From Acidimicrobiaceae bacterium (GTDB lineage Bacteria > Actinomycetota > Acidimicrobiia > Acidimicrobiales > MedAcidi-G1): DNA of 62,315 nucleotides. Below the pieces are notes generated by a model. That model searched no databases, was not told the origin of the DNA, and was given only the letters and a program-made list of their open reading frames with translations. The stretch lies in assembly GCA_002716285.1 (NCBI GenBank), contig PBAM01000036.1, positions 1 through 62,315 on the forward strand, read 5' to 3'. This document shows positions 1 to 62,315 of the stretch, piece after piece. Numbering within the stretch: position 1 is the stretch's first letter; each line of letters starts with the position of its first letter. The position numbers were made by a program, and so were the translations under genes.

Positions 1-110
1 CACCCAGACTCAAGAAACCACCACTACACAAGAAACCACAACCACCCAGACTCAAGAAACCACCACTACACAAGAAACCACAACCACCCAGACTCAAGAA
101 ACCACCACTA
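1..110 (+). repeat. 42-bp tandem repeat coding a Thr-rich linker
   Basis: The unit beginning cacccagactcaagaaacca recurs at 1, 43 and 85, giving about 2.6 near-perfect copies at a 42-base period, and it runs in from the left edge. In frame it encodes a 14-residue TQTQETTTTQETTT-like unit. Because the period is a multiple of three, copy-number change keeps the reading frame. It is a coding low-complexity repeat, not a CRISPR. Confidence 0.9.
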
Positions 111-1537
111 CCTCTGGGAGTGTATCTAGCCCTTCGCAAGCATTAGAACCTGAACTTTCTTTGGCCACTCCTGATGCCACACTCAAAGTCTGGATGGTCA
201 ACGAAGACGGAGAAACGGCTGCTGTAATAAAAAATGGATCTTCTATTCCTGTAAACATCCAGTCAGTCGCATTGACAGAAATTGACGGTGAACTGTTTGT
301 CAAAATCGCAACTTCAGGTATCCCCAACTATGTAAGTGTGATTGATGAAAAAACTGAGACCTTTTTATCAGAGCGCCCACTTGCAAGTAGGGATTTCCGC
401 GAAGGTAGACCTTTGGTAGGTGTCGGTTCCAGAGTGCAGTTTGGTGAAGACATTGGTTACAACTCGACTGGTTGTCAAAATCTTCCGGGAACCGGTTACG
501 GCTACTGGCCGCCTGGTCCTGTTTGTCCCGAAAATCAGGAAATTGAAACTACATTCGCTATATACCCGACAGAAACAATCGAAAATAACTCCGAAACTCA
601 AGGCCTTGGTTCAATAGGTCTATGGGTTAACGGGGTTGCCGTTTTCGGTTGGGGTGACGGACAGTCATGGCAACAAGAGGGCAACTGGCACAATATTGCA
701 GCAATTGCCGAAGAATACGACCTTGATATATGCCCTGGCCATTCAGCTCAAGGCACCTATCATCACCATTCACATCCAATTTGTTTAGCTGAACAACTTG
801 GGGACATCGGAGATTCTCATTCACCCGTGTACGGATTTGCAATTGACGGAGTTCCGATAGCAGGTCCCTGGGTTGACAGTGGTCTACTAGCCCGATCCTC
901 TTGGTTGCCTAGAGATTACAGCAATGACGATTCGGTCACCGGCTGTGGTGAAATTGGAAAAAGAACATGTCACCTAATTGACCAATTGAATCCCAGCGCA
1001 GGAACTGTTGAAATAAACGCTTCAGCCCCAAGCACAAGCGATGTTGTCACCTCTATGTCAGGGAACAACTTTGTCGCACTATCAGGTTTCTATATGGAAG
1101 ATTGGTATTACGAATCATCCCTGAATGACAACTCCCTGCAATCACTAGACGAGCACAATGGTCATTTCGGGGAACTTCCCGGATACACAGACCCTTTATA
1201 CCACTACCACATAACACGAGAACGAAATGATGATGGCTCTTTTTTCGAGGTTTTCCCTTACTACATTGGTCCTACTTTTTACGGGGAAATAAAAACAGTC
1301 CTCGGCAACGGTCCTCCTGGTGCTGGACAACAGGGACCCCCACCAGGTGTTGGACAACAAAGCGCTCCCCCAGGAGGTGGAAGACCGGACTTACCTGCGG
1401 TAGCACAAGCACTAGGCGTGGATGTGACGGATCTTATGAATGCTCTCGGGCCACCACCTCCTGACCTTCAGTCCGCTGCAATCGCCTTAAACGTACCCTT
1501 GGAAGAACTTCAGATATTAATGGGACCTCCTAGGTAA
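2..1537 (+). CDS. YHYH-domain secreted protein, 5' truncated
   Basis: The frame is open to the left edge, so the start and probably a secretion signal lie outside the window. The TTG at 161 used by the ORF track is internal. Order: a Thr/Gln/Glu-rich linker (encoded by the 42-bp repeat), a globular part, then YHYH-type motifs: GTYHHHSHP, YGFAIDGVPI and, near residue 400, YHYHIT. The His clusters suggest metal binding, but the function of the YHYH family is unknown. The C-terminus is Gly/Pro/Gln-rich and ends in two similar units of about 25 residues (ALGVDVTDLMNALGPP and ALNVPLEELQILMGPP). Export with a Thr-rich stalk is inferred from the linker and from similar linkers in the lipoprotein at 13440. 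The family call is fairly confident; the role is unknown. Confidence 0.8.
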   Translation, partial: TQTQETTTTQETTTTQTQETTTTQETTTTQTQETTTTSGSVSSPSQALEPELSLATPDATLKVWMVNEDGETAAVIKNGSSIPVNIQSVALTEIDGELFVKIATSGIPNYVSVIDEKTETFLSERPLASRDFREGRPLVGVGSRVQFGEDIGYNSTGCQNLPGTGYGYWPPGPVCPENQEIETTFAIYPTETIENNSETQGLGSIGLWVNGVAVFGWGDGQSWQQEGNWHNIAAIAEEYDLDICPGHSAQGTYHHHSHPICLAEQLGDIGDSHSPVYGFAIDGVPIAGPWVDSGLLARSSWLPRDYSNDDSVTGCGEIGKRTCHLIDQLNPSAGTVEINASAPSTSDVVTSMSGNNFVALSGFYMEDWYYESSLNDNSLQSLDEHNGHFGELPGYTDPLYHYHITRERNDDGSFFEVFPYYIGPTFYGEIKTVLGNGPPGAGQQGPPPGVGQQSAPPGGGRPDLPAVAQALGVDVTDLMNALGPPPPDLQSAAIALNVPLEELQILMGPPR

Positions 1538-1620
1538 AAAAAATCTTTTACCGATTTACGATTCGGTTAGGCAGGATCCTAGAATCAAACAGTTGAATGA
1601 ATCTTAAAGTTAGGTGATTT

Positions 1621-2763
1621 ATGTCTTTCAATATTGAAGAAACTGACCGTCTCCTTTCGACCACTCGGTCCGTAAAGAAACGTCTTGATTTAGAACGTGA
1701 AGTATCAGAAGAATTAATACTTGACTGCATAGATGTTGCTGAACAAGCGCCCACAGGTGGAAATCAATCAAGTCGCCGGTGGCTGGTTGTGCGCGATTCG
1801 AAAGTAAAAAAAGAAATTGCTGAAATGTACCGTGAAGTAGGCGGTCAATTTTTAAAAGAACAGTCTCAACGTTTAGATGGGACCGGGCATCACAATGAAA
1901 AAACTATTGAAGCTTCTTCATACCTAGCTGAACACTTGGAGGAAGTCCCTGTTCTGGTTCTGGTAACTATCTATGGTGAACATGACGGCAGTGGACGACC
2001 CGGCCTTTTCGATTCTGTCATTCAAGCCGCTTGGAGTTTCTGCCTTGCTTTGCGTTCACGCGGATTGGGAAGTGCGTGGACAACAATGCACCTAGGTAAC
2101 GCAGAAAAAATAGCAGAACTTTTAAACATACCCAAAGGAGTAACACAAGTAGTTTTACTTCCTGTTGCTCACACTTTGGGTGACGATTTCTCTTCAGTCT
2201 CCCGTGACCCTGCACGCGAAATAACATGGTTTGAAAGTTGGGGTAAGACCACACAAAAATCCACAAATGGAGCAGCCACCTTCGAAGATGGCCCCGGCAT
2301 CAAAGTGGAAACCGATGTGAAAGCCTCCCCGGAAAAACTATGGGATCTCATATCTGACATTAATCTTCCCAGTAATTTCAGTGACGAGTTCGAGGGGGCT
2401 GAATGGTTGGATGAAACCCCAGAAGAAGGAGCTCGATTTAAAGGCCACAACAAAAACGAAAGGATGGGCGAGTGGGAAGTCACTTGTTACATAAAATCCT
2501 TCAAACCTAATAAAGTTTTCAGTTGGAACGTTGGTGATATTGAAAACCCTGCTGCGAGCTGGGAGTTTCGACTAACCCCGTTAGCGGGAGCGACACGACT
2601 CAGCTTCGCTATGACCCTAGGACCTGGACCTTCAGGACTAACACGAGGCATTGAATCCAACCCTGACATGGAGAAAAAAATAATATCAAACCGTCAAAGA
2701 GACCAGTACGTGAATATGCGTAGAACCGTGGAAGGAATAAAAGAGTTAGCCGAACAGGACTAA
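1621..2763 (+). CDS. Nitroreductase-SRPBCC fusion protein
   Basis: The 380-residue protein has two parts. Residues 1-205 are a nitroreductase-like flavoprotein domain (early TTRSVKKRLDLERE, then EQAPTGGNQSSRRW as an FMN-contact loop, and SRGLGSAWTTMHL). Residues 215-375 resemble a polyketide cyclase/SRPBCC ligand-binding domain (KVETDVKASPEKLWDLISD, ending with VEGIKELAEQ). The first half is clearly paralogous to the gene at 3208, which lacks the second domain. An FMN- and NAD(P)H-dependent reduction of an organic substrate is expected from the family; the SRPBCC half may bind the hydrophobic substrate (inference). The ATG at 1621 has no strong ribosome site but gives the same N-terminal length as the paralogue. 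Confidence 0.82.
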   Translation: MSFNIEETDRLLSTTRSVKKRLDLEREVSEELILDCIDVAEQAPTGGNQSSRRWLVVRDSKVKKEIAEMYREVGGQFLKEQSQRLDGTGHHNEKTIEASSYLAEHLEEVPVLVLVTIYGEHDGSGRPGLFDSVIQAAWSFCLALRSRGLGSAWTTMHLGNAEKIAELLNIPKGVTQVVLLPVAHTLGDDFSSVSRDPAREITWFESWGKTTQKSTNGAATFEDGPGIKVETDVKASPEKLWDLISDINLPSNFSDEFEGAEWLDETPEEGARFKGHNKNERMGEWEVTCYIKSFKPNKVFSWNVGDIENPAASWEFRLTPLAGATRLSFAMTLGPGPSGLTRGIESNPDMEKKIISNRQRDQYVNMRRTVEGIKELAEQD

Positions 2764-2776
2764 TGATTCTCTAATG

Positions 2777-3145
2777 CTACAAAACGGTTTTCTCTTCACC
2801 GAGAAAACAAACTGACCTATCCCAGTCAACGAAATTCTTTTCATCTTCCAGAAATGCTTTAAAAGCTTTTTGACCTTCACCAGAATTCCATTGCTTCTTG
2901 AAGGTTTCATGGTCATCTATCCAGATCTCAGCCACTCCGTCAAACTCATTACCCCCATTGCGAATTTCCCTAAGTGGTGAATTTTCTTTCTCGGAAAGAG
3001 GAAAAACTTGAACATATTTCCTTATGCCTAAAACTTCTACGGCATTCGCTGGAGCTGAAAGTGGATGCTTATTCTCCCAATAATCTTGAAATTGTTCGCG
3101 CGTCAAGTGCGGCAGCCTGTACATGCAAAAAGTTAATTTTATCAT
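2777..3145 (-). CDS. EthD-domain protein
   Basis: This 122-residue protein begins MIKLTFCMYRLPHLTREQF followed by DYWENKHPL, the typical opening of EthD/dimeric alpha-beta-barrel proteins. It continues with EIWIDDHETFKKQW and ends in a region matching the family's FxxDE-x-NFVDW segment. EthD-type proteins are small homodimeric ferredoxin-like barrels of uncertain activity, often placed beside oxygenases or reductases. Here the gene sits between two nitroreductase paralogues on the opposite strand, converging on one and diverging from the other. Involvement in the same substrate pathway is an inference from position only. Confidence 0.75.
   Translation of the reverse strand: MIKLTFCMYRLPHLTREQFQDYWENKHPLSAPANAVEVLGIRKYVQVFPLSEKENSPLREIRNGGNEFDGVAEIWIDDHETFKKQWNSGEGQKAFKAFLEDEKNFVDWDRSVCFLGEEKTVL
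2787..2808. terminator. Possible shared terminator hairpin
   Basis: An 8-bp perfect inverted repeat (GTTTTCTC, 6-base loop, GAGAAAAC) lies just past the stop of the gene ending at 2763 and within the last codons of the convergent gene 2777-3145. It is AT-rich and lacks a long T tract, so the terminator role is only a possibility. Confidence 0.3.
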
Positions 3146-3207
3146 CTTTTAAATTTTACTTCCGTGTACTTGTCTACTGCATGTTAAACGCAACTATGGT
3201 CACTGTT

Positions 3208-3873
3208 ATGGAAAAACTAAATCTCTCTGCCGATGAACTACTTTCGACCACTCGATCCGTAAGGAAACGTTTAGACTTTGACCGTCCAGTTGACGAAAAG
3301 CTTATAAATGAATGCCTCGAAATGGCCGTTCAAGCACCCACTGGTTCAAATAGTCAGAATTGGCGCTTTCTAGTAGTCACAGACCCCGAAAAACGTTCTG
3401 CTCTCGCTGACATATACAGAAAGGGTTTCGAGGTTTACGCAAACATGGTAGGTAGTGCTGGCCAGTTAGCTGAAGAGGCCGAAAGCGAAGAAAGAGCCGC
3501 ACAACAGCTAAGAGTTACTGAATCAGCCACTTACCTCGCAGAAAACATGGAACGTGTACCCGTCATGATGATTCCCTGCCTCCCGGGACGTGTGGATCAA
3601 ATGCCGGGTTTAGCCGGCGCTTCACTTTATGGCTCAATAATCCCTTCAGCTTGGAGTTTCATGCTTGCTGCACGCGAACGTGATCTTGGAACTTGTTGGA
3701 CGACAATTCATCTCATCTTTGAACAAGAGGCATCAGAAGTCTTAGGTATACCATTCGAGGAAGTTACCCAAGTCGCTCTTATAACTGTGGCTCACACCAT
3801 AGGTTCTGATTTCAAGCCCGCTAAACGTATACCTTTAAATGAAGTTGTCTCCTGGAATGACTGGAAATCATAA
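3208..3873 (+). CDS. Nitroreductase family protein
   Basis: Single-domain nitroreductase of 221 residues, paralogous to the first half of the gene at 1621: LLSTTRSVRKRLDFDRP, AVQAPTGSNSQNWRFLVV (FMN-binding Ser/Asn loop) and RDLGTCWTTIHL are shared. Three in-frame ATGs (3181, 3196, 3208) are possible. I chose 3208 because it puts the same number of residues before the conserved LLSTTRSV as in the paralogue. The long ORF-track start at 2974 would run across the divergent EthD gene and is rejected. An FMN-dependent NAD(P)H oxidoreductase is expected; the substrate is unknown. The stop is 2 bases from the convergent rsmE stop. Confidence 0.82.
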   Translation: MEKLNLSADELLSTTRSVRKRLDFDRPVDEKLINECLEMAVQAPTGSNSQNWRFLVVTDPEKRSALADIYRKGFEVYANMVGSAGQLAEEAESEERAAQQLRVTESATYLAENMERVPVMMIPCLPGRVDQMPGLAGASLYGSIIPSAWSFMLAARERDLGTCWTTIHLIFEQEASEVLGIPFEEVTQVALITVAHTIGSDFKPAKRIPLNEVVSWNDWKS

Positions 3874-3875
3874 AG

Positions 3876-4580
3876 TCATTCGCTGATTTCACTTACACGT
3901 CCGTCCCTTAAAGAAGTAAGTAAAACTCCCGCTGAAATCGCAGCCGTCTCAGACCTTAGAACAGAGCCGCCCAGTGAAAAACACTCTCTTCCATCTACCT
4001 CTTCAGGAGTCCAACCGCCTTCTGGGCCTATTATCAGACAAGAATGAGTGAGGGACAGTTTTTTACCACCCGGGTGGGCTAAAGCAATCCCTTCTCGCCC
4101 TTTCAAAGCAGCCAATGGCGTAGTTCTCAACACCTCTGGGATGTATCCCTGCCTCGACTGCATGGCCGCTTCTCTGGCTATGCGATTGAAACGCTTTTCG
4201 CTTTCAATTATTTTATTTTCACCCCACTGAACTACCGAACGCTGTGCCACCACTGGAAAAATTTTGTTTACCCCTAATTCAGTTAACTTTTGCACAACCA
4301 TTTCCGGCTTACCTTTTTTAATGAGAGCGAAACCAATTGTTATTTCTATTTCTGGTTTAGGTTCAAAAAAAATTTCTTCGGTTGGCTCGAGTGGAGGACC
4401 AAAAACACATTCCCTCCAGCTCCCTTTAGCATCTGAGACTGTTATCCCGTCTCCCGACCTGAGACGCAAAACTTTTCCAAAATGATGAATATCGTCGTCA
4501 CTCAAGCAGGGGTTATCAATATCATCTACAAATGCATGAGGAAGATTTAGATCAATTAGAGAAATGTCTGAATCTCTCAA
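3876..4580 (-). CDS. rsmE: 16S rRNA m3U1498 methyltransferase RsmE
   Basis: The 234-residue length is normal for RsmE, a SPOUT-class (knotted) methyltransferase that methylates N3 of U1498 in 16S rRNA. The C-terminal knot motifs are clear: [16 protein letters not shown], then [16 protein letters not shown]. The N-terminal PUA-like domain carries [13 protein letters not shown] and the middle has [19 protein letters not shown]. The start overlaps the dnaJ stop by 4 bases (ATGA), the usual dnaJ-rsmE arrangement, so the two are translationally coupled. Confidence 0.95.
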
Positions 4581-5677
4581 CTGAATGCCGATCGGAATTT
4601 ACCAATTATTCCTTCATCAGGAGGGCTCACTTCATCATCTCTGGACCCTGCAAAATCTCTTATGAACTTCTCCTCCGTTGGAGTCAGATCTTTAGGGGTT
4701 TCCACTACTACTTCAATAAGCAGATCCCCTCTTCCTCGACCCTGCAAGTGAGGAACACCTCTTCCACGTATTCTCATCACTTGCCCACTTTCGATGCCTT
4801 TTGGGATCACGATGGTTTCCGAACCATCAAGTGTTTCGATCTCCATTTCAACTCCAAGGATTGCTTGCGTCATTTGCACTGGAAGTCTTCGAAGTAGGTC
4901 GTAGCCGTTGCGTTCAAAATATTGATGATCTTGGACTCTTATCTGAACATAGAGATCACCGGCGGGGCCTCCCCATGGCCCAACAGCCCCTCTGCCGGTA
5001 AGTCGTAATGTCGTCCCATCGTCTACCCCCGCCGTCACTTGAACTGAAAAAGAGTCATTTACAACGTTTCTTCCCTCACCTCCACACTCTTCGCAAGGGT
5101 CTGGTATCACCCAGCCCATTCCCCCACACGCATTACATGCAACCGAGGTCATCATTTGACCCAAAAGTGACTGCCTCACCTGTTGAACCTGACCACTACC
5201 GTTGCAAGAATCACAGGTATCACGACTTGAACCTTTGGAAGCACCAGTCGCTTCGCAAGTATTACACGCCAAAGCTGTTTTGATCTCAATTTCTTTTTCA
5301 CAACCGAACACTGCTTCCGCAAATTCAAGGTTTAGTAAAGTTTCCAAATCTTGACCCTGCATAGGTCCAGTTCTTCTTCGTGATTGTGAAAACCCTGAAC
5401 CGAAAAAAGATTCGAAAATATCCCCTATTCCACCAAAAGGGTCGCCCATCGATGAGGCGCTCCCGACATCCCCAAAGCGGTCATAACGAGATCTCTTTTC
5501 AGGGTCTGAAAGCACTTCATACGCGAATGCGACCTCTTTGAATTTTTCTTCAGCTTCCGGGTCGTCTGGATTCGCATCAGGATGATATTCGCGCGCTAAC
5601 CGACGATAAGACCTCTTTATCTCTTCCGTTGAGGCATTTCGCTGCACCTGCAGCACTTCATATGGGTCACTGGACAT
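4577..5677 (-). CDS. dnaJ: Chaperone DnaJ
   Basis: Hsp40 co-chaperone of DnaK, 366 residues. It has an N-terminal J domain with HPD in the helix II-III loop ([11 protein letters not shown]), a short Gly/Phe-like linker ([15 protein letters not shown]), and four zinc-finger CxxCxGxG-type repeats ([33 protein letters not shown]). Two beta-sandwich peptide-binding domains follow ([15 protein letters not shown]). It lies directly downstream of hrcA (4-base gap) and overlaps rsmE. No dnaK or grpE is in the window. Confidence 0.97.
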
Positions 5678-5681
5678 TTTT

Positions 5682-6686
5682 CTAACCCTCGGTTAAATGG
5701 TCACCTAAACTCCGGCCGACAATTCCGACTGTCGCAAGTGCTTGAGTATAGTCCATTCTTGTTGGACCGAGGATACCAATCGATCCTGCTGCCTCACCAT
5801 CAATTTCGTACGGAGCAACAACAAGGGAACATTCAGCAAGGTGATCGACACCTGTTTCAGTTCCTATGACAACGCTGAGCCCGCGATCGATAACACCTCT
5901 AATCAAACTGACCACAATCATTTGACGTTCTAACAGGTCTAAAACTTTTCTAATGTCTTCAGGTTCTGTGAGGGAGCCTGCAAGAACTGACGTGCCCCCT
6001 ACATAAACAGTTTCCTTTGATTGAACTAAGGAGGTGAGAGTTTTCTCGACCTCTCGCACCAGATAATCAACGTTGGCGTTTCCGCTTAGTGGAACTTCCG
6101 GCAGAGAACCCAGTCGAAAGCCTCTGAGGTGTTTCGAAAGAAAATGATTCACTTCGTCTAGCTCAGTTTCAGTCACGAATACTTCTTTCGAAATATCCAG
6201 TGAATGCTTTTCCACCACTCCGTTCGAGGTAACTAAAACTAGCAGAATTTGATCAAGTGAAAGATCGACCAGATGCACCGAACGTACCGTCTGATGGTCG
6301 GAGTCTGGTGAAAGTACAACACCGGCACTCCCAGTTAAAGCCGCTAAAAAATTGCTTGTTTCCTGCAACATTTGTTCAATCTCAATGTGAGACCTACCAA
6401 AAAAAGACTTGATCTGTTGATTTTCAACCCGGTCAAGTCTTACAGGACCCAGCAAATTGTCAACGAAAAAACGGTATGCCTTTTCAGTAGGAATTCGACC
6501 CGCTGAAGTGTGAGGTTGATCCAAATAGCCTTCTGACTCTAAAAGTGCCATCTCGTTTCTGATCGTCGAAGACGAAACGTCTACTGATTCGGATCTTGCA
6601 ACCAAACTCGAACCGACTGGTTGAGCAGTTTCTATGTACGCTTCAACAACAGCGCCTAAAATTCCTGCTTTTCTTTCGTCTAGCAT
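5682..6686 (-). CDS. hrcA: Heat-inducible transcription repressor HrcA
   Basis: Winged-helix repressor of heat-shock genes that binds CIRCE elements. The N-terminus has [25 protein letters not shown] and [18 protein letters not shown] (recognition helix and wing); the C-terminus ends [12 protein letters not shown]. The ORF-track start at 6797 adds 37 residues that overlap lepA and do not resemble HrcA, so I start at the ATG at 6686 (MLDERKAG). That gives 334 residues, near the family norm, with a GGGAG-like site about 13 bases upstream. I did not see a CIRCE inverted repeat in front of it. Confidence 0.93.
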
Positions 6687-6738
6687 TCTTCGGATGTTAC
6701 TCCCATCATCGCTATTTAGGATTATATATTTATTGTTT

Positions 6739-8523
6739 CTATTCTTCGAGACTAAGAGCGGAAACAAAAGCCTCTTGAGGAACGTCAACACGACCAATTG
6801 ACTTCATCTTTCTTTTGCCTTGCTTCTGCTTTTCCAATAGCTTTCGCTTTCTTGTTATATCTCCCCCATAAAGTTTCGCTGTTACATCTTTTCGATATGC
6901 CCTGACAGTTTCACGGGCGATTATCCGGCCGCCTATCGTGGCCTGTATTGGAACTTCAAATTGCTGACGAGGAATCAATTCTTTCAGTCTTTCTGCCATT
7001 TTTCGACCATATTCATAAGAGGCGTCACGGTGTACAACTGCGCTAAAAGCGTCAACAGATTCTCCTTGCAATAAGATGTCTACTCTCACAAGGTCAGATT
7101 TCATGTAACCAGCCGGCTCATAATCAAGACTTGCGTAACCTTGAGTTCTACTTTTCAATTGATCGAAGAAATTGAGAACTACCTCCGCTAAAGGAAGTTG
7201 ATATTTCAGTTCTATACGTTCAGGGGACAAGTATGACAGCTTGTCCAGTTCACCCCGCCGTCCTTGGCAAAGTTCCATTAGTGTCCCTGTGTACTCCGCT
7301 GGAGATATCAAAGTGGTAGACAGCCATGGTTCTTCTATCGCCGAGATCTCCCCCGCTGATGGAAGATCGCACGGATTATCGATTTCTTCCACTTTTCCGC
7401 TCGCATGGATCACACGGTATTTAACTGAAGGCGCCGTTGTAATTAAATTAAGATCAAATTCCCTTTCAAGACGTTCTCGAACTATCTCCATGTGCAACAA
7501 ACCTAAAAAACCACACCTAAAGCCGAAACCGAGAGCAGATGAAGTGTCAGGTTCAAAAGTGAAACTTGAATCGTTAAGTCTGAGCTTTTCTAACGCATCT
7601 CTCAAATCTCCGAAATCATCTCCTTCCATCGGATACAGACCGCTAAAAACCATTGGTTTTGGTTCTTGATATCCGGATAATGCTGACTGACTCCCACCAT
7701 TCGTAGTTGTTATCGTTTCACCTGATCGAGCTTCCCCGACATCTTTGACCCCAGCAAGAACATAACCTACTTCGCCCGGTCCGAGACTTTTAACTGGTGT
7801 CATCTCAGGACGCCAGACTCCAACCTCATCAAGTTGGTGATTCGTTCCAGCCTGCATGAATTTAATAGACATTCCGGCATCCAAACGACCTTGCATTATC
7901 CGAACCGAAGAAACGACGCCTCGATACTGGTCAAAATGACTGTCAAAGACAAGTGCCTGAAGTGGCAGGTCTTCGTTGGCTTCGGGAGAAGGTGTTTTTT
8001 CAACAACTACGTCAAGAAGTTCCGAAACCCCTTCACCAGTTTTTGCACTAATCCGAAAAATTTCATCGGTTGGTATGCCTAGGGCTTTTTCTATTTCTTC
8101 CGCGTACCGGTCAGGTTCTGCGGCTGGTAAATCTATCTTGTTCAATACGGCCACGATTTCCAGGTCATGTTCGAGTGCCTGGTAACAGTTAGCCAGAGTT
8201 TGTGCTTCTATTCCTTGCGCTGCGTCGACTACTAATATCACTCCTTCACATGCAGCTAATGATCGGCTTACTTCATAGCCGAAATCAACGTGACCGGGTG
8301 TATCTATAAGGTTAATTACCGAGTCTTTCCAATCGAGTCGCACGCTTTGTAGCTTTATAGTTATCCCTCTCTCACGTTCCAAGTCCATAGAGTCGAGATA
8401 TTGATCTCGCATGTTTCTTTCATCCACAGCCCCACAAAGCTCCAGCATGCGGTCAGCCAGTGTCGACTTACCATGATCTATGTGAGCAATGATCGACGTA
8501 TTGCACATCTTTTTATTAGTCAT
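6739..8523 (-). CDS. lepA: Elongation factor 4 (LepA)
   Basis: Ribosomal back-translocase GTPase, 594 residues. G motifs are [14 protein letters not shown] (G1), RERGITI (G2), DTPGHVDF (G3) and VLNKIDLP (G4). The LepA-specific C-terminal domain is present with [19 protein letters not shown] and [10 protein letters not shown]. It starts the minus-strand run lepA-hrcA-dnaJ-rsmE and diverges from rpsT across about 130 bases, an arrangement (rpsT/lepA) common in actinobacteria. Confidence 0.97.
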
Positions 8524-8655
8524 CCCTGCCGACCGTACATTCTCGTGAGCTTAATTACATGAATTAAATTGGATTCTTTGCTTTCTTATGCTGTCCTGTA
8601 TCTCTCTCCACACGCTAAGATTGAGGGTTGCTAAAAGAAAAGGTTGTATTTACCC

Positions 8656-8898
8656 GTGGCAAATATTAAGAGTGCAATAAAACGTAACCGTCAGAATGAA
8701 GTACGACGTTTAAGAAACCGGTCTGTTCGTTCAGAAATGCGCACACTTGTGAAAACAGCCCAGGATACAGGTACTGCTGAAGACACTGCCGTTGCAATCA
8801 AAAAAATTGATAGAGCCGTCTCTAAAGGCATTATTCATGCAAATAAAGCATCACGCGAGAAATCCAGACTTCAGAAAAATTTAAACAACAACGGTTAA
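8656..8898 (+). CDS. rpsT: 30S ribosomal protein S20
   Basis: The 80-residue basic protein starts VANIKSAIKRNRQNEVRR, the diagnostic S20 opening, and ends in SREKSRLQKNL. S20 binds 16S rRNA early in small-subunit assembly. I chose the GTG at 8656 over the ORF-track TTG at 8644 because it gives the family's canonical second residue; an AAAAGG-like site lies upstream. It diverges from lepA and converges on holA (5 bases between stops), with CGGTTAACCG spanning the stop codon. Confidence 0.95.
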   Translation: MANIKSAIKRNRQNEVRRLRNRSVRSEMRTLVKTAQDTGTAEDTAVAIKKIDRAVSKGIIHANKASREKSRLQKNLNNNG

Positions 8899-8902
8899 CC
8901 GA

Positions 8903-9913
8903 TTATCTCATTGCCGCCAATCGCGCGACAAGCACCTCTACAACCAATTCAGGTGGCCAACCTTTCTTCCCTTTTAAATCAAGGTCTGCCTCTGCTATAA
9001 GTCCTATAGCTCTGAAAATGTTCTTTTTCCCTAATCTTTGAGATGTGGAAAGAATCTTTTTTGCCGGATACGCACTAATTGAAAGCAGATCTGCAGCTAT
9101 TTTTTCGTCTTTCAGACCTGAACCTTCAAGACGTAACATTTTTTCGTAATGAGAGTGGAGCAAGGCTAATACTCCTAGTGGATGTCGGCCATCTGCTCTG
9201 AGCATCCTTTTGAGCCTTTCCAACGCTTCAGGAATTTTGCCGGAGTCGATAGAATCCGTTAAATCCCATGGCATGACTGACCCGGCATCTCCAAGATAGG
9301 GCTCCACATCTTTGAGTTCTAGTTTTTCACCGCTTTCATAGACGGAAGCTAAAACTTCTAAAAGTGCAAAAACTTTCGTACGGTCTTCTCCGAAGTGATC
9401 TGCTATACGTTTACGCGCCTCTCGAGTAATTTCAACAGATGCCTTGTCTAATGACTCTGACAACCATTTATCCGCCTGTTTTCCTTTTCCTGTAGTTAAC
9501 TTCTCGAGAACCCCTCCGGAATTTTCAATCGCTTCAAGTAAACTTTTGGGAATAGGAGACAATCTCTGCTGTTGCGGATTGTTTCCTTTCTCCCAGACGA
9601 GTATCAAAGAAGTCGTTTCTAAAGGCGCGTTCAAATATTCGATTAAAGGTTCAAGATCTTCCTTTTTACTGAAACGACCGATATGACGCCCTACCACAAC
9701 TCTGCTTTGGGTCAAGAAAGGAGCAGTCTGTGCAGAGTCGACCAACTTGCCTATATGAAACTGTTCCGAGAACCGATAATTTTCCTCAGTTAATTCCTCC
9801 AAAGCAAGGCTTCTGTCTTCGCCATCTAAAGCTTTTTCTAAATGAGCGCTCAGCGATCTGGAAACCAACACGTCGTCATCTCCCGATATGAGCACTATTG
9901 GAATCTTATTCAT
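8903..9913 (-). CDS. holA: DNA polymerase III subunit delta (HolA)
   Basis: Clamp-loader delta subunit, 336 residues from the ATG at 9913 (the track's TTG at 9919 is less likely). The N-terminal AAA-like domain lacks a Walker A motif, as expected for delta. Segments typical of HolA are FLTQSRVVVGRHIG, RKRIADHFGEDRTKVFALLE and the C-terminal collar part (RRLKRMLRADGRHPLGVL-like region, LGKKNIFRAIGLIAEADLDLKG). It opens the beta clamp for loading. Converges tightly on rpsT, another common pairing. Confidence 0.9.
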   Translation of the reverse strand: MNKIPIVLISGDDDVLVSRSLSAHLEKALDGEDRSLALEELTEENYRFSEQFHIGKLVDSAQTAPFLTQSRVVVGRHIGRFSKKEDLEPLIEYLNAPLETTSLILVWEKGNNPQQQRLSPIPKSLLEAIENSGGVLEKLTTGKGKQADKWLSESLDKASVEITREARKRIADHFGEDRTKVFALLEVLASVYESGEKLELKDVEPYLGDAGSVMPWDLTDSIDSGKIPEALERLKRMLRADGRHPLGVLALLHSHYEKMLRLEGSGLKDEKIAADLLSISAYPAKKILSTSQRLGKKNIFRAIGLIAEADLDLKGKKGWPPELVVEVLVARLAAMR

Positions 9914-9936
9914 TTGCAAATCTGCTCATCTTTCAC

Positions 9937-11403
9937 TTACACAAATTCCATAACTCCGTCTTCAAGTGAAGTGTTCCGCGAGAGCATTTTTTTGTCTTTG
10001 TAAAAATCCTGGGTATTTAACCAAGGTTCACGGTCACCTTGCTTTGGCATTTCCGACATAGATCTTTTCATATACCCAGATGAGAACCCTTCTATCCAGT
10101 TTCTTTGAGGCATGTCCATGTCACTTTCTCTAAGCCTCGGAGTCACTCTTTTAGTTCCAGTTTTTTTCATATGGTTCAAAATGCGGCACGCGTAAGAACT
10201 ATTGATGTCTGCCCTTAAAGTCCAAGAAGCATTTATATAGCCAAAAGTAGAAATCAAATTAGGCACATCTGAGTATGCAAGGCCTTTATACGTCCAGGTC
10301 TCTGAGAAATCGACAGGGGCGCCATCTATTCTGAATTCCACTTCGCCCAAAGTTACAAGATTCAAACCTGTTGCGGTAACAACAATGTCGGCTTTCAATT
10401 CTTCGCCTGTTTTCAACAAAATTCCTTCTGAGGTAAAGCAGTCGATGTCTTCAGTAGTCACTGAGACTTTCCCTTTACGAATCGATTTGAACAAGTCGCC
10501 GTTTGGGATTAAACACAGCCTTTCATCCCAAGGGTTATAAGAGGGTGTGAAATGACGTTCGACGTCGTAATCGGGACCTAAGGCCATCCGGACACCTGAA
10601 AGTAGTTTCTCTTTAACTTTTTCAGGATCCTTTCTGGTCAATTTGTAAATGTAATTCTGACCGAAAATATTTTTCTTTCTAGTCAAATAGTAGGCAACTT
10701 TCTCAGGCAATATTTTCCGTAATAGACCAGCGAAAGCGTCATGGTCGGGACGGGCTACAACATAAGTGGGTGATCTTTGAAGCATTACAACATGTTCGGC
10801 AATATCGGCCATTGCAGGAACAAGTGTTACCGCTGTTGCTCCAGAGCCTATGACGACAATCTTCTTGCCGGCAAAATCGATATCTTCAGGCCATTCTTGT
10901 GGATGCACTATTTGCCCAGAATACGATTCCACTCCTTCAAAAGCAGGTGTGTACCCGGATTTGTAACTGTAATAACCGGAACACATCAAAAGAAAGTTGC
11001 ACGTGTACTCAACAGTCTCCCCAGTTGCGTTATTGGATGCTTTTAGAGTCCATTGGTCTTTTTGATTTGACCACTCTGCGGTTGAGACGTGAAGGTTGAA
11101 TTTGATTTTTTCTTTAATGTCAAACTCATCAACAGTTTCTTCAAGATATTCAAGAATAGCTGGCCCATCAGCAATGGATTTTGCTGCCGTCCATGGTTTG
11201 AAACTGAAACCCAAAGTATGCATATCACTGTCTGAACGGATTCCCGGATATCGAAATAAATCCCATGTGCCACCCAAATTTGGTCTTCCTTCAAGTATCG
11301 CGAAGGAACGGTCAGGACACTCCTTCTGAAGGCGGTAAGCAGATCCAATACCGGAAATACCAGCCCCAACAACTATGACGTCAAAATTATTTTCTTCTGT
11401 CAT
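9937..11403 (-). CDS. ethA: EthA-like FAD Baeyer-Villiger monooxygenase
   Basis: Flavin monooxygenase of 488 residues from the ATG at 11403; the track's ATG at 11430 adds nine residues not seen in EthA. It has an N-terminal FAD fold (VIVVGAGISGIGSAYRLQ), NLGGTWDLFRYPGIRSDSDM, a Baeyer-Villiger-type fingerprint with Tyr in place of Phe (YSGQIVHPQEWP) and an NADPH fold (VVIGSGATAVTL). YNPWDERLCLIPNGDLF, TATGLNL and the late LPKQGDREPW closely follow the mycobacterial EthA sequence as I remember it. It should insert oxygen next to a carbonyl using NADPH and O2. The SDR just upstream could make the ketone substrate (inference). Confidence 0.87.
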   Translation of the reverse strand: MTEENNFDVIVVGAGISGIGSAYRLQKECPDRSFAILEGRPNLGGTWDLFRYPGIRSDSDMHTLGFSFKPWTAAKSIADGPAILEYLEETVDEFDIKEKIKFNLHVSTAEWSNQKDQWTLKASNNATGETVEYTCNFLLMCSGYYSYKSGYTPAFEGVESYSGQIVHPQEWPEDIDFAGKKIVVIGSGATAVTLVPAMADIAEHVVMLQRSPTYVVARPDHDAFAGLLRKILPEKVAYYLTRKKNIFGQNYIYKLTRKDPEKVKEKLLSGVRMALGPDYDVERHFTPSYNPWDERLCLIPNGDLFKSIRKGKVSVTTEDIDCFTSEGILLKTGEELKADIVVTATGLNLVTLGEVEFRIDGAPVDFSETWTYKGLAYSDVPNLISTFGYINASWTLRADINSSYACRILNHMKKTGTKRVTPRLRESDMDMPQRNWIEGFSSGYMKRSMSEMPKQGDREPWLNTQDFYKDKKMLSRNTSLEDGVMEFV

Positions 11404-11448
11404 TACCCTCTCAACTGTCTTCGCTGTCATTCATTGTAGATGCGAAAT

Positions 11449-12216
11449 TCATCGCATTATTCCACCACCATCAATTACAACTGATTGTCCATTTATTTTC
11501 GCTGAACCTTCAGAAGAAAGCCATGTCACAGTTTGAGCTATCTGTTCGGGTTTTATAAGTTCACCAGTTGGAGAAATTCTTTCAAGAGTTCTCTTAGCGC
11601 GATCCGTTAGTTCCCCACTCGCATCTCTAATCATCGGAGTATCTACTAGACCTGGAAGAATTGCATTACAACGAATTCCCAACTTTCCATATTCAGACGC
11701 GGCTGATTTGGTCAATCCAACTACACCATGTTTAGCCGCTGTGTAATGAGCTTGACCCGGTGCAGGCACTATTCCAGCCCCAGAAGAAGTGTTTACTATC
11801 ACTCCTCCGGAACCGGATTCGAGCATGTGCATTATTTCATATTTCATGCAGATAAAAACTGAAGTTAAGTTTGTTTTAATCATCTCAGACCAGTTCTCTG
11901 TTTCCAGTTCATGAAACTTGCTACTCGGGTGATTAATGCCGGCATTATTGAAAGCAACGTCTAAACGTCCATGCTCGGAGACAATTTCACTCAATGTTGA
12001 TGCAACTAAATCCTCTTCACTTACATCTACACAATGAGTCGAGAATCCAGTTTTCAAATTTTTAACTATTTCAGAAGTCAACAAGATTCCCTGTTCATCC
12101 ACATCAACGAGAGCGATGTGTGCGACTCCCTCTTTTGCGAAAGCTTCTGCCGTTGAACGGCCAATACCACTCGCCGCTCCGGTCACTACAGTTATTTTTC
12201 CCTCCAGTATCCCCAT
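11449..12216 (-). CDS. Short-chain dehydrogenase/reductase
   Basis: Classical SDR of 255 residues: TGAASGIGRSTAEAF (cofactor loop), NNAGINH, catalytic Ser in NTSSGAGIV, YTAAKHG (YxxxK), and PGLVDTPM. Asp in VDVDE at the end of beta-2 favours NAD(H). The start at 12216 is decided by a strong AAGGAAG site 5-6 bases upstream; the extra 29 residues of the ORF track are rejected. It is read with the EthA-like gene (45-base gap) and diverges from 12343 across about 126 bases that must hold both promoters. Alcohol/ketone interconversion feeding the monooxygenase is inferred. Confidence 0.88.
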   Translation of the reverse strand: MGILEGKITVVTGAASGIGRSTAEAFAKEGVAHIALVDVDEQGILLTSEIVKNLKTGFSTHCVDVSEEDLVASTLSEIVSEHGRLDVAFNNAGINHPSSKFHELETENWSEMIKTNLTSVFICMKYEIMHMLESGSGGVIVNTSSGAGIVPAPGQAHYTAAKHGVVGLTKSAASEYGKLGIRCNAILPGLVDTPMIRDASGELTDRAKRTLERISPTGELIKPEQIAQTVTWLSSEGSAKINGQSVVIDGGGIMR

Positions 12217-12342
12217 CGCTTCCTTTCTTATTAAATATTCCGAGCTTCTTACCTTATTTTTCCATTGAAATATGTAAGATGCCGAATTGATGACAGTTAA
12301 CATCTTTGTCTACCGTCAGATTTAACATTAAATGGAGGATTT

Positions 12343-13443
12343 ATGACAGTCTCTTCTTGGGATGACTACCCAGTCCATCAATCGTCTCAATTCATTGCAC
12401 ATCCTGCCACAAGCGATAGAAATTTCTATGACCGTTATTACTTCAACCTTCATTCCTGTTCTGACGAACTATTCGCTATTTTTGGACTTGGACAATACCC
12501 CAATCTGGGCGTAACAGATGCATTTATAGATGTCAGGCATAAAGACAAACAGCACATTGTGCGATCTTCAACAGAACTAGTTGATCGTTCTGAAATAAAA
12601 GTAGGACCTATATCCATCGAAGTCATAGAGCCTCTTCAAAAACTACGTGTTGTCTGCGAACCAACTGAACACACCGTAAGCATGGACGTGACATGGGAAG
12701 CTTCCATGGCAGCCCATGCAGAGCCACATCAATACATAAGAAATAAAGGACGAGTTTTATTCGACACACAACGTTTCGCACAAAATGGAAAATGGTCCGG
12801 TGAAATTACCGTTGCAGGCGACACTTATGAAGTTTTACCTGAAAGCTGGTGGGGAGCGCGAGATCGTTCTTGGGGTATTCGACCTGTAGGTGAGCCAGAA
12901 GGTGACGGTATTCGTCAAGGCACCAATGTAATGAGTGGAATGTGGAATTATTTTCCAATGCAATTCGATGATCATTCAATCCTATACATGTGCCATGAAC
13001 AAGAAGATGGAACCAGGCTTTTGGAAGAAGCAGTGAGAATTTGGAATGATGGCAGTGACTCTGAGTGGTTGGGACGGCCAGAGTGGAACCATGAAATGAT
13101 CTCCGGAACAAGACTGCTTAAAAAGTCGACAATCTCTTTTAATGAAATACCTGGACCCCCTTTTGAGATCGAATGCGAGTCCCTTCTGCCTAATTGGGTT
13201 TCGATAGGTACCGGTTATGGAATAGATTCTGATTGGAGACATGGAATGCATCAGGGGCAAAACATAGTTCAGGGTTTAGTTCTCGATGTCGATGAAATAA
13301 GACCGCTAGCCCAGTATGGAATCGTCGACCATGTAGGACGATTTTCTTACAGTGGTAATGTCGGATATGGCCTTTACGAACACGGTTTTTTTGGCCCTTT
13401 TGCTCCTATGGGATTAGATGATCGCGGATCGTTAGCTCCTTGA
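12343..13443 (+). CDS. DUF7064/DUF7065-like protein
   Basis: A 366-residue protein opening SSWDDYPVHQSSQFIAHP then TSDRNFYDRYYFNL. This resembles actinobacterial proteins of the DUF7065/DUF7064 group that I recall next to lipid or steroid catabolic genes. It is rich in beta segments with many Trp/Gly, including ESWWGARDRSWGIRPVG in the middle, a feature of AttH/CrtC-like double-lipocalin folds. No catalytic motif is recognised and no signal peptide is seen. ATG at 12343 with GGAGG 5 bases upstream. It overlaps the next gene by 4 bases, so it is probably co-translated with the BMP-type lipoprotein. Confidence 0.65.
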   Translation: MTVSSWDDYPVHQSSQFIAHPATSDRNFYDRYYFNLHSCSDELFAIFGLGQYPNLGVTDAFIDVRHKDKQHIVRSSTELVDRSEIKVGPISIEVIEPLQKLRVVCEPTEHTVSMDVTWEASMAAHAEPHQYIRNKGRVLFDTQRFAQNGKWSGEITVAGDTYEVLPESWWGARDRSWGIRPVGEPEGDGIRQGTNVMSGMWNYFPMQFDDHSILYMCHEQEDGTRLLEEAVRIWNDGSDSEWLGRPEWNHEMISGTRLLKKSTISFNEIPGPPFEIECESLLPNWVSIGTGYGIDSDWRHGMHQGQNIVQGLVLDVDEIRPLAQYGIVDHVGRFSYSGNVGYGLYEHGFFGPFAPMGLDDRGSLAP

Positions 13444-14747
13444 CCAAAAAAAAATTCACTGGCTATTTTGGTAAAACGAAAGTAAAACGCCACGCGGTTC
13501 TTATGGTGTTGCTGTTGATGATTTCTGCCTGTGGAAATAAAGCCGATCTGATCTCCTCAAACAGCACTACAACACCAACCACTACCGTCGTAATATCCGG
13601 AAATACTTCTTCAGATGTGAATACTGAGCCGGCATTTCCTCCCGATCAAAACTGGACCTCAGATTCCACTTGGGACATGTGTCTCATAAAAGCCCCTGAA
13701 GGTCGTAAATACGAGTGGTTAAACTACACGACTTGGATGTCACTTGAACGACAACGTAGAGAGTTCCCCAGATCTCTCATTCCAGAAATAACTGGATCCA
13801 CCACTGCGTTCGTTTCTTCCGAAGAAAATAATAGTGACTATAAGGCATCGATTAAAAACTTCATTGATGCCCGTTGTGACTTAATTGTCACCATTGGAGC
13901 CGAAATAAGTAAGGAAACAGAAATCAGCGCTCTTCAATACCCTGACGTCGATTTCATCGGGATTGACCAACAACACGAAAAACATTATCCGAACCTGGCC
14001 TCCCTACTTTTTCCGGAAGACCATGCAGGATTTCTCGCCGGAGCACTCGCAGCATCAGCAACTGTGACCAAGATCGTTGCCGTGGTACTGGATTCAGAAA
14101 TAGAACCTTCATCTGTTGCCTACGGCGCTGGTTTTACCAATGGTGTCACCCACATCGATCCTGACATTGATGTTGTCTCAATTCCCCACCCCAGTGATGG
14201 TGGGAAACCCGACGCCGACTGGGGAGTAACAGCAGCGCGCGAAGCTCTCGACTATGGGGCTGACGTCATCTTCGCTCCTGGAAGTGGAAGTGGAAGTGGA
14301 GTATTAAAAGAAGTAGCTGGAACAGGTTTCGATGCCCGAAATGAAGCATTGTGTATAGGTGCAGAAGTGGACGATTTCTTCTCACTTCTCCAAGCTCGAC
14401 GATGTCTACTTACCAATGTCATAAAACTACCAAACGAATTCCAAGATCTGTATTGGAAACCAGACAGACCAGCCATTATCAAACAATTCGAAAATGCCTT
14501 GCATCTACCATCCGAATACGAAAGTGAGAACACCCACTCCACGCTAAGTCTCATCAGTAGAGAATTTTTCCTCGGAGGTGATCCTTCTGGTATTCATATC
14601 GGACCAGTCGGATTAGGGAGATTCAACTCTTGGGCTGCTCACAAGATAGGGGAACCTAATCGCAACTTTTTACCATCCGAAGATCTAAAATCAATGTTAT
14701 CTGAACTTACCAGGTCCCTTTGGATCGGTGAAATTCCAACCTTATAG
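13440..14747 (+). CDS. BMP-family substrate-binding lipoprotein
   Basis: A 435-residue exported lipoprotein. The signal peptide has Lys/Arg, then VLMVLLLMISAC with a lipobox Cys near residue 29, followed by a Ser/Thr linker (SSNSTTTPTTTVV). The body matches BMP (basic membrane protein)/nucleoside-type binding proteins: DLIVTIGAEISKETE, PDVDFIGIDQQ, HAGFLAGALAASA, DYGADVIFAPGSGSGSG. Start is TTG at 13440, inside the previous stop; an internal ATG (13503) would shorten the signal. No permease or ATPase gene follows, so it is an orphan binding protein here. The ligand is unknown. Confidence 0.8.
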   Translation: MTKKKFTGYFGKTKVKRHAVLMVLLLMISACGNKADLISSNSTTTPTTTVVISGNTSSDVNTEPAFPPDQNWTSDSTWDMCLIKAPEGRKYEWLNYTTWMSLERQRREFPRSLIPEITGSTTAFVSSEENNSDYKASIKNFIDARCDLIVTIGAEISKETEISALQYPDVDFIGIDQQHEKHYPNLASLLFPEDHAGFLAGALAASATVTKIVAVVLDSEIEPSSVAYGAGFTNGVTHIDPDIDVVSIPHPSDGGKPDADWGVTAAREALDYGADVIFAPGSGSGSGVLKEVAGTGFDARNEALCIGAEVDDFFSLLQARRCLLTNVIKLPNEFQDLYWKPDRPAIIKQFENALHLPSEYESENTHSTLSLISREFFLGGDPSGIHIGPVGLGRFNSWAAHKIGEPNRNFLPSEDLKSMLSELTRSLWIGEIPTL

Positions 14748-14813
14748 GACACACCTTTAGGAATTTTCTCTCAGTAATTGCACTCAGGGGATAAGTGGCA
14801 CTACTTTCATTTA

Positions 14814-16043
14814 ATGCAAGAAAATGACCAGATTCTCGACTCTCCCATCCAGGGCGAAGAACCTTTCCGAACTGCAGTGATGAATTTCCTCGAAGGCAAC
14901 TGTGAACGCGTTAACGAATCCGAATCAAGTTTGGACGATGACCCTGAACGCGTAAAGGAATGTAGAAATTTTCAAAAAGAACTATTTAACGCGGGATTAG
15001 CAGCTTTGTCATATTCCAAAGAATATGGAGGAGCCGGGCTGACTAAGAAGCATCAGGAACTTTTTGATGAAATAGCAAGAGACTGGCGCCTCCCTAATGG
15101 CCCCCTTTACATCTCGCATGGGATGTGTCTACCAATGCTGGATCAATACGGAACAGATGAACAAAAGAATACTTTCATGAAGGAATGTATTTCAGGGGAG
15201 AAAATATGGTGCCAATTATTTTCTGAACCAGGTGCCGGATCAGATGTTGCGAGTTTGTCAACACGTGCAAGTAGAGATGGTGACGAGTGGGTTATTTCAG
15301 GACAAAAAGTTTGGACATCAGGAGCACACTACGCGGATTTAGGAATGGTCATCGCTAGAACCGACCCATCACTTCCCAAACACAAGGGGCTTTCAATGTT
15401 CATAATTGATTTCAGTGACCCAAGCGTAGAAGTGAAGCCGTTGAAACAGATCTCGGGTGGAAGTGGTTTCAACGAAGTATTTTTCAATGAGACCAGAGTC
15501 CCTTCAAACCGATTACTCGGTGACCTCAACCAGGGTTGGAACCTCGCAGTTTCAATGCTCATGTTTGAACGTGTCTCCATAGGGGCCGGTGGCGGGTCCT
15601 TAACTGCGGATCGCACCCCGACACTCATAGAATTAGCGAAAACTTTGGATAAGAACACTGACCCTCGTATCAGACAGATACTTTCCGATCTCTGGATTCG
15701 AGAGAAAATTCGCCGATTTATCGGGCAGCGGGTACGTGACTCCGTGGCTGCTGGCCGCGTACCCGGCCCTGAAGGGTCAATCGCAAAACTCAATGGGTCA
15801 TTATTAGCTCGACTTTTCCGCGATGCGTCAATGGAAATCATCGGCACCAGCGGGCAGGCTTGGGAAATCGGAGATAAAGAGGCTGAGAAATGGTCTGTTG
15901 GGTGTTTGGCGGCATCTGGGGTGAGCATTGCAGGTGGGACAGATGAAGTGCAGCGTAATATAATTGGCGAAAGAGTTCTTGCTTTACCTAAAGAACCGGA
16001 TCCCTACAAGGGTGCTTCCTGGGATTCTGTTCCGCGAAATTAG
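14814..16043 (+). CDS. Acyl-CoA dehydrogenase (1)
   Basis: Flavin acyl-CoA dehydrogenase of 409 residues from the ATG at 14814; the TTG at 14778 is an alternative. FAD and substrate motifs: CQLFSEPGAGSDVASLSTRA, GQKVWTSGAHYADLGMVIART, and the C-terminal SIAGGTDEVQRNIIGERVL. Introduces a C2-C3 double bond in an acyl-CoA, passing electrons to ETF. It is first of three tandem dehydrogenases; its role with the other two in a ring- or side-chain-degrading pathway is inferred from the neighbourhood. Confidence 0.9.
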   Translation: MQENDQILDSPIQGEEPFRTAVMNFLEGNCERVNESESSLDDDPERVKECRNFQKELFNAGLAALSYSKEYGGAGLTKKHQELFDEIARDWRLPNGPLYISHGMCLPMLDQYGTDEQKNTFMKECISGEKIWCQLFSEPGAGSDVASLSTRASRDGDEWVISGQKVWTSGAHYADLGMVIARTDPSLPKHKGLSMFIIDFSDPSVEVKPLKQISGGSGFNEVFFNETRVPSNRLLGDLNQGWNLAVSMLMFERVSIGAGGGSLTADRTPTLIELAKTLDKNTDPRIRQILSDLWIREKIRRFIGQRVRDSVAAGRVPGPEGSIAKLNGSLLARLFRDASMEIIGTSGQAWEIGDKEAEKWSVGCLAASGVSIAGGTDEVQRNIIGERVLALPKEPDPYKGASWDSVPRN

Positions 16044-16086
16044 CTTTTCGTCGCATACATACCGGTATTTAATTTGAAAGGTTTAA

Positions 16087-17271
16087 ATGTTTATCGATTT
16101 AACTGAAGAACAAGAATCACTTCGCAAGGAACTGGAATCTTATTTCAGTGACTTGATGACCCCAGAAATCAGAGCTGAAGTAAAAAGTGCTGACTTTGCG
16201 GAAAATAAGCCTTACAAGGATCTAATCAAAAAAATAGGGCAAGACGGTTGGCTTGGCGTTGGGTGGCCGGTCGAACATGGTGGGAAAGGGTTTACACCTA
16301 TCGAGCAATACATTTTTTTCAACGAGTCTCAAGCAGCATGGTGTCCGATACCTTTCTTGACAACCAACACAGTGGGTCCAACTATTAGAGAATTCGGAAC
16401 TCAGGAACAGAAAGATTTCTTCCTTAAAAAAGTTCTAGCTGGGGAAGTTCATTTTTCAATTGGTTACTCCGAACCAGAAGCCGGAACCGATCTTGCTTCT
16501 CTGAAAACACGAGCGGTCAGAGATGGGGATGACTGGATCATTAATGGTCAAAAACTCTACACAAGTCTTGCTTACAATGCGGACTACATCTGGCTCGCTG
16601 CTCGAACCGACACTGAAGCTCCGGGTCATAAAGGAATCACTCTTTTCTTAGTTGACACAAAAGATCCTGGTTTTTCTATACAACCTTTTGAAACTTTCGG
16701 CGCCGCAGACACAACAGCAACTTTCTACGACAACGTCAGAGTTTCTGACAGTATGCGAATTGGAGAGATCAACGGGGGCTGGAATTTGATTACCAGTCAA
16801 CTGAACCATGAAAGAGTTTCACTTTTTGCAGCTGGTCGAATGGTGCGACTCGTAAGAGATGCAGTCGACTGGGCTAGTGAAAATTTACTACCAGATGGAA
16901 GAAGAGTTATTGATCAGGAATGGGTTCAGATGAAACTCGCTGAATGTCGTTCTCTTGTACGATACCTCGATCTTCTCAACTGGGAGGTTGCCTATGCGAA
17001 TACCACTGGGAAAATGGGCCCTGCAGATGCATCGGCGATAAAAGTTCACGGCTCGGAATCTATGCACCGTATTTACACGCAACTCACTGAAGTTATTGGA
17101 GCTACGGGTCACTTGATAGAAGGTGACTCCGGATCAGATCTCGCATCGCAAATAGAAAATGGGTACCGGTCTGTTTGGGTTCTAACTTTTGGTGGCGGGA
17201 CTAACGAAATACAAAGAGACATAATTGGAATGGCCGGACTCGGTTTACCAAGAGAGAAAAGACGGAGATGA
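16087..17271 (+). CDS. Acyl-CoA dehydrogenase (2), large-type subunit
   Basis: 394-residue acyl-CoA dehydrogenase: FSIGYSEPEAGTDLASLKTRA, GQKLYTSLAYNADYIWLAART, and TFGGGTNEIQRDIIGMAGLG. With the shorter gene 10 bases downstream it has the look of the heteromeric FadE pairs of mycobacterial sterol degradation (one subunit about 390, the other about 360 residues, encoded side by side). That pairing is an inference from order and size. ATG at 16087 has AAAGG 6 bases upstream. Confidence 0.9.
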   Translation: MFIDLTEEQESLRKELESYFSDLMTPEIRAEVKSADFAENKPYKDLIKKIGQDGWLGVGWPVEHGGKGFTPIEQYIFFNESQAAWCPIPFLTTNTVGPTIREFGTQEQKDFFLKKVLAGEVHFSIGYSEPEAGTDLASLKTRAVRDGDDWIINGQKLYTSLAYNADYIWLAARTDTEAPGHKGITLFLVDTKDPGFSIQPFETFGAADTTATFYDNVRVSDSMRIGEINGGWNLITSQLNHERVSLFAAGRMVRLVRDAVDWASENLLPDGRRVIDQEWVQMKLAECRSLVRYLDLLNWEVAYANTTGKMGPADASAIKVHGSESMHRIYTQLTEVIGATGHLIEGDSGSDLASQIENGYRSVWVLTFGGGTNEIQRDIIGMAGLGLPREKRRR

Positions 17272-17281
17272 GGTTTGAGTA

Positions 17282-18361
17282 ATGAACTTTGATTTCACTG
17301 AAGAACATAATGAAATCGCAGAATTAGCTACGCGTATTCTTGGCGATCATCTAAATGTAGAAGTTTTGAAAAAAATCGAAGAATCTCAAGAGTGGTTTGA
17401 TAGAGAGCTTTGGGAAAAATTTGTTTCAGCTGGATTAACAGGAGCGACGCTTAAAGAGGATGTCGGAGGTGCTGGCTTGGACGTCATTGCACTTGTGTGC
17501 CTACTTCGTGCACAGGGACAACATGTAGCCCCTATCCCCCTGCTGCCAACTTTGGTTTCTGCTATGACAGTGGATAGATTCGGCACCGATGAACAGAGAA
17601 GTTCTTTACTGCCTGAAGTTGTGAACGGCTCAAAACTATTAACTTTTGCAGCACAAGAGTTGTTAAACGACCAATTCATGGAACCGGGCACTTCTTATGA
17701 AAACGGAGTTATAAATGGTGAGAAGATTGTGGTCGAATATGCAAATCTCGCAGACTCAGCTCTAGTAACCGTGATGGCCGGTAATAAACCTGCTATTTGC
17801 ATAGTGGACCTTAAAGATCCGAGTATCACTATGCAATCAAGCGATTCAACTCGAGGCGAACCACTCTGGGAATTGTCGTTCAATGAAACACCGGCTGAAA
17901 AGATCAGTAGTGAGGAAGGTGTTTCTTGGCTCTTCCAGATTTTGCTTGTAAGTCTTTGTGCCCTGCAGTTAGGAGTAACTGAAACAGCACTTAAAATGAC
18001 GGCCTCCTATACAAGCGAAAGAGAACAATTCGGACGACCACTTGCAACTTTTCAAGCCGTAACTCAACGTTTGGCAGACCAATTCATAAATGTCGGTGGT
18101 ATCAGACTGACAACATTTTCGGCCGCATGGCGACTGAGTGCAGACCTCGATGCCCTCGAGGATGCTCTGATAGCTAAATGGTGGGCTTCAGAACGTTCCA
18201 CAGAAATCGCACACGCTACACAACATTGCCATGGTGGAATGGGAGTTTCAAAAGATTACCCCCTCTATCGTTACACACTCTGGAATAAGCACATCACGAC
18301 GTCTTTGGGGGCAGGAACTCAGACTTTACGTTCCCTAGGTTGTCTTTTGGCTTCAAGTTAA
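17282..18361 (+). CDS. Acyl-CoA dehydrogenase (3), short partner subunit
   Basis: A 359-residue acyl-CoA dehydrogenase-fold protein. The middle domain is divergent and lacks the usual SEPxAGSD segment seen in its two neighbours (region FAAQELLNDQFMEPG). The C-terminal helical domain is recognisable: TSEREQFGRPLATFQAV and HGGMGVSKDYPLYRY. This pattern fits the second subunit of heteromeric FadE enzymes, where flavin and catalytic residues are shared across the interface. The downstream gene starts 3 bases after its stop, so the operon continues. Confidence 0.87.
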   Translation: MNFDFTEEHNEIAELATRILGDHLNVEVLKKIEESQEWFDRELWEKFVSAGLTGATLKEDVGGAGLDVIALVCLLRAQGQHVAPIPLLPTLVSAMTVDRFGTDEQRSSLLPEVVNGSKLLTFAAQELLNDQFMEPGTSYENGVINGEKIVVEYANLADSALVTVMAGNKPAICIVDLKDPSITMQSSDSTRGEPLWELSFNETPAEKISSEEGVSWLFQILLVSLCALQLGVTETALKMTASYTSEREQFGRPLATFQAVTQRLADQFINVGGIRLTTFSAAWRLSADLDALEDALIAKWWASERSTEIAHATQHCHGGMGVSKDYPLYRYTLWNKHITTSLGAGTQTLRSLGCLLASS

Positions 18362-18364
18362 AAT

Positions 18365-19738
18365 ATGTCTCATCACGACCTGTTAATAGTTGGAGCAGGG
18401 TCAGGCAATACTATTATCGGACCTGAACACGACCACCTTGATATAGCGATAGCAGAACCGGCTGAATTTGGTGGAACATGCATGAATCGCGGATGCATTC
18501 CTTCAAAAATGCTCGTTTATGCAGCAGACCTTTCGCTTAACGCTCAAACGGCAAATAAACTAGGCGTCAACTCTTCATTCTCCGGTGTTGACTGGGAGGG
18601 AATCCAAAGGCGGATTTTTGGAAGGATAGATCCGATCGCCGAAGCAGGTCTCAATTATCGTGAAAGTCTTGAAAATGTGACCGTTTATAGAGACAAAGCT
18701 GCGTTCATCTCCGAAAACACTGTCGCTGTGGGCAGAGAAGCAGTTTCAGCTGATCAAATTGTCATAGCCGCAGGTGCCAGTCCTGTTATCCCACAATTGT
18801 CAGGATTAAACGAAACACCATTTCACACTTCTGATTCCATAATGAGAATCACTTCATTACCTGATCATATTGTCATTGTAGGTGGAGGTTTTATCGCAAT
18901 CGAAATGGCGCATATTTTTGGATCTTTCGGCTCTGAAGTGACAATGATTCTACGTGGTGACGAGCTCCTACGTGAAGCCGACTCTTCTATACGTGAACGG
19001 ATAACAAGAATCTACAAAGACAGGTTTACCATTTACCTTTCTGAGGAAATAGAGCAAGTTTCACATGCAGGAGAGTTTCTCATTAATTTGAAAAAAGGGA
19101 CTGAAATTGAGGCCGATGAACTTTTAATAGCAACTGGCCGTGACCCTAATACCGGTTTTTTAGAACCTGAAAAAGGTGGCATTGACTGTGATGAAGCCGG
19201 TTATGTCATAACCGATGAGCACCTACGCACTTCCGCTCCTGGGGTTTGGGCTTTGGGTGATGTCACAAATCCTCTTCAACTAAAACACACTGCTAATGCC
19301 GAAGCGAGGATAATTTCTCACAACTTGTTGAATCCGGAAAATTTGGTGAAAATTGATCGCTCTGTGATCCCTAAAGCAGTCTTCGGAAACCCACAAATCG
19401 CTACTGTAGGTTTCACTGAAGATGATCTTCTGAATGGTGGAGTCCCCTATTTGAAATCCATTAGAGACTATTGTGATACCGCATTTGGATGGGCTATGGA
19501 GGATGAGCAGGGTTTTGTGAAACTACTAATTGATCCCACCACTCGCCTTCTACTCGGCGCTCATATCATTGGCTATCAGGCCTCTACTCTTATTCAACAA
19601 CTAGTGACCGCTATGAGTGTCTCTATGACAGTTGATGAACTGGCCCGCAACCAACTTTATGTACATCCAGCTTTAACTGAAGTTATTGAACAGGCGCTAC
19701 TAGGGTTTGAAGACGAAAAGGAACAGGAAAAGGTATGA
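18365..19738 (+). CDS. mtr: Mycothione reductase
   Basis: Pyridine nucleotide-disulfide oxidoreductase of 457 residues, reducing mycothiol disulfide with NADPH to keep the actinobacterial thiol mycothiol reduced. It has an N-terminal FAD fold (VGAGSGNTII), redox-active CMNRGC (Cys39, Cys44), a second nucleotide fold (IVGGGFIAIEMAHIFG), ALGDV, and C-terminal YVHPALTEVIEQ with the His-Glu dyad. AGSGN near the N-terminus and FGRIDPIAEAG are closer to Mtr than to dihydrolipoamide dehydrogenase as I recall them. Odd: it sits inside an acyl-CoA dehydrogenase operon (3-base gap before, 4-base overlap after). Confidence 0.85.
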   Translation: MSHHDLLIVGAGSGNTIIGPEHDHLDIAIAEPAEFGGTCMNRGCIPSKMLVYAADLSLNAQTANKLGVNSSFSGVDWEGIQRRIFGRIDPIAEAGLNYRESLENVTVYRDKAAFISENTVAVGREAVSADQIVIAAGASPVIPQLSGLNETPFHTSDSIMRITSLPDHIVIVGGGFIAIEMAHIFGSFGSEVTMILRGDELLREADSSIRERITRIYKDRFTIYLSEEIEQVSHAGEFLINLKKGTEIEADELLIATGRDPNTGFLEPEKGGIDCDEAGYVITDEHLRTSAPGVWALGDVTNPLQLKHTANAEARIISHNLLNPENLVKIDRSVIPKAVFGNPQIATVGFTEDDLLNGGVPYLKSIRDYCDTAFGWAMEDEQGFVKLLIDPTTRLLLGAHIIGYQASTLIQQLVTAMSVSMTVDELARNQLYVHPALTEVIEQALLGFEDEKEQEKV

Positions 19739-20595
19739 AAGAGCTGAATGGAGAAACCGCACTTATAACTGGTGGCGCTTCTGGAATAGGTTTATCGATA
19801 GGAAAACGTCTTGCTGAGGCGGGAATGAAAGTAGTTCTAGCTGATATTGAAGTTCCGGTCCTTGAAGAAGCAGTAGCTGAACTGAAAGGACTCGGCTTTG
19901 AAGCAATGGGTGTTTATTGTGACGTAAGCGATATGGGTTCTGTAGAGGAAATGAAAAACCAGGTTGAAGAGACATTCGGCAACCCTAAAGTAGTTTGCCT
20001 TAATGCCGGTGTCGGATTTGGTTCTCCCTTGTCAGAAGCAACGATAAGCGACTGGGAATGGGTCGTGGGTGTGAATCTATGGGGGATCATAAATGGCTTG
20101 CATGCATTTCTTCCAGCAATAAGAGAGATGAGTGAAGGGCATATTGTCATAACCGCATCTATCGCTGGTCATGTCTCTGTTCCGAATCTTGGCCCCTACA
20201 GTGCAACAAAGTTTGCATCTGTGTCAATAGCGGAGACCTTGCGACAGGAATTACTAACCGAAAACTCCGGGGTAGGTGTCAGTTGCCTTTGCCCAGGATT
20301 CGTATCAACAAATATTTGGAATTCAGAAAGAAATCGCCCAGAGAATCTCCTCAACAAGTCTTTGGATGACTTAACTGAAGAAGAGCTTCTTCAAAGAGAA
20401 GCTTTCATGGAATGGATAAGCAGCAACGCTAAGGAACCGTCTGAAGTAGCCGAGCTGGTGCATCAAGCGATTGTAGATGACAGGTTTTGGATTTTCACTG
20501 ACGGTCAGCATCTAGAGGGTATTAAGTCGAGGCATTCTTCAATAGTGAATGGTGACGAATTACCATGGCCTGCACCACCTCTGATAGATATCTGA
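19735..20595 (+). CDS. Short-chain dehydrogenase/reductase
   Basis: Classical SDR of 286 residues: TGGASGIGLSIGKRL, LNAGVGFG in place of NNAG, catalytic ITASIAGH, YSATKFAS (YxxxK), PGFVSTNIW. The C-terminus is longer than usual (KSRHSSIVNGDELP), as in FabG-like carbonyl reductases of lipid pathways. ATG overlaps the mtr stop by 4 bases; stops 1 base from the convergent acyl-CoA ligase. It probably acts on an oxygenated intermediate of the same pathway (inference). Confidence 0.87.
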   Translation: MKELNGETALITGGASGIGLSIGKRLAEAGMKVVLADIEVPVLEEAVAELKGLGFEAMGVYCDVSDMGSVEEMKNQVEETFGNPKVVCLNAGVGFGSPLSEATISDWEWVVGVNLWGIINGLHAFLPAIREMSEGHIVITASIAGHVSVPNLGPYSATKFASVSIAETLRQELLTENSGVGVSCLCPGFVSTNIWNSERNRPENLLNKSLDDLTEEELLQREAFMEWISSNAKEPSEVAELVHQAIVDDRFWIFTDGQHLEGIKSRHSSIVNGDELPWPAPPLIDI

Positions 20596-20596
20596 C

Positions 20597-22219
20597 CTAT
20601 GGAGACTGGGCTACATCGCGTGCCCACCCGTAGTCAGCCTTTCCATTGGGTCCACGCTTCAGTTTTTCAACGAAAATCACACTTTTTGGTACCTTATAGC
20701 CAGCCAAACGTTCTTTTACGTCATTTAATAACTCTGCCTCTTCAAGTGTTGCACCTATCTTTATTTCTACGACTGCTGTAACTGCTTGCCCCCAGCGTTC
20801 ATCAGAGATACCCACTACATTGCAATCAACAACTAATGGATTGATTTTCAACGCTTCTTCAACTTCCTCAGGGAAAACTTTCTCACCGCCTGTGTTTATA
20901 CACTCTGAGCCTCTACCTAGAAGTGTGATAGAGCCGTCCTTCTCAACTGATGCCCAATCGCCAGGTATAGACCATCTTCGACCATTAATGGTTGGGAAGG
21001 TTGCTTCTGTTTTTTCCGGATCTTTGTAATACCCAACTGGTAGAGGGTAACCGAGTGCTAGTTTTCCAGTCATATTTGATCCAGGTTCAATTTCCTCACC
21101 ATCTTCTGTAAGAACTCTTGTGTGTTCTCCGAGAAAAAATCTGGCTGTTCCAGTATCTTTCCTTCTTCGCGAGGTAACCTGCTTGCCCATTCCAGTTCCT
21201 TCGCTAGAACCCAAAGCATCCAAAATGGTGCAACTATGAAGATCAAGAAGACGTTCTTTCAAAGGAGCACTAAACATTACACCTGATGACATCACCAAGC
21301 GCAGGGAGGAAATATCCCAGGCAGTGTCGTTCGTGAATGAGTTTTCAAGTTCATCAATCATGGGTCGAGCAAATGCGTCGCCGACAATTGTAAGCATTGT
21401 TATTTTGCACTTTTCTACCATTTCCCAAAGTTCTCTAGGATCAAATGTTCTTGAAGAAAGGGTGGATACTAGACCTCCGTGTGTATGGGTACTCAGAGCA
21501 GTCAGGCTGGATGTTCCGTGCATTAATGGTGCGGCACAAAGTTGTCTTATCTCTTTTCCTTCGCTTGTCACTCTTTTCGCAATGCGGCCCGCCTCTTCAG
21601 AATTTTCTGGAATTTTCTCTCCAAGAGAACGGAAAGTTTCTTCCATTCCGCCAAGAAGTCCAGCATGCGACCACATAACAGCTTTCGGACTGCCGGTTGT
21701 GCCTCCTGTATAAAGAAACCATAGATCATCCCCTGATCTTTCAATACGGGGAAGAGGGTCGTTATTTACAGCTTCTTCGTAGTCGGTAATCCAGTCTTCA
21801 GAGGAACCTTCGCCAATTCGTACAAAAACTTTTAATTTAGGGCATCTTGAACGAACAGAATCAACTCGTTCAGTCAAACTTGAATCAAATAGGACCGCTT
21901 CAGCGTCGGCATTATTTAAAATGTAAGCCAATTCTTCATCCAAATACCGATAATTGACGTTTGCTGGGATCGCCCTAATTTTAAAAGCAGCGAATTGACC
22001 TTCTAAATATTCCGGCCCGTTGTAGCAGTAAAAAGCTACTTTTGAATCACGTTTCAGGCCTTTTTCGGAAAAAGTTTTTGCTAAAGATGCTGAGCGTTTT
22101 TCAAATTCTTCCCAAGATTCTGAGTTTTCACTAGTGGAGATCGCCGTTAGATCCCCTATTTGGTCACTTATTGCTTCCCATGCGGTAGCAATATTTAAAT
22201 TTACATAGGTCGCGGACAC
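20597..22219 (-). CDS. Acyl-CoA synthetase (FadD-like)
   Basis: AMP-forming acyl-CoA ligase, 540 residues. The P-loop-like LWFLYTGGTTGSPKAVMWSH, a middle LDALGSSEGTG-type A5 motif, GDWASVEKDGSITLLGRGSECI (A7/A8 hinge), NTGGEKVFPEEVE and KRGPNGKADYGW with the A10 catalytic Lys are all visible. Activates a carboxylic acid with ATP and CoA, likely feeding the acyl-CoA dehydrogenases on the opposite strand. Start is GTG at 22219 with no clear ribosome site; it diverges from aroC over a very short region. Confidence 0.9.
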   Translation of the reverse strand: MSATYVNLNIATAWEAISDQIGDLTAISTSENSESWEEFEKRSASLAKTFSEKGLKRDSKVAFYCYNGPEYLEGQFAAFKIRAIPANVNYRYLDEELAYILNNADAEAVLFDSSLTERVDSVRSRCPKLKVFVRIGEGSSEDWITDYEEAVNNDPLPRIERSGDDLWFLYTGGTTGSPKAVMWSHAGLLGGMEETFRSLGEKIPENSEEAGRIAKRVTSEGKEIRQLCAAPLMHGTSSLTALSTHTHGGLVSTLSSRTFDPRELWEMVEKCKITMLTIVGDAFARPMIDELENSFTNDTAWDISSLRLVMSSGVMFSAPLKERLLDLHSCTILDALGSSEGTGMGKQVTSRRRKDTGTARFFLGEHTRVLTEDGEEIEPGSNMTGKLALGYPLPVGYYKDPEKTEATFPTINGRRWSIPGDWASVEKDGSITLLGRGSECINTGGEKVFPEEVEEALKINPLVVDCNVVGISDERWGQAVTAVVEIKIGATLEEAELLNDVKERLAGYKVPKSVIFVEKLKRGPNGKADYGWARDVAQSP

Positions 22220-22286
22220 ACTTTGAGGTTATCGCGCTCGTTTAATGAGACCTAGCGTGGCCCTAAAGCCCTCTATGATCTATGTA

Positions 22287-23375
22287 ATGGGAAACACTTT
22301 CGGTTCTTTATTTAAAATATCCACGTGGGGTGAAAGCCATGGAGGAGGTGTTGGCGTAGTTATTGATGGCTGCCCTTCTTTGCTTTCTTTGAAGGAAGAT
22401 GACATTCAACGTGACCTTGACCGGAGACGTCCGGGGCAGAGCAAAATCACAACTCAACGTGATGAATCAGACGCTGCAGAAATACTTTCTGGTGTGTTCG
22501 AAGGAAAAACTCTTGGAACCCCTATCGCAATTCTGGTCAGAAATGAAGATGCAAAACCTGACTCATACGACCACTTAAAAGATGTTTATAGGCCGTCACA
22601 TGCTGATTTCACTTATGACGCTAAATACGGCATACGAAACTGGCAAGGTGGGGGACGTTCCAGCGCTCGCGAAACAATAGGGAGAGTGGCAGCTGGTGCT
22701 GTGGCTAGAGCACTTTTAAGCGAATCTACTGACATCGAAGTGCTCGCTTGGGTTTCACAAATTCATGATATAAAAGCAGATGTACGGACCGAGAATGTCA
22801 ATTTCGACGAGATTGAGTCAGAAATCACCCGTTGCCCTGATCGTGATGCTTCAGAGGCAATGATATCTGCAATCACAGAAGCACGAAAAAATGGTGACTC
22901 TCTCGGAGGTATTGTTACCTGTCTAGTGAGGGGTGCTCCTGCGGGTCTTGGGGTTCCTGTTTTCGATCGGGTCGAAGCAGATCTTGCTAAGGCAATGCTT
23001 TCGTTACCTGCTTCAAAGGGTTTTGATATAGGAAGCGGATTCTCCTCAGTAGAAATGACAGGCAGTGAGCATAACGACCAGTTTGAACCTGGTGACTCCA
23101 TGCCAGTTACCACTTCTAACTATTCCGGTGGTGTTCAGGGTGGAATTACGAATGGTTCTGAGATTCTATTTCGCGTAGCGTTCAAACCTACTGCAACAAT
23201 TTCAACCCCTCAAGAAACGGTCGATAACAGCAACAACCCTATAACTCTCGAAGCTAAGGGTAGGCATGACCCCTGTGTTCTGCCGCGGGCTGTACCCATG
23301 GTCGAAGCCATGACTCTTCTTGTACTCGCTGACCACTGGCTAAGAAATCAATCTGCACGAATTGCCGACCAATGA
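22287..23375 (+). CDS. aroC: Chorismate synthase
   Basis: Last enzyme of the shikimate pathway (EPSP to chorismate, needs reduced FMN), 362 residues. Signatures: [55 protein letters not shown], and the C-terminal [19 protein letters not shown] start at the ATG at 22287 (MGNTFGSLF); the track start at 22245 adds 14 residues not typical of the family. The next gene follows after 42 bases. Confidence 0.95.
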
Positions 23376-23417
23376 GAATTTTTTCGAACTCAGTTAAACT
23401 AAAGAAGGGGGTGTGAA

Positions 23418-24221
23418 ATGAGTAACGATAAAAACGTGGAGGCTTCGCAGCGATTTCAGTCAGATCTGCCTCTAATGCACGAAATGCCTACTTTTGAAAA
23501 CTTCGAAGACGAAAGACAATACAGAAAAGAACGACTAGCGGCGGCTTTTAGAATTTTCGGACGTTACGGCTTTAGCGAAGGTGTAGCCGGACATATAACA
23601 GCAAGAGATCCAGAAGAAACAGAGTGTTTTTGGGTTAATCCGTTTGGAATGAATTTCAGCCACATTTCAGTTTCTGACCTCCTTTTAGTTAGCCATAATG
23701 GTGATGTAATTGAAGGAGATTACGCCGTCAATCAGGCAGCATTCGCCATTCATTCCGGCATTCACATGGAAAGACCTGAGATTACCGCAGCTGCTCATTC
23801 CCATTCTATTTTCGGAAAGGCATTCTCATCGCTTGGAAAAACTCTGGATCCTTTGACGCAAGATAGTTGCATATTCTACAACAACCATGTTTTGTTTGAG
23901 GACTACACAGGAGTGGTACTCGACCCACTTGAAGGTAAAAGAATCGCTGCAGCTCTCGGGCACTGCAAGGCAGCGATACTTAAAAATCACGGACTGTTGA
24001 CTTTGGGAGAAACTGTTGACGAAGCACTTTGGCTTTTTGTAACCATGGAAAGAACTTGCCAGGCACAGCTTCTAGCAGAAGCTGCTGGAACCACTGACCC
24101 TATAGATGACGAAACAGCAACCCTCACCAGTAATCAAGTGGGTAACGCCTTTGCCGGCTGGTTTAGCGCTCAACCTTTATTTGACAAGGTATTGGCCGAT
24201 GAGCCCGACCTACTCGACTAG
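23418..24221 (+). CDS. Class II aldolase/adducin family protein
   Basis: 267 residues with the zinc-aldolase fold: GFSEGVAGHITARD, FWVNPFGMNFSHI, AAAHSHSIFGKAFSSLG (zinc His pair) and ILKNHGLLTLGETVDEA. Members include fuculose-phosphate aldolase and many uncharacterised decarboxylase- or dehydratase-like enzymes. This clade, lacking a sugar-operon context, cannot be assigned a substrate. AAGAAGGGGGTG lies just upstream of the ATG. Stop converges on the gene at 24228 (6 bases). Confidence 0.85.
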   Translation: MSNDKNVEASQRFQSDLPLMHEMPTFENFEDERQYRKERLAAAFRIFGRYGFSEGVAGHITARDPEETECFWVNPFGMNFSHISVSDLLLVSHNGDVIEGDYAVNQAAFAIHSGIHMERPEITAAAHSHSIFGKAFSSLGKTLDPLTQDSCIFYNNHVLFEDYTGVVLDPLEGKRIAAALGHCKAAILKNHGLLTLGETVDEALWLFVTMERTCQAQLLAEAAGTTDPIDDETATLTSNQVGNAFAGWFSAQPLFDKVLADEPDLLD

Positions 24222-24227
24222 ATGAGA

Positions 24228-24575
24228 TCAAGCAGCGTCTGAAAGAAAAAGTCTTTCAATATCACTTCTATAAAGAATTCGTATACTCAAGTCTGGTCTT
24301 TGCGCCTGCAACCTTCTAACTTTACGATTCTTTCTTGTTACCAATGACTGTTTAAGAGTCGTAACTTCTAGGTAGAGATTGTGTTCAGGTAGAAAAAAAT
24401 CTGGTGTAAATGCCGATCTTGGTTGACCTTGGGAGTCCCTCTCCAAAACAAAAGTTGTTGGTTCATATTCCCATTCGATTCCATAGAAATCTAACAATCC
24501 AGCAATTCGTTCTTCAGATTCATGAGCAAACGGAGCTGAAGTATTATGATCAGGGAGTTTTCGAAGTTCACTCAT
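24228..24575 (-). CDS. Putative PD-(D/E)XK-like protein
   Basis: A 115-residue protein without a firm family name. HESEERIAGLLDFYGIEWEYEP, then FTPDFFLPEHNLYLEVTTLKQ resembles the nuclease core alpha-E / beta-D / beta-ExK layout (Glu in helix 1, Asp in PDFFLP, Glu in LYLEVT), but the final Lys is Thr here, with a Lys three residues on. A basic stretch follows (RKNRKVRRLQAQR). It may be a nuclease relative or an inactive derivative. It lies 30 bases downstream of the MerR gene and probably belongs to the same transcript. Confidence 0.6.
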   Translation of the reverse strand: MSELRKLPDHNTSAPFAHESEERIAGLLDFYGIEWEYEPTTFVLERDSQGQPRSAFTPDFFLPEHNLYLEVTTLKQSLVTRKNRKVRRLQAQRPDLSIRILYRSDIERLFLSDAA

Positions 24576-24605
24576 CGAAGCAACTTCCCCTCCCCTTTAA
24601 AGCCA

Positions 24606-25076
24606 CTATTGACCAATCGCCTTATGATCGATTTCAATACTGGATCTTTCGTCCCCTGGGAAAAGTTCGACAATTCTTGCATCAAGGTCTTCTTTGACGT
24701 CTGCCATCGGCAAAATATTTAACACACCTTGTCCGTTGTGGAGGAGATCAATTATCTCATCTTCTCCACGTTGCAGCATTACAGAAGCTCCTTGAATAAC
24801 CAAATTAACTTGCACTACATCTTCATCAAGTTTTTCTTCAAGGAACGCAAACACTTTTCTAATCAAAGCAAGACGTATTCCTGCATCTATTAGGGCTTTA
24901 ATAGCTTTTAATTTAAGTAAATCTCGGTAGGTGTATCTCCGCCTTGTTCCGCTACCACTGGCGTCAGCAAGAGACGGCCTTATAAGTTCCGTCCTGGCCC
25001 AGTAGTCCAATTGCCTGTATGTGATACCGACAATTTTTCTGGCTTCGTCACCGCTATAACCTTGTTCTTGAACCAT
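24606..25076 (-). CDS. MerR-family regulator (Rv1830-like)
   Basis: 156 residues with an N-terminal winged helix (SGDEARKIVGITYRQLDYWAR and GTRRRYTYRDLLKLKAIKAL) and a helical C-terminal part. There is no metal-binding Cys set, so it is not a classical metal sensor. Position next to the DUF151 gene, in order with ftsR, garA and gcvH, matches the second MerR gene of the mycobacterial Rv1826-Rv1830 block. The preceding 146 bases (25077-25222) hold no gene and may carry its promoter. Confidence 0.87.
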   Translation of the reverse strand: MVQEQGYSGDEARKIVGITYRQLDYWARTELIRPSLADASGSGTRRRYTYRDLLKLKAIKALIDAGIRLALIRKVFAFLEEKLDEDVVQVNLVIQGASVMLQRGEDEIIDLLHNGQGVLNILPMADVKEDLDARIVELFPGDERSSIEIDHKAIGQ

Positions 25077-25222
25077 GTTCTTCCCTCTCTCGCGCGAAAA
25101 ACAGGTTGCATCCTTATATTTCGCTCAGAGAACTACATTGATGTTATTCTACAGGTTAGATCGTAATAAACCCGCGGTCAACAACCCAGTGTCATAAAGA
25201 TACGTTTTTAGGCCAAATTCCT

Positions 25223-25711
25223 TTAACCAGCGAAGTCATCAGGATTGACATTGTCAAGAAACTCGCGAAATTCCTCTACCTGCACATCAGTAATTGGTTC
25301 CTCCTGGTCGGGAGGCGCAACATATCCAGCCTCTTCTAGCACTTCCTCCTCCACGAAAACATCGGCCCCCATACGAACCGCCAATGCTATAGCGTCAGAA
25401 GGTCTTGCAGAAAGCGCATCAACACCTGCGGGTCCCCTGAGGTATATGTCGGAATAAAAAGTCCGGTCACGTAATTGCGTTATAACTACCCTTTCAAGGG
25501 TCGCGGAAAAAGTCTCCATAACCGTGACGAAAAGATCGTGTGTCATGGGCCTAGGTGGTTCTTGTCCGGCAAGAGTTAAACCAATAGCAGTTGCTTCTGG
25601 CAAACCGACAAATATCGGCAGGATCCTCTCGCCTTCTTTTTCACGAAGAAGTATCACAGGTGTATTAGAAGGTAAAACCTGCTGAACTCCAACTACTACC
25701 ATTTCATTCAT
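25223..25711 (-). CDS. DUF151 bifunctional nuclease-family protein
   Basis: BFN/DUF151 domain protein of 162 residues: EMVVVGVQQVLPSNTPVILLREKEG, LPIFVGLPEATAIG, and LSARPSDAIALAVRMGADVFV. The family was named for a plant nuclease; the bacterial role is unclear. GGAGG lies 5 bases before the ATG at 25711 and decides the start against the TTG at 25723 used in the track. Corresponds to Rv1829 in the conserved actinobacterial block. Confidence 0.88.
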   Translation of the reverse strand: MNEMVVVGVQQVLPSNTPVILLREKEGERILPIFVGLPEATAIGLTLAGQEPPRPMTHDLFVTVMETFSATLERVVITQLRDRTFYSDIYLRGPAGVDALSARPSDAIALAVRMGADVFVEEEVLEEAGYVAPPDQEEPITDVQVEEFREFLDNVNPDDFAG

Positions 25712-25732
25712 TGCTGCCTCCAAAACTGTTAA

Positions 25733-26329
25733 CTAGCATTCAACTGTTTCTTTACCTCGTGCGATTTTTACTATCTCATCTGCCAATTTAGATTCCCCTC
25801 TTGCAAACTCTTCATCGAGAAGCGTCTGATTCGCTGTGACAACTGAAGGGAGATTTCTAAACATGCCTAGGTGGTCAATTCCATATCCAACGATAAAACC
25901 ATCTTGAAGAACAAAACCGGAATACTCAACCTTGACAGGAAGTATTCTGCGGTCTGAACGGTCAAAAAGTGTGCAAACCCTAACTTCTGATGGTTCATGA
26001 GTCTCCAGATGACGTCTGAGAAAATCTAGTCTAAAACCTGTGTCAACTACGTCTTCAACCAGTAGGACATTGCGATCTGAGACGTCAATTCCTAAATCTC
26101 TTGTGAGTCGGACTCTTCCCGTATTCTCCTCAAAAGAAGTTAAAGCTAGAAAGTCTGTCTCTATTTCATGACTGAGTTTCCTTACTAAATCGGCAAGAAA
26201 AGGCAGGCATCCCTTTAGTACGCCCACAACCACATCCCCTTCACCCATGTAGTCGTCAAGCTCAACAGCCAGTTCCGTAACTCTGACATCAATTTCTTGT
26301 CGGTTTTGTAATAATTTTGGAAAATCCAT
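25733..26329 (-). CDS. hpt: Hypoxanthine phosphoribosyltransferase
   Basis: Purine-salvage type I phosphoribosyltransferase, 198 residues: VVVGVLKGCLPFLADLVR, ALTSFEENTGRVRL and the PRPP loop VLLVEDVVDTGFRLDFL, then VEYSGFVLQDGFIVGYGID. Converts hypoxanthine or guanine with PRPP to IMP or GMP. Odd placement: it sits between ftsR (1-base gap) and the DUF151 gene, within a block that lacks hpt in the mycobacterial order I know. Confidence 0.92.
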   Translation of the reverse strand: MDFPKLLQNRQEIDVRVTELAVELDDYMGEGDVVVGVLKGCLPFLADLVRKLSHEIETDFLALTSFEENTGRVRLTRDLGIDVSDRNVLLVEDVVDTGFRLDFLRRHLETHEPSEVRVCTLFDRSDRRILPVKVEYSGFVLQDGFIVGYGIDHLGMFRNLPSVVTANQTLLDEEFARGESKLADEIVKIARGKETVEC

Positions 26330-26330
26330 C

Positions 26331-27032
26331 TCACCAAGTTTCTAGTCCATCTAGGGAGAGTTTTAGTAGACACTTGTGAATTTCTCTGCCCAAAACAACG
26401 ACTTCATCCAATTCTCGCTTAGCTTCAGTTCTTGATTCAACATCTCCACTTTTAGTTTTAGCTGAGAATAACTGCTCTATCACTCCTGCTTCTCTTTGAG
26501 CGGCGACTAGATACATGCGTAAATGTCTAGTTTCCATTCCTAGTTCAAAAAGACGTTTCGCAGCCCTTATTGTCAACAAAGAATCACCTTCAAAGATTTC
26601 TTTACTCCCCACTTGTCTGCCCTTAACTACTCCCAACTCGATCAATTCTTGGATTTTCTCGGTTGGAACACCTGAAGCTCTGGACAAGCCATCAATATCT
26701 AGGCTGATTCCTGTAACCACAGGGTCTTTGCCACCTACTACTTTTGAATCCGAAGTATTACTTTCAGCACTCGACTTGAAATCAACACCATTACGCTCTA
26801 GTCGTTCTTTTAGGGTTCTGAGTGGCACAAAATAATCTCTTTGTTGTCTCAGAATCCAAACCAGTTGCTCCAGGTCATCAGTAGAAAACTTTCGGTAACC
26901 TGATTCGGTTCTGAGAGGGCTGATCAACCCTTGGGATTCGAGATAACGAATCTTCGAAACAGTAAGTTCCGGAAACTCTCCAATAAGATTTTCGCAGACT
27001 TGACTTATGTTAAATAGTTCCTGTTCTGACAA
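26331..27032 (-). CDS. ftsR: MerR-family regulator FtsR-like
   Basis: 233 residues, N-terminal winged helix with FNISQVCENLIGEFPELTVSK-type start, IRYLESQGLISPLRTESGYRKFSTDDL and IRQQRDYFVPLRTLKERL-like helices, then a long middle linker and a second helical, effector-like part (MRTHLR-type ETRHLRMYLVAAQREAGVIEQLF). Orthologous by position and sequence to Rv1828/FtsR, a regulator of ftsZ and growth in actinobacteria. It follows garA by 12 bases. Confidence 0.87.
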   Translation of the reverse strand: MSEQELFNISQVCENLIGEFPELTVSKIRYLESQGLISPLRTESGYRKFSTDDLEQLVWILRQQRDYFVPLRTLKERLERNGVDFKSSAESNTSDSKVVGGKDPVVTGISLDIDGLSRASGVPTEKIQELIELGVVKGRQVGSKEIFEGDSLLTIRAAKRLFELGMETRHLRMYLVAAQREAGVIEQLFSAKTKSGDVESRTEAKRELDEVVVLGREIHKCLLKLSLDGLETW

Positions 27033-27044
27033 ATCAACATTCCA

Positions 27045-27431
27045 TCAGTTCTGAGCAATTCCATGGAAAAAGACGAGTTTAAATCGTCCAATTTGAAGAA
27101 CATCGCCATCTGTTAGTTCCTCAGAGCGAACGAGTTTCGCATTTAGGTAAGTGCCATTTAATGAACCTACGTCGGACACTCTGTAGATGCTTTTATTTCT
27201 TTCAATAACTGCATGTTGTCTTGAGACCGTTACGTCGTCGAGAAAAATGTCAGCGTCCTTTTCTCGTCCTATTGAAATCGACTCGGAATCCAGAGCGTAA
27301 CGGGAACCTGATCTAGGTCCTGACTCAATAACAAGTATCCCTGTGTCTGTTTCAAAAATTTCTCGATCCAAACGGTGTGGAATTTCCGGTTCAATCTCGA
27401 TCGCATCGGTTATTTCATCATCACTAGTAAT
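27045..27431 (-). CDS. garA: GarA-like FHA protein, possible ATT start
   Basis: FHA-domain protein, GarA/OdhI type, which in actinobacteria binds and inhibits 2-oxoglutarate-metabolising enzymes when unphosphorylated. Visible: SISIGREKDADIFLDDVTVSRQH, SDVGSLNGTYLN. The track starts at TTG 27371 without a ribosome site. The frame stays open upstream to a stop at 27450-27452, with no ATG, GTG or TTG there; an ATT at 27431 has GGAGG exactly 7 bases upstream. That ATT gives 128 residues with an acidic leader (TSDDEITDAIEIEPEI) like GarA's N-terminal tail. The classical ETTS phosphorylation motif is not obvious; ETDTG near residue 27 is the nearest. Confidence 0.85.
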   Translation of the reverse strand: MTSDDEITDAIEIEPEIPHRLDREIFETDTGILVIESGPRSGSRYALDSESISIGREKDADIFLDDVTVSRQHAVIERNKSIYRVSDVGSLNGTYLNAKLVRSEELTDGDVLQIGRFKLVFFHGIAQN

Positions 27432-27453
27432 TTCAAATCCTCCATTCCTTTAA

Positions 27454-27837
27454 TTAGCCCTCTAAAAGTGAACGATAAGAATCAGAATCTAAAAGTTCAC
27501 TTATCGGATCTGACCCTTCTCCACTCATTAAACAAATCCATCCCTCTCCATATGGATCTTCATTTACCTTCATAGGATGCAACTCTAAGTCATCATTCAC
27601 CTCGGAAACTCTTCCAGGTAAAGGGGCAGATATTTCTGAAACCGACTTACTCGATTCCACTTCCCCTAAAACTCCTCCCTTTTCTACTAATAGATCAATT
27701 TCCGGAAGATCAACAAAAACAACTTCCCCTAGAGCATCTTGTGCATAATCGGTTATTCCTACGCGAATCAGGCCGTTCTCTTCCATTCGGACCCATTGAT
27801 GGTCTTCAGAATACATAAGGTCGTCTGGGATGTTCAT
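27454..27837 (-). CDS. gcvH: Glycine cleavage system H protein
   Basis: 127 residues with the lipoyl carrier fold: DHQWVRMEENGLIRVGITDYAQDALG-type start, GEVESSKSVSEISAPLPG (lipoylated Lys in ESSKSV), and NEDPYGEGWICLM. Shuttles the aminomethyl group between the P, T and L proteins, none of which is in the window. It sits next to garA as in mycobacteria. Start ATG 27837. Confidence 0.94.
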   Translation of the reverse strand: MNIPDDLMYSEDHQWVRMEENGLIRVGITDYAQDALGEVVFVDLPEIDLLVEKGGVLGEVESSKSVSEISAPLPGRVSEVNDDLELHPMKVNEDPYGEGWICLMSGEGSDPISELLDSDSYRSLLEG

Positions 27838-27900
27838 AAATTCGAAACTAGCGCCAAAAGCGTCATTTTTATAGCGGAAGCAAGAAATTAATGGATTGGA

Positions 27901-28470
27901 CTACTTTTTGTCACGAGCTTCCTTCAGAGCTTCAGATGCTAGAGGTACGTACATAAACGCAGCTAACCAAGAAATAAATAATCCTGGAATTCCAGAGATA
28001 TAGGCGAGTACGGCAAAAAAATCACTTATAGAAATTGTCGATTCACCCGCTAGGAAAGAAGGCACAGCGAATAGCATCGCAAAAGTTCCTGTTTTACCCC
28101 ACCACAAAACATCAATTCTTCGGGCCCCGATAAGAGCTAATGCAACAGTTGCTCCACCAACAAGCAATTCTCTGCTGAGAGCGAGCAGTGCAAACCAAAG
28201 CGGAATTGAACCATCGATTATAAGTGAAGGAATTGAAACTATGAGCAACAGTCTGTCAGCAGTAGGGTCAAGGATTTTTCCGAGTTCTGAAGTTTGATTA
28301 AACCTCCTAGCTATCCATCCGTCAACCCAGTCCGTAGCTCCGAGTACCGCTAAAAGAATCGCCGCCGCTGACCTATTTTCAGCTCCGAAAAGAATCCATA
28401 CGAAAAGAGGAATGCAAAGAATACGTAGAACGCTTATCAAATTGGGGACGGTGAAAATTCTGTCATTCAT
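27901..28470 (-). CDS. pgsA: CDP-alcohol phosphatidyltransferase (PgsA-type)
   Basis: Integral membrane enzyme of 189 residues. The catalytic motif DG-x2-AR-x8-G-x3-D-x3-D is complete (DGWIARRFNQTSELGKILDP then TAD). N-terminal FTVPNLISVLRILCIPLF is typical of phosphatidylglycerophosphate synthase. Transfers a phosphatidyl group from CDP-diacylglycerol to, most likely, glycerol-3-phosphate; another alcohol acceptor cannot be excluded. Start ATG 28470; diverges from the HIT gene (91 bases). Confidence 0.85.
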   Translation of the reverse strand: MNDRIFTVPNLISVLRILCIPLFVWILFGAENRSAAAILLAVLGATDWVDGWIARRFNQTSELGKILDPTADRLLLIVSIPSLIIDGSIPLWFALLALSRELLVGGATVALALIGARRIDVLWWGKTGTFAMLFAVPSFLAGESTISISDFFAVLAYISGIPGLFISWLAAFMYVPLASEALKEARDKK

Positions 28471-28561
28471 AATTTCAATCTACCCATCTTCGAATACAGA
28501 TATCCATATCTCTGCATGGCCGCGTTTGACCAAAGTGGTAATACTTGGAAAGCTAGGCTCC

Positions 28562-28966
28562 ATGTCAACTATTTTCACCAAAATACACGCGGGAGAAATA
28601 CCTGGACACATGCTTTGGGAAGACTCAACGTGTTTCGCGTTTCTCGATATAAGACCGATAAATCGTGGACACACTCTGGTTGTACCTATTCAGGAAATCG
28701 ACATGTGGATCGACTTGCCCGAAGAGACAGCTTCGCATTGCCTTAAAGTCGCAAAATTGATCGGAGAGGCTCAAATGGAGGCATTCAAACCAAAACGTAT
28801 TGGACTAATGATCGCAGGGTTCGAAGTCCCACACGTTCATCTACATGTAATACCAATAAACAATATGAGTCACCTAGATTTTGCTAATGCCAATGCAGAT
28901 ATCTCAAACGATGAACTAACAGAAGATTTAAACCACCTTAAAAACTGTCTTACGAAGACCGATTGA
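28562..28966 (+). CDS. HIT-family protein
   Basis: 134-residue histidine-triad nucleotide hydrolase/transferase: TIFTKIHAGEIPGHMLWED, AFLDIRPINRGHTLVVP, and the triad VPHVHLHVIPI. I start at ATG 28562, since the extra 50 residues of the track run through the pgsA promoter region and start inside the pgsA gene. Substrate among dinucleotides or nucleotide phosphoramidates is unknown. Confidence 0.9.
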   Translation: MSTIFTKIHAGEIPGHMLWEDSTCFAFLDIRPINRGHTLVVPIQEIDMWIDLPEETASHCLKVAKLIGEAQMEAFKPKRIGLMIAGFEVPHVHLHVIPINNMSHLDFANANADISNDELTEDLNHLKNCLTKTD

Positions 28967-28980
28967 GAAACGATTGAAAA

Positions 28981-30549
28981 TTAATCTGATCCGGGTTTGC
29001 GAATCCAGGTCTGAATACCTTTGGAGTTGTAACGTCTGCCAAATCCGAGTTCCATCATTTTCCCTTCAAATTCAATCAATTCTGCATTAGACCAAGTAAC
29101 AATATTTTCATCAAAAATTACTGCGTCTAAATTCTCAAGTTGTTCACTGTTAGGCAGAAAAGGGGCGTCAGTCTTTAGAACGAAAGCATTTTTACGTTCT
29201 GCAATTTCTGGGTACAAGTTTGCCGGCGCCGCAACACTTGCATCTGGCCCCAGCCAAAAAACTGATGTAACTCTAGCTATATCAGTCTCATCTCTTCTAC
29301 CCCATTCCCAAGGTTTTTCGAATGGAGAGGAAGCTGAATCGCGGATGAAAAAAACAGTCGCCGTTAACAACAGGACGGTTAATATTCTTCGGCCAACAAG
29401 AATTCTGCTAACACCCGTGGACCCCATTTTCATCAGTGCATAGGTTGCTGCAATAAAAACAACGGCTAGTACAGCTACATCTTGCTGGGGATTGCCTAAC
29501 ACTCCAACAGGAACATCAGCTATCAAATAAAAGATGAGCAGAGGAAGCGCTGGCAAAATATAACGCAAATGTATAAGTGGCAAAAATAGAACTGGAGCAA
29601 TAATCAGAATTATTTGCTCGAAGTTACTCCGCACTAATAAATCCTTAAGTAGACCAAAAGGATCAGACAACATTCCGAAAATCACATCTAAAGAACCCTC
29701 TCCGAAATGTCGAAAAGCGAAAATATGAGGATAATAGCCTGGGCCAATTGAAGGTTGCACCCAGAAAGCCATTAACAGAAACCAAAGTAAGCCAGAAAAG
29801 AAAACTATCCTGCCAGCAAGTTTTCTATTTTCTAAGAAAAAAATCACACCAATCGCCACTACTGCAAGTCCTAAATCTGCTCGTGAAAGCAAGACGAGGA
29901 ACAATAAACCCGAGCTGGTCCACCACTTTTCATAATGACCTGCCAGATAGGCCGCCAGCAAAGCAGGAATAGCTACAGCCTCGGGATGAAAACCGGCGAG
30001 ATTTAGATTATGTATAGACGGATGAAGAGAGTAAGCAAAAGCAAGAACAGCTGCCCCTCCAGTTCTTAAATTCGCGGGACCTCTTGCAATTCGCCATATC
30101 GGCACAACAGCAAGTCCCAATGCGAGAGCTTGGATCGTTAATAGAAACTCTCCTGTTGGGAACAGTCGTGAGACTAACGATATTGGCCAAAATAACCATG
30201 CCGCTTGAAGAGCGAAGATATTTAACCCAAGTTGCGTGACCTCGGGTGATTCTCCCATCTCCATGAGATGAGAAGCCTGTATGTAATAGCCGATTTGCTC
30301 CCCCACACTCAGATCTCTGAATCTTGATAAAGAAAGAAGAGCGAGTGACAAAGTAAGCAGAAAAGCGCCCAGCCACGGAATAACACGATCAGCTATTGGG
30401 GAATCAAAATGAGCTTGCCATCGCAAAAGCGTTATGTCCGCCCTTCTACGGAGGCCGGCCATAGTGCTCGTAACTTGTTCACTAGTGCGTTCGAAACTCT
30501 TAACGCCGAATGCGCCATCTACATCAAAAAGGAACTTTTTCCTATTCAA
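28981..30549 (-). CDS. DUF2079 multi-pass membrane protein
   Basis: 522 residues with about ten hydrophobic segments. The DUF2079 signature FHPEAVAIPALLAAYLAGHY follows SLHPSIHNLNLAG, and the N-terminus after a charged leader enters VIPWLGAFLLTLSLALLSL. DUF2079 proteins look like polytopic glycosyltransferase-C relatives but have no assigned reaction. Start: TTG 30549 overlaps the upstream stop by 8 bases; ATG 30462 (MAGLRRRAD) is the alternative and keeps all membrane segments. I could not decide between them. Confidence 0.8.
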   Translation of the reverse strand: MNRKKFLFDVDGAFGVKSFERTSEQVTSTMAGLRRRADITLLRWQAHFDSPIADRVIPWLGAFLLTLSLALLSLSRFRDLSVGEQIGYYIQASHLMEMGESPEVTQLGLNIFALQAAWLFWPISLVSRLFPTGEFLLTIQALALGLAVVPIWRIARGPANLRTGGAAVLAFAYSLHPSIHNLNLAGFHPEAVAIPALLAAYLAGHYEKWWTSSGLLFLVLLSRADLGLAVVAIGVIFFLENRKLAGRIVFFSGLLWFLLMAFWVQPSIGPGYYPHIFAFRHFGEGSLDVIFGMLSDPFGLLKDLLVRSNFEQIILIIAPVLFLPLIHLRYILPALPLLIFYLIADVPVGVLGNPQQDVAVLAVVFIAATYALMKMGSTGVSRILVGRRILTVLLLTATVFFIRDSASSPFEKPWEWGRRDETDIARVTSVFWLGPDASVAAPANLYPEIAERKNAFVLKTDAPFLPNSEQLENLDAVIFDENIVTWSNAELIEFEGKMMELGFGRRYNSKGIQTWIRKPGSD

Positions 30550-31822
30550 TTATGCACGACCCTGCTATTGGACCTTCAGAACCCATACCCAAATCTATTT
30601 CAAGTTGATCTCCTGGAGCACCACCAAATTTTGGTATGACTACATTTTCGACACCTTCTGGAACTTCAATTGTCCCTCTCACCGAAAGCACCTCCCATCC
30701 GTCCAGTTCTGCTGTGGGACTTTCAATAGCAAATCTGACCTTTTCAGCCCAACCAACACCACCTTCAGGAAGTTTTTGTGGATTGCTTCTCTGTGGGATA
30801 GCTATTGGGAGAATAAGAACAGAACTACCTAAACACGTTGGATTCGCTTCAGTTCCTTGAATCTGTGAAGGGCAATCAGTGCCGGAACCAGCATAATGCA
30901 GCACATCCAAAGGCCTTAAATTACTTGTGGTTACAGACACCATTGTGCATGAATCCCCAACCCATCCTTCCGGTCCCACAAGGGCAATCTGCCCTTCCCC
31001 ATATTGGAAAACAGTCGCACTCAATACGCCAGGAAGAATTGGTAGGGTTTCATAAGGAACATCAACCGTGATCCGCTCCATCAATTGTTCTTCACCCTGT
31101 TTAACTGCCACGATACGTTCGGCGGTAGCCACTAAAGCCGGTTCAGTTGTCGGGTTAAGTAAATCCAGATAGCTGTTATTAGATTCGACACTCTCAACGC
31201 TCGATACTTCTGAAAAGCGTAAACCTAAGCCAACTTTTTCTTCAGAATTGTCTGTTAAAGATTTAAGTGCAAAGAAAACAACAAGAATCAAACCGACGCC
31301 TATTCCTACTGTTATCAAACGTCTAAATACAGCACTCTGAAGTTCTGATGCCACAGCCGCTTCACTGCGTCTTTCGGCCCTAGATCTTGGTCCGAAAGCC
31401 TCTGATCTACTACCTCCACTCAATAAAGTAGCCCAGTTCTTTACAGTTTCTTCAGGGAACCGCAAAGCTAATCGAGCAAATTCTTCCTCCTCATCAGGTC
31501 CGAAAAGTAATAGCAGGTCATTTTCCTGAGCGAACTGAACCGGATCTACTGTTTCAACAAGGTCGCGATCCCCGGCCAAACGTGTTAAAAACTTCCTTAT
31601 TTCTTCGTCAGCTTCCTCAGAAGACCATTTAGACCCTGGCGAAACTTGATATGCATCTACTGGTGACTTTGAAAATTTTCTATCTCGGAAAAAAGTCTGT
31701 CTTCTGGCACGCGTTTCTTCTTCAGAAGCTTCTGATTCTTGATTTGCTTCTTTCACCAATTCGTCGACGTCTTGGTCTGAACTTTCTTCGTCTAGTTGGT
31801 TTTCGCTACCCGTATCATCCAT
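30542..31822 (-). CDS. Unknown single-pass membrane protein
   Basis: I do not recognise this 426-residue protein. Residues 1-160 are highly charged and acidic with a helical, FliG- or ATPase-linker-like look (DPVQFAQENDLLLLFGPDEEEEFARL, then LSGGSRSEAFGPRSRAERR). One membrane helix (VGIGVGLILVVFFAL, about residues 175-190) separates this from a beta-rich outer part containing Cys pairs (SCTMVSV, GTDCPS, PTCLGS, SCIIE). The layout suggests a cytoplasmic-acidic, externally beta-structured protein. It is followed by the DUF2079 gene, so both may act at the envelope. Confidence 0.75.
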   Translation of the reverse strand: MDDTGSENQLDEESSDQDVDELVKEANQESEASEEETRARRQTFFRDRKFSKSPVDAYQVSPGSKWSSEEADEEIRKFLTRLAGDRDLVETVDPVQFAQENDLLLLFGPDEEEEFARLALRFPEETVKNWATLLSGGSRSEAFGPRSRAERRSEAAVASELQSAVFRRLITVGIGVGLILVVFFALKSLTDNSEEKVGLGLRFSEVSSVESVESNNSYLDLLNPTTEPALVATAERIVAVKQGEEQLMERITVDVPYETLPILPGVLSATVFQYGEGQIALVGPEGWVGDSCTMVSVTTSNLRPLDVLHYAGSGTDCPSQIQGTEANPTCLGSSVLILPIAIPQRSNPQKLPEGGVGWAEKVRFAIESPTAELDGWEVLSVRGTIEVPEGVENVVIPKFGGAPGDQLEIDLGMGSEGPIAGSCIIE

Positions 31823-31987
31823 TGTTGCCCTCTGTGCCTCACCAACAAGAGGCTACGCAATAGACACTCCCGAAGTGAGTCACTTAAAAGTTTTTATCTA
31901 CAATTCTTATCTTGACACTTCAATCGCAATACTAGGCATTAGTCTCGTCCGACGGTCGACATTTTAGGGATTTCAGGAGATTCACCT

Positions 31988-33778
31988 ATGACAAAGAGAA
32001 GCATAAGATTTATTCTTCTACTCTCCTTAGTGGCATCCGCCTGTTCGGACACTGATGATCAAACAAGTAAAACAATACCTTCTAATGAAATAGTAGACAC
32101 ATCTATAAGTCAGAGTGCTACAAGCACGATAATTGAAATTAGCGATAATACTTCTTCTGACCAAACAGTAAATATTGAAAAAATTATTAGTGATCTTCCT
32201 GAAAATACCGGCTACTTTGAAGATTTTTCTTCAAATTTCTCTGATGGGAAACCTGAAATCAACCGAACCCACCCATTTCAAACTCTGGATACATTTTGCA
32301 CCACTTACCCTCCTGTCAAAGAAGAAATCGTTCCTGCAACTGTTGAAGTGAAAAGAGGTGACTCTCTCGCGAAAATAGCCTCTAAGCATGATCTGACACT
32401 TGAGGAAATACTAGAAATGAATGAGATCGCTAATCCGAATTTAATTTTCATCGGACAGGAGATTCGTGTAGGCGAGGACCTTCAAATAGGGCTCGGACCT
32501 CAATCTACCGGCCGAGGAATAACCGAAAATTCAGTGTCTATAGTCAACATAGAGACTTCAACAGATGAGTTGCAAACTTTGAGTTTTGAAGATTTCAGCG
32601 GTGATACATCAGAAATATTTTCCGCTTTTATAGAAATCCTAAATGAAGAGTGCGGAGGTTTCCATGGCAGGAAAATTGACCTTCAAGAAATTACTACCTT
32701 CCCATTGGAAGCTTTCGATATTGATACTTCAACTTTAGGCACTATCGCTTGCCTAAATGCAACTAAAGATATCCCATCTGTAATAGTGGTCGATATTTCT
32801 CGATTCTCTGGACCTCTGGAGAATTGCATCGTCAATGAACAAAAAACGGCTTTAGTGACGACAAAAGTTTTACCTAGTCAAAATTCAATTGCTTCCGACA
32901 ACAGGCTCTTGCTCGATTCTTTTAGTACTGAACAAGCTTTTTCTTTGATGCTCATGTTCGCAGAAGAGAAAGGGCTGTTAACAAACCGATCTATAGCCAT
33001 AGTTGCCGATGACTCTTTAGGTAATTATGAATCTGTTATAACAGGACTCGTTGAACCGCTTCGGGAACTCAACTACGACCCTGAATTCCATTTTCTCAAC
33101 TGCGAGGGTGGAATCTTTTGCAATATAGGAATTGAAAAAACTATTGATGCCTTTATAGAGAATCCTCCTGATGTTCTCTTCCCTACACTAAATCCTGTTT
33201 CATTACCTGAACTCTTAACTCAGATGATGTCAAATGATATAGCAAAGCCACAAATAATTCAGTCTGCCTTTAATCAACAAGATGATGAACTGTCAACTAA
33301 CCACATCTTCAACTATGGGGGGAGTGAAGTTGCCGACTACTACAACGGCACTATAATTTTTTCTCATCCCTATGTGGAAGGTCAGAGAATTTTCGAGAGT
33401 CAATTTTCACCTTTCGAAGAAATGTGCATCAAAGAGTACTCACGTGTTTCCGATCTAGATCAACACTCAATCGACCCTCGAAGAACTGAAACAGTTTTAA
33501 AGATTTGCTCGATCACTCGCTATATCGCACGGGCTCTCTACGACGCAGGGGTTAATCCAAGTCGACGTATAATTCACGACTCCCTATCTAGTCTTGGCTC
33601 CGTAGACAGCCCCGGACTTTCCTTTGGTTCTTTTACTTTAAATAAACCGACAAGACCTTCATCGATCCAACACATGGAATACCAGTTCCCCTGCGCCATA
33701 AGTGAAGAAGCTGAGAGTCAAAATTATTCAGGTTGCATTCTTCCGATTTCTAACCCTGAAAATATTTTTACAAACTAA
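31988..33778 (+). CDS. LysM plus substrate-binding-like lipoprotein
   Basis: 596 residues. Signal peptide with lipobox FILLLSLVASAC (Cys at residue 19), then a Ser/Thr-rich stalk, a LysM domain at about 115-160 (VEVKRGDSLAKIASKHDLTL, EILEMNEIANPNLIFIGQEI), and a long C-terminal part like a periplasmic binding protein type I (ABC or Leu/Ile/Val-binding): IAIVADDSLGNYESVITGL, EPLRELNYDPEFHF, NGTIIFSHPYVEGQRIFESQ. LysM binds peptidoglycan glycans; the second domain should bind a small ligand. The fusion is unusual, and no transporter gene adjoins. A TTGACA-like box (31912) lies in the 165-base upstream gap, without a clear -10. Confidence 0.78.
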   Translation: MTKRSIRFILLLSLVASACSDTDDQTSKTIPSNEIVDTSISQSATSTIIEISDNTSSDQTVNIEKIISDLPENTGYFEDFSSNFSDGKPEINRTHPFQTLDTFCTTYPPVKEEIVPATVEVKRGDSLAKIASKHDLTLEEILEMNEIANPNLIFIGQEIRVGEDLQIGLGPQSTGRGITENSVSIVNIETSTDELQTLSFEDFSGDTSEIFSAFIEILNEECGGFHGRKIDLQEITTFPLEAFDIDTSTLGTIACLNATKDIPSVIVVDISRFSGPLENCIVNEQKTALVTTKVLPSQNSIASDNRLLLDSFSTEQAFSLMLMFAEEKGLLTNRSIAIVADDSLGNYESVITGLVEPLRELNYDPEFHFLNCEGGIFCNIGIEKTIDAFIENPPDVLFPTLNPVSLPELLTQMMSNDIAKPQIIQSAFNQQDDELSTNHIFNYGGSEVADYYNGTIIFSHPYVEGQRIFESQFSPFEEMCIKEYSRVSDLDQHSIDPRRTETVLKICSITRYIARALYDAGVNPSRRIIHDSLSSLGSVDSPGLSFGSFTLNKPTRPSSIQHMEYQFPCAISEEAESQNYSGCILPISNPENIFTN

Positions 33779-33779
33779 G

Positions 33780-34841
33780 TTAAGGGCGGATTTCGTAATA
33801 AAGATTCGTTGGATCTTCGACTTCATGCTGATGAAAAGAAGTGAATCCAGCATCCTTTATCATCACTGATAGTAATTCTGGATTTAAACCTAAAGTTCCT
33901 AACCCCAGTGTGTCGATATCTGACATTGCTGAAGATAAACAGGTTGTGATCGAAGTCGCATACATTAATGCAAGGACCGGATTTCTTAAATTATCGGCCC
34001 ATCTAGCAGAAGATTTGATTTCTTTAACTAAAAGAGTTCCATCGTCTTTCAAAGCACCATGAATTGCCTTAAGTGCAACATCAGGTCTTGGCATATCGTG
34101 AAGACAGTCTAATGTCATGACAAAATCAGCATCCGCAGAGTCAGGGATACTCTCGGCACCAAGGTCGAAAAGTTCCACATTTTTATATGAGGAAAACCTT
34201 TCTCGAGCTACCCCTATAGCTCTAGTGGATGGGTCATACCCGATAAAAGTTGATGCAGGAAATGCTTCGGCTAAAAGCTCTATTGCAAGTCCTGTTCCAC
34301 AACCTACATCAATAACTCGTGCCCCTTCTCTCATTTTGTCCTCTACACCATTCAACAGAGGCAAGACTTGTGATACGAGCAGTGCTTTTGACATAGGTCC
34401 ACACATAGCTTCCACTGCATGCTCTGAACCATCTCCTTGGCCGTCATAGCTAAGTCCAATACCAGTTTTAAAAGCTTCTGCTATCCCATCTACAACTTCA
34501 ATCGGTTTAAGATTTGCAAAAACTGCAGCTGCATAGGTGGGTTTATCTGATTGGGCTAGAACCGCAGCAGCTTCTGGTTCTAGTTCGAAATTACTCCCAT
34601 CAGAAGTTTTGATCAGACCTGCAGCCGCATTGCAACGAAGCCATTCCAAAACCCATCTTTCATGACATTCTGTGGATTTAGATAATTCTTCTGCCGTGGT
34701 ATTCCCGATTCCATCCATCGCCTCATAAAGACCCAAACGGTGACCAAGGTGTATCACTAAAGACACCATTTCACCTTGTTTAAACAGCCATGTGTCTAAC
34801 GAGTATTTTAATAACTTTTCTAAATCAAGATCTTCATCCAT
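33780..34841 (-). CDS. SAM-dependent methyltransferase (Rv2258c-like)
   Basis: 353 residues: an N-terminal winged helix-like domain (HRLGLYEAMDGIGNTTAEEL, HERWVLEWLRCNAAAGLI) and a class I Rossmann methyltransferase core with motif I RVIDVGCGTGLAIELLAEAF, acidic FIGYDPS and later FVMTLDCLHDMPRP. The build fits the O-methyltransferase-like family containing mycobacterial Rv2258c. Its substrate is unknown. The Rieske gene ends right before its start (stop and start adjacent), so these two are probably co-transcribed with ftsEX. Confidence 0.8.
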   Translation of the reverse strand: MDEDLDLEKLLKYSLDTWLFKQGEMVSLVIHLGHRLGLYEAMDGIGNTTAEELSKSTECHERWVLEWLRCNAAAGLIKTSDGSNFELEPEAAAVLAQSDKPTYAAAVFANLKPIEVVDGIAEAFKTGIGLSYDGQGDGSEHAVEAMCGPMSKALLVSQVLPLLNGVEDKMREGARVIDVGCGTGLAIELLAEAFPASTFIGYDPSTRAIGVARERFSSYKNVELFDLGAESIPDSADADFVMTLDCLHDMPRPDVALKAIHGALKDDGTLLVKEIKSSARWADNLRNPVLALMYATSITTCLSSAMSDIDTLGLGTLGLNPELLSVMIKDAGFTSFHQHEVEDPTNLYYEIRP

Positions 34842-35192
34842 TTAATCTTCTCCTCCGCTCTTAGCGATCCAAATTTTGCCATCCTGCTCATAACAAGGGA
34901 TGACTTCAATACTCCCTTTAGGGTCTCGCCTACCTTTTACATTCTCCTTGCAACCCTCGCCTGTCATTGAAAAACGCCAAAAGTGAGTTGTGCAAATAAT
35001 TTCTTCACCTTCAACTACGCCTTCATGAGCAAGATGTGTCCACTGATGCGGGCATCGTGCCTCCATCGCGCACAATTCACCCTTTTCCGTTCTCCATACA
35101 ACCAAATCCCGACCGTTTAACGAAGTTTCATTTATTTGACCAGTCTCAGGCGGTTCTACATCAGTTAATTGATAGCTAGCTTCTGCTGACAA
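34842..35192 (-). CDS. Rieske [2Fe-2S] protein
   Basis: Small 116-residue Rieske ferredoxin-type protein. Cluster ligands CPH (in EARCPHQWTHLA) and CTTH (ICTTHFWRFSM), spaced 17 residues, are intact. N-terminal domain only, with no catalytic oxygenase part, so it is probably an electron carrier or a ferredoxin component. Start is TTG 35192 with a weak ribosome site, 3 bases beyond the ftsX stop. A fixed partner is unknown; the adjacent methyltransferase is the immediate neighbour. Confidence 0.83.
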   Translation of the reverse strand: MSAEASYQLTDVEPPETGQINETSLNGRDLVVWRTEKGELCAMEARCPHQWTHLAHEGVVEGEEIICTTHFWRFSMTGEGCKENVKGRRDPKGSIEVIPCYEQDGKIWIAKSGGED

Positions 35193-35195
35193 AGG

Positions 35196-36092
35196 TCAGA
35201 CATCCAAATATCTAGTTACGGCAAAAGCCGAGCCGATCATTCCAATCGCTGCCCCGATAACAAGTATCCAAATACTTGTATTCCATACAAATCCGTCTGG
35301 AACGGCAAATCCTCTAAAAAGAGGAACTGCTTCTGATTCTTGGAAGTACGCAAGAACCCTGCTGTCAACAACAAATAAAGCTGGAACTGCGAGTCCCGCT
35401 CCCATTAATCCATGGATAGTTCCTTCCAGCATAAATGGTATTCGTATGAACCAATTTGTTGCACCCACAAGTTTCATAACTTCTATTTCAGTTTTACGAG
35501 CTGAAATCGCTGTGAAAACTGTGTTCAATATGAGTACAGCCGAAACTGCTACAAGAACTATTGCTGCTAGTAAAAGAGCCTGACTGACTCTTGTTGAAAA
35601 ATCTTCTATTTGTCGAATCGCCTCTGTTGCAGTTGCAACCTCCTTGACGCCAGGCTGTTCTGAGAATTGTCTTGCCAATTCCGTGACATTGTCTGCGTCT
35701 GGATCACTTGGAACAATCCGGTAAGAGGGCGGCATTATTTCAGGAGTTACACTCTCCACCAATTCAGGCTTGTCGACGAAAAGCTCACGGAACTCTTCAT
35801 ACGCTGCAAATTTATCGACATAGACATATTCCTTTATTGCAGGACTTGTGTCGAGAACTTTTCTGATTGCCTCATTTTGATTTTCCAACGCATCGGCATT
35901 CATAAAGACAATAAATTCGACCCCTTCTTGGAATTGTGCTGTTGCCTGATCCGCACCTTCTCTGATGAGTAAAGAAGAACCGACTAATGCTAAAGAAATA
36001 GCCACAGTCAAGATGGCGGCAAGAGTTAAGCTGAGGTTTCGCCAGAGGCTTACAAAAGTCTCACGTATGAAGTACCAAAATCGAAAAATCAT
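35196..36092 (-). CDS. ftsX: Cell division protein FtsX
   Basis: 298 residues, four membrane segments: one at the N-terminus (LTLAAILTVAISLALVGSS), three in the C-terminal third (LLLAAIVLVAVSAVLILNTV and others), with a large extracytoplasmic loop containing EYVYVDKFAAYEEFRELF. With FtsE it forms an ABC-like complex that activates peptidoglycan hydrolases at the septum. ftsE lies 33 bases upstream in the same direction. Confidence 0.93.
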   Translation of the reverse strand: MIFRFWYFIRETFVSLWRNLSLTLAAILTVAISLALVGSSLLIREGADQATAQFQEGVEFIVFMNADALENQNEAIRKVLDTSPAIKEYVYVDKFAAYEEFRELFVDKPELVESVTPEIMPPSYRIVPSDPDADNVTELARQFSEQPGVKEVATATEAIRQIEDFSTRVSQALLLAAIVLVAVSAVLILNTVFTAISARKTEIEVMKLVGATNWFIRIPFMLEGTIHGLMGAGLAVPALFVVDSRVLAYFQESEAVPLFRGFAVPDGFVWNTSIWILVIGAAIGMIGSAFAVTRYLDV

Positions 36093-36125
36093 CTCAGCGC
36101 AACCCTCTGATTATGCGATATGCCT

Positions 36126-36803
36126 TCATTCGTACACTCCACGTGATTCATCACGAACAAGCATTCCTCTGTCCAACTCAATCACTCGACGTCTCATTGT
36201 GTCCACGATGCTACGGTCGTGAGTGGCCATAACGACAGTAGTTCCACTGCGATTTATTCTGTCTAAAAGTCTCATAATGCCTACAGAAGTTGCGGGGTCT
36301 AAATTTCCTGTTGGTTCATCTGCCAACAGTATTAGTGGTCTGTTTACGAAAGCTCTGGCAATTGAGACTCTTTGTTGTTCACCGCCTGAAAGTTCTTCTG
36401 GAAGACGATCTGCTTTTCTTGAAAGACCAACAAGTTCTAAAATAGCGGGAACTTGACGCTTAATGATTGGTCTAGGTCTTCCTATAACCTCCAAAGCAAA
36501 AGCAACGTTTTCTGTAACAGTCTTTTTTGGTAAAAGTTTGTAATCCTGAAATACATAGCCGATATTACGACGCAGGTAAGGGACTTTCCATGAGCTAAGG
36601 GAACTAACGTCCTTTCCGGCAACCAGTATTTTCCCTGCATCCGGAACTTCTTCCCTGTTTATTAACCTTATAAAAGTTGATTTTCCTGAACCTGAAGGGC
36701 CTACCAGAAATACAAACTCACCCCTCTGGATTTCTGCAGATGCTTCCCTTAGAGCCACCACTTCACCCTTAAAGGTCTTCGTGACAGTTTCAAATCGAAT
36801 CAT
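36126..36803 (-). CDS. ftsE: Cell division ATP-binding protein FtsE
   Basis: ABC ATPase of 225 residues: Walker [17 protein letters not shown]-loop FQDYKLLP, signature [15 protein letters not shown], Walker [15 protein letters not shown] and switch His ATHDRSIV. Hydrolyses ATP to drive FtsX. GGGAGG 5 bases before the ATG supports the start. The 150 bases upstream (36804-36953, to prfB) hold no gene and probably the ftsEX promoter. Confidence 0.95.
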
Positions 36804-36953
36804 TTTGACCTCCCATCACGTGCTCTTCGTAAAAAACAGAAGACAACTATCTATTTCAGTCGATGAACATCTCATAAAAGTAACTTTCGGCACTGCGGAG
36901 AAGGTACCAGAAAGGAAACAAGAATACATTTCATTGGCGTCTCTTCATTCAAT

Positions 36954-38054
36954 TTATCTCGCTCGATTCCAACGTAGGTAAGCCTCAATAAAGTCATCTA
37001 GGTCACCATCTAGCACTCTAGCGACATCCCCAATCTCAAAATCTGTCCTCAAGTCTTTTACCATTTGATAAGGCTGCAACACATATGAACGTATTTGACT
37101 TCCAAAATCAACATTTGACTGCTTTCCACTTATTTCAGCAATTTGCTCGTCGCGACGCTGCCTCTCGAGGTCAAGCAGTTTTGCTGCCAGCATTTGCATC
37201 GCTCTGTCTCGGTTCTGATGCTGGCTTCTCTCATTTTGGCAAGAAGTAACTATTCCGGTTGGAATATGGGTTATCCGTACAGCAGAGTCGGTTACATTCA
37301 CATGCTGGCCTCCTGCTCCTGAAGATCTATAAGTGTCGATGCGTAACTCTGTTTCATCAATATCTACTTGCTCCGTAACTTTTTCGAAGAAAGGAACTAC
37401 TTGAAAAGAAGCGAAGGCTGTATGTCTCTTTGATTCTTTATTAAATGGTGATATACGCACCAGCCTATGGACACCTCTTTCACTTTGAAGAAACCCAAAA
37501 GAATGACGGCCTCGAACAATAAATTCAGCTGAGCTGATTCCTGCCTCAGTACCAGGTGATACTGAATCTAGTTCGATTTTTAACCCCTTATTCTCAGCCC
37601 ATCTTGTATACATTCGTAGTAACATTTCAGCCCAATCTTGAGCGTCGGTCCCACCAGCTCCTGATTGAATCTGGCAGACTGCATCTTCAACGTCATATTC
37701 CCCAGAAAGAAGACTTTGAACCTCCAAAGCATCAAAGTCAATTGCGGTTTCAGAAATCAGTCTTTCAATCTCATGATCCAAACTTTGGTCTTTTTCCTCT
37801 GCAGCCATTTCAATTAAAGTCTCAGCTTCCTCTATTCGAGTTTCTAAAGTTGAATAACGCTCTAGATCCTCAACCACTCGTGCCAGGTCGGTCTGGACTT
37901 GACGACCTTTATCCTGATCGTTCCAAAGCTCAGGGTCGGAAGATTCCTGTTCTAAAGAAAGTTTTCTATCTTTCAGTTCGTCGATCTTGAGATATTTTTC
38001 TGCCTCGCTGAGACGTTGACGAAGAAGGAGGATTTCTTCCGAAAAATCATTCAT
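36954..38054 (-). CDS. prfB: Peptide chain release factor 2
   Basis: 366-residue RF2. Tripeptide codon-recognition region in VRISPFNKESKRHTAFASF (SPF) and the peptidyl-hydrolysing GGQ in YRSSGAGGQHVNVTDSAV. Recognises UGA and UAA. The coding sequence is uninterrupted: the programmed +1 frameshift with an early in-frame UGA found in many RF2 genes is absent. RF2 competes at UGA codons, relevant to the recoding proposed at 59865 and 61244. Confidence 0.96.
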   Translation of the reverse strand: MNDFSEEILLLRQRLSEAEKYLKIDELKDRKLSLEQESSDPELWNDQDKGRQVQTDLARVVEDLERYSTLETRIEEAETLIEMAAEEKDQSLDHEIERLISETAIDFDALEVQSLLSGEYDVEDAVCQIQSGAGGTDAQDWAEMLLRMYTRWAENKGLKIELDSVSPGTEAGISSAEFIVRGRHSFGFLQSERGVHRLVRISPFNKESKRHTAFASFQVVPFFEKVTEQVDIDETELRIDTYRSSGAGGQHVNVTDSAVRITHIPTGIVTSCQNERSQHQNRDRAMQMLAAKLLDLERQRRDEQIAEISGKQSNVDFGSQIRSYVLQPYQMVKDLRTDFEIGDVARVLDGDLDDFIEAYLRWNRAR

Positions 38055-38110
38055 TTATAATTATTTCTCCTAAAAGCAGTAACGGTCAATTCCAATAATT
38101 GACCCTGATA

Positions 38111-40699
38111 TCAACGGCCGTGACAATGTTTGAATTTACGTCCAGACCCACAGTGGCAAGGTGAATTTCTAGGAGTTGACTCTTTCTCATCTTTTATTTT
38201 CTGCTCCGTTATGACGTGTTTACTTTCTTTCACTTCAGTTGGGACACCTGCTGCCATGGCGACAGCTGCCGCTCCTGTCACAGGGCCTTCCGGGGCGCTT
38301 GTCGTAACCTCTTCAGGTTTTCGGTCTTCACTTTCAGAAGATGACAACTGAACCCGCATTATGTAGCGGACCAAATCTCTCTGCAAAAGTTCTGTTAACT
38401 CTTGAAAAAGTTCAAAACCCTCTCTTTGCCATTCGGTAGTTGGATCTTTTTGTGCCATTGCTCTTAAGTGGATACCGTCGCGCAAGTGATCCATTTCATA
38501 AAGGTGTTCTTTCCACCTTTGATCAATTATCCTCAACATGACCTGACGCTCAACTTCACGTAAAGTTTCCAAACCTAAATCTTTTTCTCTGGAATCGAAA
38601 GCCTCGAGAGAACTTTCTGTTAAAAGTTTTTCCAGTTGCGAAATGTTTTGAATTGAATCCAAGTCACCCGGAGTAATACTGTTGGGCCAGTAGCCATTTA
38701 TTTCATTTAATAACCCGGTTAAATCCCATTCTTCAGGTAGCTCTTCAGCGCAAAATGTTTCAAGTGTTTCACTGACAACCCCATCGATTGCTTCTATTAC
38801 AGAGTCTCTCAGATCGGCACCATTGAGTATTTCATTTCGTCTTCTGTAGATGACTTTCCTCTGCTCATTCATAACTTCGTCATACTTCAAAACATTTTTT
38901 CTAGCTTCAGCATTTTTTTGCTCTACCGTGGTTTGAGCACGCTCTATAGCTTTTGAGACCATTTTTGATTCGATTGGCACATCTTCGGGAAGGGTTTTCT
39001 CCATCACATTTTTCAGAGCTCCTGAAGCAAAAAGCCTCATAAGCTCATCTTCGAGCGATAAGTAGAAACGGCTCTCACCTACATCTCCTTGTCGACCGCT
39101 ACGCCCTCTTAGCTGATTGTCGATTCTTCGACTTTCATGGCGTTCTGTACCCAAAACATATAGGCCTCCGCTTTCAAGCACTTTTTTTCCCAAAGTTGAC
39201 GGGTTTCCTCCGAGCATTATGTCCACGCCTCTTCCAGCCATATTCGTGGCAACCGTAACAGCACCTGGGCGTCCAGCTTGTGAAACTATGTCAGCTTCTC
39301 TGAAGTGTTGTTTTGCATTTAGAACTTCGTGGCCGATACCTCGTTTTTCCAGCTCACGTGAAATTTTCTCTGATTTTTCAACTGAAATGGTTCCTACGAG
39401 TACGGGTTGACCCTTTGATTGTCTTTCTACGATGTCGCTCACTAAAGCCTGGAACTTACCTGCTTCAGTCTTATACACAAGGTCGGGACGATCGTCTCTA
39501 ACCATTGGCTTATGCGTCGGAATAGTTACTACTTGCAGGCCGTAGATACCCGACAACTCAGCGGCTTCAGTTGAGGCCGTTCCGGTCATACCTGAAAGTT
39601 TTTCATACATGCGGAAATAGTTCTGCAGGGTAATTGTAGCGAGAGTCTGGTTTTCTTCTTTTACAGAAACGCTCTCCTTTGCTTCAACAGCTTGATGTAT
39701 TCCATCTGACCATCTTCGCCCTTCTAGTACACGTCCTGTGAACTCATCAACAATTCTGACTTCACCATCGGTAACGATGTAGTCGCGATCTTTTTGATAA
39801 AGCTCTTTTGCCTTGATCGCAGCATGCAACTGATGAACCAGATTGGATGAAACCTGATCATAAAGGTTTTCAACTCCTAGAGCTTTTTCGACTGCTCGCA
39901 CACCTTCTTCTGTAGGGGCAATTATGCGTTTCTCTTCATCAACATCGTAATGTAAGTCGCGTTTTAAATTTCTAACTACTGATGAAAATTTTTGGTAAAG
40001 CTCCAAGGCGTCACTTGCCTTACCACTAATTATCAGAGGTGTTCTAGCCTCATCAATAAGAATTGAATCCACCTCATCAACAATGCAAAAAGCGTGGCCG
40101 CGTTGACTGAGTTCCTCTTTGCTTAAAGCCATGTTGTCGCGCAGATAGTCGAAACCGAGTTCATTATTTGTTCCATAAGTGATGTCGGATAAATAAGCTT
40201 GTCTTTTTTCAATTCGATCAGAGACAGAAGGTACGACCAGTCCAACAGATAAGCCAAGCCATTTGTGAAGCTGGCCCATCCATTCACTATCTCTAGTGGC
40301 TAAATAATCATTGACTGTGCAAAGATGAACTCCCCTGCCTGTTAAACCATTTAAATATGCTGCAAGAGTCGATACGAGAGTTTTGCCTTCACCAGTTCTC
40401 ATTTCCGCCACCCATCCGAGGTGTAGGGCTACGCCTCCCATCATTTGAACGTCGTAATGTCTTTGTCCGATGACCCGACGTGCAGCTTCCCGGACAACAG
40501 CAAAAGCTTCAACTAGTAAATCATTAAGATCTTCGCCCTTTTCCAGCCTTTGTTTAAACTCGCCTGTTTTAGCTTGCAGTGCGTGATCTGACAGTTTCTC
40601 TATTTCAGGCTCGAGGGAATTTATATCTGGAACAAGAGATTCAATAGCTTTAAGTTTTTTACCCTCACCACTTCGAAGAACGCTCGACAAAACACTCAT
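38111..40699 (-). CDS. secA: Protein translocase ATPase SecA
   Basis: 862 residues, the motor of Sec-dependent secretion. Walker [24 protein letters not shown]-box [65 protein letters not shown], and a C-terminal zinc-binding tail [16 protein letters not shown]. The Zn tail and 860-residue length indicate the main SecA, not a SecA2. A BldD-like gene follows upstream by 33 bases in the same direction. Confidence 0.97.
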
Positions 40700-40732
40700 G
40701 GTTATTAAGACTATCTGCTGGTATCAGGGGTC

Positions 40733-41266
40733 TCAGCCTGAAATTGCATCTCGAAGTAAATTTAACTCTGCTAGACGTTGAGGCGCATCTTCTACGGTCG
40801 TGCCTATTATCGCCGCCAAGGCCTGCAGATCATCACGTCTAATAGTTAATACCCGACCGTTAAAATCTTGCCTTTTAACTTGAATAATTTTTAGATAACG
40901 GTCTATTACTGCAGATTCTGGAGCTTTAGATTCACTTAGCTTTGTTAAATCTATAACGATGCTTCGCTCAGTTGTATCGACATCCAGCTGAGAGCGAAAA
41001 TTCTCGTCCAGTTCATTCAAAGCATCTTCACTAGGCAGTAGTTGATCGACGGGTACGTTGTAGAAATTTGCAAGTCTTTGAAGGCGCGGTACTGAGATAT
41101 CTCTTTCTGCTCTTTCATATGCACCTAGGACAGATGCTTTGAATTCAGCTTCAGATCTTGCTTCTACTTCTTGCAATGAAAGACGCTTCTGTTTACGTAT
41201 AGAACGGATTCTTGCTCCTACAAGACTCCTGTAAGCCTTGTCTTGATCTTCTGAATCCTTTTCCAT
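40733..41266 (-). CDS. bldD: BldD-like c-di-GMP-responsive regulator
   Basis: 177 residues from the ATG at 41266, which has GGAAG 8 bases upstream (the TTG at 41269 is rejected). An N-terminal HTH (SLQEVEARSEAEFKASVLGAYERAERDIS) and a C-terminal effector domain with SIVIDLTKLSE and LKIIQVKRQDFNGRVLTIRR. The Streptomyces c-di-GMP signature RxD-x8-RxxD is exact here: R132-Q-D134, eight residues, R143-x-x-D146. It ends LQALAAIIGTTVEDAPQRLAE. BldD represses development genes in Streptomyces; the role in this organism is unknown. Confidence 0.85.
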   Translation of the reverse strand: MEKDSEDQDKAYRSLVGARIRSIRKQKRLSLQEVEARSEAEFKASVLGAYERAERDISVPRLQRLANFYNVPVDQLLPSEDALNELDENFRSQLDVDTTERSIVIDLTKLSESKAPESAVIDRYLKIIQVKRQDFNGRVLTIRRDDLQALAAIIGTTVEDAPQRLAELNLLRDAISG

Positions 41267-41494
41267 CAATTATCTTCCAGTCTGCCAGTAGGAATCATTT
41301 TATTACTCTCTGTGGTCATAGTATGCCGAAGAGTGAGAATAGTTTATATTTTTTTCCTTCAACAACACATTGAGTGGTCATGGGATTTTATTTAGATCCT
41401 ATTTTCGCACTTCCAACGTAATTACTGACTATAAAACTCATCCAAGACTTACAGTAATTAAGCTTGTAATGTTGCTGTTAGGAACGGGAGTAAT

Positions 41495-41650
41495 ATGAAC
41501 AAATCAACAATTGCACCATTATTTTTCGGGGCAATATTCTCGATAGCAGGAGCAATAATCGCTGGAGGACTGGCGGAAGAATGGTGGGCTTTCGCGATAC
41601 TCGTACCAGCAGGTTCAATCGCTGGATGGAAAATTGGAGAATGGATCTAA
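41495..41650 (+). CDS. Small two-segment membrane protein (51 aa)
   Basis: Too short for the ORF track. ATG at 41495 has GGGAG 4 bases upstream; the stop TAA is at 41648. The protein has two hydrophobic stretches (PLFFGAIFSIAGAIIAGGL and WWAFAILVPAGSIAGWKIG) separated by AEE, like a hairpin. No family is recognised. It stops 2 bases before the convergent alcohol dehydrogenase. The 225-base region 41270-41494 to its left has no gene that I see. Confidence 0.6.
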   Translation: MNKSTIAPLFFGAIFSIAGAIIAGGLAEEWWAFAILVPAGSIAGWKIGEWI

Positions 41651-41652
41651 GG

Positions 41653-42684
41653 TCAGCGAGGATCAACCAAAATTTTTAACTCTCCAGAGGTACCACTTGA
41701 CAAATCAGAAAAAGCTTTACCGATATCACCTAAAGGTACTGTTCCGGTATGAATCGCATCTAAGTTGATTTTACTGTCCGCTACATATGACATGGACATC
41801 TCGAACTCTTCATGGGTGTAGCCAAGTGATGCAGAGACATTTATTTCTTTGCGAAGCCACTCACCTGGTTTAGTGAGAGCATCCGAAGATGCAAGACCTA
41901 TCAAAGAGACCATTCCACCCCTTCGTGCTAAATCAACCGCACTCTGAAGTGCTGATGACACTCCAGCACACTCGTATACAACGTCAGCGCCAAGTCCTGC
42001 AGTAACTTCTTTTATTAGCTCCTCAGCAGGTTCACCAGCTTCTACCGTGTAGTCAGCTCCAAGACCCGAAGCGACCTCTCTCCGGATTGGATCAGGCTCC
42101 ACCGAAATTAAAGTCTCAGCTCCAGCAACTCGAGCCCATTGGAGAGTCGTTAATCCAATTGGTCCCGCACCTTGGATCACTACCACATCACCAAGTTTAG
42201 GCGGCGTAAAGCGAACGGCATGAAAACAGATGGTCGTAGGCTCTATTTGAGCAGCTTGAACATCACTAAGCCTTGAATCAGCAACAACTGTTCTCCAATG
42301 ATTGACAGCTATTCTAGGTGCAAACCCTCCATGAGGAGTATCGAAGCGACCCGTTGCAACTACCGCTTCTAGGACTGTCTTGCATTTATCCATTTGACCC
42401 GCTTGACAAGAAACACATGAACCACACGAAGGTGGCACAGCAACCACGACACGATCCCCTTCTTTAATCCTTGCCACATCATTACCCGTTTTACTGACGA
42501 TGCCAGTCCACTCATGTCCGCAAATCGACGCTCTCATGGGTCCTGGAGTGTTGAAACCATGTATGTCAGTTCCGCAAATTCCACACAATGTTATATCAAC
42601 AACGACTTGATCGAATTCCGGATCAGGGTCGTCAAAGTCGAGAAAACTAATCGTTTCTTTTTCAGTAATTAATGCTGCTTTCAT
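41653..42684 (-). CDS. Zinc-dependent medium-chain alcohol dehydrogenase
   Basis: 343 residues, MDR family. Catalytic zinc site CGICGTDIHG and GHEWTGIV; structural zinc lobe CGSCVSCQAGQMDKC (four Cys); cofactor fold VVIQGAGPIGLTTLQWARVAGA with IVSVEPDP-like following residues favouring NAD. Resembles (R,R)-butanediol or sorbitol-type dehydrogenases; the substrate is not assigned. ATG 42684 begins 3 bases from the tRNA 3' end. Confidence 0.88.
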   Translation of the reverse strand: MKAALITEKETISFLDFDDPDPEFDQVVVDITLCGICGTDIHGFNTPGPMRASICGHEWTGIVSKTGNDVARIKEGDRVVVAVPPSCGSCVSCQAGQMDKCKTVLEAVVATGRFDTPHGGFAPRIAVNHWRTVVADSRLSDVQAAQIEPTTICFHAVRFTPPKLGDVVVIQGAGPIGLTTLQWARVAGAETLISVEPDPIRREVASGLGADYTVEAGEPAEELIKEVTAGLGADVVYECAGVSSALQSAVDLARRGGMVSLIGLASSDALTKPGEWLRKEINVSASLGYTHEEFEMSMSYVADSKINLDAIHTGTVPLGDIGKAFSDLSSGTSGELKILVDPR

Positions 42685-42687
42685 AAG

Positions 42688-42760
42688 TGGGCCGAGCGGG
42701 GATCGAACCCGCGACCGGACGATTATGAGTCGTCTGCTCTAACCACTGAGCTACCGGCCC
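42688..42760 (-). tRNA. tRNA-Ile2(CAU), lysidine type; alternative tRNA-Met
   Basis: The minus strand reads GGGCCGGTAGCTCAGTGGTT, anticodon arm GACGA-CTCATAA-TCGTC (CAU) and GGGTTCGATCCCC. All four arms fold; the discriminator is A and CCA is not encoded. The acceptor stem has C4-G69 and C5-G68, which are TilS determinants of tRNA-Ile2 and not of elongator Met, and the anticodon arm resembles ileX. It should carry lysidine at C34 and read AUA. Confidence 0.9.
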
Positions 42761-42853
42761 AATGCAGTATTACAAAACAATCGCCAACTGCCTTAGTTCT
42801 GAGCTAGCAAGTACGATTATTTTTATGAGCGATATTCAAATACAGGAGTTTTC

Positions 42854-44023
42854 GTGGATTTTGAACGCCTAATAGAGGTCAGAGATTTTGGAGCTATGAA
42901 AGTTTCAAGAGAGAAAACACCGAATGTGGACCTAAGTGTCGTTATTCCTACATTTAACGAGTCTTCGGGAATTTCACAAATTTTACGTTCACTTCATTCT
43001 TCTCTTGAAGAACTTCAAATCAACTTTGAAATAATTCTAGTTGATGATGATAGCCCTGATAAGACTTGGAAAATTGCAGCAGAACTTACACGAGAAATTC
43101 CTGAACTGACTGTAATACGAAGAGTGGGCATAAAAGGCCTCGCTACTGCGGTTGTGTGCGGTTGGCACTATTCAAACGGTCAACTTCTAGGAGTCATGGA
43201 TGGTGACGGACAACATCCAACAAAAGTTATAAAAGACCTATTTAATAGTTTCAGTGAGAATCATCACGAGGTTGCGATTGCTAGCCGATACTTGCCACAT
43301 GGGGGAATAAAGAAATGGTCTTTCGCTCGTCGACTGCTTTCAAGAGGAGCTCAAACCCTTGGTCAATTATTACTACCTGGAGCCATAGGAACGATTAACG
43401 ATCCGATGAGTGGATATTTCATTGTCAAGAGATCAATAATTACTGAAACCGAACTCGATCCAGTCGGTTATAAAATACTTTTAGAAATCCTCGCTCGATC
43501 CCAAACAAACAAAATTCAAGAAATCCCTTATGTGTTTCTTGAACGGTCATCTGGAAAGTCAAAAGTAGCAGTAAGCCATTACGTTTCTTACCTTCGACAC
43601 TTGTTGAGGTTACGAATACAACCTTTGAGAAGTCGTGCTCTTGTTCGATACCTCCTTGTTACCGCGGGTGCTTTGACATTAGATGCGGCAATTTTCCTAT
43701 GGTTATTTGATTTAAACAACTGGAACCTAACCAGATCGGCGGCCTTGGCAGGAGAAGGAGGGATACTTTTCACAATCCTTCTTCATGACCTTTGGACCTT
43801 TGCCGGACGACCAGTAAGAACCTTGACTGACCGAATCAGGAGACTTGCGGGTGTGCACCTCGCATTAGGAGCTTTGATGTTTTTACGACTGCTAGCTATT
43901 AATGCTTTTGTTAATTGGTTTAGTCTCAACCCTCTACTGGCTTTTTTCCTCACCCTCACTGTCGTCATGCCAGGTGGTCATCTCCTAGGCTCACGTTTTA
44001 GCTGGAGAAACATTCGTGTTTAG
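42854..44023 (+). CDS. GT2 glycosyltransferase-GtrA fusion
   Basis: 389 residues. Residues 25-245 are a DPM1-like family 2 glycosyltransferase: LSVVIPTFNESSGISQIL, ILVDDDSPDKTWKIA, LGVMDGDGQHPTKVI, ASRYLPHGG. Residues 260-385 are a GtrA-like four-helix membrane domain (LVRYLLVTAGALTLDAAIF, ending FLTLTVVMPGGHLLGSRF). Makes a polyprenyl-phosphate sugar and may anchor or flip it. GTG start with AGGAG 5 bases upstream; a promoter region of about 90 bases follows the tRNA. Confidence 0.87.
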   Translation: MDFERLIEVRDFGAMKVSREKTPNVDLSVVIPTFNESSGISQILRSLHSSLEELQINFEIILVDDDSPDKTWKIAAELTREIPELTVIRRVGIKGLATAVVCGWHYSNGQLLGVMDGDGQHPTKVIKDLFNSFSENHHEVAIASRYLPHGGIKKWSFARRLLSRGAQTLGQLLLPGAIGTINDPMSGYFIVKRSIITETELDPVGYKILLEILARSQTNKIQEIPYVFLERSSGKSKVAVSHYVSYLRHLLRLRIQPLRSRALVRYLLVTAGALTLDAAIFLWLFDLNNWNLTRSAALAGEGGILFTILLHDLWTFAGRPVRTLTDRIRRLAGVHLALGALMFLRLLAINAFVNWFSLNPLLAFFLTLTVVMPGGHLLGSRFSWRNIRV

Positions 44024-44942
44024 ACTGAGTAGCAGTGACGAAAAAACTAACATAATAAAATTCGACTTCATAGATGCATTGTCGCTTCCTATGTTTGCCC
44101 TAACTATGGTTGCTGAGGCAAGAACGCTTCAAAATAGACCCCATTTACGCGAAATCGGCGACATGGAACAAGCATCAGAAGAAGAAATTTCTGGAGCAAA
44201 TCCGAATCCAGACCCACTAGTTCCAGTGGGGTACGAAGCAAACGATACAAAAGCAAGTCTTAAAATGCTCGCGGGGAACATTACAATTAATACCCTTTTC
44301 TCTTTGCTCTTAGTAAGAATTTACAGATTTCTCTACTCGCACAAAATTTTCAAAATTAAAAATCGTAAGATTTCATTTTTGCTTGCGATGATCGGATGGG
44401 ATTTCTTCTACTACTGGAGCCATCGGCTACAACACGAGAGAAGAATTTTCTGGGCGAATCATGTAACCCACCACTCAAGCGAGCACTACAACCTTTCAAC
44501 TGCGCTTAGGCAGCCATGGTCCAATTTTCTGGTTTCGTGGGTTCACATGCCCCTACCTTTTCTAGGTATTCCTGTAGAGCAAATAATGAAAGCCGGACAG
44601 TTAAATTTGCTTTACCAATATTGGATTCATACGGAAACTATCGGGAGACTTTCAAAGCCAGTTGAAAATATATTCAACACCCCTTCCCATCACCGAGTTC
44701 ACCATGGAGCTAACCCCCAGTACATAGATAAAAACTACGCAGGAATTTTCATAACCTGGGACAAAATTTTTGGAACCTTCGAACCCGAGGTAAGAAAGAT
44801 TAAATACGGATTAACCAAAAATATTGGAACTTTTGAACCTTTAAAGATTGCTTACCACGAACTTAGTGATTTATTCTCGGACGTCCATAAGGCTAATAAT
44901 TGGAGAGAGAAAGTTTCATGCCTGTTCGAACACCCTGAGTGA
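44016..44942 (+). CDS. Sterol desaturase / fatty-acid hydroxylase family
   Basis: 308 residues, membrane-bound di-iron family. The His boxes are visible: SHRLQHE, HVTHHSSEH, and SHHRVHHG, plus several hydrophobic helices. Members hydroxylate or desaturate lipids using O2. GTG at 44016 overlaps the glycosyltransferase stop by 8 bases, so the two are probably one operon acting on a lipid. Substrate unknown. Confidence 0.87.
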   Translation: MFRLSSSDEKTNIIKFDFIDALSLPMFALTMVAEARTLQNRPHLREIGDMEQASEEEISGANPNPDPLVPVGYEANDTKASLKMLAGNITINTLFSLLLVRIYRFLYSHKIFKIKNRKISFLLAMIGWDFFYYWSHRLQHERRIFWANHVTHHSSEHYNLSTALRQPWSNFLVSWVHMPLPFLGIPVEQIMKAGQLNLLYQYWIHTETIGRLSKPVENIFNTPSHHRVHHGANPQYIDKNYAGIFITWDKIFGTFEPEVRKIKYGLTKNIGTFEPLKIAYHELSDLFSDVHKANNWREKVSCLFEHPE

Positions 44943-44981
44943 TTGCTTGTTTTCATATTAGGTAAATTAAAGTGAAGTTGT

Positions 44982-45110
44982 TCATGTTTGAATGAAAGGA
45001 TCGTGCTCTTGGAAATCACCTTTTCTTTTGAGTTTTTCATTCTCGTAACGCTCAAAGACTTGGGCAATTAACTCGCCTATCTGCCCTCTTCCTTTAACTT
45101 CATCACTCAT
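44982..45110 (-). CDS. Small 42-residue protein downstream of tRNA-Asn
   Basis: The ORF track begins at 45233 inside tRNA-Asn, and its first 20 residues are merely the tRNA translated. The ATG at 45110 has AAGGAAG 8 bases upstream and gives MSDEVKGRGQIGELIAQVF and then ERYENEKLKRKGDFQEHDP, a charged helical protein. No family is recognised. Reality is uncertain: it is short and unsupported by homology. Confidence 0.45.
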   Translation of the reverse strand: MSDEVKGRGQIGELIAQVFERYENEKLKRKGDFQEHDPFIQT

Positions 45111-45175
45111 AGAAATTCTTCCTTGTACGACCTTCAGTAAAGTAAAAACCTTTAACACATACACAAGATTTTCAG

Positions 45176-45248
45176 CTCCGGGGGTGGGGCTCGAACCCAC
45201 GACCAGCGGATTAACAGTCCGATGCTCTGCCAACTGAGCTACCCCGGA
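45176..45248 (-). tRNA. tRNA-Asn(GUU)
   Basis: The minus strand starts TCCGGGGTAGCTCAGTTGGC, has anticodon arm CGGA-CTGTTAA-TCCG (GUU), GGGTTCGAGCCCC in the T arm, a fully paired acceptor stem and discriminator G. CCA is not encoded. 73 bases. Confidence 0.95.
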
Positions 45249-45335
45249 TGGAGAATGAAATATTACCAGTCACTTAATCATACCGGTTGCTATTCGAAGA
45301 CTAAATTAGTAAATCTTCACAGAATGTGCATTAGT

Positions 45336-47108
45336 TCAAACTTCTGATTTTGCTATAAGCCAAGAACGCAACTCCATTCCTTCTTCAATCTGGTGGATTC
45401 CTTCTTCATTTAGTTCCATGACGCTTCGCCTCAAATACGAAATATCAGCTTGATACTCTGAAAGTTCGCCTGACTGACGAGCTAATGACTCGAACTCGAC
45501 TGCTTTTCGTTCAGCTGCAAGTGAAAGAAGTCGTGAGAACACACCAAGTGGTTTATCGTCTTCAGCTTCCTGTACTGATAGTCGTCCAACCAGATCAGAT
45601 TCTTCCGTTCCAAGCGACTGGTTAGCTTCATGCAGGTCGGTTGAATTTGTTAGAGCCACAAAAACACTCTCCGCTATTGGATCCGACAACAGAACAGGGT
45701 GCAACCAGTTCGTGACTTCCTCAGGTTTATGAATTAGCATTCGCAGAGCCTGATATTCAGTAGTTAATCTTTCCATTTTCACTGAAACAACTTCTCTGGT
45801 TGTAACACTTTTTTCCACTTTAGAATTTTCCTTTGAAGCTCGTCTTCTAATCTCGTCTGCACCTATGAGACATTTGTCCGCTATCTGAACTATGTACTGG
45901 TCACGAATAAGTTCATCGGGGTGCTGGGCAACTACTTTCATCGCTTCAATAGCCGACCTTGCTCTACCTTCCTTACTTTCGAAATCTCCTTTTTCCAGAA
46001 CTCTGTCAACTCGAAACTGCATATGAGGCTTCGCGTTTTCCACTATATGGTTGAGCTCATCAGGGTTCGAAAATGCTAGGTCTCCTGGATCTTTCCCTTC
46101 AGGTAAATCGGCAACTTTAAAAAGCACATCAAATTCAGATTCCCATTCATAGACTTTCTCGGCGGCAGATTGACCTGCATTGTCAGCATCAAAGGCCAAA
46201 ACCACTTTTTTAGCAAATCGTGACATTTTTCTTACATGTTCTTGCGTTAGTGCAGTTCCACATGTTGCAACAGCTCTCGATATTCCCGCTTCATGACATC
46301 CAATTACATCTGTATAGCCTTCGCAAACAACTAATTCGTCAATCCTTCCAGCTTCTTCTTTGGCCCAATTGAGACCGTACAAGATCTGACTCTTCGAGTA
46401 GATTTCAGCTCCGTCAGATGTGTTTTTATATTTAGGACCTTCTCCTTCTGGAAGTTTCCTGCCACCAAAAGCAATAGGGTCTCCCTGTTCTGAGAAAATT
46501 GGAAACAGTATTCGATTTCTAAAAAAGTCGTATTGACCGCCGTTTTTGTTTATACCGCCTAACCCAGCAGCTAATAAATCTTCATTTGAAACTGAAAGAT
46601 GCCCACACAGTGAATCCCATGAGTCTGGTGCCCAACCAATGGAAAACTTTTCAGCTATGTCACCGTCTAAGCCTCTTTGTTTGAGATATTCACGAGCTGG
46701 CCTTGCCTCAGGGTTATCCATATCAATTAATTTTTTATTGTAGAAATCAACAGCATCTGCTACGAGTTTGATTAGCTCTTTTCTGCGGTTACGCGATTTA
46801 CTTTCCTTTTTGTCGGTATACCGAAGTGGTATTCCATTTTGTGCCGCAAGTATTTCAACAGCAGCTACGAAATCAAGATTGTCAATTTCACGAAGAAACT
46901 CAATCGAATCCCCGTTTGCTTGGCAACCAAAACAGTAGTATCGACCATTTTCTTGATTAACAGTGAATGAGGGAGTTTTTTCATTATGGAAAGGACAGAG
47001 GCCTTTCCATGAACGGCCTACTTTTTTCAACTGAGTGTGTTGTGTGATTAAACGTATTATGTCAGATTCCTCGCGGACTCTACGAATGTCATCATCCACA
47101 ATTCCCAT
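45336..47108 (-). CDS. dnaG: DNA primase
   Basis: 590 residues. N-terminal CHC2 zinc-binding domain CPFHNEKTPSF and YYCFGCQANGD, then TOPRIM EGYTDVIGCHEAG and FDADNAGQSAAEK, and a helical C-terminal helicase-interacting tail. Makes RNA primers for the replisome. ATG 47108. It is downstream of the PPDK-like gene with about 47 bases between. Confidence 0.95.
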   Translation of the reverse strand: MGIVDDDIRRVREESDIIRLITQHTQLKKVGRSWKGLCPFHNEKTPSFTVNQENGRYYCFGCQANGDSIEFLREIDNLDFVAAVEILAAQNGIPLRYTDKKESKSRNRRKELIKLVADAVDFYNKKLIDMDNPEARPAREYLKQRGLDGDIAEKFSIGWAPDSWDSLCGHLSVSNEDLLAAGLGGINKNGGQYDFFRNRILFPIFSEQGDPIAFGGRKLPEGEGPKYKNTSDGAEIYSKSQILYGLNWAKEEAGRIDELVVCEGYTDVIGCHEAGISRAVATCGTALTQEHVRKMSRFAKKVVLAFDADNAGQSAAEKVYEWESEFDVLFKVADLPEGKDPGDLAFSNPDELNHIVENAKPHMQFRVDRVLEKGDFESKEGRARSAIEAMKVVAQHPDELIRDQYIVQIADKCLIGADEIRRRASKENSKVEKSVTTREVVSVKMERLTTEYQALRMLIHKPEEVTNWLHPVLLSDPIAESVFVALTNSTDLHEANQSLGTEESDLVGRLSVQEAEDDKPLGVFSRLLSLAAERKAVEFESLARQSGELSEYQADISYLRRSVMELNEEGIHQIEEGMELRSWLIAKSEV

Positions 47109-47155
47109 AGTCGAAACTTAGCAGCGTGTAAGAGTAAGTTGCCAGAGCAACGTTG

Positions 47156-48709
47156 TTACTTAGAAGAAGAAAGCACTGCCTGTGCCGCCGCTAATCGAGC
47201 TACAGGGACGCGGAAAGGTGAGCAGGAAACATAATCGACACCTGCTTCGAAAAGGAATCGAATGGATTCAGGATCTCCGCCGTGTTCTCCACACACTCCT
47301 ATTTCAAGCTCTGGATTGGTTTTTCTACCTTTTTCAATTGCGTGTTTTATGACATGTCCAACGCCTTGAGAGTCGAGTGTTTCAAAGGGATTAGCAGAAA
47401 GAATTCCCTCTTTTACGTACATACCTATCACTCGACTCTCAATATCATCACGGCTGAATCCGAAAACCAATTGAGTTAGATCATTTGTTCCGAAGGAAAA
47501 AAAATCTGCACTTTTTGCTATTTCTTCTGCTGTAATCGCAGCACGAGGTGTTTCGATCATGGTTCCTATACTTGGCCGTAATCCGATTTCTACAGTTGCG
47601 ACCTCCTCCTCAACCCAAGATCTCACGAGATTCAGTTCGCTGACTTCTGAGACGAGTGGAATCATGATGTCTGCATTCGGTTTTTTGCCCATTTCCTTAA
47701 CATCCAATAATGCACCTATCAGCGCTCGAGTTTGCATTCTGTATAACTGTTCCCGAAGTATTGCCAATCTCACCCCTCGAGTCCCCAACATAGGATTGTG
47801 TTCTAACCACTCATCCGGTGTTTCCTCTCCTAGGAATTCATGTAGAGGTGCGTCTAATAGTCTTACAGTCACCGGATTCGGGGCCATAGCAGAAATGACC
47901 TCGCTTAGATCTGAACGCTGAGCGATCATCAATTCTTCTAGGCTTTCTTTCTCCTCTTCACTCTCATTACCTGCAAGAATAAAACGTTGTATTAACGGTA
48001 AGCGGTCGCCCATGAACATATGCTCTGTGCGACAAAGACCTATACCCTCAGCTCCAAACGAAAGTGCCCTTTCAGTATCCTCTCCGGTATCTGAATTCGC
48101 TCTGATCTTTATATGACCTGAGCGAATCTCGTCCGCCCACTCCAAGATTGTTTTAAGTTCAGAAATTTCTTCACTTGATTCCTGTAATTCCATTTCTCCG
48201 GAAAACACTTCTCCCGTGCTCCCATCCAGAGAAATATAAGTTCCTTCCTCTACTGCATTTCCTCCAATTTTAATTTCTGTTTCTGAAATCTCCAGATCAG
48301 AAACTCCCACCACAGCCGGAATCCCCCACCCTCTCGCGACTACAGCAGCGTGACTCGCCATTCCACCGCGAACAGTAACTATTCCTTCTGCCATTCTCAT
48401 TCCTATCTCATCTGCAGGGCTCGTTTCATGGCATACGAGAATTACCTTTTGACCTTCATCAGTGGCATCAAGAACAGAGTCGCTTGAAAAACATACAACT
48501 CCGGTTGCCGCACCAGGGCTTGCAGGTACTCCCGTTCCGAGAAGTTTCAATTCTTTTGAAGATTCCACTGAAGCGGCGTTATGCATTAATGATTCAACTA
48601 ATGAAGTTGGTACTAACGCAACAACGTTTCTCTTTACCTCTTCAGTGTTTATTGACTTGGCATTTTCAACTAAATCTACTAACCAATCAAGGGTGTTTTC
48701 GTTCTCCAT
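47156..48709 (-). CDS. PPDK-like PEP-binding protein without ATP-grasp domain
   Basis: 517 residues, matching only the C-terminal part of pyruvate phosphate dikinase (about 870-900). Present: phosphohistidine domain VTVRGGMASHAAVVARGWG, SPGAATGVV linker, TIM-barrel PEP site LCRTEHMFM, RVRVIGMY-type region, PTVGTMIETPRAA-like SIGTMIETPRAA, FFSFGTNDLTQLVFGFSRDD and CGEHGGDPES with SCSPFRVP. The N-terminal nucleotide-binding half is absent. ATG 48709 begins a complete reading frame with no upstream homology seen, so it is not an obvious break. It cannot make PEP from ATP alone by the usual mechanism unless a partner supplies phosphate. Confidence 0.8.
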   Translation of the reverse strand: MENENTLDWLVDLVENAKSINTEEVKRNVVALVPTSLVESLMHNAASVESSKELKLLGTGVPASPGAATGVVCFSSDSVLDATDEGQKVILVCHETSPADEIGMRMAEGIVTVRGGMASHAAVVARGWGIPAVVGVSDLEISETEIKIGGNAVEEGTYISLDGSTGEVFSGEMELQESSEEISELKTILEWADEIRSGHIKIRANSDTGEDTERALSFGAEGIGLCRTEHMFMGDRLPLIQRFILAGNESEEEKESLEELMIAQRSDLSEVISAMAPNPVTVRLLDAPLHEFLGEETPDEWLEHNPMLGTRGVRLAILREQLYRMQTRALIGALLDVKEMGKKPNADIMIPLVSEVSELNLVRSWVEEEVATVEIGLRPSIGTMIETPRAAITAEEIAKSADFFSFGTNDLTQLVFGFSRDDIESRVIGMYVKEGILSANPFETLDSQGVGHVIKHAIEKGRKTNPELEIGVCGEHGGDPESIRFLFEAGVDYVSCSPFRVPVARLAAAQAVLSSSK

Positions 48710-48717
48710 GATTGCGA

Positions 48718-50037
48718 CTATGGAACTAAACGAGATGATAAGTAGTCAACGAGTTCATTTATCGAAACACGGTCTTGATGCATCGAATCTCGCTCTCTAA
48801 CTGTTACCGCTTTATCTTCTAGAGTTTCAAAATCAATTGTGACACAATAAGGGGTTCCTATTTCATCTTGACGTCTGTAACGACGGCCAATCGCTTGTGT
48901 CTGATCGTAATCGCACATCCAGTGTGGTTGAACGAGATTAAGCACTTCCTTTGAGGGTTCAATCAGTTCATCTTTTTTTGAAAGAGGCAAAACAGCAACC
49001 TTGTATGGGGAAAGACGATGATCCAATTTCAGGACATTACGCACTTCGCCATTTACCTCTTCTTCCTCATAAGCATCCATTAAAAATGCCATTGCTGTTC
49101 GAGTGGCTCCAGCAGCGGGTTCTATGACATGTGGAACATATCTCTCACCCGTACCTGAATCGTTATATTCGAGCTTATTTCCTGAAGCTTGAGCGTGGCG
49201 GTTCAAGTCATAGTCAGTTCTATTCGCAATTCCTTCCAATTCATCCCAACCCCATGGAAAAGAGAACTCTATGTCAGAGGTTGCTCTCGAATAATGGCTC
49301 AGTTCATCTGAATCGTGAATTCTCAATCTTAAAGAATCTGCTTTCATACCTAAGTTCAAGTACCAATCCATTCTCTCCTTGCACCAATATTCAAACCATT
49401 TGTCGGAGTCTCCCGGCGGGACGAAATATTCCATTTCCATCTGTTCAAATTCTCTAGTGCGGAAAACAAAGTTTCCTGGCGTTATTTCATTCCGGAATGA
49501 CTTTCCTATTTGGGCAATTCCAAAAGGTGGTTTTTTTCTGCTTGTATTTAAAACATTTGTGAAATTAGTGAACATACCCTGGGCGGTCTCGGGTCGTAAA
49601 TAAACTTCGGCAGCGGAATCGATCACAGGTCCTGCGTTCGTCTTGAACATCAGATTGAATTGCCTCGCTTCAGTGAAAGAAGCTTTCGAGCCACAAGTTG
49701 GACAGTTGTTAGGGTCTTCGAGTTTGTCCTGACGGAAGCGCGACCCACACTCGCGGCAATCGACTAGAGGGTCAGTGAAATTTGTTAGGTGACCCGATGC
49801 TTCCCATATCGAAGGAGGCGAAAGGATTGCTGCATCTAGACCAACTACATCTTGGCGAAACTGGACCATCGAGCGCCACCATTGTTCTTTCACGTTTCGA
49901 AGTAATAAAACCCCTACAGGTCCATAGTCGTAAGTGGATCTAAAGCCGCCGTAAATTTCTGCTGACTGGAATACGAAACCTCTTCGTTTTGAAAGGTTCA
50001 CAACTTTGTCGAAAAGTTCCTCTTTGTTAACGCTCAT
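48718..50037 (-). CDS. glyS: Glycyl-tRNA synthetase (dimeric type)
   Basis: 439-residue class II synthetase of the single-chain (alpha2) type. Motifs: GFVFQSAEIYGGFRSTYDYG, CRECGSRFRQDKL with CPTCGSKA zinc ligands, RPETAQGMFTNFTNV, GKSFRNEITPGNF (motif 2), and EFEQMEMEYF. Charges tRNA-Gly. Independent of glyQ. Confidence 0.94.
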   Translation of the reverse strand: MSVNKEELFDKVVNLSKRRGFVFQSAEIYGGFRSTYDYGPVGVLLLRNVKEQWWRSMVQFRQDVVGLDAAILSPPSIWEASGHLTNFTDPLVDCRECGSRFRQDKLEDPNNCPTCGSKASFTEARQFNLMFKTNAGPVIDSAAEVYLRPETAQGMFTNFTNVLNTSRKKPPFGIAQIGKSFRNEITPGNFVFRTREFEQMEMEYFVPPGDSDKWFEYWCKERMDWYLNLGMKADSLRLRIHDSDELSHYSRATSDIEFSFPWGWDELEGIANRTDYDLNRHAQASGNKLEYNDSGTGERYVPHVIEPAAGATRTAMAFLMDAYEEEEVNGEVRNVLKLDHRLSPYKVAVLPLSKKDELIEPSKEVLNLVQPHWMCDYDQTQAIGRRYRRQDEIGTPYCVTIDFETLEDKAVTVRERDSMHQDRVSINELVDYLSSRLVP

Positions 50038-50081
50038 GATCGAAGCGTACTAGGCAACAGAGGTTCATCTTGAAATATTTA

Positions 50082-50798
50082 CTAAGTATCCATAACTCTT
50101 CGTGATCTTATTTTTCTTTCCAAGTGAAACTCCACAGCTTCAGAAGCAATTCGGTCTATTTCGGAAATAGTTTTTGCATCCTCCACTTCAAGTGCTTGAT
50201 TCAATGCACCGCCTAAAATCGCTCGCATTACAGCGATAGATGTATCTGAAACACTTTTTCCTCGTTTACATTTATTACAAAAAACTCCACCTTCGCTAAC
50301 CGATATTGAAACAAGATTTTCTGTATCTAAACACTTGACACAGAACCCCAATTCAGGTGCCAACCCTTCATGGTCAAGTAATTTCAAAAAGAATGCTGGG
50401 ACAAGCAATGGGGGGGATTTTTCGTCTAGCGTCCGCAGGGCCCCGAGGAGCATTTTGTAACGACTCGGATCTGGTGATTCATCAGGCGCTACATGATCTA
50501 CAACCTCTAACATCGAAGAAGCGTCGCTAAACAGATCAGGGTTAGATCTAATATTTTGGAACCGATCTATCGTCTCAGCTTGTGTAACTATCCCTAAATC
50601 GCCTTTACCTCTAAATAACTGCAATGCAACATGACTTGTGGGCTCCAGTCGTCCACCAAATTTGCTTCGTGTTTTCCTTACACCTTTAGCAACGACTCTG
50701 ACTTTTCCGTTATCTTCTGTAATGATTACGATAATCCGGTCTGATTCGCCGAGTTTCCATGTGCGGATGACTATTCCTTGATCACGATAAAGAGACAT
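50082..50798 (-). CDS. recO: DNA repair protein RecO
   Basis: 238 residues: OB fold at the N-terminus (YRDQGIVIRTWKLGESDRII), a helical part, and zinc-binding Cys pairs (CVKCLDTE, FCNKCKRG). Helps RecR load RecA onto SSB-coated DNA. It follows uppS with 2 bases between; recO-uppS-era is a frequent order. Confidence 0.9.
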   Translation of the reverse strand: MSLYRDQGIVIRTWKLGESDRIIVIITEDNGKVRVVAKGVRKTRSKFGGRLEPTSHVALQLFRGKGDLGIVTQAETIDRFQNIRSNPDLFSDASSMLEVVDHVAPDESPDPSRYKMLLGALRTLDEKSPPLLVPAFFLKLLDHEGLAPELGFCVKCLDTENLVSISVSEGGVFCNKCKRGKSVSDTSIAVMRAILGGALNQALEVEDAKTISEIDRIASEAVEFHLERKIRSRRVMDT

Positions 50799-50800
50799 TC

Positions 50801-51517
50801 TTAACTTCCGCCAAGGCCACCGAATCGCCGATCTCTGTCTTGAAATTCTTTTATCGCATTAAACAAATCTTTACGAGAAAAATCTGGCCATAACGTGTCA
50901 CTGAATACAAGTTCGCTATAGGCCAATTCCCAAAGCAGAAAATTAGAAACTCTGGATTCTCCAGAAGTTCTTATAACTAGGTCCGGGTCAGGCATTTCAG
51001 GATTATAGAGGTTTCTCTCTATCGTTTTCTCTGTGACTTTTTTGACTCCGGAATCAATCACCTTTTGGACAGCATCAACAATTTCTGCCCTTCCTCCATA
51101 ATTAAAAGCAACAGTGAAAGTCAGACCTGTATTACTTTTGGTGAGTTTCTCAGCCTCTTCCATTCTTTTAACAATTCTTTTTGGGACTTTCCCGTCACGA
51201 CGACCAAGGAAACAAATCCTCACATTTCTTTCATTTAATTCGTCTTGTCGTTGGATTATTATCTGTTCATTGAAGTCAAGTAAAAACTGAACCTCTTTCG
51301 CTGGCCGTTTCCAATTTTCGGTTGAGAACGCAAATACGGTAAACCATTCGACTCCAATTTCAATGGCACCCTCCACGACATCGAAAAGGGATTTTTCCCC
51401 TGCCGTATGCCCTTCTGTTCTTTTTAATCCCCTCTTTTCTGCCCACCGGCCATTGCCATCCATCACACAAGCTATGTGTTTGGGTATGAATTTGGGGTTT
51501 AGGTAGTCAGGTATCAC
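50801..51517 (-). CDS. uppS: Isoprenyl transferase (UppS)
   Basis: 238-residue cis-prenyltransferase: HIACVMDGNGRWAEKRGLKR, GHTAGEKSLFD, WFTVFAFSTENWKRP, NYGGRAEIVDAV and DLVIRTSGESRVSNFLLWEL. Builds the polyprenyl diphosphate carrier used for peptidoglycan and glycans. The cis-specific family is sure; product chain length is not. Confidence 0.95.
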   Translation of the reverse strand: MIPDYLNPKFIPKHIACVMDGNGRWAEKRGLKRTEGHTAGEKSLFDVVEGAIEIGVEWFTVFAFSTENWKRPAKEVQFLLDFNEQIIIQRQDELNERNVRICFLGRRDGKVPKRIVKRMEEAEKLTKSNTGLTFTVAFNYGGRAEIVDAVQKVIDSGVKKVTEKTIERNLYNPEMPDPDLVIRTSGESRVSNFLLWELAYSELVFSDTLWPDFSRKDLFNAIKEFQDRDRRFGGLGGS

Positions 51518-51574
51518 AACTTTGAAGCTATCTGTCTAACCGTCATGCAGGAAATCGGGACAACGGTTTGCATT

Positions 51575-52462
51575 TCAATATCCGAAACGATCAAGTGAGC
51601 GCGGATGCTTTTGCCAATCTTTTTCAACTTTGACTACTAATTCGATGAACGCTCCATCTTGCAGCTGTTTCCTTACCTGGGTTCCGACCTTTTTTAGTAC
51701 TTCGCCTTTGTGTCCAATTACTATTCCTTTTTGCGAATTTCTCTCCACTAAGATCTCACATCGGATACGTGGCCAATCCCACTCTGTTACTCGCGTTGCT
51801 ATCGAATGTGGTAGTTCTTCACGAACTTCTGAAAGAAGTTGTTCCCTAACTAGTTCTGCAACCCAAAAAGACTCAGAAAAGTCGGTTTCCATATTTTCAG
51901 GGAAATAACGTGGTCCAGGAACAAGTTTTGTCTTGATGTGTTCCAATAGTTCTGAGACTCCTTCTCCTGTGGAGGCGGAAATCGGAAAATATTCAGTAAA
52001 AGAAAACCCTGAAGCTTCATTCAGTTGTGTCAATATTCTGCCACTTTTGACTTTGTCTATTTTGTTAAGAACCAGGACAGTTTTTTCATTAGGTAACGAT
52101 TTAGCGATAAATTTGTCTCCTTTGCCAATTACCGAATCTGCCTCTACTACAAAAAGAACTAAATCAATTTCCTTCAATGTAAAACGTGCCGTGTCATTCA
52201 ATCTCGTGCCGAGAAGAGTTCTTGGTTTATGAATACCTGGAGTATCACAAAAAACAATCTGAAATTCAGGACCCGTAAGAACACCTCTTATCTCTGTGCG
52301 TGTTGTTTGTGGTTTATCCGAAACGATCGCTATTTTCTTATCGAAAAAGGCATTCAACAAAGTCGACTTTCCGACATTGGGTCTGCCCACTAAACTCACA
52401 AAACCTGAGAGGTGGCCATCTGGTACTCCTATAGATGAGTGGCTTTCTGTAGTGTCATTCAT
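51575..52462 (-). CDS. era: GTPase Era
   Basis: 295 residues, Ras-like GTPase with GRPNVGKSTLLNAFFDKK (G1), DTPGIHKPR (G3), LNKIDKVK (G4), SASTGEGV, and a C-terminal KH domain (IEGHKGEVLKKVGTQ-like VIGHKGEVLKKVGTQVRK) that binds 16S rRNA 3' end. Supports 30S assembly. Its start touches the preceding stop. Confidence 0.95.
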   Translation of the reverse strand: MNDTTESHSSIGVPDGHLSGFVSLVGRPNVGKSTLLNAFFDKKIAIVSDKPQTTRTEIRGVLTGPEFQIVFCDTPGIHKPRTLLGTRLNDTARFTLKEIDLVLFVVEADSVIGKGDKFIAKSLPNEKTVLVLNKIDKVKSGRILTQLNEASGFSFTEYFPISASTGEGVSELLEHIKTKLVPGPRYFPENMETDFSESFWVAELVREQLLSEVREELPHSIATRVTEWDWPRIRCEILVERNSQKGIVIGHKGEVLKKVGTQVRKQLQDGAFIELVVKVEKDWQKHPRSLDRFGY

Positions 52463-53272
52463 TTAATGACCTGGCGCCGTGACTCTGACCTGGGTGATCC
52501 TCCTGCCAACTACTTTTTCAACTACAAAATGGTGTTCTGCTATGTCAACATCCTCTCCTGCTTCTGGAGCATGCCCCAGTGCATCAAAGATGAGTCCTCC
52601 CAGAGTGTCCCAATCACCTTCAGGTAGGACTCCTCCTAATAGTTCATTCAACTCATCAACCGGCATTCTCCCGTGGACACGTAAGCCTCCTCCAATTAGA
52701 GGTTCAGCGAGAGCCTCTTCACTGTCAAACTCATCTACTATCTCGCCTACCACCTCCTCTAATAGGTCTTCCAAGGTGACCAGTCCTGCAGTCCCTCCGT
52801 ATTCATCAATGACGATCGCTAAGTGGTAGTGATTCGATTGCATTTCGCGTAGTAGTAGTCCAGCTTTTTTTGTTTCTGGGATGAACTGTGGTAAGCGTGC
52901 CAGAGTTTTTACCAAGACTTCACCGTCCCCATCCAATTGAGCTTCCATCATGTCTTTTGCGAAAACCACTCCTACTATTTCATCTAAATTTTCGCTACTC
53001 ACTGGAACACGCGAAAAACCATTCAAAACAGCGACTTCCATGGCGGCAGAGACAGTGAAACTGTCAGGGACACTGACAATGTCGGGTCGTGGCGTCATGA
53101 CCTCTCGTACCAAAGTGTCGCCGAAAGCCAGTACCGATTCAATTAGTTCATGTTCATCGTTTTCTATCGATTTCGACTCGAGGGCTTTTTTGGCAGTTTC
53201 TAAGAGTTCATCTTCAGAGACGATTCTGCCTTCCTTCGGTTTGAAAAACCTTCTCATCAGTTTGCTAAACAT
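52463..53272 (-). CDS. CBS-domain protein (CorC/HlyC type)
   Basis: 269 residues without the N-terminal DUF21 membrane part found in the long form. A CBS pair (VREVMTPRPDIVSVPDS, and LLREMQSNHYHLAIVIDEY with GTAGLVTLEDLLEEVVGEI) and a CorC_HlyC domain (LRVHGRMPVDELNELLGG, RITQVRVTAPG). Likely regulates cation transport or binds nucleotides. Starts 8 bases before the ybeY stop. Confidence 0.87.
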   Translation of the reverse strand: MFSKLMRRFFKPKEGRIVSEDELLETAKKALESKSIENDEHELIESVLAFGDTLVREVMTPRPDIVSVPDSFTVSAAMEVAVLNGFSRVPVSSENLDEIVGVVFAKDMMEAQLDGDGEVLVKTLARLPQFIPETKKAGLLLREMQSNHYHLAIVIDEYGGTAGLVTLEDLLEEVVGEIVDEFDSEEALAEPLIGGGLRVHGRMPVDELNELLGGVLPEGDWDTLGGLIFDALGHAPEAGEDVDIAEHHFVVEKVVGRRITQVRVTAPGH

Positions 53273-53810
53273 CGTTAACTCTTAAATGTTTTACATGACG
53301 CTCGATAAGGATTTTTTCCATTTTTTTCATTTCAACTTCTGTCGACTCTTCATGATGGTCGTATCCCAATAGGTGAAGTATCCCGTGTGTCAAAAGAAGA
53401 GCAATTTCATCTTCAAAATTTAGACCTTTCTCTTCCGCTTGACGCTCTGCTACTTCAATGCATATGCAAACATCACCCATGAGATAGACATGGCCATCTG
53501 TTTCATCACCCGGTTCATCTATTGGAAAAGCCAGTACGTCGGTCGGTCCTGATTTCGATAGATATTTTTCGTTGAGTGCAGAGATGTCTTCTGGGTCTAA
53601 AAGAATCACATTCATTTCCAGCGGTCGTTTACTAGGAGCGGTTTCCTCAACGATTTTTTTTGCAAATTTCCCCAAAGTCTCAAGGTTTATTTCGCTGTTC
53701 TTTTCTAGCCGCTTATCTATTACATCTATATAAGTTTCATCGTCATTCTCTGGTATTTCTTCGAGCAAGTTACTTACTACCAGTATTTTTTTTGAATTGT
53801 CTACCGGCAT
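53265..53810 (-). CDS. ybeY: Endoribonuclease YbeY
   Basis: 181 residues. Catalytic zinc motif LLTHGILHLLGYDHHEE, preceded by SGPTDVLAFPIDEP. Processes 16S rRNA 3' ends and supports ribosome quality control. Its reading frame overlaps the end of phoH by 41 bases; the first ATG (53810) has no clear ribosome site, so translation may be coupled. Confidence 0.92.
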   Translation of the reverse strand: MPVDNSKKILVVSNLLEEIPENDDETYIDVIDKRLEKNSEINLETLGKFAKKIVEETAPSKRPLEMNVILLDPEDISALNEKYLSKSGPTDVLAFPIDEPGDETDGHVYLMGDVCICIEVAERQAEEKGLNFEDEIALLLTHGILHLLGYDHHEESTEVEMKKMEKILIERHVKHLRVNDV

Positions 53811-54741
53811 TTTCGTAAGCTTGGACTATGTCTTGGACTATTTTGTGTCTCACAACATCTCGAGCTCCAAGTTTTACAAAACCTAAACCATCTATTCCAG
53901 AAAATATATTTTCTAAGCCTTCAATTCCACTTCTACCGTCAGGAACATCTATTTGACTTGCGTCACCAGTAACTATTACTCGTGATCCGAAGCCAATTCT
54001 TGTTAAGAACATTTTCATTTGTTCCGGTGTCGTATTTTGAGCCTCGTCAAGAATTATAAAACTGTTGTTGAGGGTTCTTCCCCTCATAAAAGCAAGTGGT
54101 GCAACTTCTATTTGACCTCTTTCAAGCAATCTTTCTGCTTTTTCAGGCTCGAGCATGTCGAAAAGCGCATCGTAAAGAGGTCGAAAATAAGGATCAACTT
54201 TTGCCATTAAATCACCAGGAAGAAATCCGACTCTTTCACCTGCTTCAACTAATGGCCGAGTGAGAATAATGCGGTCAACTTCACCTTTTTGCATTGCACT
54301 GACCGCCAGAGCTACGGCCAACCAGCTCTTTCCTGTTCCTGCCGGACCTATAGCAAACGTGATGATATTTTTACCTGCAGTATCCAGATAGTTCTTTTGC
54401 CCCGAAGATTTAGCTCTGACTGGTTTCCCTCTTGCTGTTATAAGCAACTCTGTCGTTAATATTTCAGATGGATTCTCGTCTTCTCTAACCATTTCAATTG
54501 TCTTTTTGAGAACATTTGCATCGAGAGGTAGTCCTCTTTCAATCATTCTTGTCATTTCACGAAATATCTGCTCTATCAAGAGCGCACTGTCACCATCAAT
54601 GGCAATCTGGTTGCCACGTACATGAATCTTTGTCTCGGGGAAAGAGGTCTCTATTATCTGCAAAAGCTCGTCACCCTGCCCTAAAAGTTCTGGCATAAGC
54701 TCATTCCCTGGAAGGTCGAATCTAACTTTTGTGTCCTGCAT
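53770..54741 (-). CDS. phoH: PhoH-family ATPase
   Basis: 323 residues: GPAGTGKSWLAVALAVSAM (Walker A), IILTRPLVEAGERVGFLPGD, LAFMRGRTLNNSFIILDEAQN (Walker B) and KMFLTRIGFGSRVIVTGDASQ. PhoH-like P-loop protein, linked with RNA metabolism beside ybeY. An N-terminal KH-like part (residues 1-90) is recognisable. Start ATG 54741. Confidence 0.92.
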   Translation of the reverse strand: MQDTKVRFDLPGNELMPELLGQGDELLQIIETSFPETKIHVRGNQIAIDGDSALLIEQIFREMTRMIERGLPLDANVLKKTIEMVREDENPSEILTTELLITARGKPVRAKSSGQKNYLDTAGKNIITFAIGPAGTGKSWLAVALAVSAMQKGEVDRIILTRPLVEAGERVGFLPGDLMAKVDPYFRPLYDALFDMLEPEKAERLLERGQIEVAPLAFMRGRTLNNSFIILDEAQNTTPEQMKMFLTRIGFGSRVIVTGDASQIDVPDGRSGIEGLENIFSGIDGLGFVKLGARDVVRHKIVQDIVQAYENAGRQFKKNTGSK

Positions 54742-54816
54742 TTGAGAGATTCAGACTATCCGAAAGAAAACTTTCAGCATCACTGGGTTTTTAATATTGA
54801 AGATCAAATAGTTAAT

Positions 54817-55188
54817 TTATTTTTTCCTTCGTTTCTTTTTCGAATTTCGTGAGATCTTCTTTAGCCTTGCACGCCCTTTTTTCGACTTTTGTTTCTCGAA
54901 CTCCGCTAGGACCCTAGGACCCGCCTCGTTTATCACATCTTCTGCTGCATCCAATAATGCCGAGATGCTCTCATCCTCTCCTAAACTCGATGGTTCTTTT
55001 GGTGTTTCCGGTGTGATCAGACTTCCATAGCTCCAATTTACGTCAACTCTTCTTTTTTCAAATGAAACACACTCATCTGGGCACCGCCAAGGTGCTTCAG
55101 GTGCTTTATCTAGATTACATTTTCTAACAGTTTCACCATTGGGGTAGCTTCTACTTTCAAACTGTTTACAGTCTTCTCTCATTGGCAT
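54817..55188 (-). CDS. Cys4 motif protein with basic tail
   Basis: 123 residues, not recognised. The N-terminus carries DCKQFESRSYPNGETVRKC then LDKAPEAPWRCPDECVSFEK, four Cys that could make a zinc or cluster site. The C-terminus is extremely basic (SKKGRARLKKISRNSKKKRR), suggesting nucleic acid binding. It sits between sufB and phoH in the same direction. Position downstream of sufB hints at a role with Fe-S or RNA metabolism, but this is guesswork. Confidence 0.65.
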   Translation of the reverse strand: MPMREDCKQFESRSYPNGETVRKCNLDKAPEAPWRCPDECVSFEKRRVDVNWSYGSLITPETPKEPSSLGEDESISALLDAAEDVINEAGPRVLAEFEKQKSKKGRARLKKISRNSKKKRRKK

Positions 55189-55227
55189 ATAAACAGTATG
55201 TCATTTTAAGTGGCGTTAGTAATTTAT

Positions 55228-56631
55228 TTAACCTACAGATCCTTCCATCTGCAGTTCAATCAAACGGCTCCATTCAACTGCATATTCCATTGGGAGAGTC
55301 TTGGTCACTGGTTCGATGAATCCATTTACAACCAGCGAGGTGGCTTGATCTTCTGACAGTCCTCTACTCATCAAATAAAAGAGTTGTTCGTCAGCTACTT
55401 TTGAAACAGTTGCTTCGTGACCAATAACAGCATCTGAAGTTCCAACCTCCATGTATGGATAAGTATCTGAAATGCTTTCATCATCGAGAATTAGAGCATC
55501 ACACTGAACGTGGCTTTTGCAGCCATAGGCATCGTCTTCAACTCTTACCAATCCTCTGTAGCTAGTTCGCCCTCCGTCTTTGGAGATTGACTTAGAAATA
55601 ATTTTTGAAGATGTTTCAGGTGCCGCATGAGTCATTTTCGCTCCCGCATCTTGATGCTGCCCCGAACCTGCATAAGCGACTGATAAAACTTCACCTGATG
55701 CTTTTGGACCTGTCATAACAACTGCGGGGTATTTCATCGTTAGTTGGGATCCTATATTTCCGTCTATCCATTCCATTCGACCCTCTTCTTCAACCACTGC
55801 TCTTTTAGTCACAAGGTTATAAACGTTGTTTGACCAGTTTTGAATTGTCGTATAAGTGACTCGTGCAGATGGTTTAACTACTATTTCAACTACAGCAGAA
55901 TGCAATGAATCCGTAGTGTAAACAGGGGCTGAACAACCCTCTATGTAATGAACCTCAGAACCTTCATCTGCAATTATTAAGGTCCTTTCAAACTGACCCA
56001 TATTTTCTGCATTAATTCTAAAATACGCCTGAAGAGGCATTTCGACCTTCACGCCTGGTGGAACATAGATGAAGGATCCACCGCTCCAAACTGCAGAATT
56101 AAGAGCAGAAAACTTATTATCGCTTGGGGGTATGATTTTGCCGAAATATTGTTTCAGGATCTCTGGATTATCACGCAGAGCAGTGTCCATATCTGAAAAA
56201 ATTACACCTTGCTCTTCTAAGTCTTCACGATTTTTATGGTAAACAACCTCTGATTCGTACTGTGCAGTAACACCTGCTAGATATTTTCGCTCTGCTTCAG
56301 GTATTCCTAATTTTTCATAAGTATCTTTTATGTATTCAGGTACGTCGTCCCAATCGTCGGAAAGTTTCTCAGTCGGCTTTATGTAGTAGTAAATATCATC
56401 AAAGTCGATCCCCCCTAAGTCTCCACCCCATGCTGGCATGGGTCTTTTTAAAAATCTTTCATGCGATTTGAGCCGGAAGTCATGCATCCATTTGGGCTCA
56501 TTTTTAATTCCAGAGATCTCTTTAATGATTTCAGAGGTAAGACCTTTTTTTGGTTTGTAGACGTAGTCTTCTTCATCACTCCATCCAAGCTGGTAGTTGC
56601 TTAGATCTACACCTATTTCACTTGAAGTCAC
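55228..56631 (-). CDS. sufB: Fe-S cluster assembly protein SufB
   Basis: 467 residues, SufB of the SUF scaffold: [58 protein letters not shown], and [21 protein letters not shown] start at GTG 56631 ([10 protein letters not shown]), with AGGAG 7 bases upstream; the ATG at 56697 in the track adds 22 residues of weak quality. No sufC or sufD is visible nearby. Confidence 0.93.
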
Positions 56632-56727
56632 TTTTTCGCTCCTGCTGGGGTAGGAATAATTTCTCCTATCTAGATAGTAACAATTATCAGCAGGCAATGC
56701 TAAGAAAGTTAGCAGAAATTAAATTAC

Positions 56728-57489
56728 CTATTTACTCGTCCGCCTCTGCTTGTCGAGCCATCCTAGAAGAACTGCTATAGCTCTTGGATCGTGTCTCAGA
56801 TGATGTCCTGCCCCTTCTATTAATCTCATGTCTGCACTCCCGTGAGCATCCGAAAGGGCTCTGGCCTCTAAAGAGGAAACTACATCGTCTTCGGTTCCGT
56901 GGACTATAAGCACGTTCTTTTCATCAAGTTCAGAAATAGAGGACTCAGCAGAAATTTGCTTTAGTTCTTGCGCCCATGAGTCAAAATCTTTTGGGAAATT
57001 AGAGTCAGGAATCACGCCGGCTCTACGTGCGTGTATAAGAAGACGTTTTGGGGAAGCCGCCCACGCAGACCAATCTGCTGGTGCTGCAAGTGCTCCCACA
57101 CCTTTTACTTTTGTTTCTTGAGCCGCTGCGCAAATAGATATTGCCCCTCCACTTCCAAAACCAACTAGCCATATTTGTCCTACTCGTGGATGATCATTGA
57201 GTTCTGAAATGGATTTACGAACATCTGTTAACCAGCCTCCAAGACTGAAACACCCCTCAGAATCTCCAGTACCTCGTAGTAGCGGAGCCATGGTAATAAA
57301 TCCCATTTCAGAAGAAATCCTATTTGCTAGTTCTGGCAAGGTGGTGGCTGAATTTGCACCACCACCAGGACCTTCTGGAAAACCGTGAACCAATAGAACA
57401 CATGGTAAGAGTTCGTCAGTTGACTCAGGAATCTCTAAATGAGCAACTAATTCCAAACCTTCAGATTGGAAATGGTGCACATTACTCAT
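56728..57489 (-). CDS. Alpha/beta hydrolase lacking the nucleophile Ser position
   Basis: 253 residues, alpha/beta hydrolase of the S33/dienelactone-like type: CVLLVHGFPEGPGGGAN (oxyanion region), a charge-relay Asp in IVHGTEDDVVSS, and His in EGAGHHLRHDPRA. The expected GxSxG nucleophile elbow reads WLVGFGSGGAISIC, where Ser is shifted one residue (usual form GFSLGG). Either an atypical elbow or a pseudo-enzyme. Start ATG 57489, 1 base before the LLM gene stop. Confidence 0.75.
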   Translation of the reverse strand: MSNVHHFQSEGLELVAHLEIPESTDELLPCVLLVHGFPEGPGGGANSATTLPELANRISSEMGFITMAPLLRGTGDSEGCFSLGGWLTDVRKSISELNDHPRVGQIWLVGFGSGGAISICAAAQETKVKGVGALAAPADWSAWAASPKRLLIHARRAGVIPDSNFPKDFDSWAQELKQISAESSISELDEKNVLIVHGTEDDVVSSLEARALSDAHGSADMRLIEGAGHHLRHDPRAIAVLLGWLDKQRRTSK

Positions 57490-58401
57490 CTATAGAAGAC
57501 TCTCTGCTAACGATTGCCACTGCTTTATTGGTAACCCATTTTGTAATTTCTGCTGTTCTGTTTGATCTACGACCAGTTGAACACAAACGTGATCCGCTCC
57601 TGCGTCAAAATGCTCAATAATTTTGCTTGAAATTGTTTGCATATCCCCCCAAGGTCTTATGGCATCCAATAACCGATCGCTGCCCCCTCCACTCAGATCA
57701 TCTTCGGTGAAACCTATCCTTAAAAAGTTGTTTCTATAATTTGGCAGATCGAGATAAATAGACAGATCTTTTCGCGCTAATTCTCTAGCTATTGAAGAAT
57801 CAGTTTCTAAAATCACCGCAACCATAGGGGCCAAAAAAGCTTCTTTCCCCATCGTTTCACGCGCCATTACCGTGTGATCTGGGGTCACATTATAAGGATG
57901 TGCACCCCAGGTTGATTCTGCTGCAAGTTTCAGTGCTTTTGGTCCTAAAGCACCAATGCAGATAGGAGCTTCATATTCGGGTTGATAAGCCCAGAAAGGC
58001 GATTTTTTTAGATTCTCTATGTAGTCGCTTAAATGTTCTAGAGGTTTTTCCCAAGTATGGCCACGAATAACTTCCACGAAAGGCCCATGACTTACACCCA
58101 CTCCGAGTAAAAATCTATTAGTGAAAGCTTCAGAAAGTGTTCGCGTAGCACTCGCCATTGCTAAAGCATCACGAGAATAAATGCTGGCAATTCCTGTAGC
58201 CAGAACAATTTTTTGAGTAGCCGAAAGTAAAAGACTTGAATGTACAAACGGATCGCGTCCTGCGGTTTCAGGAATCCAAATGGCCCCAAAACCCATCTCC
58301 TCGATTTCCTTCGCTGCTTCACGAGCTCTTTCGGAAGGAACACCATCTAATTGATGTGTCCATATTCCGATTTTTCCTGGATCTAGAGTGACTCCATCCA
58401 T
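57490..58401 (-). CDS. LLM-class F420-dependent oxidoreductase
   Basis: 303 residues, luciferase-like TIM barrel: GKIGIWTHQLDGVPSERARE, GFGAIWIPETAGRDPFVHSS, IVLATGIASIYSRDALAMAS, FTNRFLLGVGVSHGPFVEVI, then QPEYEAPICIGALGPKAL and HPYNVTPDHTV. Resembles the TIGR03620-type F420-dependent LLM family of actinobacteria. Coenzyme F420 use is inferred, and the substrate is unknown. Confidence 0.88.
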   Translation of the reverse strand: MDGVTLDPGKIGIWTHQLDGVPSERAREAAKEIEEMGFGAIWIPETAGRDPFVHSSLLLSATQKIVLATGIASIYSRDALAMASATRTLSEAFTNRFLLGVGVSHGPFVEVIRGHTWEKPLEHLSDYIENLKKSPFWAYQPEYEAPICIGALGPKALKLAAESTWGAHPYNVTPDHTVMARETMGKEAFLAPMVAVILETDSSIARELARKDLSIYLDLPNYRNNFLRIGFTEDDLSGGGSDRLLDAIRPWGDMQTISSKIIEHFDAGADHVCVQLVVDQTEQQKLQNGLPIKQWQSLAESLL

Positions 58402-58405
58402 TTTA

Positions 58406-58924
58406 CTAATCGACTCTTCGAAGGTTTTTCGTGTAGTTAGGGCCTCTAGCAGTGTAGGAAAGAGCGTTTAACATATTTGCACCTTCTGCTACTACTCCTT
58501 CTCTAACCTGAGCTGGCACTCCCAGAGCCATTGACAGAGGTGGAATTTCCTGTCCATTTCTGACAACAGCGTTAGCTCCAACTATCGAGCCTCTGCCGAC
58601 AACTGCGTTGTGTAATACCACCGCTCCAACTCCTACCAACGCTTCATCTTCAATTCGACATCCTTCTAGATGGCACAGGTGGCCTAATGTGACGTCATCG
58701 CCAACTGTAGTCACGACTTGCGGGATGCAATGTATAACCGCATTGTCTTGAATCGAACTCCGCTCGCCAATTGCGATCTTGCCATCATCGCCTCGTATAA
58801 CTGCGTGTGGCCAAACGCTTGATTCAGCTCCGATTATGACATTTCCAATAATTACTGCCTCCGGATGCACATAGGCGCTTGAATCTATCTGAGGTTCGAA
58901 CTCCCCTAGAGCGTAAATCGGCAT
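58406..58924 (-). CDS. Gamma-carbonic-anhydrase-like hexapeptide protein
   Basis: 172 residues of left-handed beta-helix repeats: SAYVHPEAVIIGNVIIGAES, WPHAVIRGDDGKIAIGERSS, QDNAVIHCIP, TLGHLCHLEGCRIEDEALVG. The gamma-CA family has His ligands at H-x(n)-GH-x4-H. The third His seems replaced by Glu here (GHLCHLEGC), with an extra His in between, so zinc binding may differ. Carbonic anhydrase activity is not assured. Confidence 0.85.
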   Translation of the reverse strand: MPIYALGEFEPQIDSSAYVHPEAVIIGNVIIGAESSVWPHAVIRGDDGKIAIGERSSIQDNAVIHCIPQVVTTVGDDVTLGHLCHLEGCRIEDEALVGVGAVVLHNAVVGRGSIVGANAVVRNGQEIPPLSMALGVPAQVREGVVAEGANMLNALSYTARGPNYTKNLRRVD

Positions 58925-59410
58925 TTAGTTACCCCGATACTGTCCGTACGAACCGCCTAAAAATAGCAACGGCGAACCTGTTTCCATAATTTCCGCACCT
59001 AAAACTTCCCCGATCACAAACCAATGATCGCCAGCCTCTACAACATTAAAGACCGAGCAATCGATACTTGCCAAGCTGCCCTCTATAGCTGGCAACCCTT
59101 CTGCAGATTCATGCCAAGATATTATTTCCCAGGGGTCATTCTCTTTACGAAAAAATTCATTCGCGACATTTTCCTGCTGGTCTGAAAGCACATTCACACA
59201 AAATTTCTTTTCGCTCTTCATTTTTTGCCATGTGTTTGACTCTTTACCTGGTAAAAACCCAACCAAAGGAGGTTCCATGGAAACCGAAACAAAAGAGCCA
59301 ATGACCATGGCTTGAGGTCCTTCAGGAGAAGCAGAAGTAACGAGAGTTACTCCGGTCGGATATCTGCCAAGCACTTTTCTGTACTCATTTCCATCAATCA
59401 GTTCTGCCAA
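58925..59410 (-). CDS. Flavin reductase-family protein
   Basis: 161 residues, FMN-binding split barrel: RYPTGVTLVTSASPEGPQAM, GSFVSVSMEPPLVGFLPG, KKFCVNVLSDQQE and DHWFVIGEVLGAE, LLFLGGSYGQYR. Typically NAD(P)H:flavin reductase, giving reduced FMN to oxygenases; the adjacent LLM gene would be a plausible partner only if it used flavin. Diverges from the selenoprotein operon across 103 bases. Confidence 0.9.
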   Translation of the reverse strand: MAELIDGNEYRKVLGRYPTGVTLVTSASPEGPQAMVIGSFVSVSMEPPLVGFLPGKESNTWQKMKSEKKFCVNVLSDQQENVANEFFRKENDPWEIISWHESAEGLPAIEGSLASIDCSVFNVVEAGDHWFVIGEVLGAEIMETGSPLLFLGGSYGQYRGN

Positions 59411-59513
59411 TTTTCTTCCTTAAATATTTACGCAATTAAAAAAGGTTAGCCGAGACATTCAAAGACCCCGACCCAGAGAGCGCTTAGAGAAACTATTGTG
59501 CGATAATTCAAGT

Positions 59514-60965
59514 ATGAGTTCTTATTTACTTGATAAGGAAAATGATGATCTAATTCTCGCAGTTGTAAAAAACGATTGTCCTACATGTCAGCTCTTAATC
59601 CCAACACTTGAGAACTTGGGGGAAACAGGAAAACTAACTGTTGTACTGCAGGATGAAATGAACTTCCCTTATGAGGCCGACTGGGTGCTCGATGATAGAG
59701 AATTGGAAATAAGTTGGAATTTGAATCTCGACTCTGTTCCTACTCTTTTGCGTTTTAAAAGAGGTGAGGAGGTTGAAAGAACTGTCGGATGGTCACGCGA
59801 AGAATGGCGTAAAATTATAGGAGATTCGACTCTTGGGGATGACCTTCCAGAATTTAAACCCGGTTGAGGTTCTCTCACTGTTGACCCCGGGCGGATCGAC
59901 CAGCTTAAATCAAAGTTTGAAAATTCAGAATTCATTTCTAGAGAAGTTGAACTTGCTGCACAAGAAGATACTTACGAAGCCATGTTTGAAAGGTCATGGA
60001 CAGATGGCCTACCCGTAGTTCCACCAACTGCTGAAAGAGTAAGAAAGATGCTAGGGGGAACGAGTAGATCAGCTGATGAGATAGTTGTTTCAGTTCCTCC
60101 TAATTTGATCGAATGTAATGTCGAAAAGATTGCAATAAATGCTGTTATGGCTGGCTGTAAACCTGAGTTCTTGCCCGTGGTTATCTCAGCACTTGAAACT
60201 ATCTGCACTGAAGAATTCAATATGCACGGAGTTTTAGCTACAACCATGTCAGTCGGACCGGTTTTTGTTGTAAATGGGCCTATAGCCCGTGATATCGGTA
60301 TGAACTCAGGAATAAATGTTTTAGGTCATGGGAATAGAGCGAACAGCACTATTGGTAGGGCCGTTCAACTAGTGATTAACAATGTTGGCGGAGGTGGACC
60401 AGGCGGTGTAGATCGCTCAACTTTAGGTCACATGGGTAAACAAGGTTTTTGTTTTTCTGAAAATGAACTCTCGTCACCATGGCCTTCACTTGCTGAAAAC
60501 CGTGGTTACAACTCGTCACAAAATGTCATCACTGCTTTCACGGGTGAAGGTCCAAGACTGGTGATGGATCAAAAAAGTAGAACGCCTGAGTCTCTTATAC
60601 GTACACTTGCCGAACATTTGATCTCAACTGTCTCGTCGAGCGTTGTTGTAGGCATGGATGCAATGCTTGTTTTGTCACCTGAGCATTCTGCTAGATTCCA
60701 CGAAGCTGGATGGAGCAAGGATCGTTTCTTGGAAGAAATTACTGGAATGATGATGATCGACACGGACAATATAATCGCAGGGTCTGGGGGTATCGAAGAA
60801 GGACTTCCGGCAGAGTTGAAAGGAATGAGTCTTCCGAAATTTAGACCCGGTGGTCTCCTGCTTGCTCAAGCTGGTGGACCCGCAGGACTATTTTCGGCGA
60901 TAATTGGAGGGTGGCTCAATGGTCCCTCTGGAAGTGAACCTACTAGTAAGGAGATTTTACTGTGA
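59514..60965 (+). CDS. Putative selenoprotein: thioredoxin-like domain fused through Sec
   Basis: The track reports two ORFs (59496-59867 and 59982-60965) in the same frame, separated by TGA at 59865. The 38 codons between that TGA and the next ATG are open, contain no start codon and look coding (VDPGRIDQLKSKFENSEF). I read the TGA as selenocysteine (Sec118), giving a 483-residue protein. Residues 1-117: thioredoxin-like, NDCPTCQLL (Cys22, Cys25), SVPTLLRFKRGEEVER. After Sec118, GSL then SWTDGLPVVPPTAERVRKML, VEKIAINAVMAGCKPEFLPV, RANSTIGRAVQLV and PGGVDRSTLGH, unknown domain. The next gene overlaps by 4 bases. The alternative is a stop at 59867 and an unassisted start at 59982. Confidence 0.6.
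59878..59903 (+). promoter_or_regulatory. Possible SECIS-like hairpin after TGA 59865
   Basis: CTGTTGACC pairs with GGATCGACCAG with two one-base bulges, a GU pair and a six-base loop (CCGGGC) that starts 20 nt after the TGA. The distance fits bacterial SECIS limits as I recall them (roughly 16-37 nt). The loop lacks an early G, a weakness. Confidence 0.4.
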
Positions 60966-61483
60966 CGAATACAAAAGTTCTTCTGGATCCAACTTCTGAG
61001 AATGCTCCTGCGGAAAGAAGCCTGTCAAAAAGACCCGAAACTTTGATTGCTCTGACAGTTGGATTATTAGACATTTCTAAAGGGCGAGGGGATATTTTTT
61101 TAAATCGTCTTGAAGAAAAACTTACTGATACTGGAATAAAAGTACTCAGGTTTAAGAAACCTACCTTTACTAAACCTGCACCTGTGGATCTGCGTCACGA
61201 GATCGCTAGTAAATGTGATGCCGTAATCGAAGCTTTAGCTGATTGAGGTTCTTGTACGACATGCAGTGTGCATGACATAGATGATATTGAAAGAAGAGGA
61301 ATACCGGCAGTAATGATTGCTTCTACTCCTTTCGAGGATGCAGCTCAAAAACAAGCTGATGCTCTTGGACTAGATATTGCAAGAGTATTTGTTCCTCATC
61401 CTGTTCAAGATAGAACAGACGAAGAAATGCATGAGATGGCAGACCTAGTATTTAATAAAGTTTTGGATACTCTCACCAGATGA
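60962..61483 (+). CDS. UGSC-family selenoprotein (Sec95)
   Basis: The track splits this frame at TGA 61244 into 60962-61246 and 61268-61483. Reading the TGA as selenocysteine joins them into 173 residues with the motif EALAD-U-GSCTTCSVHDIDD. U-G-S-C is the diagnostic motif of what I recall as the UGSC family of (seleno)proteins. Just after it is a CTTC. The first half (SKRPETLIALTVGLLDISKG, LNRLEEKLTDTGIKVLRF) and second half (RRGIPAVMIASTPFEDAAQ, LGLDIARVFVPHPVQDRTDE) are both of coding quality. Start GTG 60962 has AAGGAG 8 bases upstream and overlaps the previous stop (GTGA). The next gene overlaps by ATGA. Reaction unknown; a redox role is inferred. Confidence 0.82.
61255..61279 (+). promoter_or_regulatory. 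Possible SECIS-like hairpin after TGA 61244
   Basis: A perfect 6-bp stem CATGCA/TGCATG closes a GTG loop, extended by pairs TA/TA and G/C with mismatches. The loop begins 20 nt after the TGA and starts with G, as bacterial SECIS elements usually do. It lies within the coding frame just after U-G-S-C. Confidence 0.5.
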
Positions 61484-62315
61484 CAAGAAACGTTGCAGTA
61501 GCGCCGGACACAAGACCGGAGATGCACAAAATGATGTGCGCTGCTGTGGAACGTTCTGGTGCAACACTAACCGGCGTGGAAGATGCCGAAGGGTTGATTT
61601 GGGCGGATCCTGCAAGACCGGAGCTCTTTCCTGAAGTAGTAGAAACGGCAACTTTGCTCGAATGGATACAACTTCCTTACGCTGGTATCGAACCCTTTGC
61701 CAATAATCTAGACCCAAAGTGGCTTTGGACATGCGGCAAGGGTGTTTACGCTCCCGCCGTAGCTGAAACAGTCCTAGCGCTCGCACTGTCCCTGTCCAAA
61801 AATTTACATGACTACGCCAGAGCAACCGAATGGTCCGGACCGGTTGGTCGCTATCTGCACGGGTCTAACGTGACAATTCTTGGAGGAGGTGGCATAACCG
61901 TTGAACTTTTGCCACTTCTTGCTCCGTTTGATTGTGTCACAACAGTAATCAGAAAAAAAGATGAGAACCTGCCGGGTGCCGCTTTTACTTACACACCTGA
62001 AAAACTTGAAGAAGTTTTAAAGACAACTGACCTACTAATTATCGCTTTAGCTTTAACGGAAGAAACTAGAGGCATTATCGACAAAAAGACCCTGGGTTTA
62101 ATGCCATCTCATTCCCATATAGTCAATGTCGCTAGAGGTGGGCACATAGTGACTGATGATTTGATTGAAGCACTTAAGGAAGGAAAAATTGCCGGGGCGG
62201 CTTTAGACGTTACCGACCCTGAACCTCTACCTGCAGGAAATCCTCTGTGGTCTGATCCGCGCTGTCTTATCACACCTCATATCGGCAACACTCCGGAAAT
62301 GGGTTTAAAACTGCT
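61480..62315 (+). CDS. D-2-hydroxyacid dehydrogenase, 3' truncated
   Basis: Not in the ORF track because it runs off the right edge. ATG at 61480 overlaps the UGSC stop by 4 bases. D-isomer-specific 2-hydroxyacid dehydrogenase: substrate domain, then NAD-binding fold (VTILGGGGITVELLPLL, a variant of GxGxxG), ALALTEETRGII, the catalytic Arg in NVARGGHIVTDDL, Glu in DPEPLP and His in ITPHIGNT. Reduces a 2-oxoacid or oxidises a 2-hydroxyacid with NAD(P). It is probably the last or a middle gene of the selenoprotein operon; the substrate is unknown. Confidence 0.88.
   Translation, partial: MTRNVAVAPDTRPEMHKMMCAAVERSGATLTGVEDAEGLIWADPARPELFPEVVETATLLEWIQLPYAGIEPFANNLDPKWLWTCGKGVYAPAVAETVLALALSLSKNLHDYARATEWSGPVGRYLHGSNVTILGGGGITVELLPLLAPFDCVTTVIRKKDENLPGAAFTYTPEKLEEVLKTTDLLIIALALTEETRGIIDKKTLGLMPSHSHIVNVARGGHIVTDDLIEALKEGKIAGAALDVTDPEPLPAGNPLWSDPRCLITPHIGNTPEMGLKL

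Follow-up and report, generated by a model that had tools for sequence, protein, structure and literature searches.

A BldD-family regulator with a probable link to c-di-GMP in planktonic marine Acidimicrobiales

BldD is the textbook c-di-GMP brake on sporulation. In its published structure, the guanines of the ligand are read by R114, R125 and D128, the second c-di-GMP dimer is held by D116, and Lys84 and Arg130 touch the phosphates (PMC4151990). Tschowri et al. (2014) reported that, among sporulating actinomycetes, every one with a BldD orthologue also encodes GGDEF proteins (PMC4151990). The presence of the regulator outside this group was documented by Chater & Chandra (2013), who judged the bldD orthologues of Acidimicrobium convincing and inferred that very early actinobacteria already possessed the gene, with a role in simple, non-developmental cells (PMC4255298); that paper predates the discovery of c-di-GMP as a BldD ligand and mentions neither the signature nor cyclases. 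A precedent for a Streptomyces developmental switch with an older role unrelated to sporulation is the RsiG-WhiG c-di-GMP switch of non-sporulating Rubrobacter (PMC8325347), although this is an anti-sigma/sigma pair, with an unrelated protein and c-di-GMP motif. The MedAcidi-G1 family has been described as marine planktonic Acidimicrobiales in a study that does not mention BldD (PMC10205998), and our literature search turned up no study treating c-di-GMP together with BldD in Acidimicrobiia.

Here we analyse a 62,315-nucleotide stretch (the window) from a marine member of the Acidimicrobiales belonging to MedAcidi-G1, whose genome assembly amounts to 1.48 Mb in 39 contigs and is 80% complete. 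The closest loci, with 93-95% protein identity, belong to MedAcidi-G1 and other marine Acidimicrobiales. The gene under study and its parts are as follows:

40733..41266, minus strand, stop included: BldD-family transcription factor of 177 aa (ORF, profile, homology and model matches)
41039..41209, minus strand: HTH (XRE) DNA-binding domain, residues 20-76 (HTH_3 match, model)
40754..40960, minus strand: BldD-like C-terminal domain (PF21179), residues 103-171 (Pfam match, model)
40829..40873, minus strand: c-di-GMP signature R132-x-D134-x8-R143-x-x-D146 (motif match, alignment)

The 177 codons run from an ATG at 41266 to a stop at 40733, and an in-frame TTG one codon 5' of the ATG would give 178 aa. 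Both halves of the protein score above the curated cut-offs (70.9 bits against 27 for BldD-like_C, PF21179; 36.8 against 23 for HTH_3), which places it in the BldD-like family, and the fold comparison agrees. Searches with phmmer retrieved the BldD DNA-binding domain (2ewt) and the structures of the BldD C-terminal domain with c-di-GMP (4oaz, 5khd). For each half of the AlphaFold model (pLDDT 82), Foldseek found a solved BldD domain: the HTH matches 4ob4/2ewt with 51% identity and an rmsd of 0.5-0.7, and the C-terminal domain matches that of BldD with an rmsd of about 1.7-2.6. The original prediction of a BldD-like regulator was therefore right as to reading frame, strand and coordinates, and the domains and structures bear it out. 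On the NCBIfam BldD equivalog NF050110 the protein obtains 137 bits, under the cut-off of 250, and a Streptomyces-like member 308; by Streptomyces-like we mean group f84, which has large genomes, together with neighbouring groups, their BldD lying above that cut-off. The protein is thus a BldD-family member below the curated equivalog level. It is 35-41% identical to Streptomyces-like members and falls in a separate clade, and it shares with Streptomyces BldD the two-domain layout, the folds of both domains and the signature. It is of the same class as the Acidimicrobium orthologue; the kind of regulator was already known, and what is new is this member.

The signature, residues 132-146 (RQDFNGRVLTIRRDD), reads R132-Q-D134-FNGRVLTI-R143-R-D-D146 and corresponds exactly to RXD-X8-RXXD, as had been noticed beforehand. 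Such a pattern arises by chance in 1.5% of shuffles of the protein, a question that is moot because the match is homologous. When 57 homologs, the most distant at 35% identity, were aligned, with L037 left out on account of a stop codon, only six residues of the C-terminal domain are invariant (D106, R132, D134, N136, R143 and D146), and the four signature residues are among them. To counter a bias towards good copies, the family sample was enlarged with 60 extra stretches carrying weak or second-copy matches of wide spread. With these weak matches included on purpose, the signature is whole in 151 of 164 members; R114, R125 and D128 do not vary wherever they can be read, and all 12 readable losses fall on D116, replaced by E, N, S or R. 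Altered D116 residues were found in BldD-like proteins at L126, L127, L131, L132, L155-L158, L180 and L183; in light of the BldD structure, such variants might hold one c-di-GMP dimer only.

Outside the signature, the equivalents of Ile110 and Asn118 are unchanged and Ser123 has become Thr. The counterpart of Lys84 is S103, with R102 beside it, and that of Arg130 is Q148. The guanine-reading part thus appears exact in sequence and both phosphate contacts outside the signature replaced, so the affinity of the protein for c-di-GMP may be lower than that of BldD.

The absence of diguanylate cyclases had been named in the original prediction as a finding that would speak against it. In the genome that carries this BldD, the GGDEF and EAL domains each occur just once, on the same PAS-GGDEF-EAL protein of 815 aa (contig C33), in which the RPDD I-site and the GGDEF, EAL, NVS, EFTES, DDFGTG, KID and EGVE motifs are intact. 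Likewise, three relatives in the host's family (95-97% complete) encode exactly one PAS-GGDEF-EAL protein each. Neither PilZ nor MshEN domains turned up in the host genome or its family. Within what could be searched, this would be a one-enzyme, one-receptor system, and receptors of other types may exist; Streptomyces has several cyclases instead of one. Such a minimal system, in which one enzyme holds both activities and a single receptor is recognisable, could allow the original function of BldD to be found. In genome G000, the 3' end of a tRNA-Leu(TAG) gene is directly followed by the start of the only GGDEF-EAL gene (L001:667-3197). The three relatives share this layout, and co-transcription of the two genes is possible.

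Presence of the sensing domain was then compared with that of the messenger enzyme in 148 Acidimicrobiales genomes scored for the BldD C-terminal domain (found in 117) and GGDEF (found in 127). Both occur in 117 genomes, GGDEF alone in 10 and neither in 21, and the C-terminal domain never stands alone (Fisher 2.7e-18, uncorrected for relatedness). Across the phylum, with no phylogenetic correction, the same counts are 93 with both, 0 with the domain only, 179 with GGDEF only and 25 with neither. All 21 GGDEF-less genomes of the order, which are spread over nine families, lack the sensing domain, and in three of these families (f35, f51 and f54) relatives retain both. Since hrcA, a close neighbour of bldD, persists in 16 of the 21, the absence of the domain is not simply due to missing sequence. 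The loss can be seen at the locus itself: in f54, a GGDEF-bearing genome has rsmE-bldD-hemN where a GGDEF-less one has rsmE-hemN, and f51 shows a similar pattern. In f35, two GGDEF-less genomes retain the DNA-binding half of BldD at the dnaJ locus:

L223:2395-2811 (G034) and L224:2398-2829 (G118), plus strand: DBD-only BldD genes

The DNA-binding half of these proteins is 65-67% identical to that of the window protein and is followed by some 55 aa of unrelated sequence where the C-terminal domain would be; a GGDEF-bearing f35 relative has this domain, with its signature intact. The sequence upstream of the DBD-only genes showed no operator repeat. Genomes that lack the messenger and keep the DNA-binding half amount to a natural domain-loss experiment. 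This GGDEF-linked presence and loss is the strongest evidence that the C-terminal domain may sense c-di-GMP outside sporulators too. Two f59 genomes (G059 and G100; L245, L246) also contain DBD-only BldD relatives, in open frames of 151 and 156 aa, together with two weak GGDEF matches each. Six GGDEF-bearing Acidimicrobiales have no BldD (G142, G064, G028, G078, G114 and G036, the first two checked at the locus), and in these c-di-GMP must act via other receptors.

Taken together, the protein is likely to be a BldD-family c-di-GMP-dependent switch set by the single PAS-GGDEF-EAL enzyme, which would determine the level of the messenger. At high c-di-GMP, an oligomer of the ligand, read by R132, D134, R143 and D146, would clamp two BldD C-terminal domains; the clamped dimer would bind inverted repeats, two of them in the bldD promoter, and repress transcription, and at low c-di-GMP the dimer would release DNA. 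What we infer in this scheme is the binding of c-di-GMP with its four-to-two stoichiometry, the repression, and the nature of any other targets. The switch originally predicted is well supported by the presence of a cyclase, by the fact that the C-terminal domain never occurs without GGDEF and by its loss along with GGDEF, but is weakened by the change in both phosphate contacts. That change would suit a BldD relative that in the host genus binds its ligand more weakly or binds a different one, either another nucleotide or a c-di-GMP dimer only, the phosphate contacts being gone: the eight close genomes all have S103 in place of Lys84, while the change of Arg130 to Q148 extends beyond these eight to all further members sampled from the clade around them. 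We find this improbable, however, since the guanine-reading residues and the equivalents of Ile110 and Asn118 are all unchanged, the host genus retains a complete cyclase and phosphodiesterase, and the GGDEF rule holds in the family with Gln148 as well.

The long-standing synteny with rsmE/dnaJ, and with secA-prfB-ftsEX in many relatives, would in turn suit an HTH regulator that needs no ligand, has a housekeeping role around secA-prfB or dnaJ and carries the motif for structural reasons only; yet hrcA persists in GGDEF-less genomes where the BldD C-terminal domain does not, f35 lost that domain only, and across the phylum the neighbours vary while the signature stays, which makes a housekeeping regulator distinctly improbable. 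Even less credible is control of an unrecognised spore-like or dormancy programme resembling that of Streptomyces BldD: the BldD homologs studied to date do act in development (PMC4151990), but no SsgA-family gene was found in four genomes of the host family, and the small genomes are those of planktonic cells (PMC10205998).

The surroundings of the c-di-GMP-dependent switch favoured here differ from those of Streptomyces BldD, as the Streptomyces-like locus examined has no rsmE/dnaJ or secA-prfB neighbours. The neighbours identified by gene order are:

38111..40699, minus strand: secA, next gene downstream of bldD
36954..38054, minus strand: prfB, conserved neighbour
3876..8523, minus strand: lepA-hrcA-dnaJ-rsmE cluster, directly 5' of bldD in most relatives

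The reported position next to secA is correct, this being the next downstream gene on the same strand. The order bldD-secA-prfB-ftsE-ftsX is kept in many marine Acidimicrobiales, most marine relatives have lepA-hrcA-dnaJ-rsmE-bldD-secA-prfB-ftsE-ftsX, and deeper lineages retain rsmE-bldD without secA. In the host genus, lepA-hrcA-dnaJ-rsmE (3876-8523) and bldD-secA-prfB-ftsEX (35196-41269) lie about 30 kb apart on the same strand.

At the promoter level, two repeats are found upstream of the gene:

41364..41378, minus strand: candidate BldD operator 1, ACCAC-TCAAT-GTGTT, a repeat 62 bp from operator 2
41302..41316, minus strand: candidate BldD operator 2, ACCAC-AGAGA-GTAAT, in the most conserved non-coding block 5' of bldD in eight close genomes

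That block reads ACCAC(A/G)GAGAGT, and a second ACCAC-N5-GT-like copy lies about 60-62 bp farther up in 6 of the 8 genomes. In the window, ACCAC-N5-GTNNT matches three times, twice at bldD. The conserved promoter repeats are inverted, follow the pattern CCAC-N5-GTGG and are spaced like the BldD box of Streptomyces, TNAC-N5-GTNA. Among non-redundant relatives, CAC-N5-GTG occurs in 22 of 50 bldD promoters, against a frequency of 3.0% in control windows; the excess sits at spacing 5, other spacings giving 1-7 loci. As a positive control, Streptomyces-like bldD promoters contained TNAC-N5-GTNA in 10 of 11 cases in the tested interval and in 11 of 11 within 300 nt. Together these two results indicate that the spacing of the AC...GT core is shared, so that the AC-N5-GT geometry is common to both systems, and that the flanking base differs, C in Acidimicrobiales relatives and T in Streptomyces-like members. 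No exact TNAC-N5-GTNA box lies within 500 nt upstream of the window bldD, and such boxes are not in excess across the window. EM motif discovery on bldD promoters converged on GACCAC-N5-GTGGTC. Its likelihood, rejected as motif support, did not exceed that of control windows; these contain conserved coding sequence, for which reason the spacing and window-frequency tests were relied on instead. As the promoter repeats have BldD-box spacing, autoregulation of bldD through the candidate operators is likely and, by analogy with BldD, would involve repression rather than activation. The region upstream of bldD showed no sigma-70-like promoter. Genome-wide, a search with one operator pattern gave 43 near-palindromes against 38 for the reversed-pattern control, no real excess, and nearly all matches lay inside genes, so no target beyond bldD could be named.

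As for the history of the family, a tree of 112 members places the window protein in a large Acidimicrobiia clade, apart from the Streptomyces-like one; the tree is unrooted and support on key branches is moderate (SH-aLRT 83-93). The host is probably non-sporulating, judging by its lifestyle and by the absence of SsgA-family genes from its genome (80% complete) and from those of three relatives of its family; six such genes occur in the large-genome relative f84, whose BldD passes the equivalog cut-off. A function unrelated to sporulation, as originally predicted, is plausible on these grounds, though less firmly so given the incompleteness of the genome and a regulon in which only bldD can be named. 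The wide spread of the family in the phylum agrees with the claim of an ancestral switch, but the tree is unrooted and of moderate support, and the idea is already in print. What appears to be new is the coupling to c-di-GMP outside sporulators, with the co-loss, sensor-loss and operator evidence for it.

In a broad, probably non-sporulating group, a sensing domain that strictly tracks the messenger enzyme is comparative evidence for a switch that arose before sporulation, and this linkage suggests a BldD switch older than its role in that process. We put forward tentatively, and would stop just short of calling probable, a wider proposal: that the BldD-c-di-GMP switch predates actinobacterial sporulation, is autoregulated and has a minimal one-enzyme, one-receptor form in MedAcidi-G1 plankton; that on loss of c-di-GMP the regulator is deleted or stripped to a constitutive DNA-binding protein; and that the operator has drifted between CCAC-N5-GTGG and TNAC-N5-GTNA with its spacing fixed. 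A second, rarer BldD paralog, present in some Acidimicrobiales, falls nearer the Streptomyces-like clade (L005, L018, L127, L133, L135 and L136). Elsewhere in the window, positions 2-1534 (plus strand) hold an open-ended frame, cut by the window edge, whose product starts with TQTQETTTTQETTTT repeats and is a putative low-complexity linker or surface protein.
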